A stretch of 64,000 nt of DNA from Verrucomicrobiota bacterium (GTDB lineage: Bacteria > Verrucomicrobiota > Verrucomicrobiia > Opitutales > Opitutaceae). Shown here piece after piece: positions 1 through 64,000 of the stretch; positions within the stretch are counted from its first letter, which is position 1, and every line of letters begins with the position of its first letter. The notes under the pieces were generated by a model that was not told where the DNA came from, searched no databases, and saw only the letters and a program-made list of their open reading frames with translations. The position numbers and the translations under genes are program-made. The stretch covers positions 1 through 64,000 of the forward strand of contig JACRKC010000056.1 in the NCBI GenBank assembly GCA_016235555.1. Reading direction: 5' to 3'.

Positions 1-20
1 GCCCGCGTCCCGCGGGCCGT

Positions 21-88
21 CCTCGGCGTCTCGCCGAGGATTTCGGAGGTGTCGGCGAGACGCCGGCACCAGCACCCGAGACGGGTGC
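21..88. repeat. Cluster of three GC-rich hairpins
   Basis: Three stem-loops follow one another: 8-bp arms with a 3-nt loop at 21-39, 10-bp arms with one mismatch at 48-70, and 6-bp arms at 72-88. They look like the other intergenic palindromes of this window. No gene is visible in 1-194. A half copy of the GTNAC palindrome (TTTGTCACC) sits at 110-118. The cluster lies downstream of the tolC-like gene and could help end transcription, but there is no T-run. Confidence 0.5.
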
Positions 89-194
89 GCTCCCCGAACC
101 ACCGAACTCTTTGTCACCCTATTTCGCGAGGCTCAGTAATAGATGATATCCGGTTTCATCCCGATGCGCCGGGGGGGGGGGCGGCAGGGCGGGT

Positions 195-1496
195 TCAAGC
201 GCCGCGCGCGCGGTCAAACGCGGCGCGCGCGGCCAGGTAGCTCCACCGCGCCTCGGCGAGCGAGCTCTCCGCGCGGGCGAGCGCGGTCTGGGTGTCGAGG
301 AGGTCGGTGATGAGCGCGGCGCCGCTCTGGTAGCGCTCGCGCACGACGCGCAGGCTTTCCTCGCTGGCGCGCACGCTCGTCTCGTTGGCGGCGATGGCGG
401 ACCACGCGCGTTCCAGTTCGGAGGCCGTCGACCACACCTCGTCGCGGATTTGCAGCCGGCGGTGATCGAACGCGGCCTGTTCGCGGGTGAGCTCGGCCTT
501 GGTGCGCGCGAGACGGCGGGTGCGGCTGCGGCCATCGAAGATCGGGAAATCCACCGAGAGGCCCGCCTGCCACTCGCGCGTGTCGGGCAGCCAGGTGGTG
601 TCGCGCCAGCCGAACATCGCATCGGCGCGCACCTTCGGCGCGCGCGCGGCCTGCGCGGCGGAGACGGCGGCGCGGGCGGCCTCGGTGCGTTTCTCGCCCG
701 AGGCGATTTCCGGGCGCTGCGCGAGCGCGCGGGTGACGGCGGCGTCGAGTTCGGCGCGCGCCGGCGGCGGCGGCGGGGCGGACGCGGCGGGCGCGATGGC
801 GAGCGGCGTGTCGGCGCCGCGGCCCATCGCGGTGTTGAGCCGGCCGGTGGCGATGCGCACGCGGCTCCCGGCGTTGATGAGTTGGAGGCGGGCGCTGGCG
901 ACCTCGGCGTCCAGACGCAGCACGTCGGCCTGCGGCACGGCACCCGCCTCGCGGCGAGCGACGGCCAGACGCTGATGCGCCTCGGTGCGCGCGAGGTTTT
1001 TCTCGGCGACGGCGTTCAATTCGTGCGCCGCCGCCAGCGTGTAGAACGCGGACTGCACGGCGAAGCGCACCTCGGCCTGCGTGGTGGCGGTCTCGGCCTC
1101 CGCGGCGGCGCGGCGGGCGCGCGCGGCGTCGAGTCCGGCGCGCCGCTCACCGGCGTCGAAGAGCGTGATGCGCGAGGCCACGCCGCCGTTCCAGTCGTGG
1201 AGCGGGCCGATGAGATCGGGGATGGTGCGTCCCGGAATCGTGAGCCCCGAGGGGAGGAACGCGCGGCGCTGCCACCGGTGGTAGGACGCGTTGAGATCGA
1301 GCGACGGGTAGTAAGGCGCCTGGGCCTCGCCCACGGACTCGGTCGCGGCCGACACGCCGGCCTGCGCGGCGGCGAGCGCGGGATGACCGCTGGCGGCGAG
1401 CTTGAGGCAGTCCTCGAGCGCGAGCGGCGCGGCGAGCTGCGCCGGCAGCGCAAACGGAAGCGCGGCGGCGAGGGCGAAGGCGAGACGGGTTTTCAT
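195..1496 (-). CDS. TolC-family outer-membrane efflux channel
   Basis: The 433-residue product has the size and repeat structure of TolC/OprM outer-membrane factors, which form the exit duct of tripartite efflux pumps. An N-terminal signal peptide (MKTRLAFALAAALPFALPAQ) precedes 'LEDCLKLAASGHPALAAAQAG', typical of the first OEP repeat. Long Ala/Arg/Glu-rich helices suggest the periplasmic coiled coils, and a second repeat starts near residue 230. The frame stays open upstream of 1496, but that part is translated intergenic repeat, so ATG 1496 in front of the signal peptide was chosen. It is the last gene of the minus-strand efflux operon starting with the TetR gene at 8219. A roughly 360-nt repeat-filled gap separates it from the permeases, so separate or weakened transcription is possible. 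Confidence 0.88.
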   Translation of the reverse strand: MKTRLAFALAAALPFALPAQLAAPLALEDCLKLAASGHPALAAAQAGVSAATESVGEAQAPYYPSLDLNASYHRWQRRAFLPSGLTIPGRTIPDLIGPLHDWNGGVASRITLFDAGERRAGLDAARARRAAAEAETATTQAEVRFAVQSAFYTLAAAHELNAVAEKNLARTEAHQRLAVARREAGAVPQADVLRLDAEVASARLQLINAGSRVRIATGRLNTAMGRGADTPLAIAPAASAPPPPPARAELDAAVTRALAQRPEIASGEKRTEAARAAVSAAQAARAPKVRADAMFGWRDTTWLPDTREWQAGLSVDFPIFDGRSRTRRLARTKAELTREQAAFDHRRLQIRDEVWSTASELERAWSAIAANETSVRASEESLRVVRERYQSGAALITDLLDTQTALARAESSLAEARWSYLAARAAFDRARGA

Positions 1497-1514
1497 GGCG
1501 GGGAAAAGCGGTTG

Positions 1515-1819
1515 GTCATTCTGAGCGCGGCGAAGAACCCAGGTGGATTTCACCACGAAAAACACGAAACACACGAAAGGAGGAAAGTGGGACAAGCACG
1601 CGGCTGGCAAAACTCAGCGCTGAACGGTGCGCGCATTTGATCGACCGGCTTGCCGCCGAAGGCCTTCCCTTTCGTGTATTTGAGGTGTTTCGTGGTGGCC
1701 TCCTTTTGCATCGCTTCGGCTGAGCGCGGCGAAGCACCCGGTTGGATTTTGGCAGCGGGCAGCGGATGCGCAGCTCCTGCAGGGTTCTTCCCCTTCACTT
1801 CGTTCAGGGTCAGAATGAC
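1515..1819. repeat. Nested long hairpin, CACGAAACACACGAAA family
   Basis: The gap between the tolC-like gene and the permease holds two nested inverted repeats. The outer arms carry GTCATTCTGAG (from 1515) and its complement ending near 1819. The inner arms carry CACGAAACACACGAAAGG (1572 region) and a matching TTTCGTG.../GTGTTTCGTGG arm near 1670-1696. A relative of the inner repeat lies at 12032-12116. No gene was recognised here; open frames across it are translated repeat. Confidence 0.75.
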
Positions 1820-1857
1820 AGGATTGGGAGTGGTGGGGTGGGGTGACACGGCTGAGT

Positions 1858-2988
1858 TCACGCGAGGGTCTTGTGGAACCGGGTGACGGCGAAGGTCATC
1901 ACGGCCGCACCGAGCACGAGCAACGCGGCGAATTGCGACCAGAGCACGTCGAAGCCGACGCCCTTCAGGAACACGCCGCGGATGATCACCAGCATGTAGC
2001 GCAACGGATCGAGCAGGCTGAGCCACTGGAAGAACGCCGGCATGTTGGCGATCGGGAAGATGAAGCCCGAAAACAGCATCGCGGGGAAAAAGAAGAAGAA
2101 CGTCGTCATCATCGCCTGCTGCTGCGTGCCGCTGACGGTCGAGATGAACAGCCCCACGCCGAGCGTGCTGACCAGGAACAGCGCGACGCCGAGCAACAGC
2201 AGCGCGAAGCTTCCGCGGAACGGGATGTCGAACCACAGCAGGGCGACAGCCGACACCATCGCGGTGTTGATGAAGCCGATGACCGCGAACGGCGCGCACT
2301 TGCCGAGGATGAACTCGGCCGGGCGGATCGGCGTGACCATGATCTGTTCGATCGTGCCGACTTCCTTTTCGCGCACGATCGCCATGCTTGTGAGCATGAG
2401 GCCGATCAGCATGACGAGCATCGCGATGATGCCCGGGACGTAGAAATTGCGGCTCTCGAGGTCGGCGTTGAACCAGGCGCGCGGCTGGAGGTCGACCTGG
2501 CCGACGGGCACGACCTGTCCGGCGCGCCGCACGGCCTGCTCGAGGAGGAAAGCGCCGTTGGCCGCCGCGGCGATCTGCGCCGCGTAGTTCACGACGAAGC
2601 GCGCGGTGTTCGAGTCGGAGCCGTCCACGATCAACTGCACGGGCGTCGGACGGCCGCCGCGGAGGTTTTGCTCGAAGCCGGCGTTGATCTGCAGAATGGC
2701 GGCGGCCCTGGCCGCATCGATCAGGGCACGGGCTTCGTCCTCGCTTGGGGTGAATGCAATCGCGTCGAAGTAGGACGAGCCCGTGAACCGCGCCACGAGC
2801 GCGCGGCTGGCGGGGGTGCCGTCGCGGTCGATCACCGCCAGCTGGACGTGCCGCACATCGAGGGAGACGGCGTAGCCGAAGATCATGGTCTGGATCATCG
2901 GCAGCCCGATGATGACGATCCTCATGCGCGGATCGCGGAGGACGGAGCGGAACTCTTTGCGCAGGATGGTGAGGATGCGTTCCCACAT
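1858..2988 (-). CDS. ABC-2 type transporter permease (YbhR-like)
   Basis: This 376-residue protein has the layout of YbhR/YhhJ-type ABC-2 permeases: a cytoplasmic N-terminus, one membrane helix near residues 22-42, an extracytoplasmic domain to about residue 180, then five helices. After the second helix comes the family signature 'REKEVGTIEQIMVTP' followed by 'RPAEFILGK'. It should pair with the neighbouring permease and the two ATPases to drive drug or envelope-compound export. The start is the first ATG of the frame and begins with the usual 'ILRKEFRSVLRDPRM' coupling helix. It lies 127 nt downstream of the other permease, with a repeat between them. Confidence 0.9.
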   Translation of the reverse strand: MWERILTILRKEFRSVLRDPRMRIVIIGLPMIQTMIFGYAVSLDVRHVQLAVIDRDGTPASRALVARFTGSSYFDAIAFTPSEDEARALIDAARAAAILQINAGFEQNLRGGRPTPVQLIVDGSDSNTARFVVNYAAQIAAAANGAFLLEQAVRRAGQVVPVGQVDLQPRAWFNADLESRNFYVPGIIAMLVMLIGLMLTSMAIVREKEVGTIEQIMVTPIRPAEFILGKCAPFAVIGFINTAMVSAVALLWFDIPFRGSFALLLLGVALFLVSTLGVGLFISTVSGTQQQAMMTTFFFFFPAMLFSGFIFPIANMPAFFQWLSLLDPLRYMLVIIRGVFLKGVGFDVLWSQFAALLVLGAAVMTFAVTRFHKTLA

Positions 2989-3001
2989 GGTCAGAGTGTG
3001 G

Positions 3002-3080
3002 TTGTGGGGCGGGGGTGCCGGACCCCGCCGGTTTGCGCTGGCGTCGAATTCCAGGCGGGGTTCGGCGACCCCGCCCTACA
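3002..3080. repeat. Palindromic repeat between the permease genes
   Basis: An imperfect inverted repeat has arms GGGGCGGGGGTGCCGGACCC (left) and a right arm of the type CGGGGTTCGGCGACCCCGCC, joined by about 30 nt. A close relative occurs at 26163-26246, inside the coding sequence of the TIR-TPR protein. It is intergenic here. Confidence 0.75.
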
Positions 3081-3115
3081 ACGAACCGGCGGGCGGTGAA
3101 TGTGGTGCGGCATGT

Positions 3116-4249
3116 TTACGCGAGCCGTTTTGGCGTGCGCCGGATGGCGAGCGCGAGCAGGACCACGGCGAAGCCGAGCAGGAAAACGGCCTCCACCCAC
3201 AGCACACTCACGCCCACGCCGCGCAGGAAGATGCCCTTCACCACCGCCACGAAGTAACGCGCCGGCACGATGCGGGTGACGAGCTGCACCGGCAGCGGCA
3301 TGTTGGTGATCGCAAAGGCGAAGCCGGACAGCAGGAACGCGGGCAGGAACGTCGAGATCATCGCCAGCTGGCTGGCGAGCAGTTGCTGGCGCGCGAGCGC
3401 ACTGATGAAGATGCCCTGCGCCAGCGTGGCGACGATGAACAGGCTCCCGAGGCCGAAGAGCAGCGCCACGCTGCCGCGGAGCGGCACCTCGAACACGAAG
3501 ACGGCCATCACCACCGCGATGACCATGTTGACGAGCCCGGTGGCGACGTAGGGGAGCAGCTTGCCGAGGACGAGTTCGGCCGGGCGCACGGGGGTCGAAG
3601 CGAGCTGTTCCATGGTGCCGCGCTCCCACTCGCGCGCGAGCGTGAGCGAGGTGAGCAGCGCGGCGATCAGGCCCATGATCACCGCCATGATGCCGGGCAC
3701 GATGTAGTTGCGGCTGGCGAGGTCGGGGTTGAACCAGACGCGGGTGCGCAGGTCGAGCGCGGGAGCCGGCGTGCCGCCGGTGAGGCGCTGGATCTGTTCG
3801 AGGGCGAGCTGGGCGTTGAAGCCGGAGGCAATGCCCTGGGTGTAGCCGAGGACGATGGAGGCGGTGTTGGAATCCGTGCCGTCGACGATCGCCTGCACGC
3901 CGGCGTGGCGCCCCGCCGCCAGCCGCGCGGCGAATTCGGGCGGGATGACCAGGCCGAGCATGGCGCTGCGCGTGTCGATCGCGTGCTCGAGTTCGGCGTA
4001 GCGTTCGACGGTGCCGCGGAAGTCGAAATAGCGGGTGGCGGTGAAGCGTGCGACGAATTCGCGGCTCTCCTTCGTATGGCTCTGGTCCCAGACGACGAAG
4101 GGCACGCGGTCGACATCGAGGGTGAGCGCCTCGCCGAACATCAGCAGCATCAACATCGGGATGCCGACCGCGAGGATGAGGCTGCGCGGATCGCGGCGGA
4201 TGTGCAGGGATTCCTTGCGGGCGACGGCCCAGAGGCGGCGGAGGTTCAT
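3116..4249 (-). CDS. ABC-2 type transporter permease (YbhS-like)
   Basis: The 377-residue protein is a paralogue of the next gene downstream and corresponds to YbhS by operon order. It begins 'MNLRRLWAVARKESLHIRRD', the typical coupling segment. A first helix lies near residues 23-42, followed by an extracytoplasmic domain and a five-helix core. The hallmark 'REWERGTMEQLASTP' and 'RPAELVLGK' appear near residue 215. The two permeases probably form the heterodimeric membrane part of the exporter. Alternative substrates (drugs, membrane lipids) cannot be separated from sequence. A 58-nt palindrome (about 4261-4318) lies between it and the ATPase gene upstream. Confidence 0.9.
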   Translation of the reverse strand: MNLRRLWAVARKESLHIRRDPRSLILAVGIPMLMLLMFGEALTLDVDRVPFVVWDQSHTKESREFVARFTATRYFDFRGTVERYAELEHAIDTRSAMLGLVIPPEFAARLAAGRHAGVQAIVDGTDSNTASIVLGYTQGIASGFNAQLALEQIQRLTGGTPAPALDLRTRVWFNPDLASRNYIVPGIMAVIMGLIAALLTSLTLAREWERGTMEQLASTPVRPAELVLGKLLPYVATGLVNMVIAVVMAVFVFEVPLRGSVALLFGLGSLFIVATLAQGIFISALARQQLLASQLAMISTFLPAFLLSGFAFAITNMPLPVQLVTRIVPARYFVAVVKGIFLRGVGVSVLWVEAVFLLGFAVVLLALAIRRTPKRLA

Positions 4250-4331
4250 GGGCGTGCGGAGTAGCGGAACGCGTGAGCGTTTCGTGATTCGGCGAAAGCC
4301 TCACGGCTTCCGCTACAGGAAGGGCGCGGGT

Positions 4332-5315
4332 TCATCGCCGGAACTCCTGTTGCGTGCCGGCGGCGCGGTCGCGGGCCTCGATGAGCGAGACGAACACGTC
4401 CTCAAGCGTCGGCGTGATGCGCTCCAGGCGGTCGAGGGGGAAGCCGCCGCTCGCGAGCGCGAGGCGGATCGCCGGCAGGGCCGCGACGGGATCGGCGGCG
4501 ACGGCGTGCAGGCCTTTGCCGAAGAGCGCGACCTCCTTCAACTCGGGCAGGCGTTCGAGCACGCCCATCGCCTCGTTCGGCCGCGCGCAGTCGATCTCCA
4601 GCACGGCTTCGGGCATGTGTTTGGTTTTCAGATCGCGCGGCGTGCCGAGCGCGATGAGCTCGCCGCGGTAGATGATGCCGAGGCGGTCGCAATACTCCGA
4701 CTCCTCCATGTAGTGCGTCGTGACGAAGACGGTCACGCCCTGCTCGGAGAGGGTGTAGATGAGATCCCAGAATTGCCGGCGGCTGTTCGGGTCGACGCCC
4801 GACGTGGGCTCGTCGAGAAACAGGATCGGTGGCTCGTGCAGCACGGCGCAGCCGAGCGCGAGGCGTTGTTTCCAACCGCCGGAGAGTTCGCCCGTGCGCG
4901 ACGTGCGGTGGTCGCGCAGGCCGGCCATTTCGAGCACCCAGGCCTTGCGCGCGGCCTGTTTGGATTTCGGCAGGCGGTAGATGCCGCTGTAGAATTCGAT
5001 GTTCTCCTCGACGGTGAGCTCGTCGTAGAGGGAGAACTTCTGGCTCATGTAGCCGATGCGCGTCTTGATGCGCTCGGTCTCGCGCACGATGTCGAAGCCC
5101 GCCACGCGTCCCGTGCCGCCGCTCGGCGCGAGCAGGCCGCAGAGCATGCGGATCGTCGTGGATTTGCCCGCGCCGTTCGGCCCGAGAAACCCGAAGATCT
5201 CGCCGCGGCGCACGCTGAACGAGACGCCGGCGACCGCGCGAAACGCGCCGAACCGTTTCTCGAGGTGCTGCACCTCGACGACGGTTTCCGCGGACTGGAT
5301 GGGCTCGGGGCGCAT
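4332..5315 (-). CDS. ABC transporter ATPase, equivalent of the YbhF C-terminal half
   Basis: This 327-residue nucleotide-binding protein carries Walker A 'GPNGAGKST' (about residue 45), the signature variant 'LSGGWKQRL', Walker B 'ILFLDEPTSGVDP' and an intact H-loop 'TTHYMEESEYCDR'. The C-terminal extension of about 90 residues is typical of DrrA/YbhF-type ATPases. The motif details fit the C-terminal half of E. coli YbhF, while the gene at 5434-6390 fits the N-terminal half. It probably energises the two permeases downstream as part of an asymmetric ATPase pair. Start ATG 5315 lies 7 nt after the stop of the small membrane peptide gene. Confidence 0.93.
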   Translation of the reverse strand: MRPEPIQSAETVVEVQHLEKRFGAFRAVAGVSFSVRRGEIFGFLGPNGAGKSTTIRMLCGLLAPSGGTGRVAGFDIVRETERIKTRIGYMSQKFSLYDELTVEENIEFYSGIYRLPKSKQAARKAWVLEMAGLRDHRTSRTGELSGGWKQRLALGCAVLHEPPILFLDEPTSGVDPNSRRQFWDLIYTLSEQGVTVFVTTHYMEESEYCDRLGIIYRGELIALGTPRDLKTKHMPEAVLEIDCARPNEAMGVLERLPELKEVALFGKGLHAVAADPVAALPAIRLALASGGFPLDRLERITPTLEDVFVSLIEARDRAAGTQQEFRR

Positions 5316-5321
5316 GGGCGG

Positions 5322-5420
5322 TTACGAATCCTGTCCGCGGCCGGACTCGCCGCCGCTGCCGCCGGAGTCGGTCGCGATCAGCACGACCAGCAGAAGGAGC
5401 ACGATGAGGACGGGAATCAT
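5322..5420 (-). CDS. Putative 32-residue membrane peptide
   Basis: A short frame between the two ATPase genes starts at ATG 5420 and stops with TAA at 5322-5324. It encodes a hydrophobic stretch (MIPVLIVLLLLVVLIA) and then a Gly/Ser/Asp-rich polar tail (TDSGGSGGESGRGQDS). That is one membrane helix with a short tail, the usual form of small transporter-associated peptides. The gene fits the 118-nt gap between the ATPases on the same strand, ending 6 nt before the next start. No good ribosome-binding site is seen and the palindrome at 5430-5452 lies just upstream, so translation is unproven. It could be a chance frame, but the clean helix-plus-tail layout argues for a real peptide. Confidence 0.5.
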   Translation of the reverse strand: MIPVLIVLLLLVVLIATDSGGSGGESGRGQDS

Positions 5421-5429
5421 GGAATGAAA

Positions 5430-5452
5430 AGTGTCACCCTTTGGGTGACACT
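5430..5452. repeat. 23-bp GTNAC palindrome overlapping a gene 3' end
   Basis: Arms AGTGTCACCCT and TGGGTGACACT flank a central T, with one mismatch. The site overlaps the stop codon and last codons (VSPKG) of the ATPase gene at 5434-6390. It belongs to a family of same-length palindromes with half-site GTNAC; see 7514, 8461, 11081 and 48721. Confidence 0.7.
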
Positions 5453-6390
5453 GGCGTGGAGGCGGCGGGCGCCTGCCCGGTGGCGAGGACGGCGACGAAC
5501 ACGTCCTCGAGCGAGGGCGCGATGGGGCGGATCGAGTGGAGTTCGAAACCGGCGGTGGCGATCAGTTCGCGCGCGCGCGCCTCGACCTGGGTCGGCTCGC
5601 GCGTGGCCACATGCACACGATCGCCGAAGAGGCCGATGGCGGCGCCGGCGAGTTGTTCACGGAGGAGCGCGGCGGTGCGGCGCGGGGAGTCGGTGCGGAC
5701 TTCGAGCAGCGTGCCGGGCATCAGGGCCTTGACCTCGTCGGGCGTGCCGAGACCGAGGAGGCGGCCTTGGTGAAGGAGGGCGAGGCGATTGCAGCGCTCG
5801 GCTTCGTCGAGGTAGGCCGTCGACACGAAGATCGTCACGCCGTCGCGCACGAGCTGGTAGAGGATGCGCCAGAAATCGCGGCGGGAGACGGGATCGACGC
5901 CGTTGGTGGGCTCGTCGAGGAACAGCACGCGGGGCGTGTGGATGAGCGCGCAGGCGAGACCGAGTTTTTGTTTCATGCCACCCGAGAGGTGGCCGGCGAG
6001 GCGCTGCTTGAACGGCGTGAGGTGGCTGAAGCCGAGGAGGCGCTCGGTGCGTTCCGCCCGGCCGCGCGCGGGCACGCCGTAGATGTCGGCGTAGAATTCG
6101 AGATTTTCGAGGACGGTGAGATCGGGGTAGAGGCCGAAGCGCTGGCTCATGTAGCCGATGTGGTCCTTGAGGCGTTCGGAGTCGCGCGCGACGTCGAAGC
6201 CCGCGACGGTCGCGGTGCCGGCGGTCGGTGACAGGATGCCGGTGAGCAGCCGCATGGTGGTCGTCTTGCCCGCGCCGTCGGGCCCCACGAGCCCGAAGAT
6301 CTCGCCCTCCGCCACGTCGAGGTCGAGCGCGTCGAGCGCGACCGTGGCGCCGAACGTGCGGCGGAGGGCGGTGGTGCGGAGGGCGGACAT
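5434..6390 (-). CDS. ABC transporter ATPase, equivalent of the YbhF N-terminal half
   Basis: The 318-residue protein has Walker A 'GPDGAGKTT' (around residue 35), 'LSGGMKQKL' and Walker B 'VLFLDEPTNGVDP'. Its H-loop position reads 'VSTAYLDEAERC', so the switch histidine is Ala. The same combination (GPDGAGKTT plus a His-less STxYLDEAE) is what I recall for the N-terminal ATPase half of E. coli YbhF. This gene is therefore probably the degenerate-site partner of the ATPase at 4332-5315. It follows the HlyD gene, from which it is separated by 76 nt of repeat sequence. Confidence 0.93.
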   Translation of the reverse strand: MSALRTTALRRTFGATVALDALDLDVAEGEIFGLVGPDGAGKTTTMRLLTGILSPTAGTATVAGFDVARDSERLKDHIGYMSQRFGLYPDLTVLENLEFYADIYGVPARGRAERTERLLGFSHLTPFKQRLAGHLSGGMKQKLGLACALIHTPRVLFLDEPTNGVDPVSRRDFWRILYQLVRDGVTIFVSTAYLDEAERCNRLALLHQGRLLGLGTPDEVKALMPGTLLEVRTDSPRRTAALLREQLAGAAIGLFGDRVHVATREPTQVEARARELIATAGFELHSIRPIAPSLEDVFVAVLATGQAPAASTPVSPKG

Positions 6391-6396
6391 GGGGAG

Positions 6397-6493
6397 AAAA
6401 GGCTGAAGCGCTGAAAGACTGAAGGACTGAATTCGCGGTGCGGCTGATTATTGGAGATTCAGCCCTTCAGCTTTTCAGGCCTTCGGTCTTTTC
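6397..6493. repeat. Imperfect inverted repeat of CTGAAGG/CTGAAAG units
   Basis: The left arm (about 6397-6432) is built of repeated CTGAA words and the right arm (about 6456-6493) is its imperfect complement. The right arm runs into the 3' end of the HlyD gene and encodes its last residues (EKTEGLKS). Confidence 0.65.
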
Positions 6494-7525
6494 AATAATC
6501 ACATCCGCGGGCATGCCGGACTTGAGTTCGTCGTGCGGGTTGGCGACGTCGACCTTGACGCGGAAGACGAGCTTCACGCGTTCTTTCGGGGTCTGCACGG
6601 TCTTCGGCGTAAACTCGGCTTCCGAGGCGATGAAGCCGACCGTGCCCTCGTAGTTCTTGCCGGGAAACGTGTCGGTGCGGACGGCGACTTTCTGGCCGTG
6701 TGTGATGCGGCCGAGATCCGTCTGGTTCACGTAGGCGCGGACCCACACGTGGGCGGTGTCGGCGACGGTGACGATCGGCGTGCCGGCGGCGACGAACTCG
6801 CCGGGCTCGATGTGGTGCGAGAGCACGATGCCGGCGAGCGGAGAGGCGAGCCGGGTGTTGGCGACGCGGACTTCAGCGAGTTCGACGGCGGCCCGCGCCT
6901 GCGCGAGGCGCGCGCGGGCCTGCTGGATGGTTTCGGCGCGCGGGCCCTCGCGCACGAGCTTGAGCCGTTCGGTGGCCTCGGTGACGCGCGCCTCGGCGAC
7001 CTTCACCTGCGCCTGCGCGGCTTCGAACTCGCGGGTCGCGATCGCGTCGCGCTTCAGCAACTCCTGCTGGCGGGCGAAATCGAGCCGCGCGCGTTCGCGC
7101 TCGGCCTCGACGCTGCGCAGCCCGGCCTCGACCGCGGCAATCTCCTGCGGGCGGGAGCCGGCCTCGAGCTCGGCGAGCACGGCTTCGGCGGCGGCGAGTT
7201 CGGCGCGGCGGAGCGCGAGTTCCTGTTTCTGCTCCGCATCGTCGAGCTGGGCGATCGGCTGGCCGGCGGTGACGCGCTGGCCTTCGGCGACGAAGCGTTG
7301 GGCGACGCGGCCGGGGATTTTGAAGCCGAGCTGGGCGTCGGTGACCTCGATATTGCCCGAAAGAACGAGTTCGCCGGGGCGCGTGGCGGTGGCGCGTTTG
7401 CAGGCCGGCGATAGCGCGACGGCCGCGAAGAGGGTGAGCACCGCGAAGTGCGCCGAAGTCGCCGCCTGCAGCACGGGTCGCCGCGAGCGGATTGACCGCA
7501 CGGCCCTTCTCGCAAAGTAACCCAT
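6467..7525 (-). CDS. HlyD-family membrane fusion protein (YbhG-like)
   Basis: The 352-residue protein is a periplasmic adaptor linking the inner-membrane ABC exporter to the TolC-type channel. After a basic N-terminus and a hydrophobic segment (HFAVLTLFAAVALSPACKR, possibly a lipoprotein signal with an imperfect lipobox) comes the lipoyl half-motif 'VLSGNIEVTDAQLGFKIPGR'. A coiled-coil hairpin rich in Ala/Glu/Arg (about residues 90-200) and the second lipoyl/beta-barrel part 'LASPLAGIVL' follow. ATG 7525 was chosen because the frame upstream runs into the TetR gene. ATG 7606 would overlap tetR by 23 nt but adds only Pro-rich residues. The ATG 7525 codon lies inside a 23-bp palindrome. Confidence 0.87.
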   Translation of the reverse strand: MGYFARRAVRSIRSRRPVLQAATSAHFAVLTLFAAVALSPACKRATATRPGELVLSGNIEVTDAQLGFKIPGRVAQRFVAEGQRVTAGQPIAQLDDAEQKQELALRRAELAAAEAVLAELEAGSRPQEIAAVEAGLRSVEAERERARLDFARQQELLKRDAIATREFEAAQAQVKVAEARVTEATERLKLVREGPRAETIQQARARLAQARAAVELAEVRVANTRLASPLAGIVLSHHIEPGEFVAAGTPIVTVADTAHVWVRAYVNQTDLGRITHGQKVAVRTDTFPGKNYEGTVGFIASEAEFTPKTVQTPKERVKLVFRVKVDVANPHDELKSGMPADVIIEKTEGLKS

Positions 7526-7536
7526 TAGGTTACTTT
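7514..7536. repeat. 23-bp GTNAC palindrome across the HlyD start codon
   Basis: Arms AAAGTAACC and GGTTACTTT flank a 5-nt centre (CATTA). On the minus strand the ATG of the HlyD gene is in this centre, so the palindrome covers the start codon and the first four codons. It could sequester the start in mRNA, act as an operator for the adjacent TetR protein, or simply be a repeat copy. Confidence 0.7.
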
Positions 7537-7583
7537 GGTGCTGGGTTGGAGGCGTTGAGCGCGGAGGGGGCGCGGGCGGGGTG

Positions 7584-8219
7584 TCAGGTGGCGACGTGTT
7601 TTTCATAATCTTTGCGGCCGGCGGGCGTGAGCAGTCCGCCGAAGAAGAGGTCGATGGCACGGGTGAACATCTGGTCGGGCGTGAGCTTGAGGCGCTCGAG
7701 TGTGTCGGGGTGCATCAGGCTCTGGATCGCCGGACGCCAGAACTCGATCGCGAGCCCGGGGTCGAGATCGGCGCGCACCATGCCCGCGGCCTGGCCCTGG
7801 CGGATCATCTGGCCGAAGATGTGCGGGATGTTGTTGTGCCGCAGTTCCTCGATTTTCCGGTAGATCTGCGGGGCCGAGCGTTGGAGATCGCGAAGCACGT
7901 GCGGGCCCATCCGGGTGAAGCGCTGGACCATGGTCTCACTGAAGCGGTGGAGCTTGGCGGTGAAGCTGAGCGATTGGTCCGCGAAGATCGTGTCGGCCGA
8001 GCTGCGCACGCCGGCGACAAACTGGCCGAGGACCGCCTCGATGAGCGCGTCCTTGCTGGGGAAGTGCACGTAGAGCGTCTTCTTGCTCATGCCGAGTTCG
8101 GCCGCGAGCTCGTCCATCGTGAGCGCGCTGTAGCCGTAGGTGAAAAGATGGACGCGGGCGGCCTCGAGAATGCGGTCGGCGGGCGCGGGAACAGGGGGCT
8201 GGACGGCAGGGCGGGGCAT
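7584..8219 (-). CDS. TetR-family transcriptional regulator of the efflux operon
   Basis: The 211-residue protein has an N-terminal helix-turn-helix ('YGYSALTMDELAAELGMSK' then 'KTLYVHFPSKDALIEAV', about residues 27-62), the classical TetR DNA-binding domain, and a helical C-terminal ligand domain. It is the first gene of the efflux operon, as CecR is for ybhGFSR in E. coli, and probably represses its own operon until a toxic ligand binds. ATG 8219 was chosen over the longer frame because the upstream 40 codons cover the promoter and the palindrome at 8230-8257. Confidence 0.92.
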   Translation of the reverse strand: MPRPAVQPPVPAPADRILEAARVHLFTYGYSALTMDELAAELGMSKKTLYVHFPSKDALIEAVLGQFVAGVRSSADTIFADQSLSFTAKLHRFSETMVQRFTRMGPHVLRDLQRSAPQIYRKIEELRHNNIPHIFGQMIRQGQAAGMVRADLDPGLAIEFWRPAIQSLMHPDTLERLKLTPDQMFTRAIDLFFGGLLTPAGRKDYEKHVAT

Positions 8220-8229
8220 GGAAGTCGTA

Positions 8230-8257
8230 GGAAACTTATAGAGTATCTTTAGTTTCC
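8230..8257 (-). promoter_or_regulatory. Likely TetR operator and promoter of the efflux operon
   Basis: A 28-bp imperfect palindrome with arms GGAAACT and AGTTTCC and an A+T-rich centre lies 11 nt upstream of the tetR ATG. On the minus strand a TTGCCA-like -35 box overlaps its upstream side, and a TATAAG-like -10 box sits in its downstream half at a somewhat long spacing. The local A+T content is unusual for this GC-rich window. Auto-repression by the TetR protein is inferred from position and symmetry. Confidence 0.6.
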
Positions 8258-8460
8258 TGTGGCAAGTTCTTTTTCCGCCGCCAAGCCGGACATCAGGCCG
8301 GACCCGGGAGCGCACGGCTTTCCGGTTTGGTTTCGCCACGGTAGGTCAGCGCGCTGGCCGACGCCGGAACGATGGGTGCATTCACATCGGAATGCGCTGC
8401 CCGGGAGCGGAGCGGCCTGCGTCCCGCACACGCGTCGCCCGCCTTTCCCGCCGCGCCGGG

Positions 8461-8487
8461 AGTTGGTAACGTATTACGTTGCCAACT
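8461..8487. repeat. GTNAC palindrome upstream of mgtE
   Basis: Arms AGTTGGTAACGTA and TACGTTGCCAACT flank a central T, with one mismatch. The 23-bp core is the same length as the other family members. The rest of 8340-8580 shows no clear gene or recognisable magnesium riboswitch. Confidence 0.7.
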
Positions 8488-8580
8488 TTCTCCGCCAGAC
8501 GGCGGCCGGCTTGCGAGGAAGCGCGAGGGATGCGGGCGAGCGCGGCCGTCGCGGCGCGAGATTGAAACCAACGGCGCGAA

Positions 8581-9981
8581 GTGGCTGTCTCGGCGCTCAT
8601 GCCCGCGCAGTCCAACGTCAAACAGGAGATCGCCGCGCTGATCGACCGCAAGGATCACGCGGCCCTGAAAAAGCTCCTCGAGCCGTGGCTGCCGGCGGAC
8701 CTCGCGCCCAATATCGCCGAGCTGCCGATCGGGCAGCTGGCGGCGCTGTTTCGCGTGAGTTCGCGCGAACTGGCGGCGGCGACGTTCACCTACATGCCGC
8801 TCGATGCGCAGAAGCGCCTGCTCAAGCTGCTGACGCAGGATCAGGCCGCCGCGCTGCTCAACGCCCTGCCGCCCGACGACCGCACGGCGTTTCTCAACGA
8901 GCTGCCGCTCGATCTGGCGATGCAACTGCTCGCGATGCTGACCCCGGACGAGCGCCGGGTCGCACAGTCGCTGCTCGCCTACCCGGAGCACAGCGTGGGG
9001 CGGATGATGACGCTGGACTTCATCGCGGTGCGGCCGGAGTGGAGCGTGCGCGAGGCGCTCGATTACATCCGCGAACACGGCTGCGACCGCGAGACGTTGA
9101 ACATCGTGTTCGTGACCGAGGCCGCCGGGCATCTCGTGGACGACATCCGGGTCCGCCGCCTGCTGCTTTCGCCGCTCGACCGGCCGATCCGCGAACTGCT
9201 GGACGGCAACTACACCTGGCTGGCCCCCACGGACGACCGGGAGAAGGCGCTCGCGCTGTTCCGGAAATTCGATCGCGTCGCGCTGCCGGTGGTCGACGAG
9301 CAGCTGAAGCTCATCGGCATCGTGACGTTCGACGACATGCTCGACGTGGCCGAGGCCGAGGCGACCGAGGACATCCAGAAACTCGGTGGCAGCGAGGCCC
9401 TCGACGAGCCCTACACGACGATCGCGCTTTCCCGCATGGTGAAGAAACGCGCGAGCTGGCTCGTGGTGTTGTTCCTCGGCGAGATGCTGACGGCGACGGC
9501 CATGAGCTATTTCGAGGACGAGATCGCGAAGGCCGTGGTGCTCGCCTTGTTCGTCCCGCTGGTGATTTCCTCGGGGGGCAATGCCGGTTCGCAGGCGGCG
9601 ACGCTGGTCATCCGGGCGCTCGCGCTCGGCGAGTTCCGGTTGCGCGACTGGTGGCGGGTCATGCGCCGCGAGTTCGCCGCCGGCACGCTGCTGGGGCTCA
9701 TCCTCGGCGCCATCGGTTTCCTGCGCATCGTGATCTGGGCGCAATTCTCCACTATCTATGGCGAGCACTGGATGCTGGTGGCGGCCACCGTGGGGGTGTC
9801 GCTGGTCGGCATCGTGCTGTGGGGCTCGTTGATGGGATCGATGCTGCCGCTGGGGTTGAAACGCATCGGCTTCGACCCGGCGACCTCGAGCGCGCCGTTC
9901 GTGGCGACGCTGGTCGATGTCACCGGGTTGATCATCTATTTCACGGTGGCGTATGCGATCCTGCGCGGCACGCTGCTGTAG
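8581..9981 (+). CDS. mgtE: MgtE magnesium channel/transporter
   Basis: The 466-residue protein has the three MgtE parts. An N domain of helical repeats occupies about residues 15-130 ('LLNALPPDDRTAFLNELP'). A CBS-domain pair occupies about 135-260 ('VGRMMTLDFIAV', 'LPVVDEQLKLIGIVTFDD'). A C-terminal channel of five membrane helices begins near residue 285 and includes the pore-helix motif 'LVISSGGNAGSQ' and 'DPATSSAPFVATLVD'. MgtE imports Mg2+ and is gated by Mg2+ binding to the N/CBS domains. The frame opens at GTG 8581; ATG 8599 (MPAQSNVKQEI) is an equally good start, and neither has a strong ribosome-binding site. Confidence 0.95.
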   Translation: MAVSALMPAQSNVKQEIAALIDRKDHAALKKLLEPWLPADLAPNIAELPIGQLAALFRVSSRELAAATFTYMPLDAQKRLLKLLTQDQAAALLNALPPDDRTAFLNELPLDLAMQLLAMLTPDERRVAQSLLAYPEHSVGRMMTLDFIAVRPEWSVREALDYIREHGCDRETLNIVFVTEAAGHLVDDIRVRRLLLSPLDRPIRELLDGNYTWLAPTDDREKALALFRKFDRVALPVVDEQLKLIGIVTFDDMLDVAEAEATEDIQKLGGSEALDEPYTTIALSRMVKKRASWLVVLFLGEMLTATAMSYFEDEIAKAVVLALFVPLVISSGGNAGSQAATLVIRALALGEFRLRDWWRVMRREFAAGTLLGLILGAIGFLRIVIWAQFSTIYGEHWMLVAATVGVSLVGIVLWGSLMGSMLPLGLKRIGFDPATSSAPFVATLVDVTGLIIYFTVAYAILRGTLL

Positions 9982-10041
9982 CGGCACAATCCGCGTTACT
10001 TGACGCCGGGAAGCGCGTCCTGCTAGTTACTCTCCTCCGCC

Positions 10042-10719
10042 ATGTTCGCCCGACCCATGAGCCCGCGCCTGACCATCATGGTTGCCGCCGTCACGTTGAG
10101 TGCGGGGCGGGCGGGCGCGCAGCTGGCGGCGCCTTCGCCGTTCCTGCCCGCGCAGAACGCCGCGCCGGCGGGCGCGCCGACTCCGGGGGCCCCGCTCGAA
10201 TACCGCGGCACGATGGAGACGGCCGAAGGCGTGCTCTACCGCATCGTCGATCCGGCGAAAAAAACGGGCGCGTGGGTGAAATTGAACGAACGCGAATCGA
10301 CCCTCGATTTTGTGGTCAAACGCCACGAGGGCTCGGGCGACAACGACACGATCGTGGTCGAACAGGGCGGCCGGTCGTTCACCCTGCCGTTGCGCAGCGC
10401 GAAGGTCGTTTCGTCCGGTGCGGCGGGCAATCTCGCGCCGCCGCCACCGGCCCTGATGCCGGCCGTGGCCAACGTGCCGCCGGCCGTCACCAACGCCGTC
10501 GTCGTCAACCCGACGCCCGCCGACGAACAGCGCCGGCTCGAGGCCGTCGCCGCCGAAGTCGCGCGCCGCCGCGCCCTGCGCGAGCAGGCCACGCAGCAGC
10601 TCACGCCGGGTGGACCCGTCGTCCAGCCGGTGCTGCCGGTGGCGCCACCGCCGCAGGCGCCCCAACGCACGCCGCCCACCCAGCAGGGCCGCGGCCAGCC
10701 GCCGACGCGCCAGCGTTGA
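10042..10719 (+). CDS. Exported Pro/Ala-rich protein of unknown function
   Basis: The 225-residue product begins with a signal peptide (to about residue 26, 'GRAGAQ'). A small domain follows at about residues 50-130 ('EYRGTMETAEGVLYRIVDP', then 'GAWVKLNERE' and 'IVVEQGGRSFTLPLR'), which looks like a short beta-rich fold. The C-terminal 90 residues are Pro/Ala/Gln-rich with one charged helix (EQRRLEAVAAEVARRRALRE). I do not recognise a named family. It follows mgtE by 60 nt on the same strand, but there is no evidence for a functional link. Confidence 0.65.
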   Translation: MFARPMSPRLTIMVAAVTLSAGRAGAQLAAPSPFLPAQNAAPAGAPTPGAPLEYRGTMETAEGVLYRIVDPAKKTGAWVKLNERESTLDFVVKRHEGSGDNDTIVVEQGGRSFTLPLRSAKVVSSGAAGNLAPPPPALMPAVANVPPAVTNAVVVNPTPADEQRRLEAVAAEVARRRALREQATQQLTPGGPVVQPVLPVAPPPQAPQRTPPTQQGRGQPPTRQR

Positions 10720-10817
10720 GCGGGCCTGGCCGAATCGTCCTGCGGCTGGCTGGATTGGTTGCAGCGGCGGTCTATTGAGCCCTCGCGGATTGCACGGACG
10801 CCGCAGGGATGGAGGCA

Positions 10818-10871
10818 GCGCGGTGCTTTGGCCCGCGTTGCAGCGGACGAAAGCGCGGGCTGAAGCACCGC
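10818..10871. repeat. Hairpin in the 10.7-11.1 kb gap
   Basis: Arms GCGCGGTGCTTTGGCCCGCG and CGCGGGCTGAAGCACCGC are imperfect complements. The whole gap 10720-11111 consists of this hairpin, the 112-bp element and a 25-bp palindrome; no gene is visible in it. Confidence 0.6.
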
Positions 10872-10923
10872 ACTACTTTTCGGCCTTTGTCAGCCTGATG
10901 CGCGAGGCTCGATCAGACCGCCG

Positions 10924-11035
10924 TTATACCAACGTCACCTTGCTTTTGGACTGGAGGCCCGGCCGGTGGCCGGGCTGCCCGCCCAGCGGGCGGGCCCACA
11001 ACGGAAAGTCTGAAAGCTACGGGACGTTGGTATTA
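10924..11035 (+). repeat. 112-bp mobile-like repeat, copy A
   Basis: A 112-bp block is bounded by near-perfect terminal inverted repeats (TTATACCAACGT at the left, ACGTTGGTATTA at the right) and is internally self-complementary (GGCCCGGCCGGTGGCCGGGC and GCCCGCCCAGCGGGCGGGC). A second copy of exactly the same length lies in reverse orientation at 61441-61552, with only a few differences. No clear target duplication is seen at the ends. Confidence 0.85.
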
Positions 11036-11080
11036 CACCAAGGCATCCGTGTGCTGACCGCACTTTTCAGGGCGCACCCA

Positions 11081-11105
11081 GTTTGTCACCTATTGGGTGA
11101 CAAAC
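11081..11105. repeat. GTNAC palindrome downstream of the sugar-kinase gene
   Basis: Arms GTTTGTCACCTA and TGGGTGACAAAC flank a central T, with one mismatch. It lies 7 nt beyond the stop of the minus-strand kinase gene. A terminator role is possible, although no T-run follows. Confidence 0.7.
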
Positions 11106-11111
11106 GGCGGG

Positions 11112-12020
11112 TCACGCGGGGTCGCGGGCGACGAGGCGGCGGACGCCCTCGATCGGCGAGACGGTGATCGGGTTGAGGGGGAGGGGCGTGCGCGGCGCGA
11201 GGGCGCCGACGACCAGCGGGTGCGTGAGCACGGCGCCGCTGAGGCCGGCGGGAATCGTGTCCAGCGGGGTGTCCGGAAACAGCTTCGCGGCGACGCGCGT
11301 GGCGAGGTCGAGCAACTCGGAGGCGGACTCGACGACGAGGTTGAGCGCGGTCTGGTCGCCTTCGCTCGCGAGGCGGAAAACGGCGGGCGCGAGCGCGGCG
11401 ATCACGCGGTTGGGCTCGGCGTGTTGGTAGAAGTAGCGCGTGACCGTGGTGGGATCGGTGGCGTCGCCCAGCTGGGTGTGATCGCGCACGAGCGTCGAGA
11501 GGCGGGTGGCGGGCATCCAACCCTGGATCTCGAGCAGCGCGCGGGAGATGGTGCGGCGGCCGAGTTCGTAGCCGCTGCCGGCGTCACCGAAGCGCCAGCC
11601 GGTGCCGCCGGCGTAGTGCACGGCGCCGTCGAGTCCGCGCGCGGCGACGAACGAACCGGTGCCGGCGTGCAGCACGAGGCCGGGCGCGCCATCGGTCGCG
11701 AGCTCGAGCACGGGGAGCGAGTCGTCGGCCACGGTGATGCGGCCGAAGTCGGTGAGCGCGGCGGCGGTCTCGCGCCAGAAGCCGCGGTTGCCGGACATGT
11801 AGAGATGCGCGGCGGCGATGCCGGAGGCGGCGAACTCGCGCTTCGCCTTGTCGCGCAGTTCGCAGAGCGCGTCGGTGAGGATGAGGCGGGCCTGTTCGGG
11901 ACCGGCGACGTTGGGGTTGCAGCCGGGGCCGAGGTGGCGGGCGACGATGTCGCCGCGGGCATCGACGAGGATGCACTCGGTTTTGGTCCCACCGCCGTCG
12001 ACGCCGAGTTTGTAGGTCAT
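11112..12020 (-). CDS. BadF/BadG-type sugar kinase, probably N-acetylglucosamine kinase
   Basis: The 302-residue protein belongs to the ASKHA ATPase superfamily. It opens with the phosphate-1 motif 'LGVDGGGTKTECILVD', has the adenosine/phosphate-2 element 'VLHAGTGSFVAARG' near residue 120, and 'GGTGWRFGDAGSGYELGRR', which is typical of eukaryote-like GlcNAc kinases and their bacterial relatives. It would phosphorylate an amino sugar at C6. It lies 103 nt downstream of the SIS-domain gene on the same strand, which supports a role in amino-sugar or cell-wall sugar recycling. The exact substrate is an inference. Confidence 0.85.
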   Translation of the reverse strand: MTYKLGVDGGGTKTECILVDARGDIVARHLGPGCNPNVAGPEQARLILTDALCELRDKAKREFAASGIAAAHLYMSGNRGFWRETAAALTDFGRITVADDSLPVLELATDGAPGLVLHAGTGSFVAARGLDGAVHYAGGTGWRFGDAGSGYELGRRTISRALLEIQGWMPATRLSTLVRDHTQLGDATDPTTVTRYFYQHAEPNRVIAALAPAVFRLASEGDQTALNLVVESASELLDLATRVAAKLFPDTPLDTIPAGLSGAVLTHPLVVGALAPRTPLPLNPITVSPIEGVRRLVARDPA

Positions 12021-12031
12021 CGGATTGGGTT

Positions 12032-12116
12032 AACCACGAAACACACGAACGACACGAAAGGGAAACTCGGGCTTCCGGGGTATGGCGCTTTCGTGTGTTC
12101 GGGGTGTTTCGTGGTT
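12032..12116. repeat. Hairpin of the CACGAAACACACGAA family
   Basis: The left arm begins AACCACGAAACACACGAACG and the right arm ends with its near complement (TTCGTGTG...GTTTCGTGGTT). It fills the gap between the SIS-domain gene and the kinase gene and is related to the inner hairpin at 1515-1819. Confidence 0.75.
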
Positions 12117-12123
12117 TCGAACT

Positions 12124-12858
12124 TCACGCGAGCTGTTTGCTCAGGCGGTGCTTGTATTTCGCGCCGACCTGGCGGTTGCGTTCGATGGAGCCGGGGACGT
12201 TCTGGCTGCGCAGGACGGGCAGGTCGTGGCCGTGGTCGCGGAGCCACTCCATGGTGGAAACCATGAGCCAGTTCATCAGCGAGGCGCCGATGAACGTGCT
12301 GGTCGGTCCCGTCATGACCGTGTCGGTGACCGGGATGATCGCGTCGCCGGGCAGGCCGCCGTTGTCGAGGGTGTAGTCGGCGATCGCGTGGAGGTTCTGG
12401 CCGCCGGGGTGCACGGTTTTGGCGGTCGTGGACATGTTGAGCGAGCAAAGGGCGACGACGATGCAGCCTTTTTTCTTCGCGTGGAGCGCGACCTCGATGG
12501 GCGAGGAGTTTTTGCCGGAGTTGGAAATGACGATGACGACCTCGCCGGGGCGCAGTTCGTATTGGCGGTCGTAGCGCTCGACGAGGGCGGTGCCGTAGCC
12601 GACGAGGTTTTCGATAAAGCCGGCGGTCGGGTCGTTGATGCTGCCGATGCAGACGAGGCCGCCGGCGCGGCCGACGATTTCGCGGGCGATGATCTCGGAG
12701 TGGCCGGAGCCGAACGTGTGGATCATGTCGCCGCGGGCGACCACGCCGCCGAGGATCGGCGTGAGGGCCGCGATGGTGGCGGCGTTCTTTTCGCGCGCGG
12801 CGGCGAGCATCACGAGCGAGCGATCGTAGTAGGCGGAGGCGAGCGGAGACAGGGACAT
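12124..12858 (-). CDS. SIS-domain sugar-phosphate protein (UPF0309-like)
   Basis: The 244-residue protein is a single SIS (sugar isomerase) domain, with 'IHTFGSGHSEIIAREI' near residue 45 for phosphosugar binding and the second signature 'VVIVISNSGKNSSPIEVALH' near residue 110. The size and N-terminus resemble UPF0309-type proteins rather than the larger MurQ etherases. ATG 12858 (MSLSPLASAYYDRS) was chosen because the longer frame contains only low-complexity residues. With the downstream kinase it probably handles an amino-sugar phosphate; isomerase and etherase activities cannot be told apart here. Confidence 0.82.
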   Translation of the reverse strand: MSLSPLASAYYDRSLVMLAAAREKNAATIAALTPILGGVVARGDMIHTFGSGHSEIIAREIVGRAGGLVCIGSINDPTAGFIENLVGYGTALVERYDRQYELRPGEVVIVISNSGKNSSPIEVALHAKKKGCIVVALCSLNMSTTAKTVHPGGQNLHAIADYTLDNGGLPGDAIIPVTDTVMTGPTSTFIGASLMNWLMVSTMEWLRDHGHDLPVLRSQNVPGSIERNRQVGAKYKHRLSKQLA

Positions 12859-12925
12859 GGGAAAGGAAATGAGGGACCGAGGGAATGAGGGGAAGAGGGA
12901 AAACGCGGCGCAGGGTGCGGGGGGA

Positions 12926-13050
12926 TTCAAACAGAGGTCAGCGATTTTGTAGCGGCGGTCTGTGACCGCCGAACGAATCCCCTTGGCGCAACGCCGGCGG
13001 TCATAGACCGCCGCTACAGCCGAGGCATTCGGAAACTGACCTCAGTTTGA
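12926..13050. repeat. Nested palindrome, GCGGCGGTCATAGACCGCCGC family
   Basis: The outer arms are ATTCAAACAGAGGTCAG (12926) and CTGACCTCAGTTTGAAT (ending near 13050). The inner pair is GTAGCGGCGGTCTGTGACCG and GGTCATAGACCGCCGCTAC. A second copy of the inner unit at 46891-46964 overlaps a gene start. No gene is seen in 12859-13134. Confidence 0.8.
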
Positions 13051-13134
13051 ATTACGCCCGCGCGTGGCGGCTGGCACACGCCCGGGAGAAGGACGGCGCT
13101 TGAAAAGCGCCGCGCCGTTTTTCACGGTGCCGTC

Positions 13135-13596
13135 ATGATCCGCGCCATCGATCACGTGAATCTCGTCGTCGCCGACCTTGCCCGGTCGGTGAAATTCTAC
13201 ACGGAGGTGCTGGGCTTTGTGAAGACGGCGGACGTCCACATGAAGGGCGACTGGATCGAGAAGATCATCGGGTTGCGCGGGGTGGAGGGGCTGGTGGCAT
13301 TTGTCGAATTGCCCGGCGGGGGCGGGCCGCGCATCGAGCTGTTGCACTACGTGACGCCGGCCGGCGTGGCGCTGCCGGAGAACTCGCGCGCGAACACGCC
13401 CGGCGTGCGGCATATCGCGTTTCGCGTCGACGACATCGCGGGGATGGCGGCGCGGCTGCGCGCGGCGGGCGTGACGCTGTTCAGCGAGCCGGTGACGGTG
13501 CCGCAGGGGATCGTGAAATTCGCCGCGGGCGACAAGTCGCTGCTCTATTTCCTCGATCCGGACGGCGTGATTCTGGAGCTGGCGGAGTATCGGTGA
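13135..13596 (+). CDS. VOC-family (glyoxalase-like) metalloprotein
   Basis: The 153-residue protein shows the paired beta-alpha-beta-beta-beta modules of the vicinal-oxygen-chelate fold. Candidate metal ligands are His7 in 'IDHVNLVVAD', Glu in 'RIELLHY', His in 'GVRHIAFRVDD' and Glu in 'GVILELAEY'. The closest textbook relatives are glyoxalase I and methylmalonyl-CoA epimerase; the motif does not identify the substrate. It is a single-gene unit on the plus strand between minus-strand genes. Confidence 0.85.
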   Translation: MIRAIDHVNLVVADLARSVKFYTEVLGFVKTADVHMKGDWIEKIIGLRGVEGLVAFVELPGGGGPRIELLHYVTPAGVALPENSRANTPGVRHIAFRVDDIAGMAARLRAAGVTLFSEPVTVPQGIVKFAAGDKSLLYFLDPDGVILELAEYR

Positions 13597-13702
13597 GGCT
13601 GGGGCGGGTCGAAACGCTCACGCGTTCCGCGACGAACCGACGGGCTCGCCGGCCTCCTTACGTTGGCCGCTACGTGTCGGGCGAGAGAAGCTCCCGGCGA
13701 TC

Positions 13703-14989
13703 TCACCGCCGCAGCTCCAGCGGGCGGGAGTAGGTGAGGCTCACGGAACCGAAGACCTGGCGGCGGCGCTGGCTGTAGAATTCCTTGGTCCGGGCGGCCT
13801 GCGAGTAGGCGAATTTGAAGCGGTGGTAGTTCAGCACGAGGCCGGCCTGCCAGTCGGCGACAAGCGGGCGCTTCGCCACGTGCGGGCCGGAGCGAAACGT
13901 GTTGCCGTCGAGGAAGAGGTCGCGCGCGACGAGGCGGGCGTCGATGCTCGCGAAGAGGTGCGCGCCGAGGGCGTTGAGCTCGCGTTCGATCGCGGTGTCG
14001 GCGCTCGGGCGGATGACGGGCGTGCCGAAATCGCGCGGGAGACGGTAGCCGGCGCGCACCTCGGCGCCGAGGTTGGCGTAGGTGCTCACGTTGCCGAGGC
14101 TGAGGCCGTAGTGCGGGATGAAATCGGCGGCGAAGGTGCGGCGCGCGGGGCCGTGGGAGCGGCGGGTGTCGTCGGTGCTGTAGCGGAGCTTGCGCTCCCA
14201 GACGAGGTTGAGGCCGGGTTCGTTGCGGAGCTGGTGCGCCCAGCCCTCGGCGTGCGGGACGTGGATGATGTCGTGCCAGCCGTTCTGCGCCCATTCGCCG
14301 AGGGCGCCGGGGCCGACGAGGCCGGTGGTGATTTCGAAGACGCTCGTGCGCGCGGGGTGCGTGGCGTCGCCGTCGCGCAGCACGTGGAACGCCCAGCCGA
14401 GGTAGAGCCAGGCGGCGTAGGGGCGGTCGTCGGGCTGGTAGGCGGCGGTGCGGGTGTCGACGGGCGTGTAGAGGTTCTGGCCGAAGGAGACGCCGCGGCG
14501 CAGCACGGAGACGCCGGGGAAATGTTCGTCGATGAACGGCCGCACGCGCTGCGCAATGAAGGTCGCGATGGGCTCGTGCACGGGGTCGTTGAAATCGCTG
14601 AGATCGTTCGAGAGCCAGGTGGCGCGGAGGCCTTGGGTGTAGTGCTGGTCGGTGCCGGCGAAAAATTTGTCGTTCTCGAGGTAAAACGTGAACGAGCCGA
14701 AGATCGGCGGCGAGTTGGGCGGCGGAGCGGGGGAATCGGAGGCGGCGAGCGACGCGCGGGAGAGGAGCGGGAGGAAGACGAGCGCGAGCAGGGCGGCGAA
14801 GATGCCCGGGTTGATCCGATTCGGAGGGCGCCGCTCTGTCGGCGCCGGGATCGGGTTGAACGGCTGCGACGGAGCGCAGCCCTCCGGGAAATGGCCGTGC
14901 GCGACGAACGACGATGTGGCGCAAGTGCCGGCCGAAAGCGTGGCCCGACGAGGCGGGACGCCTCGTCCACGACTCCCAACCGCGCTCAT
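13703..14989 (-). CDS. lpxR: LpxR-family lipid A 3'-O-deacylase (DUF2219)
   Basis: The 428-residue frame encodes an outer-membrane barrel with the LpxR signatures 'YLENDKFFAGTDQHYTQG' (catalytic Asn/Asp region near the mature N-terminus), 'SFGQNLYTP' and 'DDRPYAAWLYLG'. LpxR removes the 3' acyloxyacyl group of lipid A. The only in-frame start upstream of the hydrophobic segment (IFAALLALVFLPLLSRASLAA) is ATG 14989, which overlaps the TGA of the methyltransferase gene as ATGA. That start places about 60 residues before the hydrophobic segment, and these are encoded by two palindromic repeats, so the real initiation site is doubtful. Confidence 0.85.
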   Translation of the reverse strand: MSAVGSRGRGVPPRRATLSAGTCATSSFVAHGHFPEGCAPSQPFNPIPAPTERRPPNRINPGIFAALLALVFLPLLSRASLAASDSPAPPPNSPPIFGSFTFYLENDKFFAGTDQHYTQGLRATWLSNDLSDFNDPVHEPIATFIAQRVRPFIDEHFPGVSVLRRGVSFGQNLYTPVDTRTAAYQPDDRPYAAWLYLGWAFHVLRDGDATHPARTSVFEITTGLVGPGALGEWAQNGWHDIIHVPHAEGWAHQLRNEPGLNLVWERKLRYSTDDTRRSHGPARRTFAADFIPHYGLSLGNVSTYANLGAEVRAGYRLPRDFGTPVIRPSADTAIERELNALGAHLFASIDARLVARDLFLDGNTFRSGPHVAKRPLVADWQAGLVLNYHRFKFAYSQAARTKEFYSQRRRQVFGSVSLTYSRPLELRR

Positions 14990-15963
14990 GCGCCGGCTTC
15001 CCACCGACCGTAGATGCCGCAGGGGAGGATTTTTCCGTCGCGCTGGATGGGGAGGCCGACTTCGCCGGCGGTGATGGTGCCGGGTCGGTCGCCGAGGAGA
15101 GCGGCGAGGAGGTTGGCGACGACGGTGGGCGAGAGCCGGGCGGTGTAGGCGTTGATGAGGAAAAAAAACGGGGCGTCGCTGAGCAGTGCGCGGCATTCGG
15201 TGAGCAGCGGCCAGAGATTGTCCTCGAGGCGCCACATCTCGCCCGTGGCGCCGCGGCCGTAGGTGGGCGGGTCCATGATGACGGCGTCGTAGCGGCGGCC
15301 GCGCTTGAGTTCGCGGCGGGCGAATTTCAGGCAGTCGTCGACGATGTAGCGGATGGGAGCGTCGGCGAGGCCGGAGAGCGCGGCATTTTCGCGGCACCAC
15401 TTCACCATGCCCTCGGCGGCGTCGACGTGGCAGACGGTGGCGCCGGCCTTGGCGGCGGCGACGGTGGCGGCGCCGGTGTAGCCGAAGAGATTGAGCACGG
15501 AGACCTCGCGGCCGGATTTCCTGGCGGCGGCGATCTTGGCGGAAAACCAGTCCCAGTTGACCGCCTGCTCGGGGAAGAGGCCGGTGTGTTTGAAGGAGGT
15601 CGGACGAATCTTGAAGGTGAGGCCGAGCGGTGCGTAGGCGATCGACCAGGAGTCGGGGAGCGGGCGGCGGTGCTCCCACTTGCCGCCACCGGTTTCGCTG
15701 CGGTGGTAGAAGGCGTCCCAGTTTTCCCAGTGCGCGTTGCCCGATGTGGCACGGGTCTCCTGACCCGTGGCCTGCGCGCCATCACGGGTCGGGAGCCCCA
15801 TGCCACTCGAACCGCTGCGCGGCCAGATGATCTGCGGGTCGGGGCGGACGAGCGTGTGGCCGCCCCAGCGCTCCTGTTTCAGGCCATCGCCGCAGTCGAG
15901 CAGCGCGTAGTCCTGCCAGCGATCGGCGACGAGGAGGGCGGGACGTGAAACGGGCGCGGACAT
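14986..15963 (-). CDS. Class I SAM-dependent methyltransferase (RlmI/YccW-like)
   Basis: The 325-residue protein has the SAM-binding loop 'VLNLFGYTGAATVAAAKAG' (about residue 160), the following acidic 'VCHVDAAEGMVKW' and the catalytic-type motif 'YDAVIMDPPTYGRG' (about residue 225). These motifs place it with RlmI-like RNA cytosine methyltransferases. About 20 residues in the N-terminal third ('GLPTRDGAQATGQETRAT') are encoded by a palindromic repeat (15746-15806) and interrupt a region that is normally continuous. ATG 15963 was chosen; the longer frame covers non-coding sequence. The stop overlaps the lpxR-like start by 4 nt. Confidence 0.88.
   Translation of the reverse strand: MSAPVSRPALLVADRWQDYALLDCGDGLKQERWGGHTLVRPDPQIIWPRSGSSGMGLPTRDGAQATGQETRATSGNAHWENWDAFYHRSETGGGKWEHRRPLPDSWSIAYAPLGLTFKIRPTSFKHTGLFPEQAVNWDWFSAKIAAARKSGREVSVLNLFGYTGAATVAAAKAGATVCHVDAAEGMVKWCRENAALSGLADAPIRYIVDDCLKFARRELKRGRRYDAVIMDPPTYGRGATGEMWRLEDNLWPLLTECRALLSDAPFFFLINAYTARLSPTVVANLLAALLGDRPGTITAGEVGLPIQRDGKILPCGIYGRWEAGA
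15746..15806. repeat. Palindromic repeat GTGGCACGGGTCTCCTGACC inside a CDS
   Basis: The 61-nt unit has complementary halves built on CACGGGTC and GACCCGTG. It lies entirely within the methyltransferase gene without breaking the frame. A second copy (56 nt) is at 59442-59497. Confidence 0.85.
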
Positions 15964-16112
15964 AGGCGGCGGCGAGGTGGGCGAGCGAATGCGGGGCGGC
16001 CCGGCGTGTCGAGCAGGGGTTTGGCATTGGTAGAAACCGCAGCGCGCCGGGCGGCCGGGTGGTTGACTCATTGGGGGCGGCTGCTATCCCGCTGACCCTT
16101 CACGCTCCTAAC

Positions 16113-17147
16113 ATGAACCACAAATCCCTCCTCAAGCTCATCCTCGTCGCGCTCACAATGTCGCTGGGCGCCCTCCGCGCCGACGTGGTGGAAACCAAGA
16201 ACGGCTCCCGGATCGTCGGCAAAGTCACCAAGATCGACGGTGGCAGCGTTTCCGTCGCCACCGACTACGCCGGCACCGTCACGATCAAACAGGCGGAAGT
16301 CACCGCGATCAACACCGACGCGTCCGTGGCCGTCCGCCTCGCGAGCGGCACGCGTATCGACGGCAAGGTCTCCGGCTCGGCCGGCGCGGTGGTTGTCACC
16401 AGTTCCGACGGCACCGTGAACACCACGGTCGACAAGGTCGCGGCGTCCTGGGCGGCGGGCGGCAAGGATCCGCAGCTCGTCGCGCTGGAGCGCGGCTGGG
16501 CCTATGAGGCGAGCGTCGACGTGTCGGGCAAGAGCGGCAACAAGAGCCAGCTCGGCACCGCCGCCGGCGTGCGCGCGACGCTCGCGGGCGTGAGCGACAC
16601 GCTGGTGTTCTACACCAACTACGACCGCCAGGTGACCGATGGCCGCAAGTCCGCCGATCAGTTCAAGGCCGGCGCCGACTACCAGAGCAATTTCGCGGGC
16701 AAGAACTCGTGGTATCTCCGCAACGAAGGCGGCTTCGACCGCATCAAGGACATCCAGTTCTACGATGTGGCGGCGTTCGGTCTCGGCTACGACTTCATCA
16801 AGAAACCGAAGCAGACCGCCACGGGCCGCCTCGGTCTCTCGTTCCGCAATGAGAACTACAAGAACCCCGGGACCGCCGACGTGAATGCGGCCGGTCTCGA
16901 CTTCGGCTTCAACCACAGCCTGACCTTCGACAGCGCCTCGCTGGTCAACCGCCTGTCGTTTGTGCCGTCGTTCAACGATTTCTCCAACTTCCGCCTCACG
17001 CACGAGAGCTTCCTCGAGGTGCCGACGGCCAACCCGAACTGGAAGATGCGTTTCGGGGTGAACAACGACTACAACAGCAAACCCGGCAAGGGGGTCGACA
17101 AGATGGACACCGGCTACTTCACGCGGCTCGTCCTGAACTGGAAGTGA
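16113..17147 (+). CDS. Exported DUF481-type outer-membrane protein
   Basis: The 344-residue protein starts with a signal peptide (MNHKSLLKLILVALTMSLGALRA). A short repeat region of beta strands follows ('ETKNGSRIVGKVTKIDGGS', 'VRLASGTRIDGKVSG'), then a C-terminal DUF481-like barrel in which alternating strands end in aromatic residues ('YFTRLVLNWK' as the last strand). DUF481 proteins are salt- or envelope-stress-associated outer-membrane proteins of unknown mechanism. ATG 16113 was preferred because it directly precedes the signal peptide. Confidence 0.82.
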   Translation: MNHKSLLKLILVALTMSLGALRADVVETKNGSRIVGKVTKIDGGSVSVATDYAGTVTIKQAEVTAINTDASVAVRLASGTRIDGKVSGSAGAVVVTSSDGTVNTTVDKVAASWAAGGKDPQLVALERGWAYEASVDVSGKSGNKSQLGTAAGVRATLAGVSDTLVFYTNYDRQVTDGRKSADQFKAGADYQSNFAGKNSWYLRNEGGFDRIKDIQFYDVAAFGLGYDFIKKPKQTATGRLGLSFRNENYKNPGTADVNAAGLDFGFNHSLTFDSASLVNRLSFVPSFNDFSNFRLTHESFLEVPTANPNWKMRFGVNNDYNSKPGKGVDKMDTGYFTRLVLNWK

Positions 17148-17245
17148 GGCAGCAGGTGGAGCGCGTTGACCGCAACGCGCTGAGCCGGTTGCGGTCAACC
17201 GGCTCCACCCACGAGCATACCCCGCTGGAATAATTCCCCGCCGCA

Positions 17246-17280
17246 CGGCCTCATGTGAACATGAGGCCGTTTTTGTTTTT
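17246..17280 (+). terminator. Rho-independent terminator overlapping the next gene start
   Basis: Perfect 10-bp arms CGGCCTCATG and CATGAGGCCG with a TGAA loop are followed by TTTTTGTTTTT. It stands about 100 nt after the DUF481 gene. Its right arm contains the ATG (17261) of the DUF1223 gene, and the T-run encodes that gene's Phe-rich signal peptide. Confidence 0.8.
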
Positions 17281-18025
17281 CGCTGCGGCGGGTGCGTGGG
17301 CGTTGTCGGCCGCGCGTGCCGCCGAGCCACGACGCTTCGAAAGCGGCCCGGCGCGGGTCGCGCTCATCGAACTCTACACGAGCGAGGGCTGCAGCTCGTG
17401 TCCGCCCGCGGAAAAATGGCTCGGCACGCTGCGCGACGACGCGGGCCTCTGGAAGACGTTCGTGCCGATCGCCTGGCACGTGAACTACTGGGACAACCTC
17501 GGCTGGCCCGACCGCTTCGCGTCGCGCGAAGGCACGCAGCGCGAATACGCCTATGCCGAGGCGTGGGGCAGCGGCCATGTCTACACGCCCTGCTTCGTGC
17601 GCGACGGCGCCGAGTGGCGCGGCCCTTCGGCGCAGCTCAGGGCGGGCGGTGGAAAAAACGCGGCGAGCGCCCCGTTCGACGAGCTCAGGGCAGGCGGTGC
17701 GCCGGGAAACCTGATCGTGAGTTACGATGGCGCGGTGCTGCGCGCGGAGTTCGCGCCCGCGGAAGCGAAACCCGGCGGCAAGTTCGAGATCCACGCTGCG
17801 CTGCTCGGCGGCGGAATCGTCTCGAAAGTCACGGCCGGTGAAAACCGTGGCGAGACGTTGGCGCACGAATTCGTGGCGCTCGCACTCGTGCACGGCGCGC
17901 CGGGTGCGGCGATCGCGTTGCCGAAAAAGACGATTGCCGGCGTGACGCGTCACGCGCTCGCCGTGTGGGTGACGAAGCGCGGCGAACTCACGCCGCTGCA
18001 GGCGACGGGCGGTTGGGTGAATTGA
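17261..18025 (+). CDS. DUF1223 exported thioredoxin-like protein
   Basis: The 254-residue protein has a signal peptide (MRPFLFFAAAGAWALSAARA) and the DUF1223 hallmark 'VALIELYTSEGCSSCPPAEK', a CxxC-type motif in a thioredoxin-like fold, followed by 'WHVNYWDNLGWPD'. Its biochemical role is not established. A GTG at 17255 also lies in frame, but ATG 17261 is the simpler start. Residues of the type 'FDELRAGG' near position 145 are encoded by a dispersed TTCGACGAGCTCAGGGC repeat inserted in frame. The start codon lies inside a terminator hairpin, so upstream transcripts should end here and the gene needs its own promoter or read-through. Confidence 0.85.
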   Translation: MRPFLFFAAAGAWALSAARAAEPRRFESGPARVALIELYTSEGCSSCPPAEKWLGTLRDDAGLWKTFVPIAWHVNYWDNLGWPDRFASREGTQREYAYAEAWGSGHVYTPCFVRDGAEWRGPSAQLRAGGGKNAASAPFDELRAGGAPGNLIVSYDGAVLRAEFAPAEAKPGGKFEIHAALLGGGIVSKVTAGENRGETLAHEFVALALVHGAPGAAIALPKKTIAGVTRHALAVWVTKRGELTPLQATGGWVN

Positions 18026-18026
18026 G

Positions 18027-18128
18027 GTAGGGGCGCCTCTCCGAGGCGCCCTGAGTTGGCCGCCACGCTGCGAGTCCATTTCGCGAACAACGCTGGAACC
18101 CAGGCCGGCTCGGAGAGCCGGCCCTACC
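18027..18128. repeat. Palindromic repeat pair, CTCTCCGAGCCGGCCC family
   Basis: The left unit GGGGCGCCTCTCCGAGGCGC and the right unit GGCCGGCTCGGAGAGCCGGC are each self-complementary and lie about 50 nt apart. A sister copy at 20336-20441 follows the glycosidase gene, and a third (36547-36627) lies inside a coding region. Confidence 0.85.
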
Positions 18129-18195
18129 CACGGAGCCGTCGCGCCAGTCGCGGCTTGCGGAGCGTGGCTGGCCCGCGCATTTCGTCGAGCGCCCC

Positions 18196-20334
18196 ATGCG
18201 CGCCGTCCTCCTCGCGATCGTCACCGTGCTGGCGTCGTCTGCCTTTGGCGCGGCGGCGGAGTTTTCCTTGCGCGCGAGCGTCGAGGTCGACGGGAAACGG
18301 CATGCGTTTGAGCCGGGGCGCGCGGCGCAGGCGGCGTTTTCGGCCGATGGCGTGGCGATCGATTGGCGCAGCGACGCGGGCGTGATCTCGGCCACACTGC
18401 GCAACACCTCGGCCGCGCCGAAAAAACTCGGCCGCCTCGTGCTGGCGCAGGCCGCCGGCGTGCCGGGCGATCGCGCGCTCGTGATGAGCGGCTGGCAGTT
18501 GACCAACCTCGTGCAGCCGACCGCCGGGAAGAAACTCGTCTCGAAAACCCTGCTCCAGCTCTGGGACCCCACGGGCGCGCCGCCGGCCGCCGTGCAGTTC
18601 GGTTTCGTGACCTTCGACCGCATCAACACCGAGATCGAAATCGAAGACGGCGTGGTCTCGGCCGTGTGCGACTTCGAGGGCTTCGTGCTGGCGCCCGGCG
18701 CGATGATCGCGAGCGAGCGGCTGCGGATCGCACGCGACGTGGATCCGATCGGGGCGCTGCACGCGTGGGGCGATGCGGCGGCGGCGCATTACCGGCCGCG
18801 GATCTGGCCGACGACGCCCGCCGGCTGGGTCGGCTGGTCGTGGGTCGATCCGTTCAACAGCGAGAAATACGAGGACGTCGTGCGCCGCAACGTCCGCGCC
18901 ATCCGCGAAAAACTCCCCGGTGCCGACATCGGCTACATCTGGGTGAGCATCGGCAACCTCCGCGACCGCGAGCCCGGCGCGTGGCTCGAGTGGAATCGCG
19001 CGCTCTTCCCGAGCGGCCCGCAGACGCTCGTGCGCGACCTCGACGCACAAGGCTTCAAGCTCGGGCTCTGGGCCGGCGCGTATTGGGTGAGCTCGCGGCT
19101 CGAGTCGCGCGTGGCGCAGCTCCGCGATGCGTTTTTGCTAAAGGACGGCCAGCCGATGACCGTGCCGCACCGCGACCTCGGCCCGCAATTCATCCTCGAT
19201 CCCACGCACCCGAAAACGCACGCGTGGTTCGAGGAAGTCTTCCGCACGTGGCGCGAGTGGGGCGTGCGCTACTACATGATCGATTTTCTCTACTCGGCGT
19301 CGGGTTCCACACCCGGCCGCTTCCGGCCCGACGGCTATTTCAACAAAACGCTCGTCCCGAGCGTCGAGGCGATGCGCGACTCGCTGAAGGTTATCCGCGC
19401 CGCGGCGGGTGACGACACCTACCTGCTCGTGAGCACCGGCCCGACGTTCCAAACGGTGGGTCTACTCGACGCGGTGCGCGCCGGCACCGACTACGGCGAA
19501 GGCCGCCCGCTCGACGGGCCGGGCAAGGGTTTTTTCCCGGCGACTTTCGTCGTCAACAAAGCCGACTACTGGACCTCGCATCTGCGCGCCGTGCAGGCGT
19601 GGGCCACGCACTTTTTCGCGCACCGCAAGCTCTTCATCGCCGACTCCGGCAACGTCCTCACCATCGACAAACCCGTGCCGCTGATCGACGCACAGATCAG
19701 CGCGACGATCTTCGGGCTCAATGGCAGCCCGCTGATGATCGGCGACGACGTCGATCGCATGGCGCCGGAGCGGCTGGCGCTGCTGCGCCAGCAATTCCCC
19801 CGCCTGCCCGAAGCCGGCGAGCCGCTCGACCTATTTGACGCCATCGAGCCGGACCACGTGAAGACGTTTCGTCTGCGCGTGAAGACGGCGTGGGATGCGT
19901 GGGAGTTGTTCGCGATTTTCAACTTCAGCCCTGAGCCGCTGCGCAAAACGCTGCCGGCCGCCGGCGCTGTGTGGGATTTCTGGGACGAACGCTACACGGG
20001 AGTCGCGACTGGTGCACTCGACGTGATCGTGCCGCCGCGCAGCGTGAAGTTGCTCCGCGTCGCGCCCGCGCGGGCGCACCCGTGGATTCTTTCGACCGAC
20101 ATCCACATCCGCCAAGGTCAGGCCGAGCTCAGTGGCGTGGCCTGGGACGAGAGGGCCCTCGAGTTACGCTTTTCGACGGCGCGAGCGGGGAATGTCTATC
20201 TGCGCGTGCCGAAGGAGTTTCGCGTGGCAGAACCGGCGGGCTTGTGGATCGCGAAGGACGGGAACGATGCCTCGCTGCTGGTGCGCGTGGCGGCGGGTGC
20301 GGGGGAGCGGCGGGTGAAGTTTGTGCGGATGTAA
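18196..20334 (+). CDS. Secreted clan GH-D glycosidase (GH36-like alpha-galactosidase)
   Basis: The 712-residue protein carries a signal peptide (to about residue 21), an N-terminal beta domain and a TIM-barrel segment beginning 'GWVGWSWVDPFN' near residue 210. Landmarks of GH27/GH36 enzymes follow: 'GFKLGLWAGAYW', 'YYMIDFLYSA' with the probable nucleophile Asp, and 'RAGTDYGEG' with a candidate acid/base Asp. A beta-sandwich domain closes the protein. It probably removes alpha-linked galactose or a related sugar in the periplasm. The gene is bracketed on both sides by copies of one repeat family. Substrate specificity is not visible. Confidence 0.82.
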   Translation: MRAVLLAIVTVLASSAFGAAAEFSLRASVEVDGKRHAFEPGRAAQAAFSADGVAIDWRSDAGVISATLRNTSAAPKKLGRLVLAQAAGVPGDRALVMSGWQLTNLVQPTAGKKLVSKTLLQLWDPTGAPPAAVQFGFVTFDRINTEIEIEDGVVSAVCDFEGFVLAPGAMIASERLRIARDVDPIGALHAWGDAAAAHYRPRIWPTTPAGWVGWSWVDPFNSEKYEDVVRRNVRAIREKLPGADIGYIWVSIGNLRDREPGAWLEWNRALFPSGPQTLVRDLDAQGFKLGLWAGAYWVSSRLESRVAQLRDAFLLKDGQPMTVPHRDLGPQFILDPTHPKTHAWFEEVFRTWREWGVRYYMIDFLYSASGSTPGRFRPDGYFNKTLVPSVEAMRDSLKVIRAAAGDDTYLLVSTGPTFQTVGLLDAVRAGTDYGEGRPLDGPGKGFFPATFVVNKADYWTSHLRAVQAWATHFFAHRKLFIADSGNVLTIDKPVPLIDAQISATIFGLNGSPLMIGDDVDRMAPERLALLRQQFPRLPEAGEPLDLFDAIEPDHVKTFRLRVKTAWDAWELFAIFNFSPEPLRKTLPAAGAVWDFWDERYTGVATGALDVIVPPRSVKLLRVAPARAHPWILSTDIHIRQGQAELSGVAWDERALELRFSTARAGNVYLRVPKEFRVAEPAGLWIAKDGNDASLLVRVAAGAGERRVKFVRM

Positions 20335-20335
20335 A

Positions 20336-20441
20336 GGTAGGGCCGGCTCTCCGAGCCGGCCTGAGTTCCAGCGTGATTTCGCGTCTGGCGTCTGCAATGC
20401 GGCCTCAAACCCAGGCCCGCTCGGAGAGCGGGCCCTACCTT
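20336..20441. repeat. Palindromic repeat pair, CTCTCCGAGCCGGCCC family
   Basis: The left unit TAGGGCCGGCTCTCCGAGCC and the right unit CCCGCTCGGAGAGCGGGCCC are separated by about 55 nt. It has the same organisation as 18027-18128, so the GH36-like gene sits between two copies. Confidence 0.85.
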
Positions 20442-20475
20442 CAAACAAGCGCGTTGGGGGCAACGCGCTCCACCC

Positions 20476-23400
20476 TCAATTCACCTGTGCTGTCGTGCGC
20501 AGATACGCGATCAGGTCGCGGACTTCGTCGGGGGTGAGCGTTTTGAGCAGGCCTTCGGGCATCATCGAGACGGGGGACTTTTCGCGCGACAGGATCTCGG
20601 ATTTTGGGACGACGGTTTCCTGGCCGATGAGGCGCAGGGTGAGCTGCTGATCGGTTTCGCGGGCAACGTTGCCGGCGAGGGTGCGGCCGTCGCGGGTGGT
20701 GACGGTCACGAGTTCGTAGCCGACCTGGATGACTTCGCTGGGGTTGATGATCTCGCTGAGAATGTAGTCGAGATTGGCGCGGTTGGAGCCGGTGAGGTCG
20801 GGGCCGATTTTGCCGCCTTGATCGTAGAGCGTGTGGCAGGCGGCGCAGGTGCGCTCGAAGATCGCGCGGCCGTGCTTCGGGCTGGCGCGGGCGATCACCT
20901 CGTCGGTGAGTTCGCGTTTCAGGCGGGCGATCTCGAGGCGTTTGGCTTCGTCGGGCTCGTTGAGCGGGCCCCAGAAATCGACGAACGATGGACCGGCGAC
21001 GCGCTGGAGCTGGCGCGCGGCGTAGGCGGAGATGTCGGCGCGCGGGATTTTGTTGCTCTTCAGCTGGGCGACGAGGGCATCGGCCGTGGCTTTGCGCGAC
21101 GTGAGCGTGAGGACGGCCTCGGCTTTGTCGGCGGCGGGCCACATGGGGTAACGCTTGAGGATTTCGTTCGCGATGTTGGCGCCGCTGAACGACGCGAGGG
21201 CGCGAATCGCATCGCGGCGCAACGCGGCATCGTCGAGCAACGCGACCGCGAGGTCGCGCGCGGGGGCGTAGGCGTCGCGGGCGAAGGCGGCGAGGATCTC
21301 GCGGCGCTTGTCGGCGGGAGTCGCGGCGTCGCGCAGCGCGGCGAGCTGGGCGGCGGTGGCCTTGGCGTCGCCGAAGAACTGGCTGATCTGCGTGAGCAGA
21401 CTGGCGAGCGCGGGCGGGGCGTTGCGGGCGAGCGTGGCCTCGACGGTGCTCCAGTTGGCCGGGGCCTCGACGGCGCGGCGGCCGAGCGCGGTGAGACCGT
21501 CGCGCAGGCCTTCGAGCAGCCACTGGCGCGCGGCCGGTTGCGTCGCCGCGCCGAGGGCGGTGACGACGGCCTCTAGCTTTTTCTCCGCGACGGCACGGCG
21601 AGCGATGAACTGGCTGACGAGCGGGATTCGACTCTGGTGGGCGAGCACGAGCGCGCGCGCGGGATCGGCCGGGACGAGCGGCTCGACGCCGAACCAGATC
21701 AGCTTCGGGAGATTGTGGTCGGTGGCGTCCTCTGCGTGGGCGAGCAGGCCCTCGGCGATGGGCCTGCGCTGCGCGGGCGCGACGCGCTGGAGCGCGGACG
21801 CGAGATAGAGGCGCACGACCGGCGACGGATCGGATTTCGCAAGGGCGGCGAATTTGGCGAGCGCGGCGTCGCTGGGGGCGCGGTCTTCGCACAGGAGTTG
21901 GATGGCCCAGGCGCGGATGTGGACGCTTTGGTGATCGAGCAGCGCGAGGAGGCGGTCGGCGGGGAGATTGTTCGTGGCGTGGAGGGCCCAGAGTGCGCGG
22001 AGTTGGAGCGGCTCGGTTTTGGCGGAGGCGAAAATTTCCGAGAGGCGCGGGGCGACTTTGGCGTCGAGTTTGCCGGCGGCGGCGCGCTGCTGGAGGAGCA
22101 GGCGGGCGCGGCGGACATACCAGTCGTTGCGGTTTGTCTGCTGCTCGACGAGTTCGAGATCGGGGAGCGCGGCGAGGTTGAGGCCGGTTTTGCCGGGGAG
22201 GCCTTTCGGGGCGAAGCGATAGATGCGGCCGGTGCCGCCGTCGTTGACGGCGGTGCCGCAGATGTCGGCGTCGTGCCAGTCGAGCATGTAGACGGCGCCG
22301 TCGGGGCCGGTCTCGATGCTGAAGCCGATCCACTTCGGGTCGTTGGCGAGGAGAGCGTCGTTGCCGTGGTGGCCGACGAAGCCGGAGCCGCGCGGCTCCA
22401 GGATGTCGGTGAGCAGCGCGTGCTCGTGGATGTTGGCCATGAAAATCCGGCCGCGATATTCGGCGGGAACTTCGTCGGCGAGGTAGATGCGCGCGCCGCC
22501 GTGCGCGGAGCGGTGACGGTGGTCGGCGATAGTTTTGATGTCGTCGTAGACGTGTGGGTTGAGGTGTTGCCCGCCCTGCCGGTGATAGATGCCGCCGGGG
22601 ATGACGTGCCAGAGGTGCGGGATCACGCACGCGGTGATGAAGGCCTGGCCGTGGTCGTCGAAGTCGAGGCCCCACGGATTCGAGAAACCGTGTGCGACGA
22701 CCTCGAAGCGATCCTTCGTCGGGTGGTAGCGCCACACGCCGCCGTCGATGGGTTGCGGGTCCTTGACGGCGATGTTGGCGGGAAACGGTTCGCCGGCGCG
22801 GTAGAGTTTGCCGCCGTCGGCGGGTTTGCCGACGGACGACGGTGTGAAGAGTCCCTGGCAACCGTAGAGCCAGCCGTCGGGACCCCACGTGAGCGAGTTG
22901 ACGACCTCGTGACGGTCGCGGATGCCCCAGCCGGTGAGCCGGACCTCGATCGCTTCGGCGTCGGCGCGGTCGTCGTGATCGCGGTCGGGGACGAAGAGGA
23001 GATTCGGCGGCGCGCCGAGCCAGAGGCCATCGAAGCCGACCGCCATCGCGGAGGGGAACGTGATGCCTTCGAGAAACACTTTGCTGGTGTCCATGCGACC
23101 GTCACCGTCGGTGTCCTCGAGGATGAGGATTCGGCTCTTGCCTGCGCCATTCGAGAAGCCGCGGTTGCGGGCCTCATAGTCGCGGTTCTCGGCGACCCAG
23201 AGGCGACCGCGGTCGTCCCAGCAAAACGCGATGGGCTGCTGGATCATCGGTTCGCTGGCGGTGAGCTTCGCCTCGAAGCCGGGCACAGTGGTCATTTTTG
23301 CGAGTGCCTGCTCGGGCGTGAGGGTCGGGGCTTTCTTGCCCTCGTCGCGCGCGAGGTTCCAGAGCACGGTGTCGTTCTGGGCGCCGGAGTAGTTTTTCCA

Positions 23401-24291
23401 CGCGGCGGTGATTTCGTCTTCGCTGAGCGTGCCGCCGTAGACGAGGAAGCCGTGGCGAAATGTCGCCGACTTGCCCTTCGCGATCTTCCATTCGCCGAGC
23501 GTCGCGCGCGTGGGGCCGACGCCGAATTGCTGGTCGACGCGCCACGGGAGCGGGTAGCCGTTGTTCGACGGGTGATCAAAAATCGTGACGTGGGCGAGGT
23601 CGGAGCGGCCGTCGACCTTCACGCCGACATCGAGCCAGATGGCGCGCTGTTTGTCGGCGCGGGCATCGCGCTGGCGGTTGCTGTTGATGACGTGGGCGTC
23701 GAGGCCGGTGCGCCACGGCATGCGCAGGAAGAGCCCGCCGTAGTCGTATTCGCCGACGGTGAGGTCGGTCAGGGCCTCGGCCGTCCAGGTGAGTTCGAGC
23801 AGGTAACGCCCGCCGGTCTCGCGCATCGACCACGTCTGCGTTTCGCGCAGGACGGCCGTGCCGTCGGCGCCGAGGAGTTCGTAAGTCGTGGCCCAGTTGA
23901 CCTCGTCGCCGGCCGGCGTGATCGGGCGGAGGGCGACGCGCCGCCAGTAGTCGGCGCCGCGATTATGGAAGTAGTCGCGGCCGTTGAGGCGCGTGATGCC
24001 CCAGTAGAGCCCGGTCTGGTGCGGGTGATGCGACGGGGAAAGTTCGGTGAGCACGCCCCTGCCGTCGGGCGCGGCGATGGGGTGGAGAAACGGGCGGGTG
24101 CCCGGCGCGGCGTTTTGCGTGAGGATGGGTTTCGTTTCGCCGGCGCGAAAAACGGCGAGCGTTTGCGCGGCGGGGTCTTCGCGAAGGGCGAGAGGCGCGG
24201 CGGGGAGCGACGGAAGGATGGCCACAAAAAGCACAAGAGGCGCAAAAAAAGACCGGTTCGTTTTTGAGTTTTTTGTGCTTCTTGTGGCCAT
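20476..24291 (-). CDS. DUF6807 (PmoA-family) fused to a PVC-type cytochrome c protein
   Basis: The 1271-residue exported protein joins two units. Residues about 35-320 form a DUF6807/PmoA-family domain ('SPSHHPHQTGLYWGI', 'VTIFDHPSNNGYPLPWRVD'). The rest is a PVC-type dehydrogenase-like protein: an NHL-type beta-propeller from about residue 330 ('RGRLWVAENRDYE', 'LTWGPDGWLYGCQG'), HEAT repeats at about 720-1080, and a C-terminal cytochrome c with haem motif 'CAACH' near residue 1150 and a Met-rich 'PVSMMPEG' axial-ligand region. The signal peptide codons come from one arm of a dispersed hairpin. A stand-alone DUF6807 protein is at 44116-45123. An electron-transferring step in periplasmic sugar oxidation is a plausible role, but this is inference. 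Confidence 0.88.
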   Translation of the reverse strand: MATRSTKNSKTNRSFFAPLVLFVAILPSLPAAPLALREDPAAQTLAVFRAGETKPILTQNAAPGTRPFLHPIAAPDGRGVLTELSPSHHPHQTGLYWGITRLNGRDYFHNRGADYWRRVALRPITPAGDEVNWATTYELLGADGTAVLRETQTWSMRETGGRYLLELTWTAEALTDLTVGEYDYGGLFLRMPWRTGLDAHVINSNRQRDARADKQRAIWLDVGVKVDGRSDLAHVTIFDHPSNNGYPLPWRVDQQFGVGPTRATLGEWKIAKGKSATFRHGFLVYGGTLSEDEITAAWKNYSGAQNDTVLWNLARDEGKKAPTLTPEQALAKMTTVPGFEAKLTASEPMIQQPIAFCWDDRGRLWVAENRDYEARNRGFSNGAGKSRILILEDTDGDGRMDTSKVFLEGITFPSAMAVGFDGLWLGAPPNLLFVPDRDHDDRADAEAIEVRLTGWGIRDRHEVVNSLTWGPDGWLYGCQGLFTPSSVGKPADGGKLYRAGEPFPANIAVKDPQPIDGGVWRYHPTKDRFEVVAHGFSNPWGLDFDDHGQAFITACVIPHLWHVIPGGIYHRQGGQHLNPHVYDDIKTIADHRHRSAHGGARIYLADEVPAEYRGRIFMANIHEHALLTDILEPRGSGFVGHHGNDALLANDPKWIGFSIETGPDGAVYMLDWHDADICGTAVNDGGTGRIYRFAPKGLPGKTGLNLAALPDLELVEQQTNRNDWYVRRARLLLQQRAAAGKLDAKVAPRLSEIFASAKTEPLQLRALWALHATNNLPADRLLALLDHQSVHIRAWAIQLLCEDRAPSDAALAKFAALAKSDPSPVVRLYLASALQRVAPAQRRPIAEGLLAHAEDATDHNLPKLIWFGVEPLVPADPARALVLAHQSRIPLVSQFIARRAVAEKKLEAVVTALGAATQPAARQWLLEGLRDGLTALGRRAVEAPANWSTVEATLARNAPPALASLLTQISQFFGDAKATAAQLAALRDAATPADKRREILAAFARDAYAPARDLAVALLDDAALRRDAIRALASFSGANIANEILKRYPMWPAADKAEAVLTLTSRKATADALVAQLKSNKIPRADISAYAARQLQRVAGPSFVDFWGPLNEPDEAKRLEIARLKRELTDEVIARASPKHGRAIFERTCAACHTLYDQGGKIGPDLTGSNRANLDYILSEIINPSEVIQVGYELVTVTTRDGRTLAGNVARETDQQLTLRLIGQETVVPKSEILSREKSPVSMMPEGLLKTLTPDEVRDLIAYLRTTAQVN
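24220..24289. repeat. Hairpin GGCCACAAAAAGCACAAGAG family over a signal peptide
   Basis: The left arm (24220-24250) and the right arm (about 24264-24289, ending GTGCTTCTTGTGGCC) are complementary. On the minus strand the whole hairpin encodes residues 2-24 of the DUF6807-PVC protein, including the hydrophobic core of its signal peptide. Confidence 0.8.
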
Positions 24292-24321
24292 GATGTTGGG
24301 GGGGGCGTCGCACGAACTTCG

Positions 24322-26721
24322 TCAGAATAGTGGAGCGTTGTTCTTCGGGTCCTTGAGGAGCGCTTCGAAGCGCGGGTCGCCTTGGAGGGGGAAAAAGTAG
24401 GGGTGACGACGCATCACATGCACGTTGAGGAATGCGTTGGTTCCCGCATCGCCGGCGAGCGGCGCGAAAGAGGGCGCTTTCAACAGTCTTTCGAGAATCT
24501 GTAGAGCGGAATCTCTATCGCCGGTCCAAGCATGAACGAACGCGAGGTCGGAAAGCGAAATTTGCGCGGTCCACGGGTCGACTGTCTCCGGTCGTAGATC
24601 AATCGCTTTCCGGGCGGAACGAACCGCTTCGTCGCGATGGCCGCCGATTGCTTCCGCCATCGCGCGCCGGGACCACAGCTTAGTGTTTTCAGGTTCACGG
24701 GTGAGCCGTTGGCGAATCGCGGGCAGGGCGGCTTCTGCCGAGGCGCGCGCTTCAGCGGACTTACCCTGCGCAAACAGCGAGGTCTCCCGCAGAAAACTGT
24801 CGCGGACTACTCCGTTGACCTCAACCGCTGCTTCAAGCCGCACGAAATTGGGGTAGTCACCCTGAGCCAGCGTCAATTCGCTTTCCAATATCCACCTTCG
24901 CCTGGAGTCGGCGGGATATTTCTCCACGCCACGTTTCAAGGACTCGGTCGAACCTGTCACCCAGAAGTCCAACCGCGCCGCCTCGCGCAGTTCCATAGCT
25001 TCCGGGAATCCCCGCAAGCGGGCGCGGCGTAGGACAAGCGGGGTTGCTTGCTCCCATCGCCTGGCAGCCAAGTTAGCCAAGGCGGCCATCCCGACGGAAT
25101 CGGAGTTCAGCGGATCGAGCGCTGAGGCGACTTGGAAAGCCTCTGCGGCCTCACGCATCCGGCATTGCCGGCGGAAAAGCACACCACGAGCGTGATGGGG
25201 TTCCGATGAACTGGGCTGCAAACGAGAGACGGCGGCGAAAATCTTGTCGGCACCGTCGTAATCAAGGTGGCAGAAATAACGATAGTAGCCGGTGAGAAGG
25301 AGGATCTCCGGGTCGTTGGGACTGAGCCGGTGCGCGGTGTCGATGGCCTGTTGGGCCTTTGCGAGTCTATCGGCCGTATGATCGACGTTGAAGATGTAGG
25401 CGAAGCCGTGGGCGTAGGACAGTTCACCCCACGCTAGTGCAAAATTCGGGTCCAATTTGATCGCTGCGCCCAGCAAGGACTCGACTTTGGGAATCTCGGC
25501 GAAGTTGAGCGAACGATGCCGGAGCTGTCGGGCTTGCAGCAGCAGATCGTAGGCGGCTGCATTTTCGGTCGGGCGGCGGCCGATGAATTTTTTCTCATCG
25601 GATGAGAGCGTGGCCTTCAGCTCGGCAGCGATGGACTGCGCCAGTTCCGACTGGATGGCGAAGATCTCCGTGACGACCCGGTCGTAGGGTTTGTTCCAGA
25701 GCGTCTCGTCGGTGCGAGGGTTGAACAGGGTGGCGGTGAACTTCACTTTCTCGCCTGCGCGCCGGACAGTGCCGGTGAGGAGGTGGGCGACGCCGAGTTC
25801 ATCGGCAATTTCGCGGGGTGTTTTCTTCGTCCCGCGGTAGGTGGTCATGGTCGCGCGCGGAATCGGGCGGAGTTCGCGAATGAGGAGAAGGTTGTTGATG
25901 ACGTCGTCGTGCATGCCGTCCGCGAAGAAGGCGTTGTCGTCCTTCGCTTCACTGAGGTTTTCGAAAGGGAGGACGGCGATGGATTTGGGGCCGAGGCGCG
26001 GGGTCGTGAGGGCGGGCGGTGGCGTGGATTTCGGCGCGCTGGCGCTCGCCGCTGCGGGGGTTGGGGGCGGCGCGGTTTTGGCGCTGCGTTGCCAGATGAA
26101 AATTATGGCGCCGAGGACGGCGAGGGCGGCGACGGGCCAGAGGAGGGCTGGGAGTGGGCTGCGTTGTAGGAGGGAGGGGGCGCCGGACCCCGGCGTTTGC
26201 GCGAGGGCGCCCGGAGGCGGCGGGGTCGGGCGACCCCGCCCTACATCAAGCGGGATGCCGTCGATCAATGCCCTCACCCGCGCGCAAAACGCGTCGGACG
26301 TTTCGCCGGCGGGCAGGCGCGTCCACTGGACGGACTTGAATTCGCCCGGCACGTGCGCCTCGGCGTCGCGCGTGGCGTCGATAACGACGGGGAGGAGAAA
26401 TGGCTTCGCCTCGGCCATCGCGTGCGTGCGCTGGGCGGCGAGTTTCCATTCGATGCGGAAATAGCCTTCGAGGCGCGATTGGGTGTTGGCGGAGATGATC
26501 GGGACGAACAACGCGCACGATGCGATCTGGCCGCGGATTTTTGCGTCCCACGCATCGCCGCCGACGAGTTCGCTTTGATCGAACCAGACCTCGATGCCGG
26601 CGGTGCGGAGGGCTTCGCAGATGCGCCTGGCCACCTCAGCGTCCTGGGAGGCGTAGCTGAGGAAGACCGCGCCGCGGGGCGCGGAACGCTCAACGTTCAA
26701 CGCTGAACCCTCAACGCTCAA
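24322..26721 (-). CDS. TIR domain - membrane helix - TPR protein
   Basis: The 799-residue protein has an N-terminal TIR domain (about residues 17-150) with 'AVFLSYASQD', 'IEVWFDQSELVGGDAWD' and 'GYFRIEWKLA', which includes a candidate catalytic Glu of NADase-type TIRs. A Pro-rich linker, one membrane helix (PALLWPVAALAVLGAIIFIW) and a periplasmic segment follow ('SIAVLPFENLSEAKDDNAFF', 'HLLTGTVRRAGEKVKF') of the kind found in cyclase-associated TPR proteins. At least six TPR-like repeats make up the C-terminus. It could be a signalling or immune effector. No ATG exists upstream of the TIR domain; the frame opens at TTG 26721 inside a dispersed repeat, so the start is uncertain. Confidence 0.82.
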   Translation of the reverse strand: MSVEGSALNVERSAPRGAVFLSYASQDAEVARRICEALRTAGIEVWFDQSELVGGDAWDAKIRGQIASCALFVPIISANTQSRLEGYFRIEWKLAAQRTHAMAEAKPFLLPVVIDATRDAEAHVPGEFKSVQWTRLPAGETSDAFCARVRALIDGIPLDVGRGRPTPPPPGALAQTPGSGAPSLLQRSPLPALLWPVAALAVLGAIIFIWQRSAKTAPPPTPAAASASAPKSTPPPALTTPRLGPKSIAVLPFENLSEAKDDNAFFADGMHDDVINNLLLIRELRPIPRATMTTYRGTKKTPREIADELGVAHLLTGTVRRAGEKVKFTATLFNPRTDETLWNKPYDRVVTEIFAIQSELAQSIAAELKATLSSDEKKFIGRRPTENAAAYDLLLQARQLRHRSLNFAEIPKVESLLGAAIKLDPNFALAWGELSYAHGFAYIFNVDHTADRLAKAQQAIDTAHRLSPNDPEILLLTGYYRYFCHLDYDGADKIFAAVSRLQPSSSEPHHARGVLFRRQCRMREAAEAFQVASALDPLNSDSVGMAALANLAARRWEQATPLVLRRARLRGFPEAMELREAARLDFWVTGSTESLKRGVEKYPADSRRRWILESELTLAQGDYPNFVRLEAAVEVNGVVRDSFLRETSLFAQGKSAEARASAEAALPAIRQRLTREPENTKLWSRRAMAEAIGGHRDEAVRSARKAIDLRPETVDPWTAQISLSDLAFVHAWTGDRDSALQILERLLKAPSFAPLAGDAGTNAFLNVHVMRRHPYFFPLQGDPRFEALLKDPKNNAPLF
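26163..26246. repeat. Palindromic repeat encoding the TIR-TPR linker
   Basis: Arms of the type GGGGGCGCCGGACCCCGGCG and GGCGGGGTCGGGCGACCCCG lie within the coding sequence and encode the Pro/Gly-rich linker between the TIR domain and the membrane helix. It is related to the intergenic element at 3002-3080. Confidence 0.8.
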
Positions 26722-26723
26722 CG
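26681..26723. repeat. Tandem CAACGCTGAA/CAACGCTCAA repeat at a gene start
   Basis: Short words of the type AACGCTCAACGTTCAACGCT are repeated; on the minus strand they encode 'ALNVERSA'. The same words form the long inverted repeat at 50935-51052. Confidence 0.7.
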
Positions 26724-26804
26724 GGGCCTCCGGGGTTTGGAGCTGGTTCGATCATGGGAGCGAGGCGTCGAGCGTTGGATGTGGGAAGTTCCGCGGCAAG
26801 GCGG

Positions 26805-27086
26805 TCATTTTGCTCCCTTCAAGAATCGCCGCACGTCGTCGTGGTTGCCCATGAACTCGAACGAGAGGCAGTCATCGCATTCGCGAAAAACGATACGGCG
26901 GTCCAGCCCTGCCCGGACCTCATACCAGCGGCCTTTTAGCTTTCGCACACCGGCGCCGAGATGGGCGTGGGGCGAACCGAAGGCGCCCTGCGCTGCCGCG
27001 ATGGCTTCACCCAGCTCGCGGCGCTCGGGGGCGGCGAGCTTGCGGATGGCGGCCAGCAGCCCGTGGTCGAGACGGACGTCCTTCAC
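26805..27086 (-). CDS. RelE/ParE-type toxin of a toxin-antitoxin pair
   Basis: The 93-residue protein has the RelE/HigB-like layout: an N-terminal helix pair (GLLAAIRKLAAPERRELGEA), then strands 'VRKLKGRWYEVRAG' and 'RRIVFRECDDCLSFEFMGNH', ending 'DDVRRFLKGAK'. Such toxins cleave mRNA at the ribosome or block gyrase. The GTG start at 27086 overlaps the antitoxin stop (GTGA), which implies translational coupling. The longer open frame upstream only translates the antitoxin gene out of frame. Confidence 0.82.
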   Translation of the reverse strand: MKDVRLDHGLLAAIRKLAAPERRELGEAIAAAQGAFGSPHAHLGAGVRKLKGRWYEVRAGLDRRIVFRECDDCLSFEFMGNHDDVRRFLKGAK

Positions 27087-27367
27087 GCGAGTGACTTCGG
27101 GTCGAACTTGCCCTTGAAGCGCGTGTAGGCGCCGCGCTTCTCCTTGCGGCTGACCTCGGCGTCGGCGCGGGCGACAAACGCCTCCGCTTCCTCGGTGGTG
27201 AGGCCGTATTCCTTGGCGACATAGGTGTCGTCCCACGCCACGACCTGCACGGGTTTCAACTGGAAAATCTGATGGCCGCTGATGATGCCGACCATCTCGC
27301 CGCGCCCCGCCTTCAGGCAGAGCTGGCCGAGGTTCTTCCGCGCTTGGGTTACAGTGAGAGTCTTCAT
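27083..27367 (-). CDS. Phd/YefM-type antitoxin
   Basis: The 94-residue protein starts 'MKTLTVTQARKNLGQLCLKA', the typical Phd/YefM N-terminal DNA-binding fold ('T-x-A-R-x-N-L'). Its polar C-terminal part (EVSRKEKRGAYTRFKGKFDP) would wrap the toxin. It is the first gene of a two-gene unit and probably represses its own promoter. ATG 27367 is the natural start; the longer frame upstream is translated repeat sequence. Confidence 0.85.
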   Translation of the reverse strand: MKTLTVTQARKNLGQLCLKAGRGEMVGIISGHQIFQLKPVQVVAWDDTYVAKEYGLTTEEAEAFVARADAEVSRKEKRGAYTRFKGKFDPKSLA

Positions 27368-27440
27368 ACGCAGCGATAAGAGACGCGATAGGCACCGAAG
27401 CAAACGGAAAGATCCCGGCAGGGCGCATCTCAGTTTTCTG

Positions 27441-27711
27441 ACTGAGGCGGGACGCCTCAGCCACGTGGACGAGGCGTCCCGCCTCGTTGATTGCAGAACA
27501 GTGAGCTGCGCCCGGCGAGGCACCGGCACCGGGCTTTCCACAAAACCGGCCTTGCGCGGCGAGAGGTTTGGGATCACAGCGGCTAGTGCAGCGCCCCGGA
27601 AGAAACGAGACAGCGCAACGCCGGGTAGCTGCGTGAGCGAGTGGCTCGCCCGGAAACCACTCGCTCACGCTCGCGGCCACACTCCACGAAATCTCGGTGT
27701 CGCTGCACTAG
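27441..27711. repeat. Two palindromic repeats in the 27.4-27.7 kb gap
   Basis: At 27441-27489 an inverted pair of the GAGGCGGGACGCCTC family is present. At 27583-27711 nested arms are seen: outer CTAGTGCAGCG/CGCTGCACTAG and inner GAGCGAGTGG...CCACTCGCTC. Nothing gene-like was found in 27368-27736. Confidence 0.75.
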
Positions 27712-27736
27712 GTCACCGGTTACCCTGCTTTGCCCC

Positions 27737-29524
27737 ATGAAAACTTCCGCCCGCTCCCTGTGCATTGCGATCGTCGCGGCGTTTCTCTGCCTCGCCGGTC
27801 TCGTGTGCGCTGCCGCGCCCAATGTCATCATCGTCCTCACCGACGATCAGGGCTACGGCGATTTTTCGTGTCACGGGAATCCCATCGTGCGCACGCCCCA
27901 CATCGACCGGCTGCATGCGGAGAGCGTGCGGTTAACTGATTTTCACGTGATGCCGATGTGCACGCCGACGCGCGGACAACTGCTCACGGGCCGCGACTGC
28001 CTCGCCAACGGCGCGATGAATGTGAGCAGCGGCCGCACCTTTCTGCGGCGCGAGCTGCCGACGATCGCGGACATTTTCGGCGCGGCCGGCTACCGCTGCG
28101 GGCAGTTCGGCAAGTGGCACCTCGGTGACAACTACCCGTTCCGGCCGCAGGACCGCGGGTTCCACGAGGCGCTGTTCTATCCCTCGTCGCACATCGGTAG
28201 CGCGCCCGACTTCTGGAACAACCACTACCTCGCCGACACCTACCAGCACAACGGCCGGCGCGAGAAATTCACCGGCTACACGACCGATGTGTTCTTCGAC
28301 GAAGCGATGAAATGGATGAAGCGCGAGGCGGCGGCGAAGAAGCCGTTCCTTTGCTACATCCCGCTGGCGGCGGCGCACGGTCCGCTGTTCGTGCCGGAAA
28401 AATATCGCGCGATGTATGAGAACGCCGCGTGGCCAGCGAACATGCCCGCGGCGCAGCGTGCGAACATCGCGAAGTTCTTCGGCATGATCGCGAACATCGA
28501 CGACAACATGGGGCGGCTGGAAGCGTTTCTCCGCGAGACGGGGCTGCGCGAGAACACCATCCTCGTGTTCATGACCGACAATGGCGGCACGGCGGGCGTG
28601 CCCGTGTTCAACGCCGGCATGCGTGGCCGGAAGATCGATCTCTACGAAGGCGGGCATCGCGTGCCGTGTTTCGTGCGCTGGCCGGCGGGCGGGTTGCGCG
28701 CGGCGGGTGATGTCGCGGAGCTCACGACGGTGCAGGACATCCTGCCGACGCTGGCCGAATTTGCGGGTGTGGCGCTGCCCCGGGGCGCGAAGCTGGACGG
28801 ACTCAGTCTGGCGTCGTTGCTGCGCGGCAAAACCGAGCGACTGCCGGAGCGCTCGCTCGTGATCCAGTTCAGCCGGATGCAGGACCCAGTGCCAAAGCGC
28901 GGCGACGCCGCGGTGCTGCGCGGCCGCTGGCGACTCGTGGCGGACAAGGAACTCTACGACCTCGCCAGCGATCCGGCACAAGCGACGAACGTGATCGAGC
29001 AGAACGCCGAGGTGGCGGCGCGATTGCGCGCGGACTACGCGAAGTGGTGGGACGGCGTGGCACCGCGGTTGAACGAGTTTTCCGCCGTTATCGTCGGCTC
29101 CGACGCCGAAAATCCGGTGCAGCTTTCGCCGGCGGACTGGGAGGATGCGTTTCTCGACCAAGGCTCGCAGATCCGCGCGGGCTTGCGGCGCAACGGTCCG
29201 TGGAACGTCGAGGTCGCGCGTGCCGGTGAGTATCGGATCGAGCTGCGCCGCTGGGCGCGCGAGGCGGCGACGCCGATCGCGGCGGGACTGGAACGGCGCC
29301 CGCACGCGTATGGGGTGTTTGTCGCGGGTGTGGCGCTGCCGGTGGCGGAAGCACGGTTGCGCGTGGGCGGATTCGACGAGCGCCAGAAAGTGAGCGCGAA
29401 CGATCAGGCCGTAGTGTTCACCGCGAAGCTGCCGGCGGGCCGCACGAAATTGCAGACGTGGTTCCTCGACGCCGAGGGCAAGGAGATCGCGGGGGCGTAT
29501 TACGTTTACGTGGAGCGGCGGTGA
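27737..29524 (+). CDS. Exported sulfatase (arylsulfatase type, with C-terminal domain)
   Basis: The 595-residue protein has a signal peptide (MKTSARSLCIAIVAAFLCLA) and 'PNVIIVLTDDQGYGD', which carries two metal-binding Asp residues. The sulfatase active-site motif is 'MCTPTRGQLLTGR', whose Cys is converted to formylglycine. 'GKWHLGD' and 'VFMTDNGGT' complete the metal and substrate site. After about residue 440 a beta-rich C-terminal domain of about 150 residues is added. ATG 27737 precedes the signal peptide. It should remove sulfate esters from a polysaccharide or glycan, in line with the second sulfatase and the TonB receptor nearby. Confidence 0.92.
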   Translation: MKTSARSLCIAIVAAFLCLAGLVCAAAPNVIIVLTDDQGYGDFSCHGNPIVRTPHIDRLHAESVRLTDFHVMPMCTPTRGQLLTGRDCLANGAMNVSSGRTFLRRELPTIADIFGAAGYRCGQFGKWHLGDNYPFRPQDRGFHEALFYPSSHIGSAPDFWNNHYLADTYQHNGRREKFTGYTTDVFFDEAMKWMKREAAAKKPFLCYIPLAAAHGPLFVPEKYRAMYENAAWPANMPAAQRANIAKFFGMIANIDDNMGRLEAFLRETGLRENTILVFMTDNGGTAGVPVFNAGMRGRKIDLYEGGHRVPCFVRWPAGGLRAAGDVAELTTVQDILPTLAEFAGVALPRGAKLDGLSLASLLRGKTERLPERSLVIQFSRMQDPVPKRGDAAVLRGRWRLVADKELYDLASDPAQATNVIEQNAEVAARLRADYAKWWDGVAPRLNEFSAVIVGSDAENPVQLSPADWEDAFLDQGSQIRAGLRRNGPWNVEVARAGEYRIELRRWAREAATPIAAGLERRPHAYGVFVAGVALPVAEARLRVGGFDERQKVSANDQAVVFTAKLPAGRTKLQTWFLDAEGKEIAGAYYVYVERR

Positions 29525-29579
29525 ACCGCAGATGCACGCGCTCCTTGACGCCACGAGGGATTGAGAAATCGTAGATCGT

Positions 29580-29753
29580 ATGCCGACACTGTCGTCCACT
29601 CCTCCGAAGGCTTTGCTGCGCAAGAGCCGGGTAGTCACCAAGCGAAAATCTGCCACGAAAGGGCCTTCGTTTGGCGCTGCGGTTCGGCGATACGCGGGAA
29701 TCGTCCGATCTGGGATTGGCAATCTTTCCACGCGTGAAGGTTTCGGCGATTAG
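29580..29753 (+). CDS. Small antitoxin partner of the PIN toxin
   Basis: A 57-residue frame starts at ATG 29580 and stops with TAG at 29751-29753. Its C-terminus 'YAGIVRSGIGNLSTREGFGD' has the 'DLSTREGFGD'-type ending often seen in short antitoxins encoded directly before PIN toxins. The N-terminal half is Lys/Arg/Ser-rich and poor in recognisable structure. Overlap with the PIN gene (20 nt) is typical for such pairs. The function is inferred from this ending and the position. Confidence 0.65.
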   Translation: MPTLSSTPPKALLRKSRVVTKRKSATKGPSFGAAVRRYAGIVRSGIGNLSTREGFGD

Positions 29754-30159
29754 CTATTTGTTGGATGCGGGTCCGCTCATCGGGTTTCTTGACGCCGATG
29801 ATCAGTGGCACGAATGGAGCACCCAAACGCTGGCCGTGCTGGATGAGCCGCTTGCGACGACGGAGACAGCTGTGGCCGAGGCGTGTCACCGCCTGAAGAA
29901 ACTCCGGCCGGCGCTGGCGATTATTCCGCGACTGATTGCCGAAGGACGATTGTTGCTTGTTCCGGTCCTCGCGGAACAGCCGCAGCGGGTGGAGGAGTTG
30001 CTGACCAAATACCCGCAAATGGATGCGGGCGATGCCACACTCGTCGTGCTCTCGGAGGTGTGTCCACGCGCGCGACTCATTACCGTCGATGGCGATTTCC
30101 GACGCTACCGACGCTTTCGCAACCAGACAATGCCGCTGGTGATTCCGGAAAGATTGTAG
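29734..30159 (+). CDS. PIN-domain ribonuclease toxin (VapC-like)
   Basis: The 141-residue protein shows the acidic PIN residues in order: 'YLLDAGPLIGFLDADD' at the N-terminus, Glu in 'TAVAEACHRL', Asp residues in 'MDAGDATLVVLSE' and 'LITVDGDFRRYRRF' at the end. VapC-type toxins cleave tRNA or rRNA. GTG 29734 is chosen because it begins just before the first beta strand and overlaps the small antitoxin; a TTG at 29671 would only add sequence shared with the antitoxin gene. Confidence 0.87.
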   Translation: MKVSAISYLLDAGPLIGFLDADDQWHEWSTQTLAVLDEPLATTETAVAEACHRLKKLRPALAIIPRLIAEGRLLLVPVLAEQPQRVEELLTKYPQMDAGDATLVVLSEVCPRARLITVDGDFRRYRRFRNQTMPLVIPERL

Positions 30160-30162
30160 CGC

Positions 30163-31608
30163 TCAATCGCCCGGCGGGGCCTTCTTCTTCCCGGGGGGCG
30201 GGGTGTATTCGGGCTTGGCGGGGTTGTGGTTCGGATTCGGCGTGGGCATTTGGGCGCCGACTTCGGTGCGCCACGCGTGGAGTTTTTTGCGGAGTTCCTC
30301 GGCCTTCGCGGGGTTGCTCGCGGCAAGGTCGGTTTTTTCGGAGAGGTCCGCGGTGATGTTGTAGAGCTCGACGTGCAGGTCGTTGAAGAACTCGACGAGT
30401 TTGAAATCGCCGGAGCGGATCGCGCCGTAGGGCATCGCGCCGCCGAGTTGGTAGTGCTGGTGGTGCGGGTAGTGCCAGAACAGCGTGTCGCGCGTGCGCG
30501 CCGTGCCGCCACGGAGCACCGACGCGAAGCTCACGCCGTCGATCGCGGTGCGGGCGGCGCTCGCGGGGAGGCCGGCCATTTCCACGATCGTCGGGAAGAG
30601 GTCCATCGTGATGACGGGGTTGTCGCTGACGCTGCCGGGTTTCGTGACGCCGGGCCACGAGACGATCAGCGGCACGCGCACGCCGCCTTCGTAGGCGGAG
30701 GCCTTGCCGAGGCGGAGCGGGACGTTGGACGTGGTGGGCACGCGGCCGCCGTTGTCGGAGGTGAAGATGACGATGGTTTTTTCGGTGAGGCCGAGCTCGG
30801 CGAGCTTGGCGCGGACGCGGCCGATGGCGGTGTCCATGCTCTCGGTCATCGCGGCATAGGCGGCGTTTTTGTGGTTGAGGGTGTCGGCGCCTTTGGCGGC
30901 GATTTTGCGCCGGTATTTCTCGGTGAGATCGGCGCGGCCTTGGAGCGGGAGATGGACGGCGAAATGCGGGAGATAGAGGAAGAATGGCCGGTCCTTCACC
31001 GACTCGATCCACTTCACGGTTTCGTCGGCGAGGCGGTCGGTGAGATATTCGCCGGGCGGGCCCTCGGGCTGGAGCGTGGGGATTTTGTAGGGCGCGTGGT
31101 AGGTGGGCGGCTGGGGCTTGTCGGTGCCGGCGATGTTGACGTCGAAGCCGTGGGCTTCGGGGTAGGATTCGTTGGTGCCGACCTTGGCGAGGTGCCATTT
31201 GCCGATGGTGGCGGTGGTGTAGCCGGCGGCGTGGAAGACCTTGGCGAGCGTGGTTTCGGAGGTGGGCAGGAACTTGGTCCAGTCGGGCACGAGCAACTTC
31301 GGGTTGTCGGGCATGGAGCCGGGAATCCAGTCGGTGACGTGGAGACGCGCGGGGTATTTGCCGGTCATGAGCGCGGCGCGCGTGGGCGAGCAGACGGTGC
31401 AGGCGGAATAGTTTTGCGTGAACTTCATGCCGTCGCGGGCGAGCTGATCGAGCGCGGGCGTCTCGTGGAGATCGCTGCCGAAGGGCGCGAGGTCGGTCCA
31501 GCCGAGATCGTCGGCGAGGATGAGGACGATGTTGGGCCGCTCCGAGGCGGGCAGGAGACTGGAGACGGGGGACAGGAGACAGAAAAGCAGGGCGAAGAGG
31601 CGGCGCAT
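30163..31608 (-). CDS. Exported sulfatase
   Basis: The 481-residue protein contains 'PNIVLILADDLGWTD', the formylglycine motif 'CSPTRAALMTGKYP', 'TIGKWHL' and 'FTSDNGG', all diagnostic of type I sulfatases. The C-terminus after about residue 455 is a Pro/Asn/Lys-rich tail. The signal peptide (MRRLFALLFCLLSPVSSLLP) is encoded by a short tandem repeat of GTCTCCTGTCCCC type. It is convergent with the PIN gene (3 nt apart). It differs enough from the sulfatase at 27737 to suggest a different substrate. Confidence 0.92.
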   Translation of the reverse strand: MRRLFALLFCLLSPVSSLLPASERPNIVLILADDLGWTDLAPFGSDLHETPALDQLARDGMKFTQNYSACTVCSPTRAALMTGKYPARLHVTDWIPGSMPDNPKLLVPDWTKFLPTSETTLAKVFHAAGYTTATIGKWHLAKVGTNESYPEAHGFDVNIAGTDKPQPPTYHAPYKIPTLQPEGPPGEYLTDRLADETVKWIESVKDRPFFLYLPHFAVHLPLQGRADLTEKYRRKIAAKGADTLNHKNAAYAAMTESMDTAIGRVRAKLAELGLTEKTIVIFTSDNGGRVPTTSNVPLRLGKASAYEGGVRVPLIVSWPGVTKPGSVSDNPVITMDLFPTIVEMAGLPASAARTAIDGVSFASVLRGGTARTRDTLFWHYPHHQHYQLGGAMPYGAIRSGDFKLVEFFNDLHVELYNITADLSEKTDLAASNPAKAEELRKKLHAWRTEVGAQMPTPNPNHNPAKPEYTPPPGKKKAPPGD

Positions 31609-31720
31609 GGGAAGAATGGGACCGATGGGATGAATGGGCGGACGCGCGGGCAGGAATATGCCCGGCGGTTGGAAAACCGCCGCTCCGAAATGATGTCCAG
31701 GCTGATGCCGCGCTACTCGC

Positions 31721-34669
31721 TCACAGCGGCTGCTTCACCGAGAGGCGGAAGTCGCGGAGGCGGGGGTTGCCGCGGGAGCTGTAGTTGTATTGCGAGTAGT
31801 AATCGTAGGGCGGGACCTTCTTCAGCACGTTGTCGATGCCGAATTGGAATTCCGCGCCGGGGAGCGCGCGTTCGAGCCAGGAGCGCGCGGAGCCGCGGCC
31901 GCGCTCGGGCAGGCGGTAACCGAAGAGGACGTCGGAGTAGATTTGCGCGGCGACGAATTCGCCGCCCTGCGGGATGACGTTGACGCTGAGCGCCGAGATC
32001 GGCGGGCCGGGCACGCGGTAGCGGCAGTAGTAGCGCGTGGTCCAGCGGGCGGTGAAGCGCTGGTAGTCCCACGTGAGGCTCGCGTTGCCCAGGAACTTGA
32101 GCGGGAAGCCGGAGACGTTGCCGTATTCGATCATCGGCTGGGTGAGCGAGGTCTTGCGCTTGTAGTGATTGCCAAACGTGGTCCGCGACGAGAGCGAAAG
32201 CGTGCCGGCGCGCGGCAGCGTGCGGCGCCACGACACGGTGGCATCGAAGGTCTCGACATAGGATTTCAGGAGATTGAGCGGGCTGATGTTGACGGTCTCG
32301 ATGAGACCGACGTTGAACGGATCGCCGGCGACGGGCGCGGCGCGCGTGATGCGCTCGGGGTATTGCGTCTCGAAGTCCACGATCTGCTGCGTGGTGAGCG
32401 AGCCGATGTTGTCCCTCGTGCGCGTGAAATTGTAGTCGAGCGAGAAGCGCAGGCCCTTGAGCAGGCCGGTGTCGGGCGTGAGGACGAGGCCGGCGTTCAT
32501 CGTCTTCGACGACTCGGGCTCGAGCTCGGGGTTGCCGCCGGCGATCGTGAAGACGGGCGTGCGCGCGCCGCCGCGCTTGGGGTCGACGATGTTGACGGCG
32601 GTGGCGGAGGGCGTGGGGTCGAGCACGAGCTGCGTGTAGCGCGGCGGCGTGAAGCCGCGGCCGACGCTCGCGCGGAGCAGCACCCAGTTGTGCGGTTTCC
32701 AGGAAAAACCGGCCGTGGGCTTCGTCGTGAGGTAGTTGGCGATGTTGGCGCGGACGACGGGCTTCACGGCGGGCACAGGCAAAATGGTGATGCTCGCGGT
32801 GCCGGTGTGGACCTCGTAGTCGTCGCGGCGCAAGGCGGTTTGCAGGCTGAGCTGGCGCACGAGCGGGAGCTTGTTGCTTTCGCCGATGACGGGAATCTGC
32901 AACTCGGCGAACTGGCTCACGGTGATCTGGCTTTTGCCGAGGCCCTGGACCTGCGTGTTGCGGTTGGGGTAGTTCGGGAAGGTCTCGTAGCGCACGGAAT
33001 CTTTCTGGCCCTGCTGGTAGCGCTCGAGCCCGAGGCTCAGGCGCGGCGTGCCGCCGGGCAGGCGCCACACGGGACCGGCGGCGCGCAGCGCGACGTTGTT
33101 GGAGCCGCCCTTGCCGGTGTAGCTGTAGACGCCTTGGTAGCGCGAGAGGTCGAACGGGTAGAGCGTGGTGTCGACGAACGGATTGAGCCGGCCGGCGTTG
33201 AGATCGGCGGTGATGTCGGCGGTGGCGAGGGTGGAGCCGGCGCGCTGCGAGTAGAAGGCGTTGCTCGTGCTGTTCCACGTGTAGTCACCCTGCGCGCGCC
33301 AGCCGCGGGGGAGTTTTTGCACGAAGCCGGCGGTGAGGCTGCGCGCCATGTTGGCGCCCCACGTGGGCCACGCGCCCGGCAGCGGCGGGTAGATGTTGAT
33401 CGCGGTGGTGAACGGGTTGCTCGGCGCGGCGGCGGAGACGGCCTGCGCTTGAAAACCGTTGCCGTTGCGGGCGTGGCCGGTGCTGGAGAGCGAGAAATCG
33501 ACGCTGAACTCGAGGTTCGGGTTCATCTCGCGGCGGATCGCGGTGGAGACGCTCTTCGAGCGCTGGCCCTGCCCCATGTCCTGCAACGAGCCGCCGAGAA
33601 ACTGGCGGCTGTAGGTGCCGCGGTCCTGGTTGTAGGTTTCGGCGTTGGCCCGCAGACCGGCCGCGAGCGCGGCGAAAGGCGTGTTGGGTGTGGTCCCGTA
33701 AGGAATCCACGTGAAGGCCGAACCGATCGACCCGCCGCCGTTTTTCAGGATGAGCGGAACGGTGACGTTGCTGTTGCGGATGTTCGGCGTGGCGCCGACC
33801 GGCAGCACGCCGGCGCCCGCGAGGCCGGTGTTGCGAAAGATCCGTTTCTCGTAGCGCGTCATGAACGGCCGGTCCTGCTGCACGAGAAGTTTTTGATCCG
33901 AGTAGCTCGTCGAGAGCGTGATGCGGGTGCGGCCGCCCTCGACGGCGAAGCCGTAGCTCGCATCGTAGCGGCGCACGGGCGCATCGGTGTCGTCGGGGTT
34001 CTGCCACGACGCGCGCACGTGGCCGCCCTGGAAGTCGCGCTTGAGGACGATGTTGATCACGCCACCGACCGCGCCGCCGCCGTAAATCGCGCCGGCGCTG
34101 CTCGGGAGCACCTCGATGCGATCGACGGCGCTCATGGGGATGCCGTTGAGGTTGGCCTGCGAGCCGCCGCCGTTGAGGGCGAGATTGCCGGCGGGGGCGC
34201 GCCGGCCGTTGATGAGGATGAGCGTCTGGCCGTCGCCGAGGCCGCGCAGGTTGACGGAGCTGGGGTTGCCGCCGATGAAGAGGTTCTGGCTCTCGGCCGC
34301 GGCGGAGGTGTCCATCGTCATGTTGGTGCGCAGGAAATCCTCGAGGTTGGTGGAACCGGAGAACTCGATCTCGCGCGCGTCGTAGAAATAGTAGGGCTGC
34401 ACGTCGTCGACGCTGCGCGGGAGGTCGACGTTGGCGGAGGTGAACGGCGCGAGCTTGTCGTCGGTGACGAAGAACCTGTCGAGCGCGGTGGGGTTCTTGT
34501 CGGTGACGGCAGCCGTGCCCGGCGTTGTCGCGGTGGAAGCAGGCCGACTGGCGGTGGCAGCCGCTTGGGCGAGCGCGGTGCTGTGGGCGAAGAGCGAAAA
34601 CGCGAGGCCGGAAAGCAATGCGGCGACGCGGGCGCGCGTCTGCGCGCGGGCAGCAGGAGGCAGGTGCAT
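31721..34669 (-). CDS. TonB-dependent outer-membrane receptor
   Basis: The 982-residue protein has a signal peptide (to about residue 35, 'STALAQ') and a plug domain with 'VNLRGLGDGQTLILINGRR' and 'RIEVLPSSAGAIYGGGAVGG' near residues 140-190. A long 22-strand-type barrel follows, ending in an aromatic last strand (FRLSVKQPL). It imports a large ligand, such as an oligosaccharide or iron complex, with energy from TonB. A conventional TonB box was not identified. Next to the sulfatases and cytochrome proteins it is likely a glycan-uptake receptor, which is inference from context. Confidence 0.92.
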   Translation of the reverse strand: MHLPPAARAQTRARVAALLSGLAFSLFAHSTALAQAAATASRPASTATTPGTAAVTDKNPTALDRFFVTDDKLAPFTSANVDLPRSVDDVQPYYFYDAREIEFSGSTNLEDFLRTNMTMDTSAAAESQNLFIGGNPSSVNLRGLGDGQTLILINGRRAPAGNLALNGGGSQANLNGIPMSAVDRIEVLPSSAGAIYGGGAVGGVINIVLKRDFQGGHVRASWQNPDDTDAPVRRYDASYGFAVEGGRTRITLSTSYSDQKLLVQQDRPFMTRYEKRIFRNTGLAGAGVLPVGATPNIRNSNVTVPLILKNGGGSIGSAFTWIPYGTTPNTPFAALAAGLRANAETYNQDRGTYSRQFLGGSLQDMGQGQRSKSVSTAIRREMNPNLEFSVDFSLSSTGHARNGNGFQAQAVSAAAPSNPFTTAINIYPPLPGAWPTWGANMARSLTAGFVQKLPRGWRAQGDYTWNSTSNAFYSQRAGSTLATADITADLNAGRLNPFVDTTLYPFDLSRYQGVYSYTGKGGSNNVALRAAGPVWRLPGGTPRLSLGLERYQQGQKDSVRYETFPNYPNRNTQVQGLGKSQITVSQFAELQIPVIGESNKLPLVRQLSLQTALRRDDYEVHTGTASITILPVPAVKPVVRANIANYLTTKPTAGFSWKPHNWVLLRASVGRGFTPPRYTQLVLDPTPSATAVNIVDPKRGGARTPVFTIAGGNPELEPESSKTMNAGLVLTPDTGLLKGLRFSLDYNFTRTRDNIGSLTTQQIVDFETQYPERITRAAPVAGDPFNVGLIETVNISPLNLLKSYVETFDATVSWRRTLPRAGTLSLSSRTTFGNHYKRKTSLTQPMIEYGNVSGFPLKFLGNASLTWDYQRFTARWTTRYYCRYRVPGPPISALSVNVIPQGGEFVAAQIYSDVLFGYRLPERGRGSARSWLERALPGAEFQFGIDNVLKKVPPYDYYSQYNYSSRGNPRLRDFRLSVKQPL

Positions 34670-34739
34670 GGGCGGGAGTGGGCACGAGCGATGCCGCAGC
34701 AGGAGGCGGCGTCGCGCGAGAGTTGTGGTGGGGCGACCG

Positions 34740-34906
34740 GGAGCGTCGACGAATCGCCCGGGGGCGTCACGCCCGAAAGCGCCGGGGCGTAGTCGTGGAC
34801 GGGGCGTCTCGCCCCGGGTTTGGCTGGGTCTCGCGGGATTTTCCCGATCACGAGGCGGGACCCGCCTCCGCGCAAGGCTACGGCGGGCAAGCTGCCTCGT
34901 CCACGA
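34740..34906. repeat. Repeat-filled gap before the TonB receptor gene
   Basis: The gap contains short palindromes (GGGCGTCACGCCC, GGGGCGTCTCGCCCC) and a degenerate unit of the GAGGCGGGACCCGCCTC type whose end (CCTCGTCCACGAC) abuts the stop of the PVC gene. No gene was found. Confidence 0.6.
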
Positions 34907-37900
34907 CTACCGGGCGGGCGAACGCAGGTATTCGAGGAGGTCGAAGAACTCTTTCTCGGAGAGCACGGTCTCGAAGGCGGCGGGCATCGCGGAGACGGGG
35001 GACACGGTGGTGGCGGCGATGTCGGCTTTCGCGAGGGCGATGACTTCCTGTGTGGCGGGATCGGTGAGGAGCGTGCGGTCGCCCTCGTCGCGGAGGTTGA
35101 GGCCGGATTTGGTGTCGCCGTTTTTCAACGTGACGGTGACGAGGCGGAAAACCGGGTCGACGTTGCGGCTGGGGTCGAGGATGTCCTCGACGAGGCGCGG
35201 CAGGCTGCGCGAGCCGATGCCGTCGAGGCTGGGGCCGAGGTTGCCGCCTTGGTCGCGGAAACGGTGGCACGTCGCGCAGTGCGTGGCGAAGAGCGGGGCG
35301 CCGCGGGTGGCGTCGGGCTTGTGGTTGGCGGCGGCGCCGAGGCGCGCGGCGATCACGGCGTCGAGACGGGCGTCTTCGGGCGGATGCGACTGGGTGAGCG
35401 CGGCGACGCGGTCGCGGAGGGCGGCGGAGCGCTTCTCGAAGGCTTGTGCGACGTAGCGGTGCTTGAGCAACGCCGGGCGGACCTTGCCGGCGGCGGCGAG
35501 GTCGAGGAGGTCGGCGGCGCCGGCGTCGGATTTGGCGAGGGAGATGGCGAGGGTGAGTGCGAGGTCGGCGGGGGCGGTGGTGAACGCGGCGCCGAGCGCG
35601 GCGCGGGCGGCGGGCGAAGGACCAGACGGTGCCCCTGCGACCCGATCGCTGCGACCCGACTCAGGGATGGCGGGGCCGGCGAGGAGTTCGGCGGCGACGC
35701 GGCGGACGGAAGGAGCAGCGGTGGAGTTGAGCACGACGAGCAACACCTCCTCGGTGTCGGGTGTGCCCGGGGCGAGGGCGCGGAGGGCGGCGGAGCGGGC
35801 GCTGTCGGCGGCGCGGCCGAGGGCGATGCGGCGGAGCGGGGCGGCTTTTTCGGGAAGTGCGAGCGGGCGCAGGGCATTGGAGGCGCGGACGGATTCGGCG
35901 GCGCGGCCGTCGAGTTGCGCGAAGAGTTCTTGCTGCATCCACGCGGCGATTTCGGCGGGGAGCGTGCGGCCGGGCTTCGCGGCCCGTTCGACAGGCTCAG
36001 GGCGGGCGAGGGTGGCCCGGTCGACGGGCACAGGGCGAGCCAGGCTCGCGAGGCCTTCGGCGGCGGCGAGACGCTGGAGCGCGGGGGCGGTGCTGAGCGG
36101 CTTGAGCAGCGCGGCGAAGGATTCGAACTCCTCGGCGGGAAGGTGCTGCGCGATGTGCTTGGCGAAATCGCCGATGCGCGGGTCGGGATTTTTTTGGGCG
36201 CGCACGTGGCCGATGAGGAAACGCGCCGCGGCGGGCGTGGGCAGCGCGAGACAGAGATCAGCGACGCGGGCTGCGTTGGGGCCGGGGGTGGGGACGGGCG
36301 CCGGAATTTGAGATTTTGAATTTGAGATTTGAGAAACGGAATCGCCGGCGGCCCAGGCGGCGAGGGTCTCGGCGGTGGCGTCGCGGGCGTGGGCCTTCAG
36401 CGCAAGGCGCAGGGCGTAGACGAGCTCGGTGTCGGCGTCGGGCGCGCGGGCGAGCATGTGGAGGAGGTGTGGCGCGCCCCACGGTTGCGGGTGGCGGCGG
36501 AGGGCGTCGGCGATGATGCGCCAAGCGAGGCCGGGGGCGGCGTGGTAGGGTCCGCTCTCCGAGCGGACCTGGGTTGGTGGTGGAGACGTGGGCTGTAACT
36601 CAGGACGCCTCGGAGAGGCGTCCCTACCGACGATGGCGGAAAAGAGTTCCTCGGCGTCGGCGGGGAGTTGGTCGCGAGCGGTGAGGACGCGGAGGGCGGC
36701 GATGGCGACGTTGCTGTCGGGGCGGGTGAGGGCGCGGCGGAGGAGGGGTTCGTCGGTGCGGCTGAGACGATCAAGCGCGAAGAAGAGCGGGAGTGCCGCG
36801 GTCTCGTCTACGGTGGGTTTGTTGCCCGCGAGGAAGGGCGCGGCGACGGCGGCGATGTCGGATGCGGCAACATCGGTGAATGCGGCGAGATCGCGGGCAA
36901 AGAGTTCATTGAACGCGAGCGAGCGGACAACCAAGTTCGAGTCGGTGATGCGCGTCACAACGTCGGCCGGGATGAGTTGCGCTAGGTTCGGGAGCGACGG
37001 GAGCGGCACGTTGCCATCCAACCCGCGCCACACGATCCGCCAGATGCGGCCGTGGGCGTGGTCGCGGGCGGGGTGCGTGAGCGGGGCTTCATAGTGGCCG
37101 ATGATCGGGTTGTAGAAATCGGCGATCCAGAGGGCGCCGTCGGGGCCGAGTTTCACTTGCACGGGGCGGAACGCGGGATCGTCGCTCGTGAGGAAGTCGG
37201 GCTGGCGCGCGGCGTTGGGCGTGGAGCCGCGCCACTCGAGGCGGGTGCGGTTGATGCGGCGCGTGACGGGGTTGCCGTTGAAGAGGTTATCGCGGAACTC
37301 GGGCGGGAAGTGCGCGGCGCTGTAGTGCGCGATGCCGGCGATGGCGGACGAGCCGTGGTCGTCGAGCGTGATCGGCGGGGCGAAGCCGAGGCCGTCGTGC
37401 TCCTTGTTGATGCCCTCGTAGTAGCCGCCGGGGATGAGCAGGTAGACGGGCTTCGAATGCGAGTCGGCGGTGTAGAGGTCGCCGCGCGCATCGAAGGCGA
37501 GGCCGTAGGGGTTGGTCTGGCCGTTGACGAAGACTTCGAAGCGCGAGCCGTCGGGGCGGAAGCGGTAGGTGTTGCCGCTGGTGAGTTTCACGACGCGGCC
37601 CTGGCGATCGACGACCTCGCTGGCGTTGGCGAAGCCGTGCGTGCCGTAGACCCAGCCGTCGAACCACAGCCAGTAACTCGACGACATGCCGTGGGTGTCC
37701 TTGAAGCCGAAGCCGTCGTAGAGTTTCTCGCGCACGTCGGCGCGGCCGTCGCCGTCGGTGTCGGTGAGGCGCCAGATGGCGGGAATGGAGAACACGAGCG
37801 CGGTGTCGCCTTTCGCGTCCTGCCCGCGGGGAAGGGGCAAGATGCCGACGGGGATGTTGAGGCCGTCGGCGAAGACGGTGGATTTCCGCGCGCGGCCGGT

Positions 37901-38332
37901 GGCGGGATCGAAGTCGGAGAGGATGCGCACGGTGTCGTCGCCGCGCTCGGGCGGATCGGGCACGGTCACGGCGGCGCGGAAGGCGATGCCAGTGTCGCCG
38001 AATTGTTTCTCAAACGACGCGATGGGTTCGCCGAGGGCGTCGCGCTTCGCGGGCCACGGGTAGATTTTCGAACCGGTCACCCAGACGCGGCCGAAGGAAT
38101 CGAAGGCGAGGTTGAACGGCTTCTCGAGGTCGGGCTCGGCGGCGACGAGCTGGATCTCGAAACCGGGCGGCAGATGAAAGTGCGCGCGTGACTCGGCGGC
38201 GGGGAGGAGTTTCGCGTGGGGGTTGTCGCCGCGGGGATCGGCGGCATGGGCAGGTGGGAGGTGACAGGCGAGAGGTAGCAGGAGAAGCAGGGACGCGCGG
38301 AGGCGCGGGGCGGGGGAAACGCGGGGCGGCAT
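34907..38332 (-). CDS. PVC-type cytochrome c / beta-propeller / HEAT protein
   Basis: The 1141-residue exported protein starts with a signal peptide (ASLLLLLPLACHLPPAHA). It has a membrane-bound-dehydrogenase type propeller ('GFEIQLVAAEPDLEKPFNLA', 'FDSFGRVWVTGSKIYPWP', 'YGLAFDARGDLYTADSH'), HEAT-like helical repeats (about 450-960) and a cytochrome c domain with 'CATCHRFRDQGGNLGPSLDG'. Two in-frame insertions come from repeats: one encodes 'GRDASPRRPELQPTSPPPT' (36547-36627), the other a PFDRLRAG-type stretch near 35985-36035. ATG 38332 was chosen; the longer frame includes intergenic sequence. A redox role with a periplasmic sugar dehydrogenase is plausible. Confidence 0.88.
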   Translation of the reverse strand: MPPRVSPAPRLRASLLLLLPLACHLPPAHAADPRGDNPHAKLLPAAESRAHFHLPPGFEIQLVAAEPDLEKPFNLAFDSFGRVWVTGSKIYPWPAKRDALGEPIASFEKQFGDTGIAFRAAVTVPDPPERGDDTVRILSDFDPATGRARKSTVFADGLNIPVGILPLPRGQDAKGDTALVFSIPAIWRLTDTDGDGRADVREKLYDGFGFKDTHGMSSSYWLWFDGWVYGTHGFANASEVVDRQGRVVKLTSGNTYRFRPDGSRFEVFVNGQTNPYGLAFDARGDLYTADSHSKPVYLLIPGGYYEGINKEHDGLGFAPPITLDDHGSSAIAGIAHYSAAHFPPEFRDNLFNGNPVTRRINRTRLEWRGSTPNAARQPDFLTSDDPAFRPVQVKLGPDGALWIADFYNPIIGHYEAPLTHPARDHAHGRIWRIVWRGLDGNVPLPSLPNLAQLIPADVVTRITDSNLVVRSLAFNELFARDLAAFTDVAASDIAAVAAPFLAGNKPTVDETAALPLFFALDRLSRTDEPLLRRALTRPDSNVAIAALRVLTARDQLPADAEELFSAIVGRDASPRRPELQPTSPPPTQVRSESGPYHAAPGLAWRIIADALRRHPQPWGAPHLLHMLARAPDADTELVYALRLALKAHARDATAETLAAWAAGDSVSQISNSKSQIPAPVPTPGPNAARVADLCLALPTPAAARFLIGHVRAQKNPDPRIGDFAKHIAQHLPAEEFESFAALLKPLSTAPALQRLAAAEGLASLARPVPVDRATLARPEPVERAAKPGRTLPAEIAAWMQQELFAQLDGRAAESVRASNALRPLALPEKAAPLRRIALGRAADSARSAALRALAPGTPDTEEVLLVVLNSTAAPSVRRVAAELLAGPAIPESGRSDRVAGAPSGPSPAARAALGAAFTTAPADLALTLAISLAKSDAGAADLLDLAAAGKVRPALLKHRYVAQAFEKRSAALRDRVAALTQSHPPEDARLDAVIAARLGAAANHKPDATRGAPLFATHCATCHRFRDQGGNLGPSLDGIGSRSLPRLVEDILDPSRNVDPVFRLVTVTLKNGDTKSGLNLRDEGDRTLLTDPATQEVIALAKADIAATTVSPVSAMPAAFETVLSEKEFFDLLEYLRSPAR
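36547..36627. repeat. CTCTCCGAGCGGACC repeat pair inside a CDS
   Basis: The units TAGGGTCCGCTCTCCGAGCG and ACGCCTCGGAGAGGCGTCCC flank a 40-nt spacer, exactly the organisation of 18027-18128 and 20336-20441. It inserts about 27 codons into the PVC gene without a frameshift. Confidence 0.88.
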
Positions 38333-38464
38333 CGGGTGCGAGGCAAGCAAGGGGGCGGGCGCGTTGGCCATCCAAATACGCGGAGCGGATCGGGGTGGGC
38401 CGTGGACTCCGTGCACGGCCGGTCGCGAAATGCGTGCGGTAGTTCATTCTCGTTGGGTTTGATA

Positions 38465-38646
38465 CCCCGGAGTTTGCTCCGGCTTGGCTGGGTGGCGACA
38501 AGCGCCAGCGAGTCGACGAGCGTGGGCTCGCTGGCGCTCGCCGCTACGATGAGTGGTCGGAGGTTGCATGGTGGGCTTGGTCAAATGCCCCGGAGCTTGC
38601 TCCGGGGATGTTTACTCGTTTGGCCGGGCGCGGAGCGCCCGGCCCA
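38465..38646. repeat. Three hairpins upstream of the DUF362 gene
   Basis: The 38333-38708 gap holds CGCCAGCGAG...CTCGCTGGCG (about 38502-38537), CCCCGGAGCTTGCTCCGGGG (38588-38607) and GCCGGGCGCGGAGCGCCCGGC (about 38622-38642). No gene was recognised; frames here are translated repeat. Confidence 0.7.
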
Positions 38647-38708
38647 CCCAAGCGAGGCGACTCGAAAACGAGATGGCGGCGTGCGGAGGATTGTTGCACG
38701 CTGCCGTC

Positions 38709-39899
38709 ATGAAACAGGGACCCCGTGGTTTCGATCGGCGTGGTTTTTTGAAGTTGGGTGCGGGCGCGCTGGTGGGTGCGGCATTGCGGCCGGCGCGCGC
38801 GGCCGAGGTGGCGCTGCCGGGTCCGCGCACGGCGAAGGTCTCGATCGTGCCGTGCCGTGATTATGCGCCGGCAAACGTGCGCGCGGTGTTCGACCAGAGC
38901 TTCGATCAACTCGGCGGCATCGGGCCGCTCGTGAAGGACAAGACCGTGACGGTGAAGATCAACCTCACCGGTTCCAAGTTTGCTCCGATCCTGGGGCGGC
39001 CGGTCGGCGAGAGTTTCCTCACGCACCCGACGACGGTGATGGCGATGACGGCGGCGTTTTTCGCGGTCGGGGCGCGACGCGTGCGGTTGGTGGAATCGAC
39101 GCAACTGCGCGAGACGCTGGATCGCTCGCTGGCCGCGGCGGGTTTCGACGTAAATGCGTTGAACGCGCTCGGGCGCGTCGAGGTCGAAAACACGCGCAAC
39201 CTCGGCTTCGGGAAAAGCTACGCGAATTTCAAGGTGCCGAGCGGCGGCAATCTGTTCAGCGAGTTCGAGCTGAACCACTCGTATGCCGACACGGATGTGT
39301 TCGTCTCGCTCTGCAAGCTGAAGACCCACGCGACGACGGGCATCACGCTGACGATGAAAAACCTCTTCGGCATCACGCCCAACGCGCTCTACGGCGACGA
39401 CGCGCCCGACGAGAACTGCACGAAGGGCCGCGGTCGCATCCACGACCCGGAGAAGCCGTGGGACACACGCACGGTGCAGGCGCCGTTTGATCCGCCGGGC
39501 ACGAAGCGGGAATTTTTCGAGCGCCGCGACAGCGGTTACCGCATCCCGCGCGTGATCGCCGATGTGTGCGAAGCGCGGCCGATCCACCTCGGCATCATCG
39601 ACGGCATCACGACGCTGAACTACGCCGAAGGCCCGTGGGTGAAGGGCAAGGAGCAAAAAATCGCGACGCCGCGCGTGCTCATCTGCGGTTTCAATCCGGT
39701 GGCAACCGATACCGTGGGGACGGCGGTGATGGGGTTTTCCAACGTGCGCGGCACGCGCGGCACGCCGCCCTTCGGCCCCGGCGACAACCACCTCGTGCTC
39801 GCCGAACGCGTGGGCCTCGGCCCGTGCGACCTGTCGCGCATCGACGTCACCGGCCCGTCGATCGAAAAAGTGCGGAGTAGGGAAATTCTTTCGACGTAG
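38709..39899 (+). CDS. Tat-exported DUF362 protein
   Basis: The 396-residue protein opens with a twin-arginine signal ('FDRRGFLKLGAGALVGAAL'). The DUF362 body follows: 'VTVKINLTGSKFAPILGRP', 'FVSLCKLKTHATTGITLTMK' and 'NLFGITPNALYGDD', with a C-terminal 'VLICGFNPVATDTVGTAVMG'. DUF362 proteins often carry ferredoxin-like domains; no 4Fe-4S Cys cluster is visible here. ATG 38709 was selected over the longer frame because the Tat motif follows directly. The function is unknown; a periplasmic redox or cofactor-binding role would fit the Tat route. Confidence 0.85.
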   Translation: MKQGPRGFDRRGFLKLGAGALVGAALRPARAAEVALPGPRTAKVSIVPCRDYAPANVRAVFDQSFDQLGGIGPLVKDKTVTVKINLTGSKFAPILGRPVGESFLTHPTTVMAMTAAFFAVGARRVRLVESTQLRETLDRSLAAAGFDVNALNALGRVEVENTRNLGFGKSYANFKVPSGGNLFSEFELNHSYADTDVFVSLCKLKTHATTGITLTMKNLFGITPNALYGDDAPDENCTKGRGRIHDPEKPWDTRTVQAPFDPPGTKREFFERRDSGYRIPRVIADVCEARPIHLGIIDGITTLNYAEGPWVKGKEQKIATPRVLICGFNPVATDTVGTAVMGFSNVRGTRGTPPFGPGDNHLVLAERVGLGPCDLSRIDVTGPSIEKVRSREILST

Positions 39900-39946
39900 A
39901 TTCGGGGTGGGCCGGGCGCTCCGCGCGCGGCCAGAACGACGGCCCC

Positions 39947-40165
39947 TCACACGTCGGCGAGGCTGCGTTGGGTGTGTTCAAGCACGGCGACGACCTGCAC
40001 CCGGCTCACGCCGGGAAACCATTCGATAAATTCATCCACCGTGGCGCCGCCTTCGAGATTCTCGAAGAGCGCCTTGACCGGCACGCGTGTGCCGATAAAC
40101 AGCCACGCCCCGCTGACTTTTCCGGGAAAGCGTTCCACGACGGGACACTGCGACCAATCGAGCAC
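39947..40165 (-). CDS. DUF433 protein (orphan antitoxin-like)
   Basis: The 72-residue protein shows the DUF433 pattern 'VVERFPGKVSGAWLFIGTRV', 'FENLEGGATVDEFIEWFPGV' and a final helix. DUF433 genes often precede a PIN-like (DUF5615) gene and are considered antitoxins. Here no partner follows on the minus strand; the DUF362 gene ends 48 nt away in convergent orientation. The start is GTG 40165. It may be a solitary remnant of a pair. Confidence 0.8.
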   Translation of the reverse strand: MLDWSQCPVVERFPGKVSGAWLFIGTRVPVKALFENLEGGATVDEFIEWFPGVSRVQVVAVLEHTQRSLADV

Positions 40166-40310
40166 GGTGAACAGATAGCGTGGAAGACCGTTGGGGCAAT
40201 CTCTAGTTAGGGTGATAACTTACCTGACTCAGTCGTCGGACCCTTCGATCTTGTCTCAAACCGCCGCCTAGATCACTTTTTGGCAGGTGCCTCTGCCGAA
40301 AGGGTGAGGC

Positions 40311-40384
40311 GGTGCACGGACAATGACATGACGTGCGCACCCCTCGGGCGTAAAACCCCGAGGGGACCTATCGGATAGCATCCG
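40311..40384. other. Three consecutive stem-loops, candidate structured RNA
   Basis: GGTGCACG/CGTGCGCACC (40311-40341, 2-nt bulge), CCCCTCGGG/CCCCGAGGGG (40340-40365) and CGGAT-AGC-ATCCG (40372-40384) lie in a row in a gap (40166-40449) with no visible gene. The strand cannot be decided. The stems do not belong to the palindrome families seen elsewhere. It may be a small RNA, or a terminator region without a T-run. Confidence 0.3.
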
Positions 40385-40449
40385 TATGGGTCAAAGGTTC
40401 GCTCACTGAGCTGCCCAAAGCCTCAAAGCAGAAAGGCGAAAAAAGGTGG

Positions 40450-40668
40450 TTAGCTGTTAGCGGAAAGTTTCCCCAACTCAGTTTTTGTCTCTCGGAAATA
40501 TTCTTTCAGCAGTTTTGATCGGTCGCGAAATCGGGCGCGCACCGAGTCTGTTTGAGAAAAATAATGGCCCAAATGCCCATCGAGTTCATCCAACTTCATT
40601 CTCAAACGATCAAAATCGGACTCCAATTGTTTTACGTTTAACACCGTGAGGGTTCTATGGAGGGGCAT
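40450..40668 (-). CDS. Small coiled-coil hypothetical protein
   Basis: A 72-residue frame on the minus strand encodes a mostly helical, charged protein ('QLESDFDRLRMKLDELDGHL', 'LLKEYFRETKTELGKLS') with heptad-like spacing of Leu residues. The codons are distinctly richer in A/T than neighbouring genes (for example TTA AAC GTA AAA CAA TTG), which suggests recent acquisition. No ribosome-binding site is obvious. I do not recognise a family. Confidence 0.45.
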   Translation of the reverse strand: MPLHRTLTVLNVKQLESDFDRLRMKLDELDGHLGHYFSQTDSVRARFRDRSKLLKEYFRETKTELGKLSANS

Positions 40669-40748
40669 AATGCGAAAGCTATTTTCACATACGCTACTGA
40701 GCCAAGTATGTTTTCACCCCAGTTAGGGACGTCGGGACACCGCGGGGT

Positions 40749-43700
40749 TCAGCGCGGCTGGGTTGTAAGAAAATTCAGCAGCTCGACGGCTTCGCGTTCG
40801 GGGAGGGATTCGAGGAGGCCGGGGGGCATCATCGATTGCGGGGTCACTTCGCGGCTCTTGATGTCGGATTTCGGGACGCTGATGGTTTCCGTGATCGTGC
40901 GGATCACGACGGCGGTGTCGGTCTCCTTGTCGAACATGCCGGACACCACCGAGCCGTCTTTCTTCGTGACGAGGTGGAGCTGGAAATCGGTGCCGACCAC
41001 CGCGTTGGGGTCGACGATGTTCTCGAGGTAGTAGTCGAGGCCGTTGCGCCAGGTGCCGGTGAGGTCGGGGCCGAGTTTGCCGCCGGCGCCGTCCATGACG
41101 TGGCACGTCGCGCACACGCGTTCGAAGACGGCGCGGCCGGCCTTGACGTCGTAGGCCCAGGTGGGGGCGTCGCGGAAGGTCTGCCGGAAGCGCGCGACGG
41201 TGGCCTTCATCTCGGCGGAGGACTCCGTGGTCTTGCCCCACACGCGGTCGAGAGCGGCGGTGACCTCGGGGTTCTTGAGGTTGCGGAGCGCGCGGGCGTG
41301 GAGCGCGGTGAGGCTCTTCTTCTCGAAGGCACCAGTCTCGACGGCGCGGAGCAACGCGAGGGCGAGTGCGGGGCGGCCGGTGAGCACGCCGAGGGCGGCG
41401 TTGCGATCGGCGGCGTTGAGCGAGGTGAAGTGCTTGATCAGGCCGGCGGCGACCGCGCCGGAGTCGGAGGCGTTGGCGAGAAGCGGGATGACGGCGGAGC
41501 GGAGGTTGCGATCGCCGAGGAGCTGAACGAAGAGCGTCGTGGAGGCGGAGTCGCCGGCGCGCTTCAGGAGATCGAGCGCGCGGCGGCGGTCGGGGAGCGG
41601 CGCGGCGGTATCGGCGACGATAGCGCGGGTTTTCGCGAGCACGGCTTGGTCGCCGAAAAGCGCGGCGAGTTGCTCGAAGGCGCCGCGGACGGCGGCATCG
41701 GCGGCCGAGGAGAAGCGGGCGACGATTTTGTCCCAGCCGGCGGGGGCTTTGAGGCCGGCTTCGGTTTCGAGGGCGAAGGCCAGCAAGCGCAGCGTGCGCG
41801 CGGCAGCTGTTTCGGGCAGGGACGCGATGCGCGCCGCGACGAGGTCACGGCCGGCGGCGGTGCGCGACACGCTCCAGATGATCGAATCGGCGAGCGTGGG
41901 CATGGGGGTATTCTCGGCGAGGTCGAGGGCGCGCGGAACATCGGCGGCGACGCCGGGGGCGAGGGCGAACCAGGTCATCTTCGGGAGGTAGCGGTCGGCG
42001 GCGTCTTCGCCGTGGGAGGCGAGGGCGGCGGCGATGGGCCAGCGGGCAGCGAGCGGGAGTGAGGGCGTGACACTCGCGATGGCGAGGCGGACGGCGGGGG
42101 AGGGATCGGATCTGGCGAGACGTTCGAGGTCGGTTGGAGTCAAACCCGGAGGCGGGACGCCTCCGCCACGACTTTGCTCGGTGCCGAGTTGGATGGCCCA
42201 GGCGCGGATGTATTCGGAGGAGTGCGCGAGTGAGGACTTGGTCAGCGCGGCGTCGAGGTGGCCGGTGACGTGGAGCGTCCAGAGGGCGCGGAGTTGGGAG
42301 ACGACGGGGTCCAAGCCCAGAGGCGGGACGCCTCTGCCACTACTGCTGTCGTCAGCGGCTTGTTTGCGCAGCGCAGTGAGTGCGCCGGTATCGATCGCGC
42401 GCGAGGCGGCGCGTTCTTGGAGCACGCGGCGGGCGGTGCGGACAAACCACTCGCTCTTGTGCGTGTGGAGCGCGGCGAGTTGGGCGTCGCTCATCGACGC
42501 GAGGTTGACCTTGGTGGGTTTGTAGGTGGCGGCCCACGAGAGGCGGTAGAGACGGCCGTTGGTGCGGTCCCAGATTTCCTCGCGCGGGTTATGGCAGTGC
42601 TGGTTGTCGGACCAGTCGATCATGTAGACCGCGCCGTCGGGTCCGTATTGGAGATCGATGGCCATGTAGGTGGAGTCGGGCGCGAAGAGCATGTCCTTGC
42701 CGGCGTGGAAGGTCTCGTAGGCGGAGCCGACGCGGTCGTTGCGCTGGTGGTTGATCTGGTGGCCGTGGAGGTTGTGCGTGAAGACGTGGTCGCGGTAGGC
42801 GTCGGGCCAGTTGTCGCCGAGGTAAATCATGGTGCCGACGTGCGAGTGGCCGCCGTAGATGGCGGTGGTGCCGGGGGCGCCGGCGCCGCCTTCGCCGCTG
42901 TCGTAGCGCGCGGAGGCGAGGAGATAGTTGCGCAGCTCGGGCGCGAAGTCGGGTCCGCGGTTCGAGATGAACGGCGCGTAGTCGTTGTTGGCCTGGTTCC
43001 AATAGTGGCCGTTGCGCAGGACGTAGGTGGTGCCGCCGCCGCCCCAGTAGCTGCGGCAGTGCGTCATGAAGAGGTGACCGACGCTGTTGAAGTCGAGGCC
43101 CCACTGGTTGCTGCCGCCGTGGGCGAAGACCTCGAACTCGTGACGCACGGGGTGATAGCGCCAGATGCCAGCGCGGATTTTTGTGCGCTGCTCCTGCGGG
43201 GTGCCGGGCTTGCCGACGAACGAGTGGGTGAACACGCCGTGGCAACCGTAGAGCCAGCCGTCGGGTCCCCACGTGAAGCTGTTGAGGGTCTCGTGCGTGT
43301 CTTGAAACCCCCAGCCGTCGAGGAGCACGACGGGCGGGCCGTCGGGGATGTCGTCGTGATTCTTGTCGGGGATGAAGAGCAGGTGCGGCGCGGCGCCGAC
43401 CCACACGCCGCCGAAGCCGACCTCGAGGCCGCTGACGAGATTCAGTTTTTCGGCGAAGATTTTTTTCGTTTCGAAGATCCCGTCGCCGTCCTTGTCCTCG
43501 AAAATCATGATGCGGTCCTTGCCCTGGCCCTCGGGCGCGCGCTGCGGGTAGTTGAACGCTTCCGCCACCCAGATGCGGCCGCGCTCGTCGATGGCCATCG
43601 CGACGGGCTGCGCGAGGTCGGGCTCGGCGACGAGCAGCTCGGCTTGGAAGCCCTCGGTGACCTTGATGCCGGCGACGAGTTTCTGCGCGGCGGGGTTGGT

Positions 43701-43919
43701 GACCGCGGTGGGCTTGGCGGGGTTGTCGCGCAGGTGCTGGAGGACGGGACTGGTCTTGAGGCGGGCGAGGTCGTCGACGCCGGCGGCGCGCTTGAGGGGC
43801 GGGTCGCCGTTGCGGCGGAAGACGCCGGTCGAGGTCTGGGTTTGCGCGAGCGCGAGCGGCGCGGCGAGCAAGGCGGACAAAGTCAGGGTGCAACGCGAAA
43901 ACCGGGCGAGGGAGTGCAT
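40749..43919 (-). CDS. PVC-type cytochrome c / beta-propeller / HEAT protein
   Basis: The 1056-residue exported protein has a signal peptide (MHSLARFSRCTLTLSALLAA). A PVC propeller domain follows ('GFQAELLVAEPDLAQPVAMA', 'DERGRIWVAEAFNYPQ', 'FTWGPDGWLYGCHG'), then HEAT repeats and a C-terminal cytochrome c with 'CATCHVMDGAGGKLGPDLTG' and 'PQSMMPPG'. It is the closest relative within the window of the PVC part of the protein at 20476. Two in-frame copies of the GGCGGGACGCC repeat encode 'SGRGVPPLGL' and 'RGGGVPPPGL' in the HEAT region. ATG 43919 precedes the signal peptide. Confidence 0.9.
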   Translation of the reverse strand: MHSLARFSRCTLTLSALLAAPLALAQTQTSTGVFRRNGDPPLKRAAGVDDLARLKTSPVLQHLRDNPAKPTAVTNPAAQKLVAGIKVTEGFQAELLVAEPDLAQPVAMAIDERGRIWVAEAFNYPQRAPEGQGKDRIMIFEDKDGDGIFETKKIFAEKLNLVSGLEVGFGGVWVGAAPHLLFIPDKNHDDIPDGPPVVLLDGWGFQDTHETLNSFTWGPDGWLYGCHGVFTHSFVGKPGTPQEQRTKIRAGIWRYHPVRHEFEVFAHGGSNQWGLDFNSVGHLFMTHCRSYWGGGGTTYVLRNGHYWNQANNDYAPFISNRGPDFAPELRNYLLASARYDSGEGGAGAPGTTAIYGGHSHVGTMIYLGDNWPDAYRDHVFTHNLHGHQINHQRNDRVGSAYETFHAGKDMLFAPDSTYMAIDLQYGPDGAVYMIDWSDNQHCHNPREEIWDRTNGRLYRLSWAATYKPTKVNLASMSDAQLAALHTHKSEWFVRTARRVLQERAASRAIDTGALTALRKQAADDSSSGRGVPPLGLDPVVSQLRALWTLHVTGHLDAALTKSSLAHSSEYIRAWAIQLGTEQSRGGGVPPPGLTPTDLERLARSDPSPAVRLAIASVTPSLPLAARWPIAAALASHGEDAADRYLPKMTWFALAPGVAADVPRALDLAENTPMPTLADSIIWSVSRTAAGRDLVAARIASLPETAAARTLRLLAFALETEAGLKAPAGWDKIVARFSSAADAAVRGAFEQLAALFGDQAVLAKTRAIVADTAAPLPDRRRALDLLKRAGDSASTTLFVQLLGDRNLRSAVIPLLANASDSGAVAAGLIKHFTSLNAADRNAALGVLTGRPALALALLRAVETGAFEKKSLTALHARALRNLKNPEVTAALDRVWGKTTESSAEMKATVARFRQTFRDAPTWAYDVKAGRAVFERVCATCHVMDGAGGKLGPDLTGTWRNGLDYYLENIVDPNAVVGTDFQLHLVTKKDGSVVSGMFDKETDTAVVIRTITETISVPKSDIKSREVTPQSMMPPGLLESLPEREAVELLNFLTTQPR
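42141..42173. repeat. GGAGGCGGGACGCCTCC unit inside a CDS
   Basis: The self-complementary core GGAGGCGGGACGCCTCC lies in frame in the PVC gene and encodes 'RGGGVPPPG' on the minus strand. The next unit of the same family is about 170 nt away. Confidence 0.85.
42311..42346. repeat. AGAGGCGGGACGCCTCT unit inside a CDS
   Basis: This is the second in-frame copy within the same PVC gene, with the outer bases changed in a compensatory way (AGAGGC...GCCTCT instead of GGAGGC...GCCTCC). Confidence 0.85.
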
Positions 43920-44002
43920 CGGGGGAGGGGAGTTTGGGGTCGCGGAGAGCTGACAGGCGCGCCCGGGCGAGGCAAGTCCGCGCCGAGGTGCGTGCGCCGT
44001 CG

Positions 44003-44080
44003 TTCGTGGACGAGGCGTCCCGCCTCGTGCTTGAGCCCTGCGCCCCACGAAACGAGGCGGGACGCCTCGTCCACGACTTG
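44003..44080. repeat. Inverted pair of GAGGCGTCCCGCCTC units
   Basis: Two head-to-head units (CGTGGACGAGGCGTCCCGCC and AACGAGGCGGGACGCCTCGT) lie between the divergent PVC gene and the DUF6807 gene. It is the complete intergenic form of the family whose half-units are found within genes. Confidence 0.85.
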
Positions 44081-44115
44081 GTTTGCCGTTGAATCTTTCG
44101 CGGCGGAAGTCCGTC

Positions 44116-45123
44116 ATGCACGGCGTGAATCCCCGCACCTTCACCCCTGTTGCGTTCCTCACTCTCGCCGCGTTCGTGGCGCCGCTCCGCGCCGCCGACG
44201 CCGCCAAGGTCACCAAGCTCGACGACCGCGTGCGCGTCGAACTCGGCGGCTCGCTCTTCACCGAATACATCTTCAAGGGCGCGCCGCGGCCTTATTTCTA
44301 TCCGGTGCTCGCCTCGGACGGCACCGAGCTGATGCGACACTACCCGATGAAGAAGGACGCGCCCGGCGAAGTGCGCGACCACCCGCACCACCGCTCGCTG
44401 TGGTTCACGCACGGCGACGTGAACGGCCTCGATTTCTGGGCGGAATCCAACAGCGCGAAGCAGGGCCGCATCGTCACCGAGTCCGTCGACGCCTCCATGC
44501 AGGGCGGCGCCGCGGTCATCCGTTCGCGAAGCAAGTGGGTGAACAAGGACGACGCCGTGCAACTCACCGACGAGACCACCGTGCGCATGCGGGCGAATGC
44601 GGAAGGCCGTTTCCTCGACTACGAGGTCACGCTCAAGGCGCCGGCCGACAACCCGGTGATCCTCGGCGACACCAAGGAGGGATCGATGGCCATCCGCGTG
44701 CCGCTCTGGATGACTCCGCCGCACAGCTACTCGGACGAGACCAAGAAGCGCGTGAAGCACGAGGGCAAAGGCACCATCATCAATGCCGAGGGCATCACCA
44801 ACGACGCGACCTGGGGCAAGCGCTCGACGTGGGTCGATTATCACGCGCCGAAGGACGGCAAGGTTTACGGCATCGCGATGTTCGATCATCCGAAAAATCC
44901 CCGCCACCCGACGTGGTGGCACGTGCGCTCCTATGCGCTGTTCGCGGCGAATCCGTTCGGCAAACACGACTTCGAGAATCTCAAGAGCGAGCCCACCGCC
45001 GGCAACCTCACCATCCCCGCGGGCGGCAGCGTGACGTTCCGCTGGCGCATGTTCTTCCACCTCGGCGACGAAAAGGCGGCCAAGATCGCCGAACGCTTCG
45101 CCGACTACGCCGCCGGAAAATGA
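44116..45123 (+). CDS. DUF6807 (PmoA-family) exported protein
   Basis: The 335-residue protein has a signal peptide (TPVAFLTLAAFVAPLRAADA) and the DUF6807 features 'EVRDHPHHRSLWFTHGDVNG', 'VDYHAPKDGKVYGIAMFDHP' and 'PTWWHVRSYALFAANPFG'. The His-rich segment resembles the corresponding part (SPSHHPHQTGLYWG) of the fusion protein at 20476-24291, so the domain exists here both alone and fused. The catalytic function is not established. The next gene is a Tat-exported oxidoreductase on the same strand, 122 nt away across a repeat. Confidence 0.87.
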   Translation: MHGVNPRTFTPVAFLTLAAFVAPLRAADAAKVTKLDDRVRVELGGSLFTEYIFKGAPRPYFYPVLASDGTELMRHYPMKKDAPGEVRDHPHHRSLWFTHGDVNGLDFWAESNSAKQGRIVTESVDASMQGGAAVIRSRSKWVNKDDAVQLTDETTVRMRANAEGRFLDYEVTLKAPADNPVILGDTKEGSMAIRVPLWMTPPHSYSDETKKRVKHEGKGTIINAEGITNDATWGKRSTWVDYHAPKDGKVYGIAMFDHPKNPRHPTWWHVRSYALFAANPFGKHDFENLKSEPTAGNLTIPAGGSVTFRWRMFFHLGDEKAAKIAERFADYAAGK

Positions 45124-45197
45124 AAAGTAGGGCGGGTCTGTGACCCGCCCAGCGAGCGCTCATCCGCGTTCGTGGGCAGGTCAAAGACCTGCCCTAC
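45124..45197. repeat. Palindromic repeat pair between DUF6807 and oxidoreductase genes
   Basis: TAGGGCGGGTCTGTGACCCGCC-type and GGCAGGTCAAAGACCTGCC-type units form the usual pair separated by about 25 nt. It is similar in design to the elements at 18027 and 20336 but differs in the core word. Confidence 0.7.
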
Positions 45198-45245
45198 CCC
45201 AGAGCCCCAGATTGCAGTCTTCCCTTTCAACCCCGCCTCCCCGCC

Positions 45246-46739
45246 ATGAATCACCTCACCCGCCGCACCTTCCTCAAGTCCTCCGCGTTCGCCGGCGCCG
45301 CCGTTGCGTTTTCCGCCCGCTCGTGGGCGCAGGTGGCCGGCGCCAATGGCGACGTGCGCGTCGCCGTCATCGGCCTCAATGGCCGCGGCAAGAACCACCT
45401 CGGCAGCCTCGCCAAGGTGAAAGGCGTGCGCGTGGTCGCCCTGTGCGATCCGGATTCGGCCGTGCTGGAACGCACCAAGAAAAACGTCGGCGGCGACGTC
45501 AAAGGCTACACCGACATCCGCGAGCTGCTCGCCGCGAAGGACATCGACGCGGTCACGATCGCGACGCCCAACCACTGGCACTCGCTCGCCGCGATCTGGG
45601 CGTGTCAGAACGGCAAGGACGTCTACGTCGAGAAGCCCGTCTCGCACAATGTCTGGGAGGGCCGCCAGCTCGTGGCCGCCGCGGCGAAGCACAACCGGAT
45701 CGTGCAGGCCGGCACGCAGATCCGCTCCGGCGAAGGGCTGCGCGAGGCGGTCGCGTGGGTCCGCGCCGGCAACCTCGGCAAGATCACCGCGGCGCGCGGC
45801 TTCTGCTACAAGTTCCGCGGCAGCATCGGCAAGGTCGACGCCCCGCCGGCCCCGCCGGCCTCGGTCAACCTCGACCTCTGGTGCGGCCCCGCGCCGAAGG
45901 TCGTGCCGCATCGCAGGAAATTCCACTACGACTGGCATTGGGACTACGTCACCGGCAACGGCGACGTCGGCAACCAAGGCATCCACCAGATGGATGTCGC
46001 GCGCTGGTTCCTCGGCGCGAGCGGTCTGCCGCGCCACACGGTGAGCGTTGGCGGCCGGCTCGGCTACGTGGACGACGGCAACACGCCCAACACGCAGGTC
46101 GTGCTGCACGACTACGCGACGGCGCCGTTGATTTTCGAGGTGCGCGGCCTGCCGGCGGGCAAACCGGCCGCGACGCCGACAGTGGTGGCCAACGCGGGCG
46201 ACGGTGAGGAAGGCGGCGGCCGGGCCGCGATGGACAAATACAAAGGCGTCTCCGTCGGCAACGTGATCGACTGCGAAGGCGGCTACGTCGTCACCGCGAG
46301 TTATTTCTCCGCGACGGCCTACGACAAGGCCGGCAAGGTCGTGAAGGAATTCAAAGGCAGCGACCGCCACATGCAGAACTTCATCGACTGCGTGCGCAGC
46401 CGCAAAGCCGCCGAACTCTACGGCCCGATCGAGGAAGGCCACGTGTCGAGCGCGTTGTGTCACCTCGGCAACATCTCGCACGTGCTCGGCCGCGGGCTCG
46501 ATCCCGACGAACTGAAGCAAGCCGTGAAGGGCAACGCGCCACTCGGCGAAGCCTACGGCCGCATGGTCGAGCACCTCACCGGCAACCGCGTCGACCTCGC
46601 GAAGACGCGCCTCGCGTTCGGCGCGGCGCTCACGCTCGAAGCCGGCAAGGAACGCTTCGTGTCCGAGTTTGCCGACGCGGCCAACCGGCTGCTCTCGCGG
46701 TCCTACCGCGCGCCGTTCGTCGTGCCGCAGCTCGCATGA
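45246..46739 (+). CDS. Tat-exported Gfo/Idh/MocA-family oxidoreductase
   Basis: The 497-residue protein begins with a twin-arginine signal (LTRRTFLKSSAFAGAAVAFS). A Rossmann NAD(P)-binding domain follows ('VRVAVIGLNGRGKNHLGSLA', 'VVALCDPD', 'VTIATPNHWHS') with the conserved 'DVYVEKPVSHN' motif carrying the catalytic-type Lys. The C-terminal domain has 'WHWDYVTGNGDVGNQGIHQM'. It probably oxidises or isomerises a sugar (for example to a 3-keto sugar) in the periplasm with tightly bound NAD. The adjacent DUF6807 gene fits a glycoside-processing unit. Confidence 0.92.
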   Translation: MNHLTRRTFLKSSAFAGAAVAFSARSWAQVAGANGDVRVAVIGLNGRGKNHLGSLAKVKGVRVVALCDPDSAVLERTKKNVGGDVKGYTDIRELLAAKDIDAVTIATPNHWHSLAAIWACQNGKDVYVEKPVSHNVWEGRQLVAAAAKHNRIVQAGTQIRSGEGLREAVAWVRAGNLGKITAARGFCYKFRGSIGKVDAPPAPPASVNLDLWCGPAPKVVPHRRKFHYDWHWDYVTGNGDVGNQGIHQMDVARWFLGASGLPRHTVSVGGRLGYVDDGNTPNTQVVLHDYATAPLIFEVRGLPAGKPAATPTVVANAGDGEEGGGRAAMDKYKGVSVGNVIDCEGGYVVTASYFSATAYDKAGKVVKEFKGSDRHMQNFIDCVRSRKAAELYGPIEEGHVSSALCHLGNISHVLGRGLDPDELKQAVKGNAPLGEAYGRMVEHLTGNRVDLAKTRLAFGAALTLEAGKERFVSEFADAANRLLSRSYRAPFVVPQLA

Positions 46740-46890
46740 GGGTGGAGCGCGCGTCGAAAAAATCGCTACCACGACGGAGCGGAAGCCGTGAGGTTTTCGC
46801 GAGTGTGAGCGAAACGCGCACGCGTTCCGTTACGAGCCGAGGCGCTCGCAGGTTTCGTTCGACGCCCTCCGAGCCAACGTTCCGGCTCGG

Positions 46891-46964
46891 TTGTAGCGGC
46901 GGTCTATGACCGCCGAAAAAAAGCGCCGCGATGCCGACGGCGGTCATAGACCGCCGCTACAGCC
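46891..46964. repeat. GCGGCGGTCTATGACCGCCG palindrome over a gene start
   Basis: The inverted unit pair is the same as the inner part of 12926-13050. The ATG in the left unit (GGTCTATGACC) is the only usable start of the following gene. Confidence 0.85.
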
Positions 46965-48678
46965 GGGCCGTTGGTTCCTCATCCTGTTCGCGTGGCTCTT
47001 CGCGCTTGAGTCGGCCCGCGCCGCCGACACTTCCTCCGCCGACCGCGTGGTTTCGCTTCCGCCTTTTCTCGTCGAGGAGACCGATCGCGGTCCGCCGTGG
47101 CGCTACGCCGAGGTGCCCGGCTTCGAGGTGCTCGCGCGCTGCGGCGACTCCGCGACGCGCACCGTGGTGCTGGCCTACATCCGCCTGCACCATCTGCTCG
47201 GCGTCGTCCTGCCGGAGGATCTGCGCCTCGGTTTCTCCGAGCCGCGCCGTCTGATTCTTTACGCCGACGATCTCCAGCCCGCGGCTTCGAAGGAGGTGTT
47301 CTCGCAACTGCTCAGCCGCGAGGACCGCAACGCCCCGCCGGCCGACGAGGGCGGCGGCTTCGGCGGCCGCGGGGGAATCCGCGTGCCCTCGCCGGTGCGC
47401 CGCGTGAGCTTCATGCCGAATCTCCGCCTGAGCGACGCCGATGCCACATATGTCTTCACCATCGTGCGCGAGCAGGATCTCAACACCGACACGCTCTACC
47501 TCACGAGCGACTACCTCACCTTCCTCCTGAAGAACCGCGTGCCGGCGCTCCCGTGGTGGTTCGTCACGGGCTTCCTCGCGACCTACCGCGACATGACCTT
47601 CCGCGACGGCACCATCACGCTCAAGCCGCTCCAGTGGATCTCCGAGGTGCAGACTGCCGCGCTGAAAAAAGATCCCAAAACGGCCACGCCGCCCGTCCCG
47701 CTCGACGAATTTTTCCGCGGCGATCTCGTGAAACGCGATCAGTCCGACCGCGCCGCCGCGCTCACGTGGACCTCACAGGGCTCCCTGCTCCTGCGCTGGG
47801 CGCTCGACGAACAGCACCCGGAGCGGCGCGAGGCGCTCTGGAAATTCGTCGCCCGCGCGGGCTACAGCTACTCGTCGGAGAAGTTGTTCGCCGAATGCTT
47901 CGGCTTGGACTTCGCCGCGGTGCATCGGCAACTGACCGGGTTTTTGCCGACGGCGGTGCGGCAGACGGTGCACTTCGAACTGCCCCGCACCTTCCGGCTT
48001 CCCGAGATGAAACTCCGCGATGCCTCGCCCGCCGAGATCGGTCGCATCAAGGGCGATTGGGAACGGCTCGAGGTCGGTTACGTGAAGGAGCACTTTCCCG
48101 ATGTCGCCGGGAAATACCTCGAGCAAGCGCGCCGCACGCTCGTGCGCGCCTACGAGCTCGATCAGCGCGATCCCCGCCTGCTCGCCGCGCTCGGTCTCTA
48201 CGCGTGCGAAGCCGGCGACGAGGCGCTCGCGCGCGACTACCTCGAGGCCGCGGCGCGCAGCGGCGAGCTGCGCGCCCGCGCGTGGGTGGAACTCGCCCGC
48301 CTGCGTCACGCCGCCGCCGTGGCCGCCTTGCCCCCCGGCGGCAAGCTCGGCGTCACCCAGGCGTCGTCGCTGCTCACGCCGCTCTTCGCCGCCCGCCGCC
48401 TCAACCCGCCGCTGGTCGCCGCCTACGAATTGATCGCCGACGTGTGGAGCCGCTGCGAATTGCCGCCGACGCGGGGGCACCTCGCCGTGCTCGACGAGGG
48501 CGTGGCGCTTTTTCCCCGGCAGGCGGAACTCGTCTACCGCACCGCCTCGCTTTACCTGGAGCGCGGTTGGCCCGCCGAGGCGCGCAACTACCTCGACCTC
48601 GGTTTGCAGATCGCGCCGGACGAGAAAACCCGCGCGCGATTCGTCGAGTTGCAGTCGCGTCTCGATCCGGCCAAGTAG
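46906..48678 (+). CDS. Secreted TPR-containing protein of unknown function
   Basis: The 590-residue protein has a hydrophobic segment at about residues 22-40 (RWFLILFAWLFALESARAA) that acts as signal peptide, a middle domain (about 50-370) with 'LPWWFVTGFLATYRDM', and C-terminal TPR-like helices (about 400-590). The middle part resembles peptidase-MA-like proteins in overall shape, but I see no HExxH zinc motif, so enzymatic activity is doubtful. The first 20 residues (MTAEKKRRDADGGHRPPLQP) are a translated palindromic repeat, and no other in-frame start precedes the signal peptide. Confidence 0.7.
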   Translation: MTAEKKRRDADGGHRPPLQPGRWFLILFAWLFALESARAADTSSADRVVSLPPFLVEETDRGPPWRYAEVPGFEVLARCGDSATRTVVLAYIRLHHLLGVVLPEDLRLGFSEPRRLILYADDLQPAASKEVFSQLLSREDRNAPPADEGGGFGGRGGIRVPSPVRRVSFMPNLRLSDADATYVFTIVREQDLNTDTLYLTSDYLTFLLKNRVPALPWWFVTGFLATYRDMTFRDGTITLKPLQWISEVQTAALKKDPKTATPPVPLDEFFRGDLVKRDQSDRAAALTWTSQGSLLLRWALDEQHPERREALWKFVARAGYSYSSEKLFAECFGLDFAAVHRQLTGFLPTAVRQTVHFELPRTFRLPEMKLRDASPAEIGRIKGDWERLEVGYVKEHFPDVAGKYLEQARRTLVRAYELDQRDPRLLAALGLYACEAGDEALARDYLEAAARSGELRARAWVELARLRHAAAVAALPPGGKLGVTQASSLLTPLFAARRLNPPLVAAYELIADVWSRCELPPTRGHLAVLDEGVALFPRQAELVYRTASLYLERGWPAEARNYLDLGLQIAPDEKTRARFVELQSRLDPAK

Positions 48679-48720
48679 CCGCAAATTCCTCCGCCAAACC
48701 GGCCCGGGGGCTCCCGCCGT

Positions 48721-48743
48721 TTGTAACGTATTACGTTACAAAC
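48721..48743. repeat. Perfect 23-bp GTNAC palindrome
   Basis: Arms TTTGTAACGTA and TACGTTACAAA flank a central T with no mismatch. It lies between the TPR gene and the GH43 operon and is the cleanest member of the family. It could be an operator for the downstream operon or a repeat copy. Confidence 0.75.
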
Positions 48744-48844
48744 CGGCTGCGCCCGGCCGAGGGTTTTCCCGGCGGGGCGGCGGACTGTCTGGCGCGAATT
48801 GGAGCCGCGTCCGCCCGGGCGATCCGCTGCAATCGCCGCTCACG

Positions 48845-49894
48845 ATGCACTCACCCCGGCTCGTTTCACTCTGCGCCCTCGCTCTCGCCCTCGCCCTTCC
48901 GGTTGCGCTCCACAGCGCCGAGGCCACCGCGACCGATGCCGACAAAGCCGCCCAAGCCCGTCTCGTCCAACTCGGCAGCCGCGGTGTGCGGGCGCACGAT
49001 CCCTCGACGATCGTGCAGTGCGGCGACGAGTATTGGACGTTTTACACCGGGCGCGGCGTGCCTTCGTGGCGCTCGAAAGACATGAAGACTTGGACGGCTG
49101 GTCCGCCCGTTTTCAAGGAGGCGCCCGCCTGGGTCGCGACCGCAGTGCCGGAAAACCGCAACGCCATGTTCTGGGCCCCGGACGTCATGCGCGTGGGCGA
49201 CCGCTACCTGCTCTACTACTCGGTCTCGTCGTTCGGGAAAAACACCTCCGCCATTGCGCTCGCGACCAACAAGACGCTCGACCCCGCGTCGCCCGATTTC
49301 CGCTGGAAGGACGAGGGCATCGTCGTGCGCTGCGCGCCGCCGGATAAATTCAACACCATCGATCCCGCGATCTTCCGCGAAGCCGATGGCCGGCTGTGGA
49401 TGGTGTTCGGTTCCTATTGGAGCGGCATCAAGCTCATCGAACTCGACCCCGCCACCGGCCAACGCCTCGCGCCTGCCCTGAGCGGGTCGAACGGGCCCGA
49501 CTCGCCGATGCATGCCCTCGCGCACAAGCAGCAGATCGAGGCGGCGTTCATCTGGCGCCACGGCGCGCACTACTACCTCTTCGTCAACTGGGGCCACTGC
49601 TGCCGCGGACTCGAAAGCACCTACAACATTCGCGTCGGTCGCGCCGACCAGATCACCGGCCCCTACCTCGATCGTGACGGGAAGAACCTCCTCGACGGCG
49701 GCGGCACGCCCGTGCTGGCGACCGACGGCGCGTTCATCGGGCCGGGGCACGCCGGCATCCATGTGGCCGAGGGTCGCGAATGGTTCAGTTGCCATTTCTA
49801 CAACGGCACCACGCCGCGGGGCACGCCGATGCTCGCGCTCCGCCCGCTCGCGTGGGACCGCGACGGCTGGCCGGTGGTGGGTGCGCTCGAATAG
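48845..49894 (+). CDS. GH43 endo-arabinanase-type glycoside hydrolase
   Basis: The 349-residue secreted enzyme (signal peptide to about residue 25) has the five-bladed propeller features of GH43. The catalytic base Asp is in 'GVRAHDPSTIVQCG', the modulating Asp in 'FNTIDPAIFREADGR' and the acid Glu in 'QQIEAAFIWRHG'. 'WGHCCRGLESTYNIRVGRA' is typical of endo-1,5-alpha-L-arabinanases. It begins a three-gene cassette. A short PFDRLRAG-type repeat (about 49481-49497) is read through within the gene. Confidence 0.88.
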   Translation: MHSPRLVSLCALALALALPVALHSAEATATDADKAAQARLVQLGSRGVRAHDPSTIVQCGDEYWTFYTGRGVPSWRSKDMKTWTAGPPVFKEAPAWVATAVPENRNAMFWAPDVMRVGDRYLLYYSVSSFGKNTSAIALATNKTLDPASPDFRWKDEGIVVRCAPPDKFNTIDPAIFREADGRLWMVFGSYWSGIKLIELDPATGQRLAPALSGSNGPDSPMHALAHKQQIEAAFIWRHGAHYYLFVNWGHCCRGLESTYNIRVGRADQITGPYLDRDGKNLLDGGGTPVLATDGAFIGPGHAGIHVAEGREWFSCHFYNGTTPRGTPMLALRPLAWDRDGWPVVGALE

Positions 49895-49907
49895 CTTCTC
49901 CTCCGCC

Positions 49908-50924
49908 ATGCCCGCCATCCTCCGCCTCCTCTTTCCCTCGGTCCTGCTCGTCGCATTCGTCGCGACCTTGCGCGCCGCGGAGACCACCCTGCCCAATCCC
50001 CTCGTCCTCCAGCGCGCCGATCCGCATGTCACGCTGCACACCGACGGCTGGTATTACTTCACCGCGACGGTCCCGGAATACGACCGGCTCGAACTCCGCC
50101 GCGCGAAAACCATCGCCGCGCTCGCCGGCGCCGAGCCGAAGACGATCTGGCGCAAGCACGCCACCGGTGCGATGGGCTCGCACATCTGGGCGCCCGAGCT
50201 GCACCACATCGCGGGCAAATGGTATGTCTACTTCGCCGCCGGCGGCGCGGAGAAAGTCTGGGACATCCGCATCTACGTCCTCGAAAACTCCGCCGCCAAC
50301 CCGCTCGACGGCGAGTGGATCGAGCGCGGCCAGTTGAAAACCGGCTGGGAGTCGTTTGCCCTCGACGCCACGACGTTCGAGCACCGTGGCACGCGCTACC
50401 TCTGCTGGGCGCAGAAGGATCCGAAGATCAAGGGCAACACCAACCTCTACCTCGCGAAGATGGACACGCCGCTTACGCTCGCCGGCCAGGCCGTGATGCT
50501 CTCGAAACCCGACCTGCCGTGGGAGCAAATCCGCTACTGGGTGAACGAAGGCCCGGCGTTCATCGCGAGAAACGGCCGCGTGTTCATCGCCTATTCCGCC
50601 GCGGGCACCGGCCCCGAATACTGCCTCGGCCTCCTCACCGCGAGCGCCGACGCCGATCTGCTCGATCCCAAATCGTGGACCAAATCGCCCGCGCCGATTT
50701 TCACCACGAATGAAAAGAACGGCATCTTCGGCCCCGGCCACAACAGCTTCACCACCACGCCCGACCGCAAGACCGATTTGCTCGTCTTCCACGCCCGCAA
50801 CTACGCCGAGATCAAAGGCGACCCGCTGCACGATCCCAACCGCCACACGCGCGTGCAGCCGATCGCCTGGCGCGCCGACGGCACGCCCGACCTCGGCATG
50901 CCGCGGCCGGAGACCGCGCGCTGA
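49908..50924 (+). CDS. GH43 exo-arabinosidase-type glycoside hydrolase
   Basis: The 338-residue secreted protein has a signal peptide (MPAILRLLFPSVLLVAFVAT) and GH43 landmarks 'RADPHVTLHTDGWYYFTAT' (base Asp), 'ESFALDATTFEHRGTRYLCW' (Asp) and 'WVNEGPAFIARNGRVFIAYS' (acid Glu). It probably removes alpha-L-arabinofuranosyl residues from arabinan or arabinoxylan fragments. The start lies 13 nt after the preceding GH43 stop, indicating co-transcription. The longer open frame upstream overlaps that gene and was not used. Confidence 0.88.
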   Translation: MPAILRLLFPSVLLVAFVATLRAAETTLPNPLVLQRADPHVTLHTDGWYYFTATVPEYDRLELRRAKTIAALAGAEPKTIWRKHATGAMGSHIWAPELHHIAGKWYVYFAAGGAEKVWDIRIYVLENSAANPLDGEWIERGQLKTGWESFALDATTFEHRGTRYLCWAQKDPKIKGNTNLYLAKMDTPLTLAGQAVMLSKPDLPWEQIRYWVNEGPAFIARNGRVFIAYSAAGTGPEYCLGLLTASADADLLDPKSWTKSPAPIFTTNEKNGIFGPGHNSFTTTPDRKTDLLVFHARNYAEIKGDPLHDPNRHTRVQPIAWRADGTPDLGMPRPETAR

Positions 50925-50934
50925 CGCGCGCGGA

Positions 50935-51052
50935 ACGCTCAACTTTTAACGTTTAACGCTGAACGCTCAATGAACCGGCCCAAGCCTGCGGAATCGAGAC
51001 GCCTGAACTTAAACGTTAAACGTTCAGCGTTAAACGTTGAGCGTTCCGCGAG
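50935..51052. repeat. Long inverted repeat of AACGTTTAACGCTGAACG words
   Basis: The left part (50935-50970) and the right part (about 51005-51052) are imperfect complements built from AACGTTTAACGCTGAACGCT-type words. The right part encodes 'NLNVKRSALNVERSAS' at the N-terminus of the PKD protein. It is related to 26681-26723. Confidence 0.75.
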
Positions 51053-52187
51053 TCGTGGCTTTTTCCGCTTCACGGCGCGCCTCGTGTTCGCCGCGCTCGC
51101 GGTTTCGTCGCTCCGCGCCCTCGATCGCCCCGAAGTCACGTTCAAGGTCTTCCAGTTTCCTCACGACAAGATCCCGCGCATCGACGGCGATCCGTCGGAC
51201 TGGGACCTCGTGCCCGCCAGTTACGCCATCGGCCTGGACCAATTCGTCGACGACGGGAAACCGAACCGCGCGCGCGATCCGCAGAACCTCGACGTGAAAC
51301 TCCGCGTCGGCTGGATCAAGAGCCTCAACCGCCTCTACGTCCTCTACGAAGCCTACGACAACTACTGGGACTTCGGCCGGCCCGACCTGCACAACGACAC
51401 CCTCGAAATCATGGTCGACGGCGACGCGTCCGGCGGCGCCTTCGTGCCCGGCTCGCGCGTCTGGACCGAGGAAAAAGTCGGCAAGCCCACCGCCGCGCCC
51501 GACTCGCGGATCAGCGCCGACGCCGCGCGGTGGGCGATCCACGGCGTGCACGCGCAGAACTACCACATCTTCACGCCCGCCGCGTCGAAGGACTGGTGCA
51601 TGGCATGGAACGCCGCCACGTGGACGAAAGAGTTTCCCCACGCCAACGCGAAATGCCGCTACGACTTCAAGCCCGGCCAGCCCGGCAAACTCACGCTCGA
51701 ATTCTGGATCACGCCCTACGACTACGCCGGCCCCGAGGGCCCCGCGCGCGCCGTCGAATCGGTGCTCCGCGAAAACAAAATCATCGGCCTCAGCTTCATC
51801 GTGATCGACTACGACGACGAAAAGAAGAACGCGAACAACGGCTTCTGGACCCTCTCCCGCGTGCGCACGTCGCACAGCCACGCGAGCGAACTCTGCGCCT
51901 TCAAACTCATGCCGCTCGAGCCGGCCCTGCTGCCCGCCCTCGAAGCGCGCTGGAGCTTCTCCGTCGTCGACCACGACCGCCGCGTCGTCGCGTTTACCGA
52001 TGAGACGATCGGAACCGCGAAACCCGCTGCATGGAAATGGGACTTCGGCGACGGCGAAACCTCCACCGAACAGCACCCGATCCACACGTTCAAGAAACCG
52101 GGCAACTACGTGACGATCCTCGACGTCACCGCCGCCGCCGGCACAACCTCCCGTCGCTCAAAAGTGTGGGACGTGCAGTTGCGGTGA
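50970..52187 (+). CDS. Exported CBM9-like and PKD-domain protein
   Basis: The 405-residue protein is predicted to be exported (hydrophobic segment 'FTARLVFAALAVSSLRALDR' at about residues 33-53). It has a CBM9/DOMON-like beta-sandwich ('PRIDGDPSDWDLVPASYAIG', 'YEAYDNYWDFGRPDLHNDT') and a C-terminal PKD domain with 'WKWDFGDGETSTEQHPIHTF'. It probably binds sugars and works with the two GH43 enzymes upstream. The first 30 residues are a translated dispersed repeat. A second copy of the last 25 codons is found at 53239-53317. Confidence 0.8.
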   Translation: MNRPKPAESRRLNLNVKRSALNVERSASRGFFRFTARLVFAALAVSSLRALDRPEVTFKVFQFPHDKIPRIDGDPSDWDLVPASYAIGLDQFVDDGKPNRARDPQNLDVKLRVGWIKSLNRLYVLYEAYDNYWDFGRPDLHNDTLEIMVDGDASGGAFVPGSRVWTEEKVGKPTAAPDSRISADAARWAIHGVHAQNYHIFTPAASKDWCMAWNAATWTKEFPHANAKCRYDFKPGQPGKLTLEFWITPYDYAGPEGPARAVESVLRENKIIGLSFIVIDYDDEKKNANNGFWTLSRVRTSHSHASELCAFKLMPLEPALLPALEARWSFSVVDHDRRVVAFTDETIGTAKPAAWKWDFGDGETSTEQHPIHTFKKPGNYVTILDVTAAAGTTSRRSKVWDVQLR

Positions 52188-52253
52188 ACGGCTCGTTGCG
52201 GTCTGCTCCACGCTTGCCTCGGCGGAGCGCCTGCGGCCTCGTTGGGCAAGCGC

Positions 52254-52811
52254 ATGGAAAAGGAGACGGTCATCAAAGCTCTCACGCTTCTCGGTCAGAA
52301 GGCCGCGGCCGCCGGCCTTGCTCCCGAAATCGCGATCTACGGCGGCACGGTGATGATGCTGGCTTACAACCAGCGTGAGGGCACGAAGGATGTGGATGCC
52401 ACCTTTCAACCGCGGGAAGCGTTGCAACCCCTGATCACCGAGGTCGCGGCAGAGCTGGCGCTCGCACCCGACAGGTTGAACGATCAAGTTGGCAAATTTG
52501 CACCGAATGCCGGTCCCACCGCGAATATGGCTTTCGACGAGCTGGCGGCGGTGCCGGGTATCCGATTCTCACGGCCGACCGCTCGCAAAATGCTCGCGAT
52601 GAAGGCGCGCGCCGCCCGCCTGCCTCGACCGGGGCATGGCGGGGACTTGCATGATCTCGCCTTTCTGATAACGCATACCGGCACAAAGTCCCTCGCGCAG
52701 ATCGACGAGACCTTTGAGCGATTCTACGGTGAACCGCTCGATGACCGACAACGTCTCGTCGCCGAGCGCGCGCTTGAAATCGCCAATGAACGCCGTCATC
52801 CGCCGCCCTGA
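52254..52811 (+). CDS. Nucleotidyltransferase-fold protein (DUF6036/AbiEii-like)
   Basis: The 185-residue protein has the minimal nucleotidyltransferase signature 'IAIYGGTVMMLAYNQREGTK' followed at once by 'DVDATF' (the two catalytic-type Asp residues), then a helical C-terminal part. This pattern occurs in type IV toxin AbiEii and DUF6036 proteins. ATG 52254 is preferred over TTG 52242. It overlaps the next gene by 26 nt and lies directly after the PKD gene in a patch of accessory genes. A toxin or defence role is inference. Confidence 0.75.
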   Translation: MEKETVIKALTLLGQKAAAAGLAPEIAIYGGTVMMLAYNQREGTKDVDATFQPREALQPLITEVAAELALAPDRLNDQVGKFAPNAGPTANMAFDELAAVPGIRFSRPTARKMLAMKARAARLPRPGHGGDLHDLAFLITHTGTKSLAQIDETFERFYGEPLDDRQRLVAERALEIANERRHPPP

Positions 52812-53196
52812 AAGCCTGCGCGAGGTCGCCGAGCGCGCGGATTCCATCGAAGCGTGGGGCTTGGCGCTGGGCGATTTCCTCGACGAGATTCGCTACCGCC
52901 GCCAGCACGACCTGCCGATCGCCGACTGCTGGCGGATCGCGCCGTCCCTGCTCCGCGAGAAGTTTCCGCAGGGAGACGTGGCCGACGCGTTTGCCGCGGC
53001 ACTGGCCGAGCGGCTCGCCGTGGAAAATTCGAATGATGCCCCTCCCGCTTGGACGCAGGCGCAGGACCGCTTCCTGACGACTCCGTGGTTTGCCGACGAC
53101 TCGCCCAAGGTGCGCGAGTATCTGCACAGCGCCACGCCGGGCGAATTTCGGAAGCACGGGGTCTTCATCGACACGATTTCGTTGAGTCGCGCCTGA
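52786..53196 (+). CDS. Hypothetical partner of the nucleotidyltransferase-like protein
   Basis: The 136-residue protein is mostly helical and charged ('RRPESLREVAERADSIEAWG', 'LGDFLDEIRYRRQHDLPIAD'). It has no recognisable domain. The start (ATG 52786, MNAVIRRPE) lies within the 3' end of the preceding gene, which suggests translational coupling and a shared function, perhaps as an antitoxin or regulatory partner. No membrane helix or signal peptide is seen. Confidence 0.65.
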   Translation: MNAVIRRPESLREVAERADSIEAWGLALGDFLDEIRYRRQHDLPIADCWRIAPSLLREKFPQGDVADAFAAALAERLAVENSNDAPPAWTQAQDRFLTTPWFADDSPKVREYLHSATPGEFRKHGVFIDTISLSRA

Positions 53197-53238
53197 AGAT
53201 TCCACGCTGCTGCACCCCTTCACGAATTCTGGCCTGGA

Positions 53239-53317
53239 CGTGACGATCCTCGACGTGACCGCCGTCGTCGGCGCGACCTCGGGCCGCTCGAAGGTGTGGG
53301 ACGTGCAGTTGCGGTGA
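53239..53317 (+). pseudogene. Fragment duplicating the 3' end of the PKD gene
   Basis: About 88 nt (53239-53326) align without gaps to 52109-52196, the last codons of the PKD gene and the nucleotides beyond its stop, with roughly a dozen differences. Both encode 'VWDVQLR' followed by TGA. The copy has no upstream coding sequence. The nucleotidyltransferase pair lies exactly between the two copies, so this is a remnant of a duplication or of the insertion that brought the pair in. Confidence 0.8.
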
Positions 53318-53401
53318 ACGGCTTGAATCTGCGCCGTTGGAAGAACTACGAAACCCCCAGCGCGGCATCGCCGCAAGCAATGCGCGGACCAAGGCATTTT
53401 T

Positions 53402-53624
53402 GACCACGGATGACGCAGATTTCGCAGATAAAGGCAGGAAGGCCCCGGACCATCCGCGCGATCTGCGTGATCCGCGGTGAGTTGATTGGAAAAGATCGTC
53501 GCGGGAGGCGTGCAAGTTGAGGGATAGTGAACGAAGGACACGAAACCGAACCCAGCTTTAACCGCTGATCTTCGCTTATCGTCGCTGATTTCGGATTAGC
53601 GAAAATCAGCGTGGATCAGCGGTT
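53402..53624. repeat. Two long hairpins: ACCACGGATGACGCAGAT and AACCGCTGATC families
   Basis: At 53402-53479 arms ACCACGGATGACGCAGATTT and ATCTGCGTGATCCGCGGT are complementary. At 53561-53624 arms AACCGCTGATCTTCGCT and a complementary TCAGCGTGGATCAGCGGTT form another. Similar natural hairpins are common in environmental bacterial genomes. The second one overlaps the stop of the DUF2779 gene. No gene lies in 53318-53615. Confidence 0.8.
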
Positions 53625-55157
53625 CCTCGGTGTTGCGTTCCTTGCCCGCTCACCTTCCGGGGCCGGTTCGTGCCGCCTATTGAAAAACTGCCAGAGCCGG
53701 ACGAGGGCAAACGTATCAAGCCGGCAATAGGCAAGGAGCTGGCGCTCGATCTCGCTTTTGCGCTCTTCGGCGGTGCCTGGTTGAATCGCTTCACAAAAGG
53801 CGGCCATGGCTGCTTCCCCGTCCTTCACGCCGGCGAGCACGTCATAGGTCAATTCCGGGACTGCCGCGGGCAGCACGGCCTTGATGCTCCAGCTTCCCCT
53901 TTGGATCGGGTGATAGTAGCGGCGGCGGACGATGGGAAGGAGATCGACCACCCTCGCATTGAGGGCCAACAGCGGCCGGGCCAAATCGGGGTAGCGGTTG
54001 GCCAGCTCGTCAATCCGGGCGGTCTCAAACCCCGCATTGTAGACGAAGATCGGCCCGCTCACACCGCAGGCAGCGATCAATGTCCTGGCAAGAGATTCGG
54101 ACGGGTCATGGCCCGAGAGATCGAGGAAGGCGCTTTCCGACAGTTGGCCGGACTTCGAGAGTGCATGCAGGCTGAACTGGAAAGGAATCTGCTGGTAAGG
54201 GCGCGTTCCTTTCCAGATGGGCACGGCAAACTGGATCGTCTCGAAGTCGAGGAAATAGGCCGGGAAATCATGCACCACGAGATCGGCGGCTGCGCCGGCA
54301 GCGTCAAAAAACACGGTTTTGTTGAGTGTGTGTTTTTTGACCAGGCGTTGCTTGCCGTTGAGCAGCTCATCCGGCACCGCGCGCAGGTCATTGACGCCCA
54401 ATTCGGCCAGCCGCCGGCGTTGCGTAGTAGACAAGTGCGGCAGCCAGTCGATCGGGTGCTCCGTCGGTGGCGTGGCCCGGTTGCAGTGAACGCAGAACCC
54501 ACAATCAAACGGGATGTGGCAGTGAGGACCGACGCCGATTGCGGGCTCGGTGGGCTGGCTCACGACATTCTGCGCCCCGGCCATCCAGTCTTTGACTTCA
54601 TCGTTTCGAGCGAAGGTCTCCTCCGAGAGTTCGGTTTCCTTCAGCAGGCCCCGGTAGTCTTCTCCTCCCGGATAAACCCAGGAACTGTCGATGCACGCCA
54701 CAGCCACGGATTTCAATTTGACTCCCGCCGCCCGGGCGATGAACGCCTGCACCGCCACGTCATCTCGATGATAGTCCTTCACGCTGGTCGACGACTTCAC
54801 CTCCACCATCCGCCACGCCCGCCCGCCAGCATCGTCCTCGGGCAGCATCACATCGGCAAAGGCCAGTCCGCCCGCGGCCCGGAATCCGGCCTCAAAAATC
54901 GGCTGCCGCGAATGGGCCAGCAACTTCTCGGTGCGGGCGATGGCTCCGTCATAGCCTTCCGCCTTCACATCGATGACGGTTCCCTTTCCCTTCGGATCGT
55001 AGATGCGCCGGGCGATGTCGCCGACTTGGTGGCCGACGTGGAAGCTGGCCAGCGTGGCGATCGAGTCTTCGCGCAAATCGGGACGATGGACCTCCAGCCA
55101 CAGGCGCTTCGGACACTGGCGAAAGGCAATGAGTCTCGATTTGGAAAGGAGGCGCAT
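53616..55157 (-). CDS. DUF2779 protein: PD-(D/E)XK nuclease plus exonuclease-like domain
   Basis: The 513-residue protein has an N-terminal Cas4/RecB-like part with 'FRQCPKRLWLEVHRPDL', a PD-(D/E)XK-type 'WRMVEVKSSTSVKDYHRDD' and a Cys cluster 'CHIPFDCGFCVHC' that could hold a 4Fe-4S centre. A C-terminal DnaQ-like part follows with 'AYFLDFETIQFAVP' (exonuclease I motif), 'FVYNAGFETARIDELA' and 'LLAYCRLDTFALVRLW'. DUF2779 proteins are of unknown function but look like dual nucleases. ATG 55157 was chosen (MRLLSKSRLIAFRQCP). It follows another nuclease-fold gene by 63 nt on the same strand. Confidence 0.85.
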   Translation of the reverse strand: MRLLSKSRLIAFRQCPKRLWLEVHRPDLREDSIATLASFHVGHQVGDIARRIYDPKGKGTVIDVKAEGYDGAIARTEKLLAHSRQPIFEAGFRAAGGLAFADVMLPEDDAGGRAWRMVEVKSSTSVKDYHRDDVAVQAFIARAAGVKLKSVAVACIDSSWVYPGGEDYRGLLKETELSEETFARNDEVKDWMAGAQNVVSQPTEPAIGVGPHCHIPFDCGFCVHCNRATPPTEHPIDWLPHLSTTQRRRLAELGVNDLRAVPDELLNGKQRLVKKHTLNKTVFFDAAGAAADLVVHDFPAYFLDFETIQFAVPIWKGTRPYQQIPFQFSLHALSKSGQLSESAFLDLSGHDPSESLARTLIAACGVSGPIFVYNAGFETARIDELANRYPDLARPLLALNARVVDLLPIVRRRYYHPIQRGSWSIKAVLPAAVPELTYDVLAGVKDGEAAMAAFCEAIQPGTAEERKSEIERQLLAYCRLDTFALVRLWQFFNRRHEPAPEGERARNATPRNR

Positions 55158-55220
55158 GGAGATGGACGGGTATTCGGTGAGAAAACTCTGCCTCAACCTC
55201 GAGTCCCAGTATCGGACGAC

Positions 55221-56312
55221 TCACGGGCCATCCGAAGGCGCGGTGGGTTCGGGACGCGGTCTTAACAAAGCGGCAACGCTCGCCAGTTGTTTTAGGCGCT
55301 CAATAATTCCTCTCACGACCGCGTCTTTCTCCTCGCCGACTTTGAGGTCCAGCGCCACGGCGATGTCGGCGCCTTTGTCCATCGCGATGGCAACGCGAGT
55401 CTTGGCTGCCCAAGGTTCGAGTAGCGGACGCATCTCACTCGACCGCCCAAATTCGGACGGAAATACCACCCAGAGCGGGGTGCCGCCGTGGCTTTTCCAC
55501 AATGCAAAGTGAATCCCGACCCACACACCTACTTGTCGCTCCTGTCCAAAGTAAGCGTAGCGGCCCATCCGGCTGAAGTCCGCTTGTGGATTCAGCCGCT
55601 TGATATCGAGGATCCCACCTTTGACTGCCAACGCCACGACCTCTTGCACCAGTGAAGTGAGCTGGAGAACAAACGCCGGACTGCGCTGGTCGGAAACCTG
55701 TTCTGCGGAGAACGGTGCGAACGCCTCGTCGTCGACGGCGTCACAGAGCGCGCGCAACTGTTGCAGGTCGTTTCTCGCCGTCGGGTCGTCAGCCAGTTCC
55801 AGTTCAAGGAACGAGAACAGTTTCTCCCACGAGGTTAATGCCAGACTCGGTCGAATGCTCGTAGTGAACGAGCAAACCAGCCCCGCCGGCGCCGCCTGCT
55901 CGGTCGCAACAATCCCGGCTTCGCCCAGTTTTCGTTCGAGCTCCCGCGCCAGAGTTTGCATCCGAGCTTTGGGTGCGATCACCAAGAGGATGGTGGGGTG
56001 GTCCTGTTTCTCGAGAATTCGGAGATAGGAGGCCGGCTGATTTTCCGTGAGGCCCGCCCAAAATTTGTTTTCGACGAAGACGTGAGGCCGGCTCGCTTCA
56101 TCGCGATCCCACATGTCGGGACGGTTATTATCTTCGCTGTCTTGGGTGCTGAACCACAGATTGGGCAATTGCGGGACGATACCGCGGAGCAATTTCATCA
56201 TGCCTTTCCGGGTGGCCTCGCGAGAAAGCAGGAATGCGAGTGCCTCGGTTGCGACGTTTTCGCCTTCGTGGGAAAGCCGCTTTTGCACGATGTGGCTGAA
56301 GACGGTTTGCAT
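55221..56312 (-). CDS. PD-(D/E)XK nuclease-fold protein
   Basis: The 363-residue protein starts with a helical segment (FSHIVQKRLSHEGENVATEA) and contains the PD-(D/E)XK pattern: Asp in 'NRPDMWDRDE', Glu and Lys in 'VFVENKFWAGLTENQPASYL', with the downstream Gln-x2-Ser-Tyr helix seen in restriction-type nucleases. The C-terminal half (about 200-340) holds 'RYAYFGQERQVGVWVGIHFA', a separate beta-rich domain of unknown role. The gene is the first of a two-gene minus-strand unit with the DUF2779 gene. DNA defence or repair is a reasonable guess. Confidence 0.75.
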   Translation of the reverse strand: MQTVFSHIVQKRLSHEGENVATEALAFLLSREATRKGMMKLLRGIVPQLPNLWFSTQDSEDNNRPDMWDRDEASRPHVFVENKFWAGLTENQPASYLRILEKQDHPTILLVIAPKARMQTLARELERKLGEAGIVATEQAAPAGLVCSFTTSIRPSLALTSWEKLFSFLELELADDPTARNDLQQLRALCDAVDDEAFAPFSAEQVSDQRSPAFVLQLTSLVQEVVALAVKGGILDIKRLNPQADFSRMGRYAYFGQERQVGVWVGIHFALWKSHGGTPLWVVFPSEFGRSSEMRPLLEPWAAKTRVAIAMDKGADIAVALDLKVGEEKDAVVRGIIERLKQLASVAALLRPRPEPTAPSDGP

Positions 56313-56432
56313 GCCTCATCCTGTTCGAAGTGCCACAGCGTGAACAAGCCTTTGCGATGGCGGCTGAGTCAGTTCGCTCGCGAAGCCGGAAGGTTACGTG
56401 CCCCGCCGTTGCTCATACTTCGCAAGTCACCC

Positions 56433-56488
56433 GTAGCCGCGAGCGTAAGCGAGTGGACGAGCCACCACTCGCTTACGCTCGCGGCTAC
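56433..56488. repeat. Palindrome GTAGCCGCGAGCGTAAGCGA family
   Basis: A nearly perfect inverted repeat of about 25-bp arms (GTAGCCGCGAGCGTAAGCGA... and ...TCGCTTACGCTCGCGGCTAC) lies downstream of the uvrC stop, in the 56313-56534 gap between the divergent nuclease gene and convergent uvrC. Related arms occur at 27627-27683. Confidence 0.8.
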
Positions 56489-56534
56489 CGCAAACCAGCC
56501 GAAGCAAGCTTCGGAGTATCGGACCTAACCCGAA

Positions 56535-58013
56535 TCAAGCCGGCGGGTTCAGAAACGCGTGCAACTCCGCCGCCATTTTGCCGCCGAAGCCTGCGACGGC
56601 GCTGATCTCGGTGGCGCTCGCCGCGCGGAGTTTTTCGATGCTGCCGAAATGCTCGAGCAGAGCGGCGCGGCGCACCGGGCCGAGGCCGGGGAAATCGTCG
56701 AGCACGCTCTCGCGGATTTTTTTCGAGCGCAGGTCGGCGTTGTAGGTGTTGGCGAAGCGATGGGCCTCGTCGCGCAGGCGCTGGAGCAGTTGCAGGCCGG
56801 GGTGGGTGAGCGGAAGTTTCAGCGGCGCGCGCTCGTCGGGGAAGATGATCGTCTCGTGCTCCTTCGCGAGTCCGATCATCGCGGGCGGCATGGCGTCGAG
56901 GCCGACGAAGGCCTTCAGCGCCGCGCCGATCTGGCCGCGGCCGCCGTCGATCACGACGAGGTCGGGAAACGGTTTCTGCTCTTCGGTGAGCCGGCGGTAG
57001 CGGCGGCCGACAACTTCCTCCATCGCACGGAAATCGTCGTTGCCGATGAAGCTTTTGATCTGGAAGCGGCGGTAATTGTCCTTGTCGGGCCGGCCGTCGG
57101 CGAAGCGCACCATCGAGGCGACGACGAACGTCCCTGAGATGTGCGAGATGTCGAAGCACTCCATCGTGCGCGGCGGGTGGGCGAGGTGCAGCGCTTCCTG
57201 GAGCTGGCGCAACGCCTCCTCGTCGCCGGCGGGACGCGTGGGGTCGAGTCGCTCGAAGCGGCGCGTCTTGCGTAGCGTCTCCTCCAGCGCGAAGACCACG
57301 TCGCGCAGTTCGGCGGCCTTCTCGAATTCCTGCTTCTGTGCGGCGGCGAGCATCTCGGCGCGGAGGGTTTCGAGCCACTCGCGCGATTTGCCCTCGAGGA
57401 ATTCGCACGCGGCGTCGACGCGCGCGCGGTAGGCTTCGGCGGTGACGATGTTCTCCTGCGCGTAGAGTTCCTCGCGCACGTCGTCATAGAGCTGCCAGCG
57501 GCCGTCGGGGAGTTGTTTCGGCAGCGTGTCGCCGAGCAGAATGCCGAATTGCCGGCGCATCTGCGCGAGCGTGCGGCGGAGCAGCCCGCTGTGCGCGAAC
57601 GGCCCGAAGTAGCGCGAGCGGTCGTCCTTCTTGAGGCGCGTGAGGCGGAAGCGTGGCATCGCTTCGCCGTGATCAAGGCGCACGAGCAGGAAGCGTTTGT
57701 CGTCGGTGAAGTCGGTGTTGTAGCGCGGGCGCCACTGCTTGATGAGTTTGCCTTCGAGCAGCAGCGCCTCGGGCTCGGACTTGACCTCGATCGTATCGAA
57801 GTCGGCGATCATTTCGATAAGCGCGCGGATCTTCGGCTGCGAGATGGTGCGGGCGCGGCCGCGTTGGAAATACGACGAGACGCGTTTCTTCAAGCTCTTG
57901 GCTTTACCGACGTAAATGATGCGCCCGAGCCGGTCTTTCATGAGGTAAACCCCCGGCCGGTCGGGCAGGTGCCGCACCTTCTCCTTGAGATTAACCGGTT
58001 CCGTCGCTGGCAT
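56535..58013 (-). CDS. uvrC: Excinuclease subunit UvrC lacking the cysteine cluster
   Basis: The 492-residue protein has the GIY-YIG nuclease domain ('PGVYLMKDRLGRIIYVGKAK'), a UVR motif ('FEKAAELRDVVFALEETL'), the RNase H-like 5' incision domain ('MECFDISHISGTFVVASMV', 'LVVIDGGRGQIGAA') and C-terminal helix-hairpin-helix motifs ('FPGLGPVRRAALLEHFGSI'). It makes both incisions in nucleotide excision repair. It is about 100 residues shorter than typical UvrC. The segment after 'YFGPFAHSGLLRRTLAQM', which normally carries conserved cysteines (CxxY...RCxxPC type), has none. Confidence 0.93.
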   Translation of the reverse strand: MPATEPVNLKEKVRHLPDRPGVYLMKDRLGRIIYVGKAKSLKKRVSSYFQRGRARTISQPKIRALIEMIADFDTIEVKSEPEALLLEGKLIKQWRPRYNTDFTDDKRFLLVRLDHGEAMPRFRLTRLKKDDRSRYFGPFAHSGLLRRTLAQMRRQFGILLGDTLPKQLPDGRWQLYDDVREELYAQENIVTAEAYRARVDAACEFLEGKSREWLETLRAEMLAAAQKQEFEKAAELRDVVFALEETLRKTRRFERLDPTRPAGDEEALRQLQEALHLAHPPRTMECFDISHISGTFVVASMVRFADGRPDKDNYRRFQIKSFIGNDDFRAMEEVVGRRYRRLTEEQKPFPDLVVIDGGRGQIGAALKAFVGLDAMPPAMIGLAKEHETIIFPDERAPLKLPLTHPGLQLLQRLRDEAHRFANTYNADLRSKKIRESVLDDFPGLGPVRRAALLEHFGSIEKLRAASATEISAVAGFGGKMAAELHAFLNPPA

Positions 58014-58049
58014 TCCGGCAGAATCCGTCTAATCTCCCGTCCCGCAAGA

Positions 58050-59399
58050 ATGGTTTCCGACCACAACACCAACGGCAACGGTGCCTCGCCCATCGCCCGC
58101 AAACCAGTCGCGCAGGTCCGCTACGAACTCCTCACGCTCGGCGACGAGTTGCTCCTCGGCCTCACGGCCAACGGCCACCTCACTTTCATCGGCCAGCAGC
58201 TCGGCCGCCACGGCGCGCTACTCCAGCGCAATGTCACCATCACCGACGAAGCCGACGCGATTGCGGCGCAGTTCCGCGAAAGCTGGGCGCGCGCCGACGT
58301 GATCATCACCACGGGCGGACTTGGTCCGACCTGTGACGATCGCACGCGCGAGGCCGTCGCCGAGGTGCTCGGGCAGAAACTCGTGCGCGATCCGGCGATC
58401 GTGCAGGCGATCTCGGATCGGTTCCAATGCTTCGGCCGCAAGATGACCGACAACAATCTCAAGCAGGCCGATCGGTTCGAGCGGGGCGAAGTGATTCCCA
58501 ACGGCAACGGCACCGCGCCCGGCCTGTGGGTCGACCAGGATGGCAAGGTGCTCGTGATGTTGCCGGGCCCGCCGAACGAGCTGCAGCCGATGTTCAAGAA
58601 CCAGATCATCCCGCTCCTCGCCGCGCGCGGACTGCTGAGCGAAGGCGAGTCCTACGTGCAGATTCGCACCGCGGGCGTCGGCGAGTCGCTGCTCGAGACG
58701 CGCCTTCAGCCGATTTTCGACCAATACGGCGACGCGCTCAGCGTGGCGTATTGCGCCCACACCGGCGCGGTCGACTGTCGCGTCAGTTCGCCGAGCGGCC
58801 GGCTCTCACACGAGCAACTGCAGGGCATCGCCGATGAGTGTGCCACGCTGCTCGGCGAGGACTTCGTGACGTTCGGCCACGACTCGCTCGCGCGCGTGTG
58901 CGCCAACCTCATCCGCGCGCAGGAAAAGCGCGTGGCTGTCGCCGAGACCGCCACGGGCGGCCAGCTCGCGCAGGCGTTCACCGAGGTGTGTGGGGCGTGC
59001 AAGTTTTTCGCGGGCGGCGTGGTGTGCTGCACCAACGATACCAAGACCCAGCTCCTCGACGTGCCCGAGTGTCTGCTCCTCCAGCACAGCGCGGTGAGCG
59101 ATGAGGCGGCGGTCGCGATGGCGACCGGCGCGGCCGAGACGCTGGGCGCCGAGTATGCGGTGGCGGTGACGGGTTTCGCGGGCGAGGCCACCGGCCACGG
59201 CAACAATCCCGTCGGCACGATCTACATCGGGCTCTTCTCGCCGGCCGGCGTATGGTCGAAAAAACTCAGCTACCCCGGCCCACGCTCGACCGTGAAGGTG
59301 CGCGCGGTGAACGCCGCGCTCGACTGGCTGCGCCGCGAGCTGCTGCGCATCGCGAATGGCGCCTCGATCACGAACCGGCGGTCCAATGTGATGCGGTGA
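58050..59399 (+). CDS. cinA: CinA family protein (MoCF domain plus amidohydrolase domain)
   Basis: The 449-residue protein has an N-terminal MoaB/MogA-like domain ('YELLTLGDELLLGLTANGHL', 'DVIITTGGLGPTCDDRTREA', 'LVMLPGPPNELQPMF') and a C-terminal CinA/PncC domain ('AVAETATGGQLAQAF', 'FFAGGVVCCTNDTKTQLLDV', 'AVTGFAGEATGHGNNPVGTI'). CinA proteins are linked to pyridine-nucleotide salvage. The Ser in the usual 'AESCTGG' motif is Thr here. ATG 58050 was selected; the longer frame runs across the divergent uvrC start. The gene is divergent from uvrC with only 36 nt between them. Confidence 0.92.
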   Translation: MVSDHNTNGNGASPIARKPVAQVRYELLTLGDELLLGLTANGHLTFIGQQLGRHGALLQRNVTITDEADAIAAQFRESWARADVIITTGGLGPTCDDRTREAVAEVLGQKLVRDPAIVQAISDRFQCFGRKMTDNNLKQADRFERGEVIPNGNGTAPGLWVDQDGKVLVMLPGPPNELQPMFKNQIIPLLAARGLLSEGESYVQIRTAGVGESLLETRLQPIFDQYGDALSVAYCAHTGAVDCRVSSPSGRLSHEQLQGIADECATLLGEDFVTFGHDSLARVCANLIRAQEKRVAVAETATGGQLAQAFTEVCGACKFFAGGVVCCTNDTKTQLLDVPECLLLQHSAVSDEAAVAMATGAAETLGAEYAVAVTGFAGEATGHGNNPVGTIYIGLFSPAGVWSKKLSYPGPRSTVKVRAVNAALDWLRRELLRIANGASITNRRSNVMR

Positions 59400-60337
59400 G
59401 CCGCGCGGTGTCTTTTGTCGGAGCCTGCTTGCAGGCGATTCGTGGCACGGGTCTCCTGACCCGTGTTCGGCCTCACGGGTCGGGAGACCCGTGCCACTTC
59501 AAACCATCGCCAACCTCCTCACGTCGGCTGCGACGCTGGGCGGCAAGCGCGGCCATCGTCGCGTTGGCGTTTTCGACGGCGATCGCCGCGGAGTCCACGC
59601 CCACCAAGGTCGGCCCGCCGCAGGGCAAGCTCCTCGTGGTCGGCGGCGGTCAGATGGGCGCGTTGTGGGACACGTTGCTCGAGCTTGCCGGCGGCAAGGA
59701 CGCGCCGGTCGTCGTCATCCCGACGGCCAACGAAAAAATCTCCGACATCGATCCCGCCGTTACGGCGCTCCAAGCCCGCGGCGCCTCGCACGTCACGCAA
59801 CTCCACACGCGCGATCCGAAAGTCGCCGACACGGAGGCGTTCGTCGCGCCGTTGCGCACGGCGCGCGGCGTGTGGATCACCGGCGGACGCCAGTGGCGGC
59901 TCGCCGACGCGTATCTCGGCACCCGCACGCTCAAGGAGCTGTTCGCGGTGCTGGCCCGGGGCGGTGTGATCGGCGGCAGCTCCGCCGGTGCGACGATCCA
60001 GGGGAGTTACCTCGTGCGCGGCGCGCCTTCGGGCAACACGATCATGATGTCGCCGGGGCATGAGGAGGGCTTCGCGTTCTTGCGCGGCACTGCGATCGAT
60101 CAACACGTGAACACGCGTGGGCGCACGGACGACATCCGCGTGGTGTTGAAGGCGCATCCCGAGTTGCTCGGCATCGGTCTCGATGAATCGACGGCGATCA
60201 TCGTGACCGGTGATCGGTGCGAAGTAGCGGGGACAGGCGTCGCGCGGTTTTTCGCGACGGCTGCGGGAAAGCCCGACGAATTGAATGAGGGGGCGCGCTA
60301 CGATCTCGCGGCGCGGCAGCCGCTGCCGGCGAAGTAG
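59396..60337 (+). CDS. Exported peptidase S51 / cyanophycinase-like protein
   Basis: The protein (about 313 residues) carries 'KLLVVGGGQMGALWDTLLEL', 'VVVIPTANEKISDIDP', 'ARGVWITGGRQWRLADAYL' and the nucleophile motif 'IGGSSAGATIQGSYLVRG' (Ser in GxSAG), all typical of cyanophycinase-like S51 peptidases. A hydrophobic segment (ASAAIVALAFSTAIAAE) precedes the domain as signal peptide. No ATG is available. GTG 59396 overlaps the cinA stop (GTGA) and GTG 59408 also fits. The 40 residues before the signal peptide include a translated repeat, so the true start is uncertain. Confidence 0.82.
   Translation: MSRAVSFVGACLQAIRGTGLLTRVRPHGSGDPCHFKPSPTSSRRLRRWAASAAIVALAFSTAIAAESTPTKVGPPQGKLLVVGGGQMGALWDTLLELAGGKDAPVVVIPTANEKISDIDPAVTALQARGASHVTQLHTRDPKVADTEAFVAPLRTARGVWITGGRQWRLADAYLGTRTLKELFAVLARGGVIGGSSAGATIQGSYLVRGAPSGNTIMMSPGHEEGFAFLRGTAIDQHVNTRGRTDDIRVVLKAHPELLGIGLDESTAIIVTGDRCEVAGTGVARFFATAAGKPDELNEGARYDLAARQPLPAK
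59442..59497. repeat. Palindromic repeat GTGGCACGGGTCTCCTGACC, second copy
   Basis: The 56-nt unit ends in GGTCGGGAGACCCGTGCCAC and is the partner of 15746-15806. It falls between the cinA stop and the signal peptide of the S51 peptidase and is read in frame in the annotated start region. Confidence 0.85.
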
Positions 60338-60360
60338 CGCGGGGCTTCAGCCTGCTTCGG

Positions 60361-61275
60361 CTACCGGCCGAGCAGGTTCTTCAGCGCGGCGAGGTATTTC
60401 TCCTGCGTGCGCGTGATGACCTCGGCGGGCAGGCGGGGCGCGGGCGGCTTTTGGTCCCACTTGATGGCGACGAGGTGGTCGCGCACGAACTGTTTGTCGT
60501 AGCTCGGCGGCGACTGGTTGGGCGCATAGCTGTCGGCCGGCCAGTAGCGCGACGAGTCGGGGGTGAGCACCTCGTCGATGAGCCAGAGGTTGCCGGCGGC
60601 GTCGGTGCCGAATTCGAACTTGGTGTCGGCGAGGATCATCCCGGCCTGCTTCGCGCGGTCGTGGCCGAAGCTGTAGAGTTGGAGACTGAGCGCCTTCACC
60701 TTCTCGTAGAGGGCGGCGCCGATGATCGCGGCGCCCTGGGCGTCGTTGATCGGTTCGTCGTGCTGGCCCTTGGGGGCTTTGGTGGTCGGCGTAAAGATGG
60801 GGGCGGCGAGGCGGTCGGCCTGACGCAGGCCGGGCGGGAGCTTGATGCCGCAGACCTCGCCGGTCTTCTGGTAGGAACTCCAGCCGCTGCCGATCAGGTA
60901 GCCGCGGGCGACGCACTCGATGGTGAGCGGTTTCAGTTTCCGCACGATCATGCTGCGGAGCTGGAGATCGCGGCTGGTGATGCCGCGGCGGGCGAACTCG
61001 CCGGCTTGATCGGGCAGGAGATGGTTTTGGATGAGCCCGCTCGTCTGCGCGAACCACCAGTTGCTCATTTGCGTGAGGATGGCGCCCTTGCCGGGGATGC
61101 CGTCGGGCAGAATGACGTCGAAGGCGGAGAGGCGGTCGGTGGCGGTGAGGAGGAGCGCGTCACCGAGGTCGAAGATCTCGCGGACCTTGCCCGAGGCGAT
61201 GCGGGGGAAAGGGAGGCCGTCGATGCTGGTGACGGCGGACTGGGGAAGGGCGGCGGCGATTTCGGCGAACGTCAT
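60361..61275 (-). CDS. purC: SAICAR synthetase
   Basis: The 304-residue protein has SAICAR synthetase motifs 'GKVREIFDLGDALLLTATDR' with 'SAFDVILPDGIPGKG', 'LTIECVARGYLIGSGWSSYQ' and 'FEFGTDAAGNLWLIDEVLTP' with 'DSSRYWP'. It joins aspartate to CAIR in purine synthesis. The length fits the longer, yeast-like type rather than the roughly 240-residue E. coli type. ATG 61275 was chosen; the longer upstream frame is not conserved-looking. It is convergent with the S51 peptidase gene (23 nt apart). Confidence 0.95.
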   Translation of the reverse strand: MTFAEIAAALPQSAVTSIDGLPFPRIASGKVREIFDLGDALLLTATDRLSAFDVILPDGIPGKGAILTQMSNWWFAQTSGLIQNHLLPDQAGEFARRGITSRDLQLRSMIVRKLKPLTIECVARGYLIGSGWSSYQKTGEVCGIKLPPGLRQADRLAAPIFTPTTKAPKGQHDEPINDAQGAAIIGAALYEKVKALSLQLYSFGHDRAKQAGMILADTKFEFGTDAAGNLWLIDEVLTPDSSRYWPADSYAPNQSPPSYDKQFVRDHLVAIKWDQKPPAPRLPAEVITRTQEKYLAALKNLLGR

Positions 61276-61440
61276 GGTGCGGGAAACCAACCGCGACCAA
61301 AGTATCTGGGCGTCGTTGCGACGCCGGTGTCGCGAGCCGCGGTCAGTCGGAGCCGGATTCGAGAGTGGCCCGACGCGGTTGTCGAATACCAAGAAAAGGC
61401 AGTGGCGGGCCTACAAAGTCCAAAGTGCCGAAGCGCCACG

Positions 61441-61552
61441 TAATACCAACGTCCCGTAGCTTTCAGACTTTCCGTTGTAGGCCCGCCCGCTGGGCGGGCT
61501 GCCTGGCCACCGGCCGGGCCTCCAGTCCGAAAGCAAGGTGGCGTTGGTATAA
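61441..61552 (-). repeat. 112-bp mobile-like repeat, copy B
   Basis: This is the reverse-complement copy of 10924-11035, again 112 bp, with the same TAATACCAACG/CGTTGGTATAA termini. It is the only strong feature of the 61276-61640 gap, where no gene was found. Confidence 0.85.
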
Positions 61553-61640
61553 CTGGGATCAGTGGCAAAGATGAAGTTGGGGGGGCGGCGAGGGCGGCCG
61601 TGCCGAGGACCCGGCGGGCCGGGCTGGGTGCGGCGAATTG

Positions 61641-62582
61641 TTAACGGTTCAGGCGGGACAGGGCGTCTCGTGCAGGGGCGAAGGTCGGGTCGAATTGGAG
61701 GGAAGACTCGTAGGCCGCCTTGGCGGCGGCGGAGTTCTTCTGGTGTTCGAGAATCTGGCCGAGACGCCATTGGGCATTGGCGTGGCTGGGCAAGTTGGGC
61801 GAGGGCGGCGTGGTCGCGACGCATTTGCGCAGCGAGTCGGCGCCGCGGTCGAGGTGCTGGCCACTCACGGCGGCGAGTTTGCCGACCTGGTAGAGCGCGG
61901 CGTAGTCGTCGGGCGTGGTCGCGAGGACTTCGTCGAATTGGGCGAGGGCCTGATCGTATTTCTTGTCGGCGGTGTAGAGCGTGGCGAAGCAGATGCGGCC
62001 GCGCATGGCGTCGAGTTTCTTGATCTCGGCGGCCTGGGCGTAGGCCTTGTCCATGCCGCCGCCGACGAGCGACGGGGCCTGGCGGTAGAACTCGAACAGG
62101 CTCTGGCGGAAATCGGCGTTGGTGGGCGCGAGGGCGACGGCGCGCTCGTAGGCGGCGACGCATTTTTTCGCGAGGCCCATCTGGCTGAAGATGGAGGCTT
62201 TTTGGGCCTGGCGGCCGAAGGCGTCGCCGAGGCCGTGGTGATGGCGGGCGTCGTCGGGCGCGACGGCGACGGCGGTCTCGAAATATTTCTGGGCCTGGGC
62301 GGGATCGTCGCGGCGGTTGGCGAGCTGGCCGAGGTAGAAATTCACGTCGGGGTTTTTCGGATCGGTGGCGGCGAGCTGTTCGAAGGCGGCTTGGGCGTCC
62401 TTCGATTTGCCGCGGGTGGTGAAGAGGGCGCGCGCGGCGTCGAGCCGTTCGACAAGCTCAGGCCGGGGCTGGGCCGCGTCGAGGGCGGCCGCGCGCAGCG
62501 CGGGACCAGAGAGGAGGGGCCAGGGACCAAGGACCAGGGACCAGAGACCAAGGACCAGGGCAAATGGGCGGGGGAGGTGCAT
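61641..62582 (-). CDS. Exported TPR protein
   Basis: The 313-residue protein carries a signal peptide and six or more TPR-like helical pairs ('NPDVNFYLGQLANRRDDPAQ', 'YERAVALAPTNADFRQSL', 'ANAQWRLGQILEHQKNSAAA'), a scaffold for protein interaction. The signal peptide core (ALVLGLWSLVLGPWPLLSG) is encoded by tandem GGTCCCTGGTCCTTGG-type words, and the following 'PRPELVERLDAARAL' comes from a dispersed TTCGACAAGCTCAGG repeat. It has no close functional clue; the neighbour upstream is an FtsX-type permease. Confidence 0.75.
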   Translation of the reverse strand: MHLPRPFALVLGLWSLVLGPWPLLSGPALRAAALDAAQPRPELVERLDAARALFTTRGKSKDAQAAFEQLAATDPKNPDVNFYLGQLANRRDDPAQAQKYFETAVAVAPDDARHHHGLGDAFGRQAQKASIFSQMGLAKKCVAAYERAVALAPTNADFRQSLFEFYRQAPSLVGGGMDKAYAQAAEIKKLDAMRGRICFATLYTADKKYDQALAQFDEVLATTPDDYAALYQVGKLAAVSGQHLDRGADSLRKCVATTPPSPNLPSHANAQWRLGQILEHQKNSAAAKAAYESSLQFDPTFAPARDALSRLNR

Positions 62583-62687
62583 CGGTGTTGTGAACCGAAA
62601 GAGGGTGGAAAGGTTTCCGGGGGAAGAAAGATAAAGAGAAAGAGGAATCCGCCTTCGCCAAGGCTTCGGCGGACAAGAGAGAAAGAT

Positions 62688-64000
62688 CTATTCGGAGCGC
62701 AGCGCCACGAGGGGATCGACACGGGCGGCGCGGCGGGCCGGGAGGAGGGCGGCGGCGAGACAGGCGAGGGTCATCGCGAGCGCGGCGGCGAGGTAGACGA
62801 GCGGGTCGAGGGCCGGGACGGCGTAGAGCAACGTCGCGAGGCTGCGGCTGGCGGCGAAGGCGAGCACGGCGCCGGCGGCGAGACCGGCGAGCGTGAGGCG
62901 CAGGCTGTCGCCGAGCACGAGCCGGCGGAGATTCCGGGTGCTGGCGCCGAGGGCGGCGCGGATGCCGAACTCGGCGAGGCGCCGCTCGACGAAGAAGGCG
63001 TTGACGGCGTAGATGCCGGCGAGTGCCAGCGCGACGGCGAGGAGCGCGAAGGCGACGACGAGCCGGGTGACGAAGAGCGACTGCCACGCGGCGCGGGCAT
63101 AGATCTCGGCGGGGGCGAGATGGGCGAAGAGCTGCATGTTCGGGTCGAGTTTACCGAGGGCGGCCTGGAGGGTGCGCTCGTCGGGCGGGACCCCGCGGTG
63201 CCGCACGATGAAGCCCATGCCGAGGCCGGGCGGCTGGCCCTGCGCGAGCGTGATGTAAACGGTGTCGACCACGCGCGGCTGGTGGCCGGTGCCGAGCACG
63301 TCGGCCACCACGCCGACGATTTCGATCCAGTCGGCGCGCACGGTGTCGAGGCGCAGGCGTTGGCCGAGGGGCGATCGGCCGGGCCAGTATTTGGCGGCGA
63401 GGCTGGCGCTGATGACGCCGGCGACCGGGCGGCCGGGCAGATCGGTGTCGGCGAGCAGCCGGCCCTCGACGGGTCTGAGGCCGAGCGCGGCGAAAGTGCT
63501 CGGGAGCACGTAGCACGGCAGGGCGCGTTTGGGGGAATCGGCGAGTTGCAGGCCGTCGCCCTCCTGCACGAAGCCCTGGTAGCCGACCGGCGGCTGCGAG
63601 AAGAGGAAGCTGGCGACGCCCACGTCGCGCACGCCGGGAAGGGTGAGGAGATTTTCGCGGAGGCGCTCGAAGAACCGGGTGCGGAGCTCGGGGTTGGTGA
63701 GATATTTTTCGCCGCGGAGGCCGACGCGGAACTGATCGAGTTCGGCGATCGGGAGGCCGACCTCGGCCCGCTGGAGCGCGTGCTGGCTGCGCACCAGCAG
63801 CGCGGCGCAGATGAGGAGCGCGAGCGCGACGGCGATCTGGCCGGCGGCGAGCAGGCGGGCGGCGCGGGTGCCGCCTGCGCCGCCGACGGTGCGGCCGCCC
63901 TGGCGGAGTTCGGCTTCGAGGTTGAGGCGGCGCGTCTGGAGCAGCGGCACGGCGCTGAAGGCGAGCGCGATGCCGACGGCGGCGCCGATCACGGTGAGGG
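62688..64000 (-). CDS. FtsX/MacB-type permease, N-terminus cut by the window edge
   Basis: At least 434 residues are visible and the frame is still open at the window end. The part seen contains a membrane helix ('LAAGQIAVALALLICAALLV'), a long periplasmic MacB-PCD-like domain ('ALGLRPVEGRLLADTDLPGR') and three C-terminal helices with the FtsX-family 'EFGIRAALGASTRNLRRLVL' and final 'PARRAARVDPLVALRSE'. The order suggests the second half of a tandem FtsX permease of the acidobacterial-type duplicated permease group. These proteins export lipoproteins or peptides, often with a separate ATPase. The visible GTG at 63992 is probably internal. Confidence 0.85.
   Translation of the reverse strand, partial: LTVIGAAVGIALAFSAVPLLQTRRLNLEAELRQGGRTVGGAGGTRAARLLAAGQIAVALALLICAALLVRSQHALQRAEVGLPIAELDQFRVGLRGEKYLTNPELRTRFFERLRENLLTLPGVRDVGVASFLFSQPPVGYQGFVQEGDGLQLADSPKRALPCYVLPSTFAALGLRPVEGRLLADTDLPGRPVAGVISASLAAKYWPGRSPLGQRLRLDTVRADWIEIVGVVADVLGTGHQPRVVDTVYITLAQGQPPGLGMGFIVRHRGVPPDERTLQAALGKLDPNMQLFAHLAPAEIYARAAWQSLFVTRLVVAFALLAVALALAGIYAVNAFFVERRLAEFGIRAALGASTRNLRRLVLGDSLRLTLAGLAAGAVLAFAASRSLATLLYAVPALDPLVYLAAALAMTLACLAAALLPARRAARVDPLVALRSE

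Follow-up and report, generated by a model that had tools for sequence, protein, structure and literature searches.

Why two small overlapping genes lie between two copies of the end of another gene, and what these genes do, are the questions raised by one locus of a Verrucomicrobiota bacterium, which we analyzed within a 64,000-nt stretch of DNA (the window) from a genome assembly of 140 contigs. The original prediction described a candidate toxin-antitoxin or defence cassette, left there either by insertion at a gene end or by the collapse of a tandem gene pair. Based on comparisons across related and distant genomes, we consider it likely, though well short of certain, that the pair forms a toxin-antitoxin cassette, in which a MenT-like toxin is joined by an antitoxin of a new family, and that it was inserted at the 3′ end of a gene.

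Layout of the cassette and its flanking repeat

All features lie on the forward (+) strand of the window. The PKD-domain gene (50970..52187; 405 aa) is an intact neighbor of the cassette, and its 3′ end is present twice. In a BLASTN comparison of the flanks, the left copy (52108..52193), which consists of the last PKD codons and 6 nt, matched the right copy (53238..53323) over 86 nt at 88.4% identity (E 1.9e-27), while a separate repeat search gave a longer pair at 52083-52193 and 53213-53323 (111 nt, 82%). The duplication, previously estimated at about 88 nt and about 87%, was thus recovered by two methods. Since the copies mismatch at 10 of the 86 positions, they are not one sequence assembled twice. 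The upstream copy completes the PKD gene and the downstream copy is a fragment, just as had been proposed; protein similarity of the right copy to the PKD gene extends back to codon 363 of 405 (65%), with weaker similarity back to about 53195-53213.

Between the two copies, the presumably inserted cassette has its outer limits at 52194..53237. It is about 1 kb long, lacks a recombinase and contains the two genes that had been described, namely a nucleotidyltransferase (NTase) gene, which proved AbiEii/MenT-like and is the proposed toxin (52254..52811, ATG at 52254; 185 aa), and a partner gene, the proposed antitoxin (52786..53196, ATG at 52786; 136 aa), which overlap by 26 nt. The limits of the cassette appear fairly sharp. 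In the nearest module elsewhere (L064), 72% DNA similarity spans window positions 52207-53197, beginning 13 nt past the left repeat and ending 40 nt short of the right repeat. Between the window and L064, dN/dS was about 0.09 for the NTase and about 0.24 for the partner, indicating purifying selection on both frames.

Counting that of the window, 21 of 115 genomes gave full-length matches to the PKD gene (E < 1e-90). Neither the NTase nor the partner gene was present at any of 19 PKD loci of relatives (L004-L022, flanks of up to 1.5 kb), so the conserved synteny of all four parts that would have spoken against the original prediction was not seen at these loci. Relatives of six window neighbors were likewise absent from these 19 loci within the same flanks. 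The module and the PKD gene occur independently of each other.

The nucleotidyltransferase and its helical partner

The window NTase matched the Pfam family AbiEii (PF08843) with 31.1 bits against a cut-off of 22.5 and stayed under the cut-off of DUF6036 (PF19502; 12.3 vs 23.6 bits). Among eight NTase relatives, two matched PF08843 and four matched PF19502 (E ≤0.1; best DUF6036 value 9.5e-5). G31, T44, K117, D131 and D134 were invariant in 45 of 45 aligned NTases, and D46 (44/45), D48 (43/45) and R41 (42/45) were nearly so; the active-site set GG, R, T/S, DxD, K and D of the AbiEii/MenT (DUF1814) toxins is therefore present in the family. One partnered NTase of the phylum sample described below (G251) has Ser in place of T44. 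The comparable residues of MenT1, as given in PMC11375011 and PMC10435456, are R37, T39 (phosphorylated), D41, D43, K137 and D152; they were matched by motif and not by superposition, and the Arg of the window NTase sits one residue further from the Thr than that of MenT1.

The AF2 model of the window NTase (pLDDT 89.6) gave MenT1 as the top match in VIA (8an5; 164 residues, 4.4 Å) with a Z score of 8.6, although values near 8 can also reflect a common arrangement. The next rows were 8an4 (Z 8.4), ANT(2'') (8.3) and MenT4 (7.8). What speaks for a possible MenT-like fold is that the first 24 rows were all NTases or AbiE-type proteins. In Foldseek, MenT3 rows came first with a best E of 0.013, none reaching 0.001 or better. 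Position 74 is Arg in the window NTase and Trp in the other 44 of the 45 aligned NTases; because of this substitution, the window NTase may be a weakened copy.

The partner was modeled as an all-helical protein of eight helices (pLDDT 90.7, pTM 0.85). When the window partner was aligned with 48 homologues, 11 residues were invariant in the 49 sequences (P53, D67, A68, A71, A72, A74, P87, W89, R95, P118 and F121), which settles the concern, raised together with the original prediction, that the second frame might not be conserved. No supported Pfam match, AbiEi and HEPN included, was found among 12 members of the partner family by sequence profiles, and the window partner had no match in PADLOC or PHROGs. 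The model found nothing under E 8.4 in Foldseek; its best Z in VIA was 3.2 (82 residues) over only 27 chains, a value that does not imply a new fold. PDB searches by sequence returned weak rows only. The description of the second component as a protein of an undescribed kind is thus consistent with the absence of Pfam, PADLOC and PHROGs matches and of a clear PDB fold. The literature on MenT, AbiE, HEPN/MNT and restriction-modification, as covered by search listings, yielded no description of the partner, and the word DUF6036 did not occur in the literature searched. In many partner relatives the C terminus is a basic tail containing a GRP motif, which by eye recalls AT-hooks; the window's subtype has no such tail.

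NTase matches occurred in 17 and partner matches in 22 of the 115 genomes, the window's own counted. A sample of 387 genomes of the phylum contained 38 strong NTase places (E 1.3e-29 or better, counted by hand), of which 36 had a partner within about 150 nt, and 32 of the 36 pairs were confirmed by reading the loci. Eleven weaker NTase rows were excluded; these included remnants and second pieces as well as a partnerless partial match at 5.6e-19 (G358). When GTDB genomes were searched with the partner alignment, at least 56 loci were returned, and the NTase was adjacent in 51 of the 56 listed. Among the matches listed, record titles pointed mostly to Verrucomicrobiota, with some Acidobacteria, Proteobacteria and Actinobacteria (Solirubrobacteraceae), and two of the 51 pairs had a broken NTase (L062 and L111). 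The NTase gene came first in 47 of the 51 listed pairs and the partner gene in four; with script-assigned start codons, the frames were predicted to overlap in 47 of the 51, the overlap being 4 nt in 30 of these.

The pair was also found on plasmids. On Mycobacterium intracellulare and Curtobacterium plasmids, the partner match lies directly upstream of an annotated DUF6036 nucleotidyltransferase, and on the M. intracellulare plasmid a RES/Xre pair and a PIN gene precede the two. Both matches fall within one annotated 358-aa CDS on a Mycolicibacterium plasmid, and an Azospirillum plasmid carries the partner without a full NTase. Among viral contigs, a partner match was present in 1 of 85 candidates (L201), a locus with no NTase match; the NTase was found in none of 10 viral-contig candidates and in no phages. 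Based on these comparisons, the NTase and its partner form a conserved two-gene module across phyla. An apparent NTase-partner fusion on contig C89 of the window genome was rejected, as its long ORF results from a frameshift in the NTase, by which reading continues in the frame of the partner.

It had been suggested that the pair might be found elsewhere beside defence genes, and a general link of this kind was not found. We compared 123 of 138 ORFs within 1.5 kb of modules, those above 700 aa being dropped, with 123 distant ORFs drawn from 161 (174 before the same cut). No enrichment of toxin-antitoxin or defence families near modules was seen among the 25 commonest families (of 154 near and 133 distant), and since no toxin-antitoxin family was among the 25 commonest of either set, a toxin-antitoxin or defence island was rejected as the general setting. 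Such neighbors did occur at single loci, namely DUF433 and DUF5615 at L024, DUF5615 at L040, Unstab_antitox at L042 and Zeta_toxin at L068. A PIN toxin at L024 and a RelE-like toxin at L042, both assigned by eye, were discarded when the ORFs submitted had no Pfam match.

Asymmetric gene loss and the roles of the two proteins

To assign the roles of the two proteins, we compared how often each gene occurs alone. Of the 33 partner places in the phylum sample (partner E of about 1e-18 or better), 7 had no intact NTase: none was seen in G004, G378 and G262, remnants were left in G216, G092 and G075, and the window's genome has a frameshifted copy. A 34th place, a fragment in G074, was left out of this count, and G375, flagged for two stops, was counted as intact because it is intact over the NTase model. 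Conversely, 2 of 38 strong NTase places had no partner (G034:C7 and G270; p 0.048 vs 7/33), or 1 of 37 if the place that has lost the motif is disregarded (p 0.018). We then read nine conserved sites in 34 distinct NTases, leaving out the partnered G330, G296 and G380:C311 and the frameshifted copy. The 32 partnered NTases keep all of these sites except for one G-to-D change in the G30-equivalent region and one T-to-S change, while both partnerless NTases are altered, G034:C7 at five of the nine sites (T44, D46 and D48 among them) and G270 at D134. Two close relatives of the window have likewise kept an intact partner frame: at L061 about 12 NTase codons remain, and at L062 the NTase has an internal deletion and a frameshift.

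Since partners outlive NTases and partnerless NTases are altered, the toxin is probably the NTase, and its partner would be the antitoxin. The losses would suit an antitoxin that is tolerated alone and a toxin that is not, read from small numbers as a pattern only. The conserved pair, the active site and the asymmetric loss together lend support to the toxin-antitoxin candidate that had been proposed. In this proposal, the NTase would add nucleotides to RNA, most likely acting like MenT toxins on tRNAs at their 3′ acceptor end, whereupon translation would stop. The partner, made from the overlapping frame, would bind the NTase and hold it off, perhaps by inducing auto-phosphorylation of the active-site T44, as MenA1 does to T39 of MenT1.

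Two other assignments of function bear on the same data. The roles could be reversed, the NTase being an antitoxin that modifies a toxic 136-aa partner. This is the logic of HEPN/MNT systems, in which, according to published abstracts, the NTase acts as the antitoxin, and here too an NTase is paired with a small helical protein; however, solitary partners (7/33) are commoner than solitary NTases (1/37 or 2/38), and 0 of 12 partners had a HEPN match in Pfam, which makes the reversed roles very unlikely in our view. The pair could also be a two-subunit nucleotidyltransferase with a housekeeping or resistance task, in which the partner would be a substrate-binding subunit and no toxin-antitoxin function would be involved. 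While the closeness of the ANT(2'') aminoglycoside nucleotidyltransferase to MenT1 in the VIA search (Z 8.3 vs 8.6) and the lack of a general defence neighborhood are in line with such an enzyme, the patchy occurrence of the NTase (17 of 115 genomes), the unconserved neighbors, the retention of the partner without the NTase, and the RES/Xre pair and PIN gene that precede the module on the M. intracellulare plasmid all argue against it, and we regard it as distinctly unlikely. We thus retain the NTase as the probable toxin and the partner as the probable antitoxin.

Probable entry at gene ends and relation to known systems

To see whether the duplicated gene end is peculiar to the window, we examined 85 distinct modules, 74 of which were testable with at least 400 nt on both sides, together with 143 gene-sized control spans from the same loci. 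Close flanking direct repeats (within 300 nt on both sides) were present at 12 of the 74 modules, the window counted, vs 1 of the 143 controls (p 1.2e-5). With a looser limit (same strand, within 1.5 kb), the counts were 14/74 and 7/143 (p 0.0014). The 300-nt limit was chosen after a first list, in which 12 of 54 modules had repeats, compared with 23 of 342 random spans. A stricter count, with the window taken out, L070/L071 and L073/L077 merged and the dispersed repeats L093 and L130 dropped, gave 7/71 vs 1/143 (p 0.002).

Several of these repeats read as gene ends. The repeat at L068 is the 3′ end of uvrA (Pfam UvrA domains), that at L145 is the 3′ end of a mannosidase-like gene (mannosidase Ig domain) that runs off the available stretch, and those at L073 and L077 are the end of a short ORF common to both; at L063/L064 the repeat reads as the end of a 115-120 aa ORF. 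As in the window, L068, L073, L077 and L145 have the longer gene on one side and a 3′ piece on the other. The L070 repeat touches the end of a 62-aa ORF whose reality is uncertain, and the repeats at L066 and L085 have no gene assigned. A tRNA 3′ end, seen by eye in the L069 repeat, was rejected as ARAGORN found no tRNA and Rfam gave no tRNA match. A close repeat is lacking at 62 of the 74 modules, from which it follows that the insertions are mostly old or that other routes exist. For the second module copy in the window's genome, no close repeat was found within flanks of 0.9-1.5 kb.

The uvrA fragment at L068 matched the host uvrA at 73 of 95 positions and the uvrA of another species at 76 of 95; it was therefore not copied recently from the host gene. 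In a search for the empty site of L068, all eight genomes searched within the genus had the end of uvrA, one being the place of L068 itself, and in the other seven, which are Pelagicoccus-like, no shared gene was seen beyond uvrA. Short low-complexity pieces lie beyond uvrA in one of these seven.

We infer that the cassette entered beside the PKD gene, at its 3′ end, and that a second copy of this end came to lie on the far side, so that the PKD gene would have stayed intact. The pattern fits an insertion with a long target duplication. It also fits a recombination that brought the gene end of the donor along; at L068, the fragment resembles the host uvrA no more closely than it does the uvrA of another species. 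Of the two routes originally offered, insertion at a gene end has thus found parallels at other modules, and the collapse of a tandem pair is kept alive by genome G017, where two PKD genes stand in tandem with about 70 nt between the matches. Under such a collapse, the fragment in the window would be the relic of a second paralogue, mostly lost or replaced by the module. In agreement with this, the window copies are 88% identical over the 86-nt core and 82% over 111 nt, the identity declining upstream. However, a collapse leaves unexplained the unrelated gene fragments beside related modules (uvrA at L068, and those at L145, L073/L077 and L063), and the cassette limits match those of the L064 similarity within about 13 nt on the left and about 40 nt on the right. 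We therefore hold the collapse to be unlikely and prefer insertion of the cassette at the gene end. Going further, we propose only tentatively, and with more doubt than assent, that the module is a minimal mobile element, that is, a recombinase-free toxin-antitoxin cassette of 1.0-1.2 kb, made of a MenT-like NTase and a new antitoxin family, which would repeatedly enter gene 3′ ends, with the gene remaining intact on one side and 50-400 nt of its end being found again on the other.

Among known systems, MenAT1 of Mycobacterium tuberculosis (MenT1 Rv0078A, PDB 8AN4/8AN5) resembles the module in having a small single-domain NTase (185 aa here vs a chain of 194-196) with a small partner gene beside it. 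It differs in that the window NTase has 18% identity to MenT1 in the alignment, the partner has 136 aa in an eight-helix model in contrast to the 68 aa of MenA1, the NTase is usually the first gene, and toxin activity is a prediction here. In the type IV system AbiE (AbiEi/AbiEii), the likeness lies in the NTase, which is above the AbiEii cut-off, whereas by sequence profiles the partner has no AbiEi match in Pfam (12 members) or match in PADLOC (window partner). The DUF6036 family is matched by half of the eight NTase relatives, and the plasmid relatives are annotated as DUF6036 family nucleotidyltransferases, but the window protein itself is under the cut-off. The module differs from HEPN/MNT (type VII) in the lack of a HEPN match for the 12 partners in Pfam sequence profiles. 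The antitoxins known for MenT/AbiEii toxins are diverse, and the module would add to them a widespread partner family without a Pfam name; this family offers a test of whether antitoxin-induced auto-phosphorylation of the Thr serves unrelated antitoxins. For the flanking duplication, the comparison is with the restriction-modification genes of Helicobacter pylori, for which insertion with a long target duplication was reported from a comparison of two strains (Nobusato et al. 2000, as cited in PMC1643837). There the inserted genes lie between long direct copies of the target, as they do in the window and in 11 further modules of the 74 (two of these 11 being dispersed repeats); in the genomes examined here, no empty site was found. 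The likeness suggests that toxin-antitoxin pairs can carry the mark known from restriction-modification genes, duplicated target DNA, here at gene ends, and this mark makes the movement of recombinase-free selfish gene pairs testable by strain comparison.

Repeats and tandem genes around the PKD gene and the module

The PKD gene and the module, in which a gene for an AbiEii/MenT-like nucleotidyltransferase (NTase) overlaps that of its partner protein, are bracketed in the window by dispersed repeats at 50929-51050 and 53356-53533. Both repeats occur in many copies, on both strands, within the window's own genome. In a relative, PKD genes are arranged in tandem, with approximately 70 nt separating the matches (locus L199, G017:C1:29419-31669). 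In another locus, L066, a partner was found with a mere remnant of the NTase, and it is enclosed by two repeats of 420-440 nt that are 92% identical, the right one beginning at the stop codon of the partner (7354-8939).

Neighboring genes downstream of the module

Two genes lie on the minus strand downstream of the module in the window (53616-56312), a DUF2779 gene with a weak Cas4 match in PADLOC and a gene whose protein matches PDDEXK_4 below the cut-off; they are possibly a nuclease pair. The adjoining ORF at 56535-58013 was named uvrC-like by eye. Downstream of the module in locus L068 (8904-12204), Pfam identified a Zeta-toxin-like gene, followed by ORFs that, judged by eye, resemble TOPRIM and AAA defence proteins.

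Solitary and plasmid-borne relatives

An NTase relative stands alone at 1237-1809 of locus L191 and has lost the conserved active-site residues T44, D46 and D48 (window numbering), and the same genome carries an intact pair at another place. On a Mycolicibacterium plasmid (L205, 2105-3181), an N-terminal stretch, the partner domain and the NTase form a single chain of 358 aa. This N-terminal stretch resembles a helix-turn-helix by eye, and a Pfam search with it returned no match. On an M. intracellulare plasmid (L203, 1-2941), the partner-DUF6036 pair is closely grouped with a PIN-domain gene and a RES/Xre pair.
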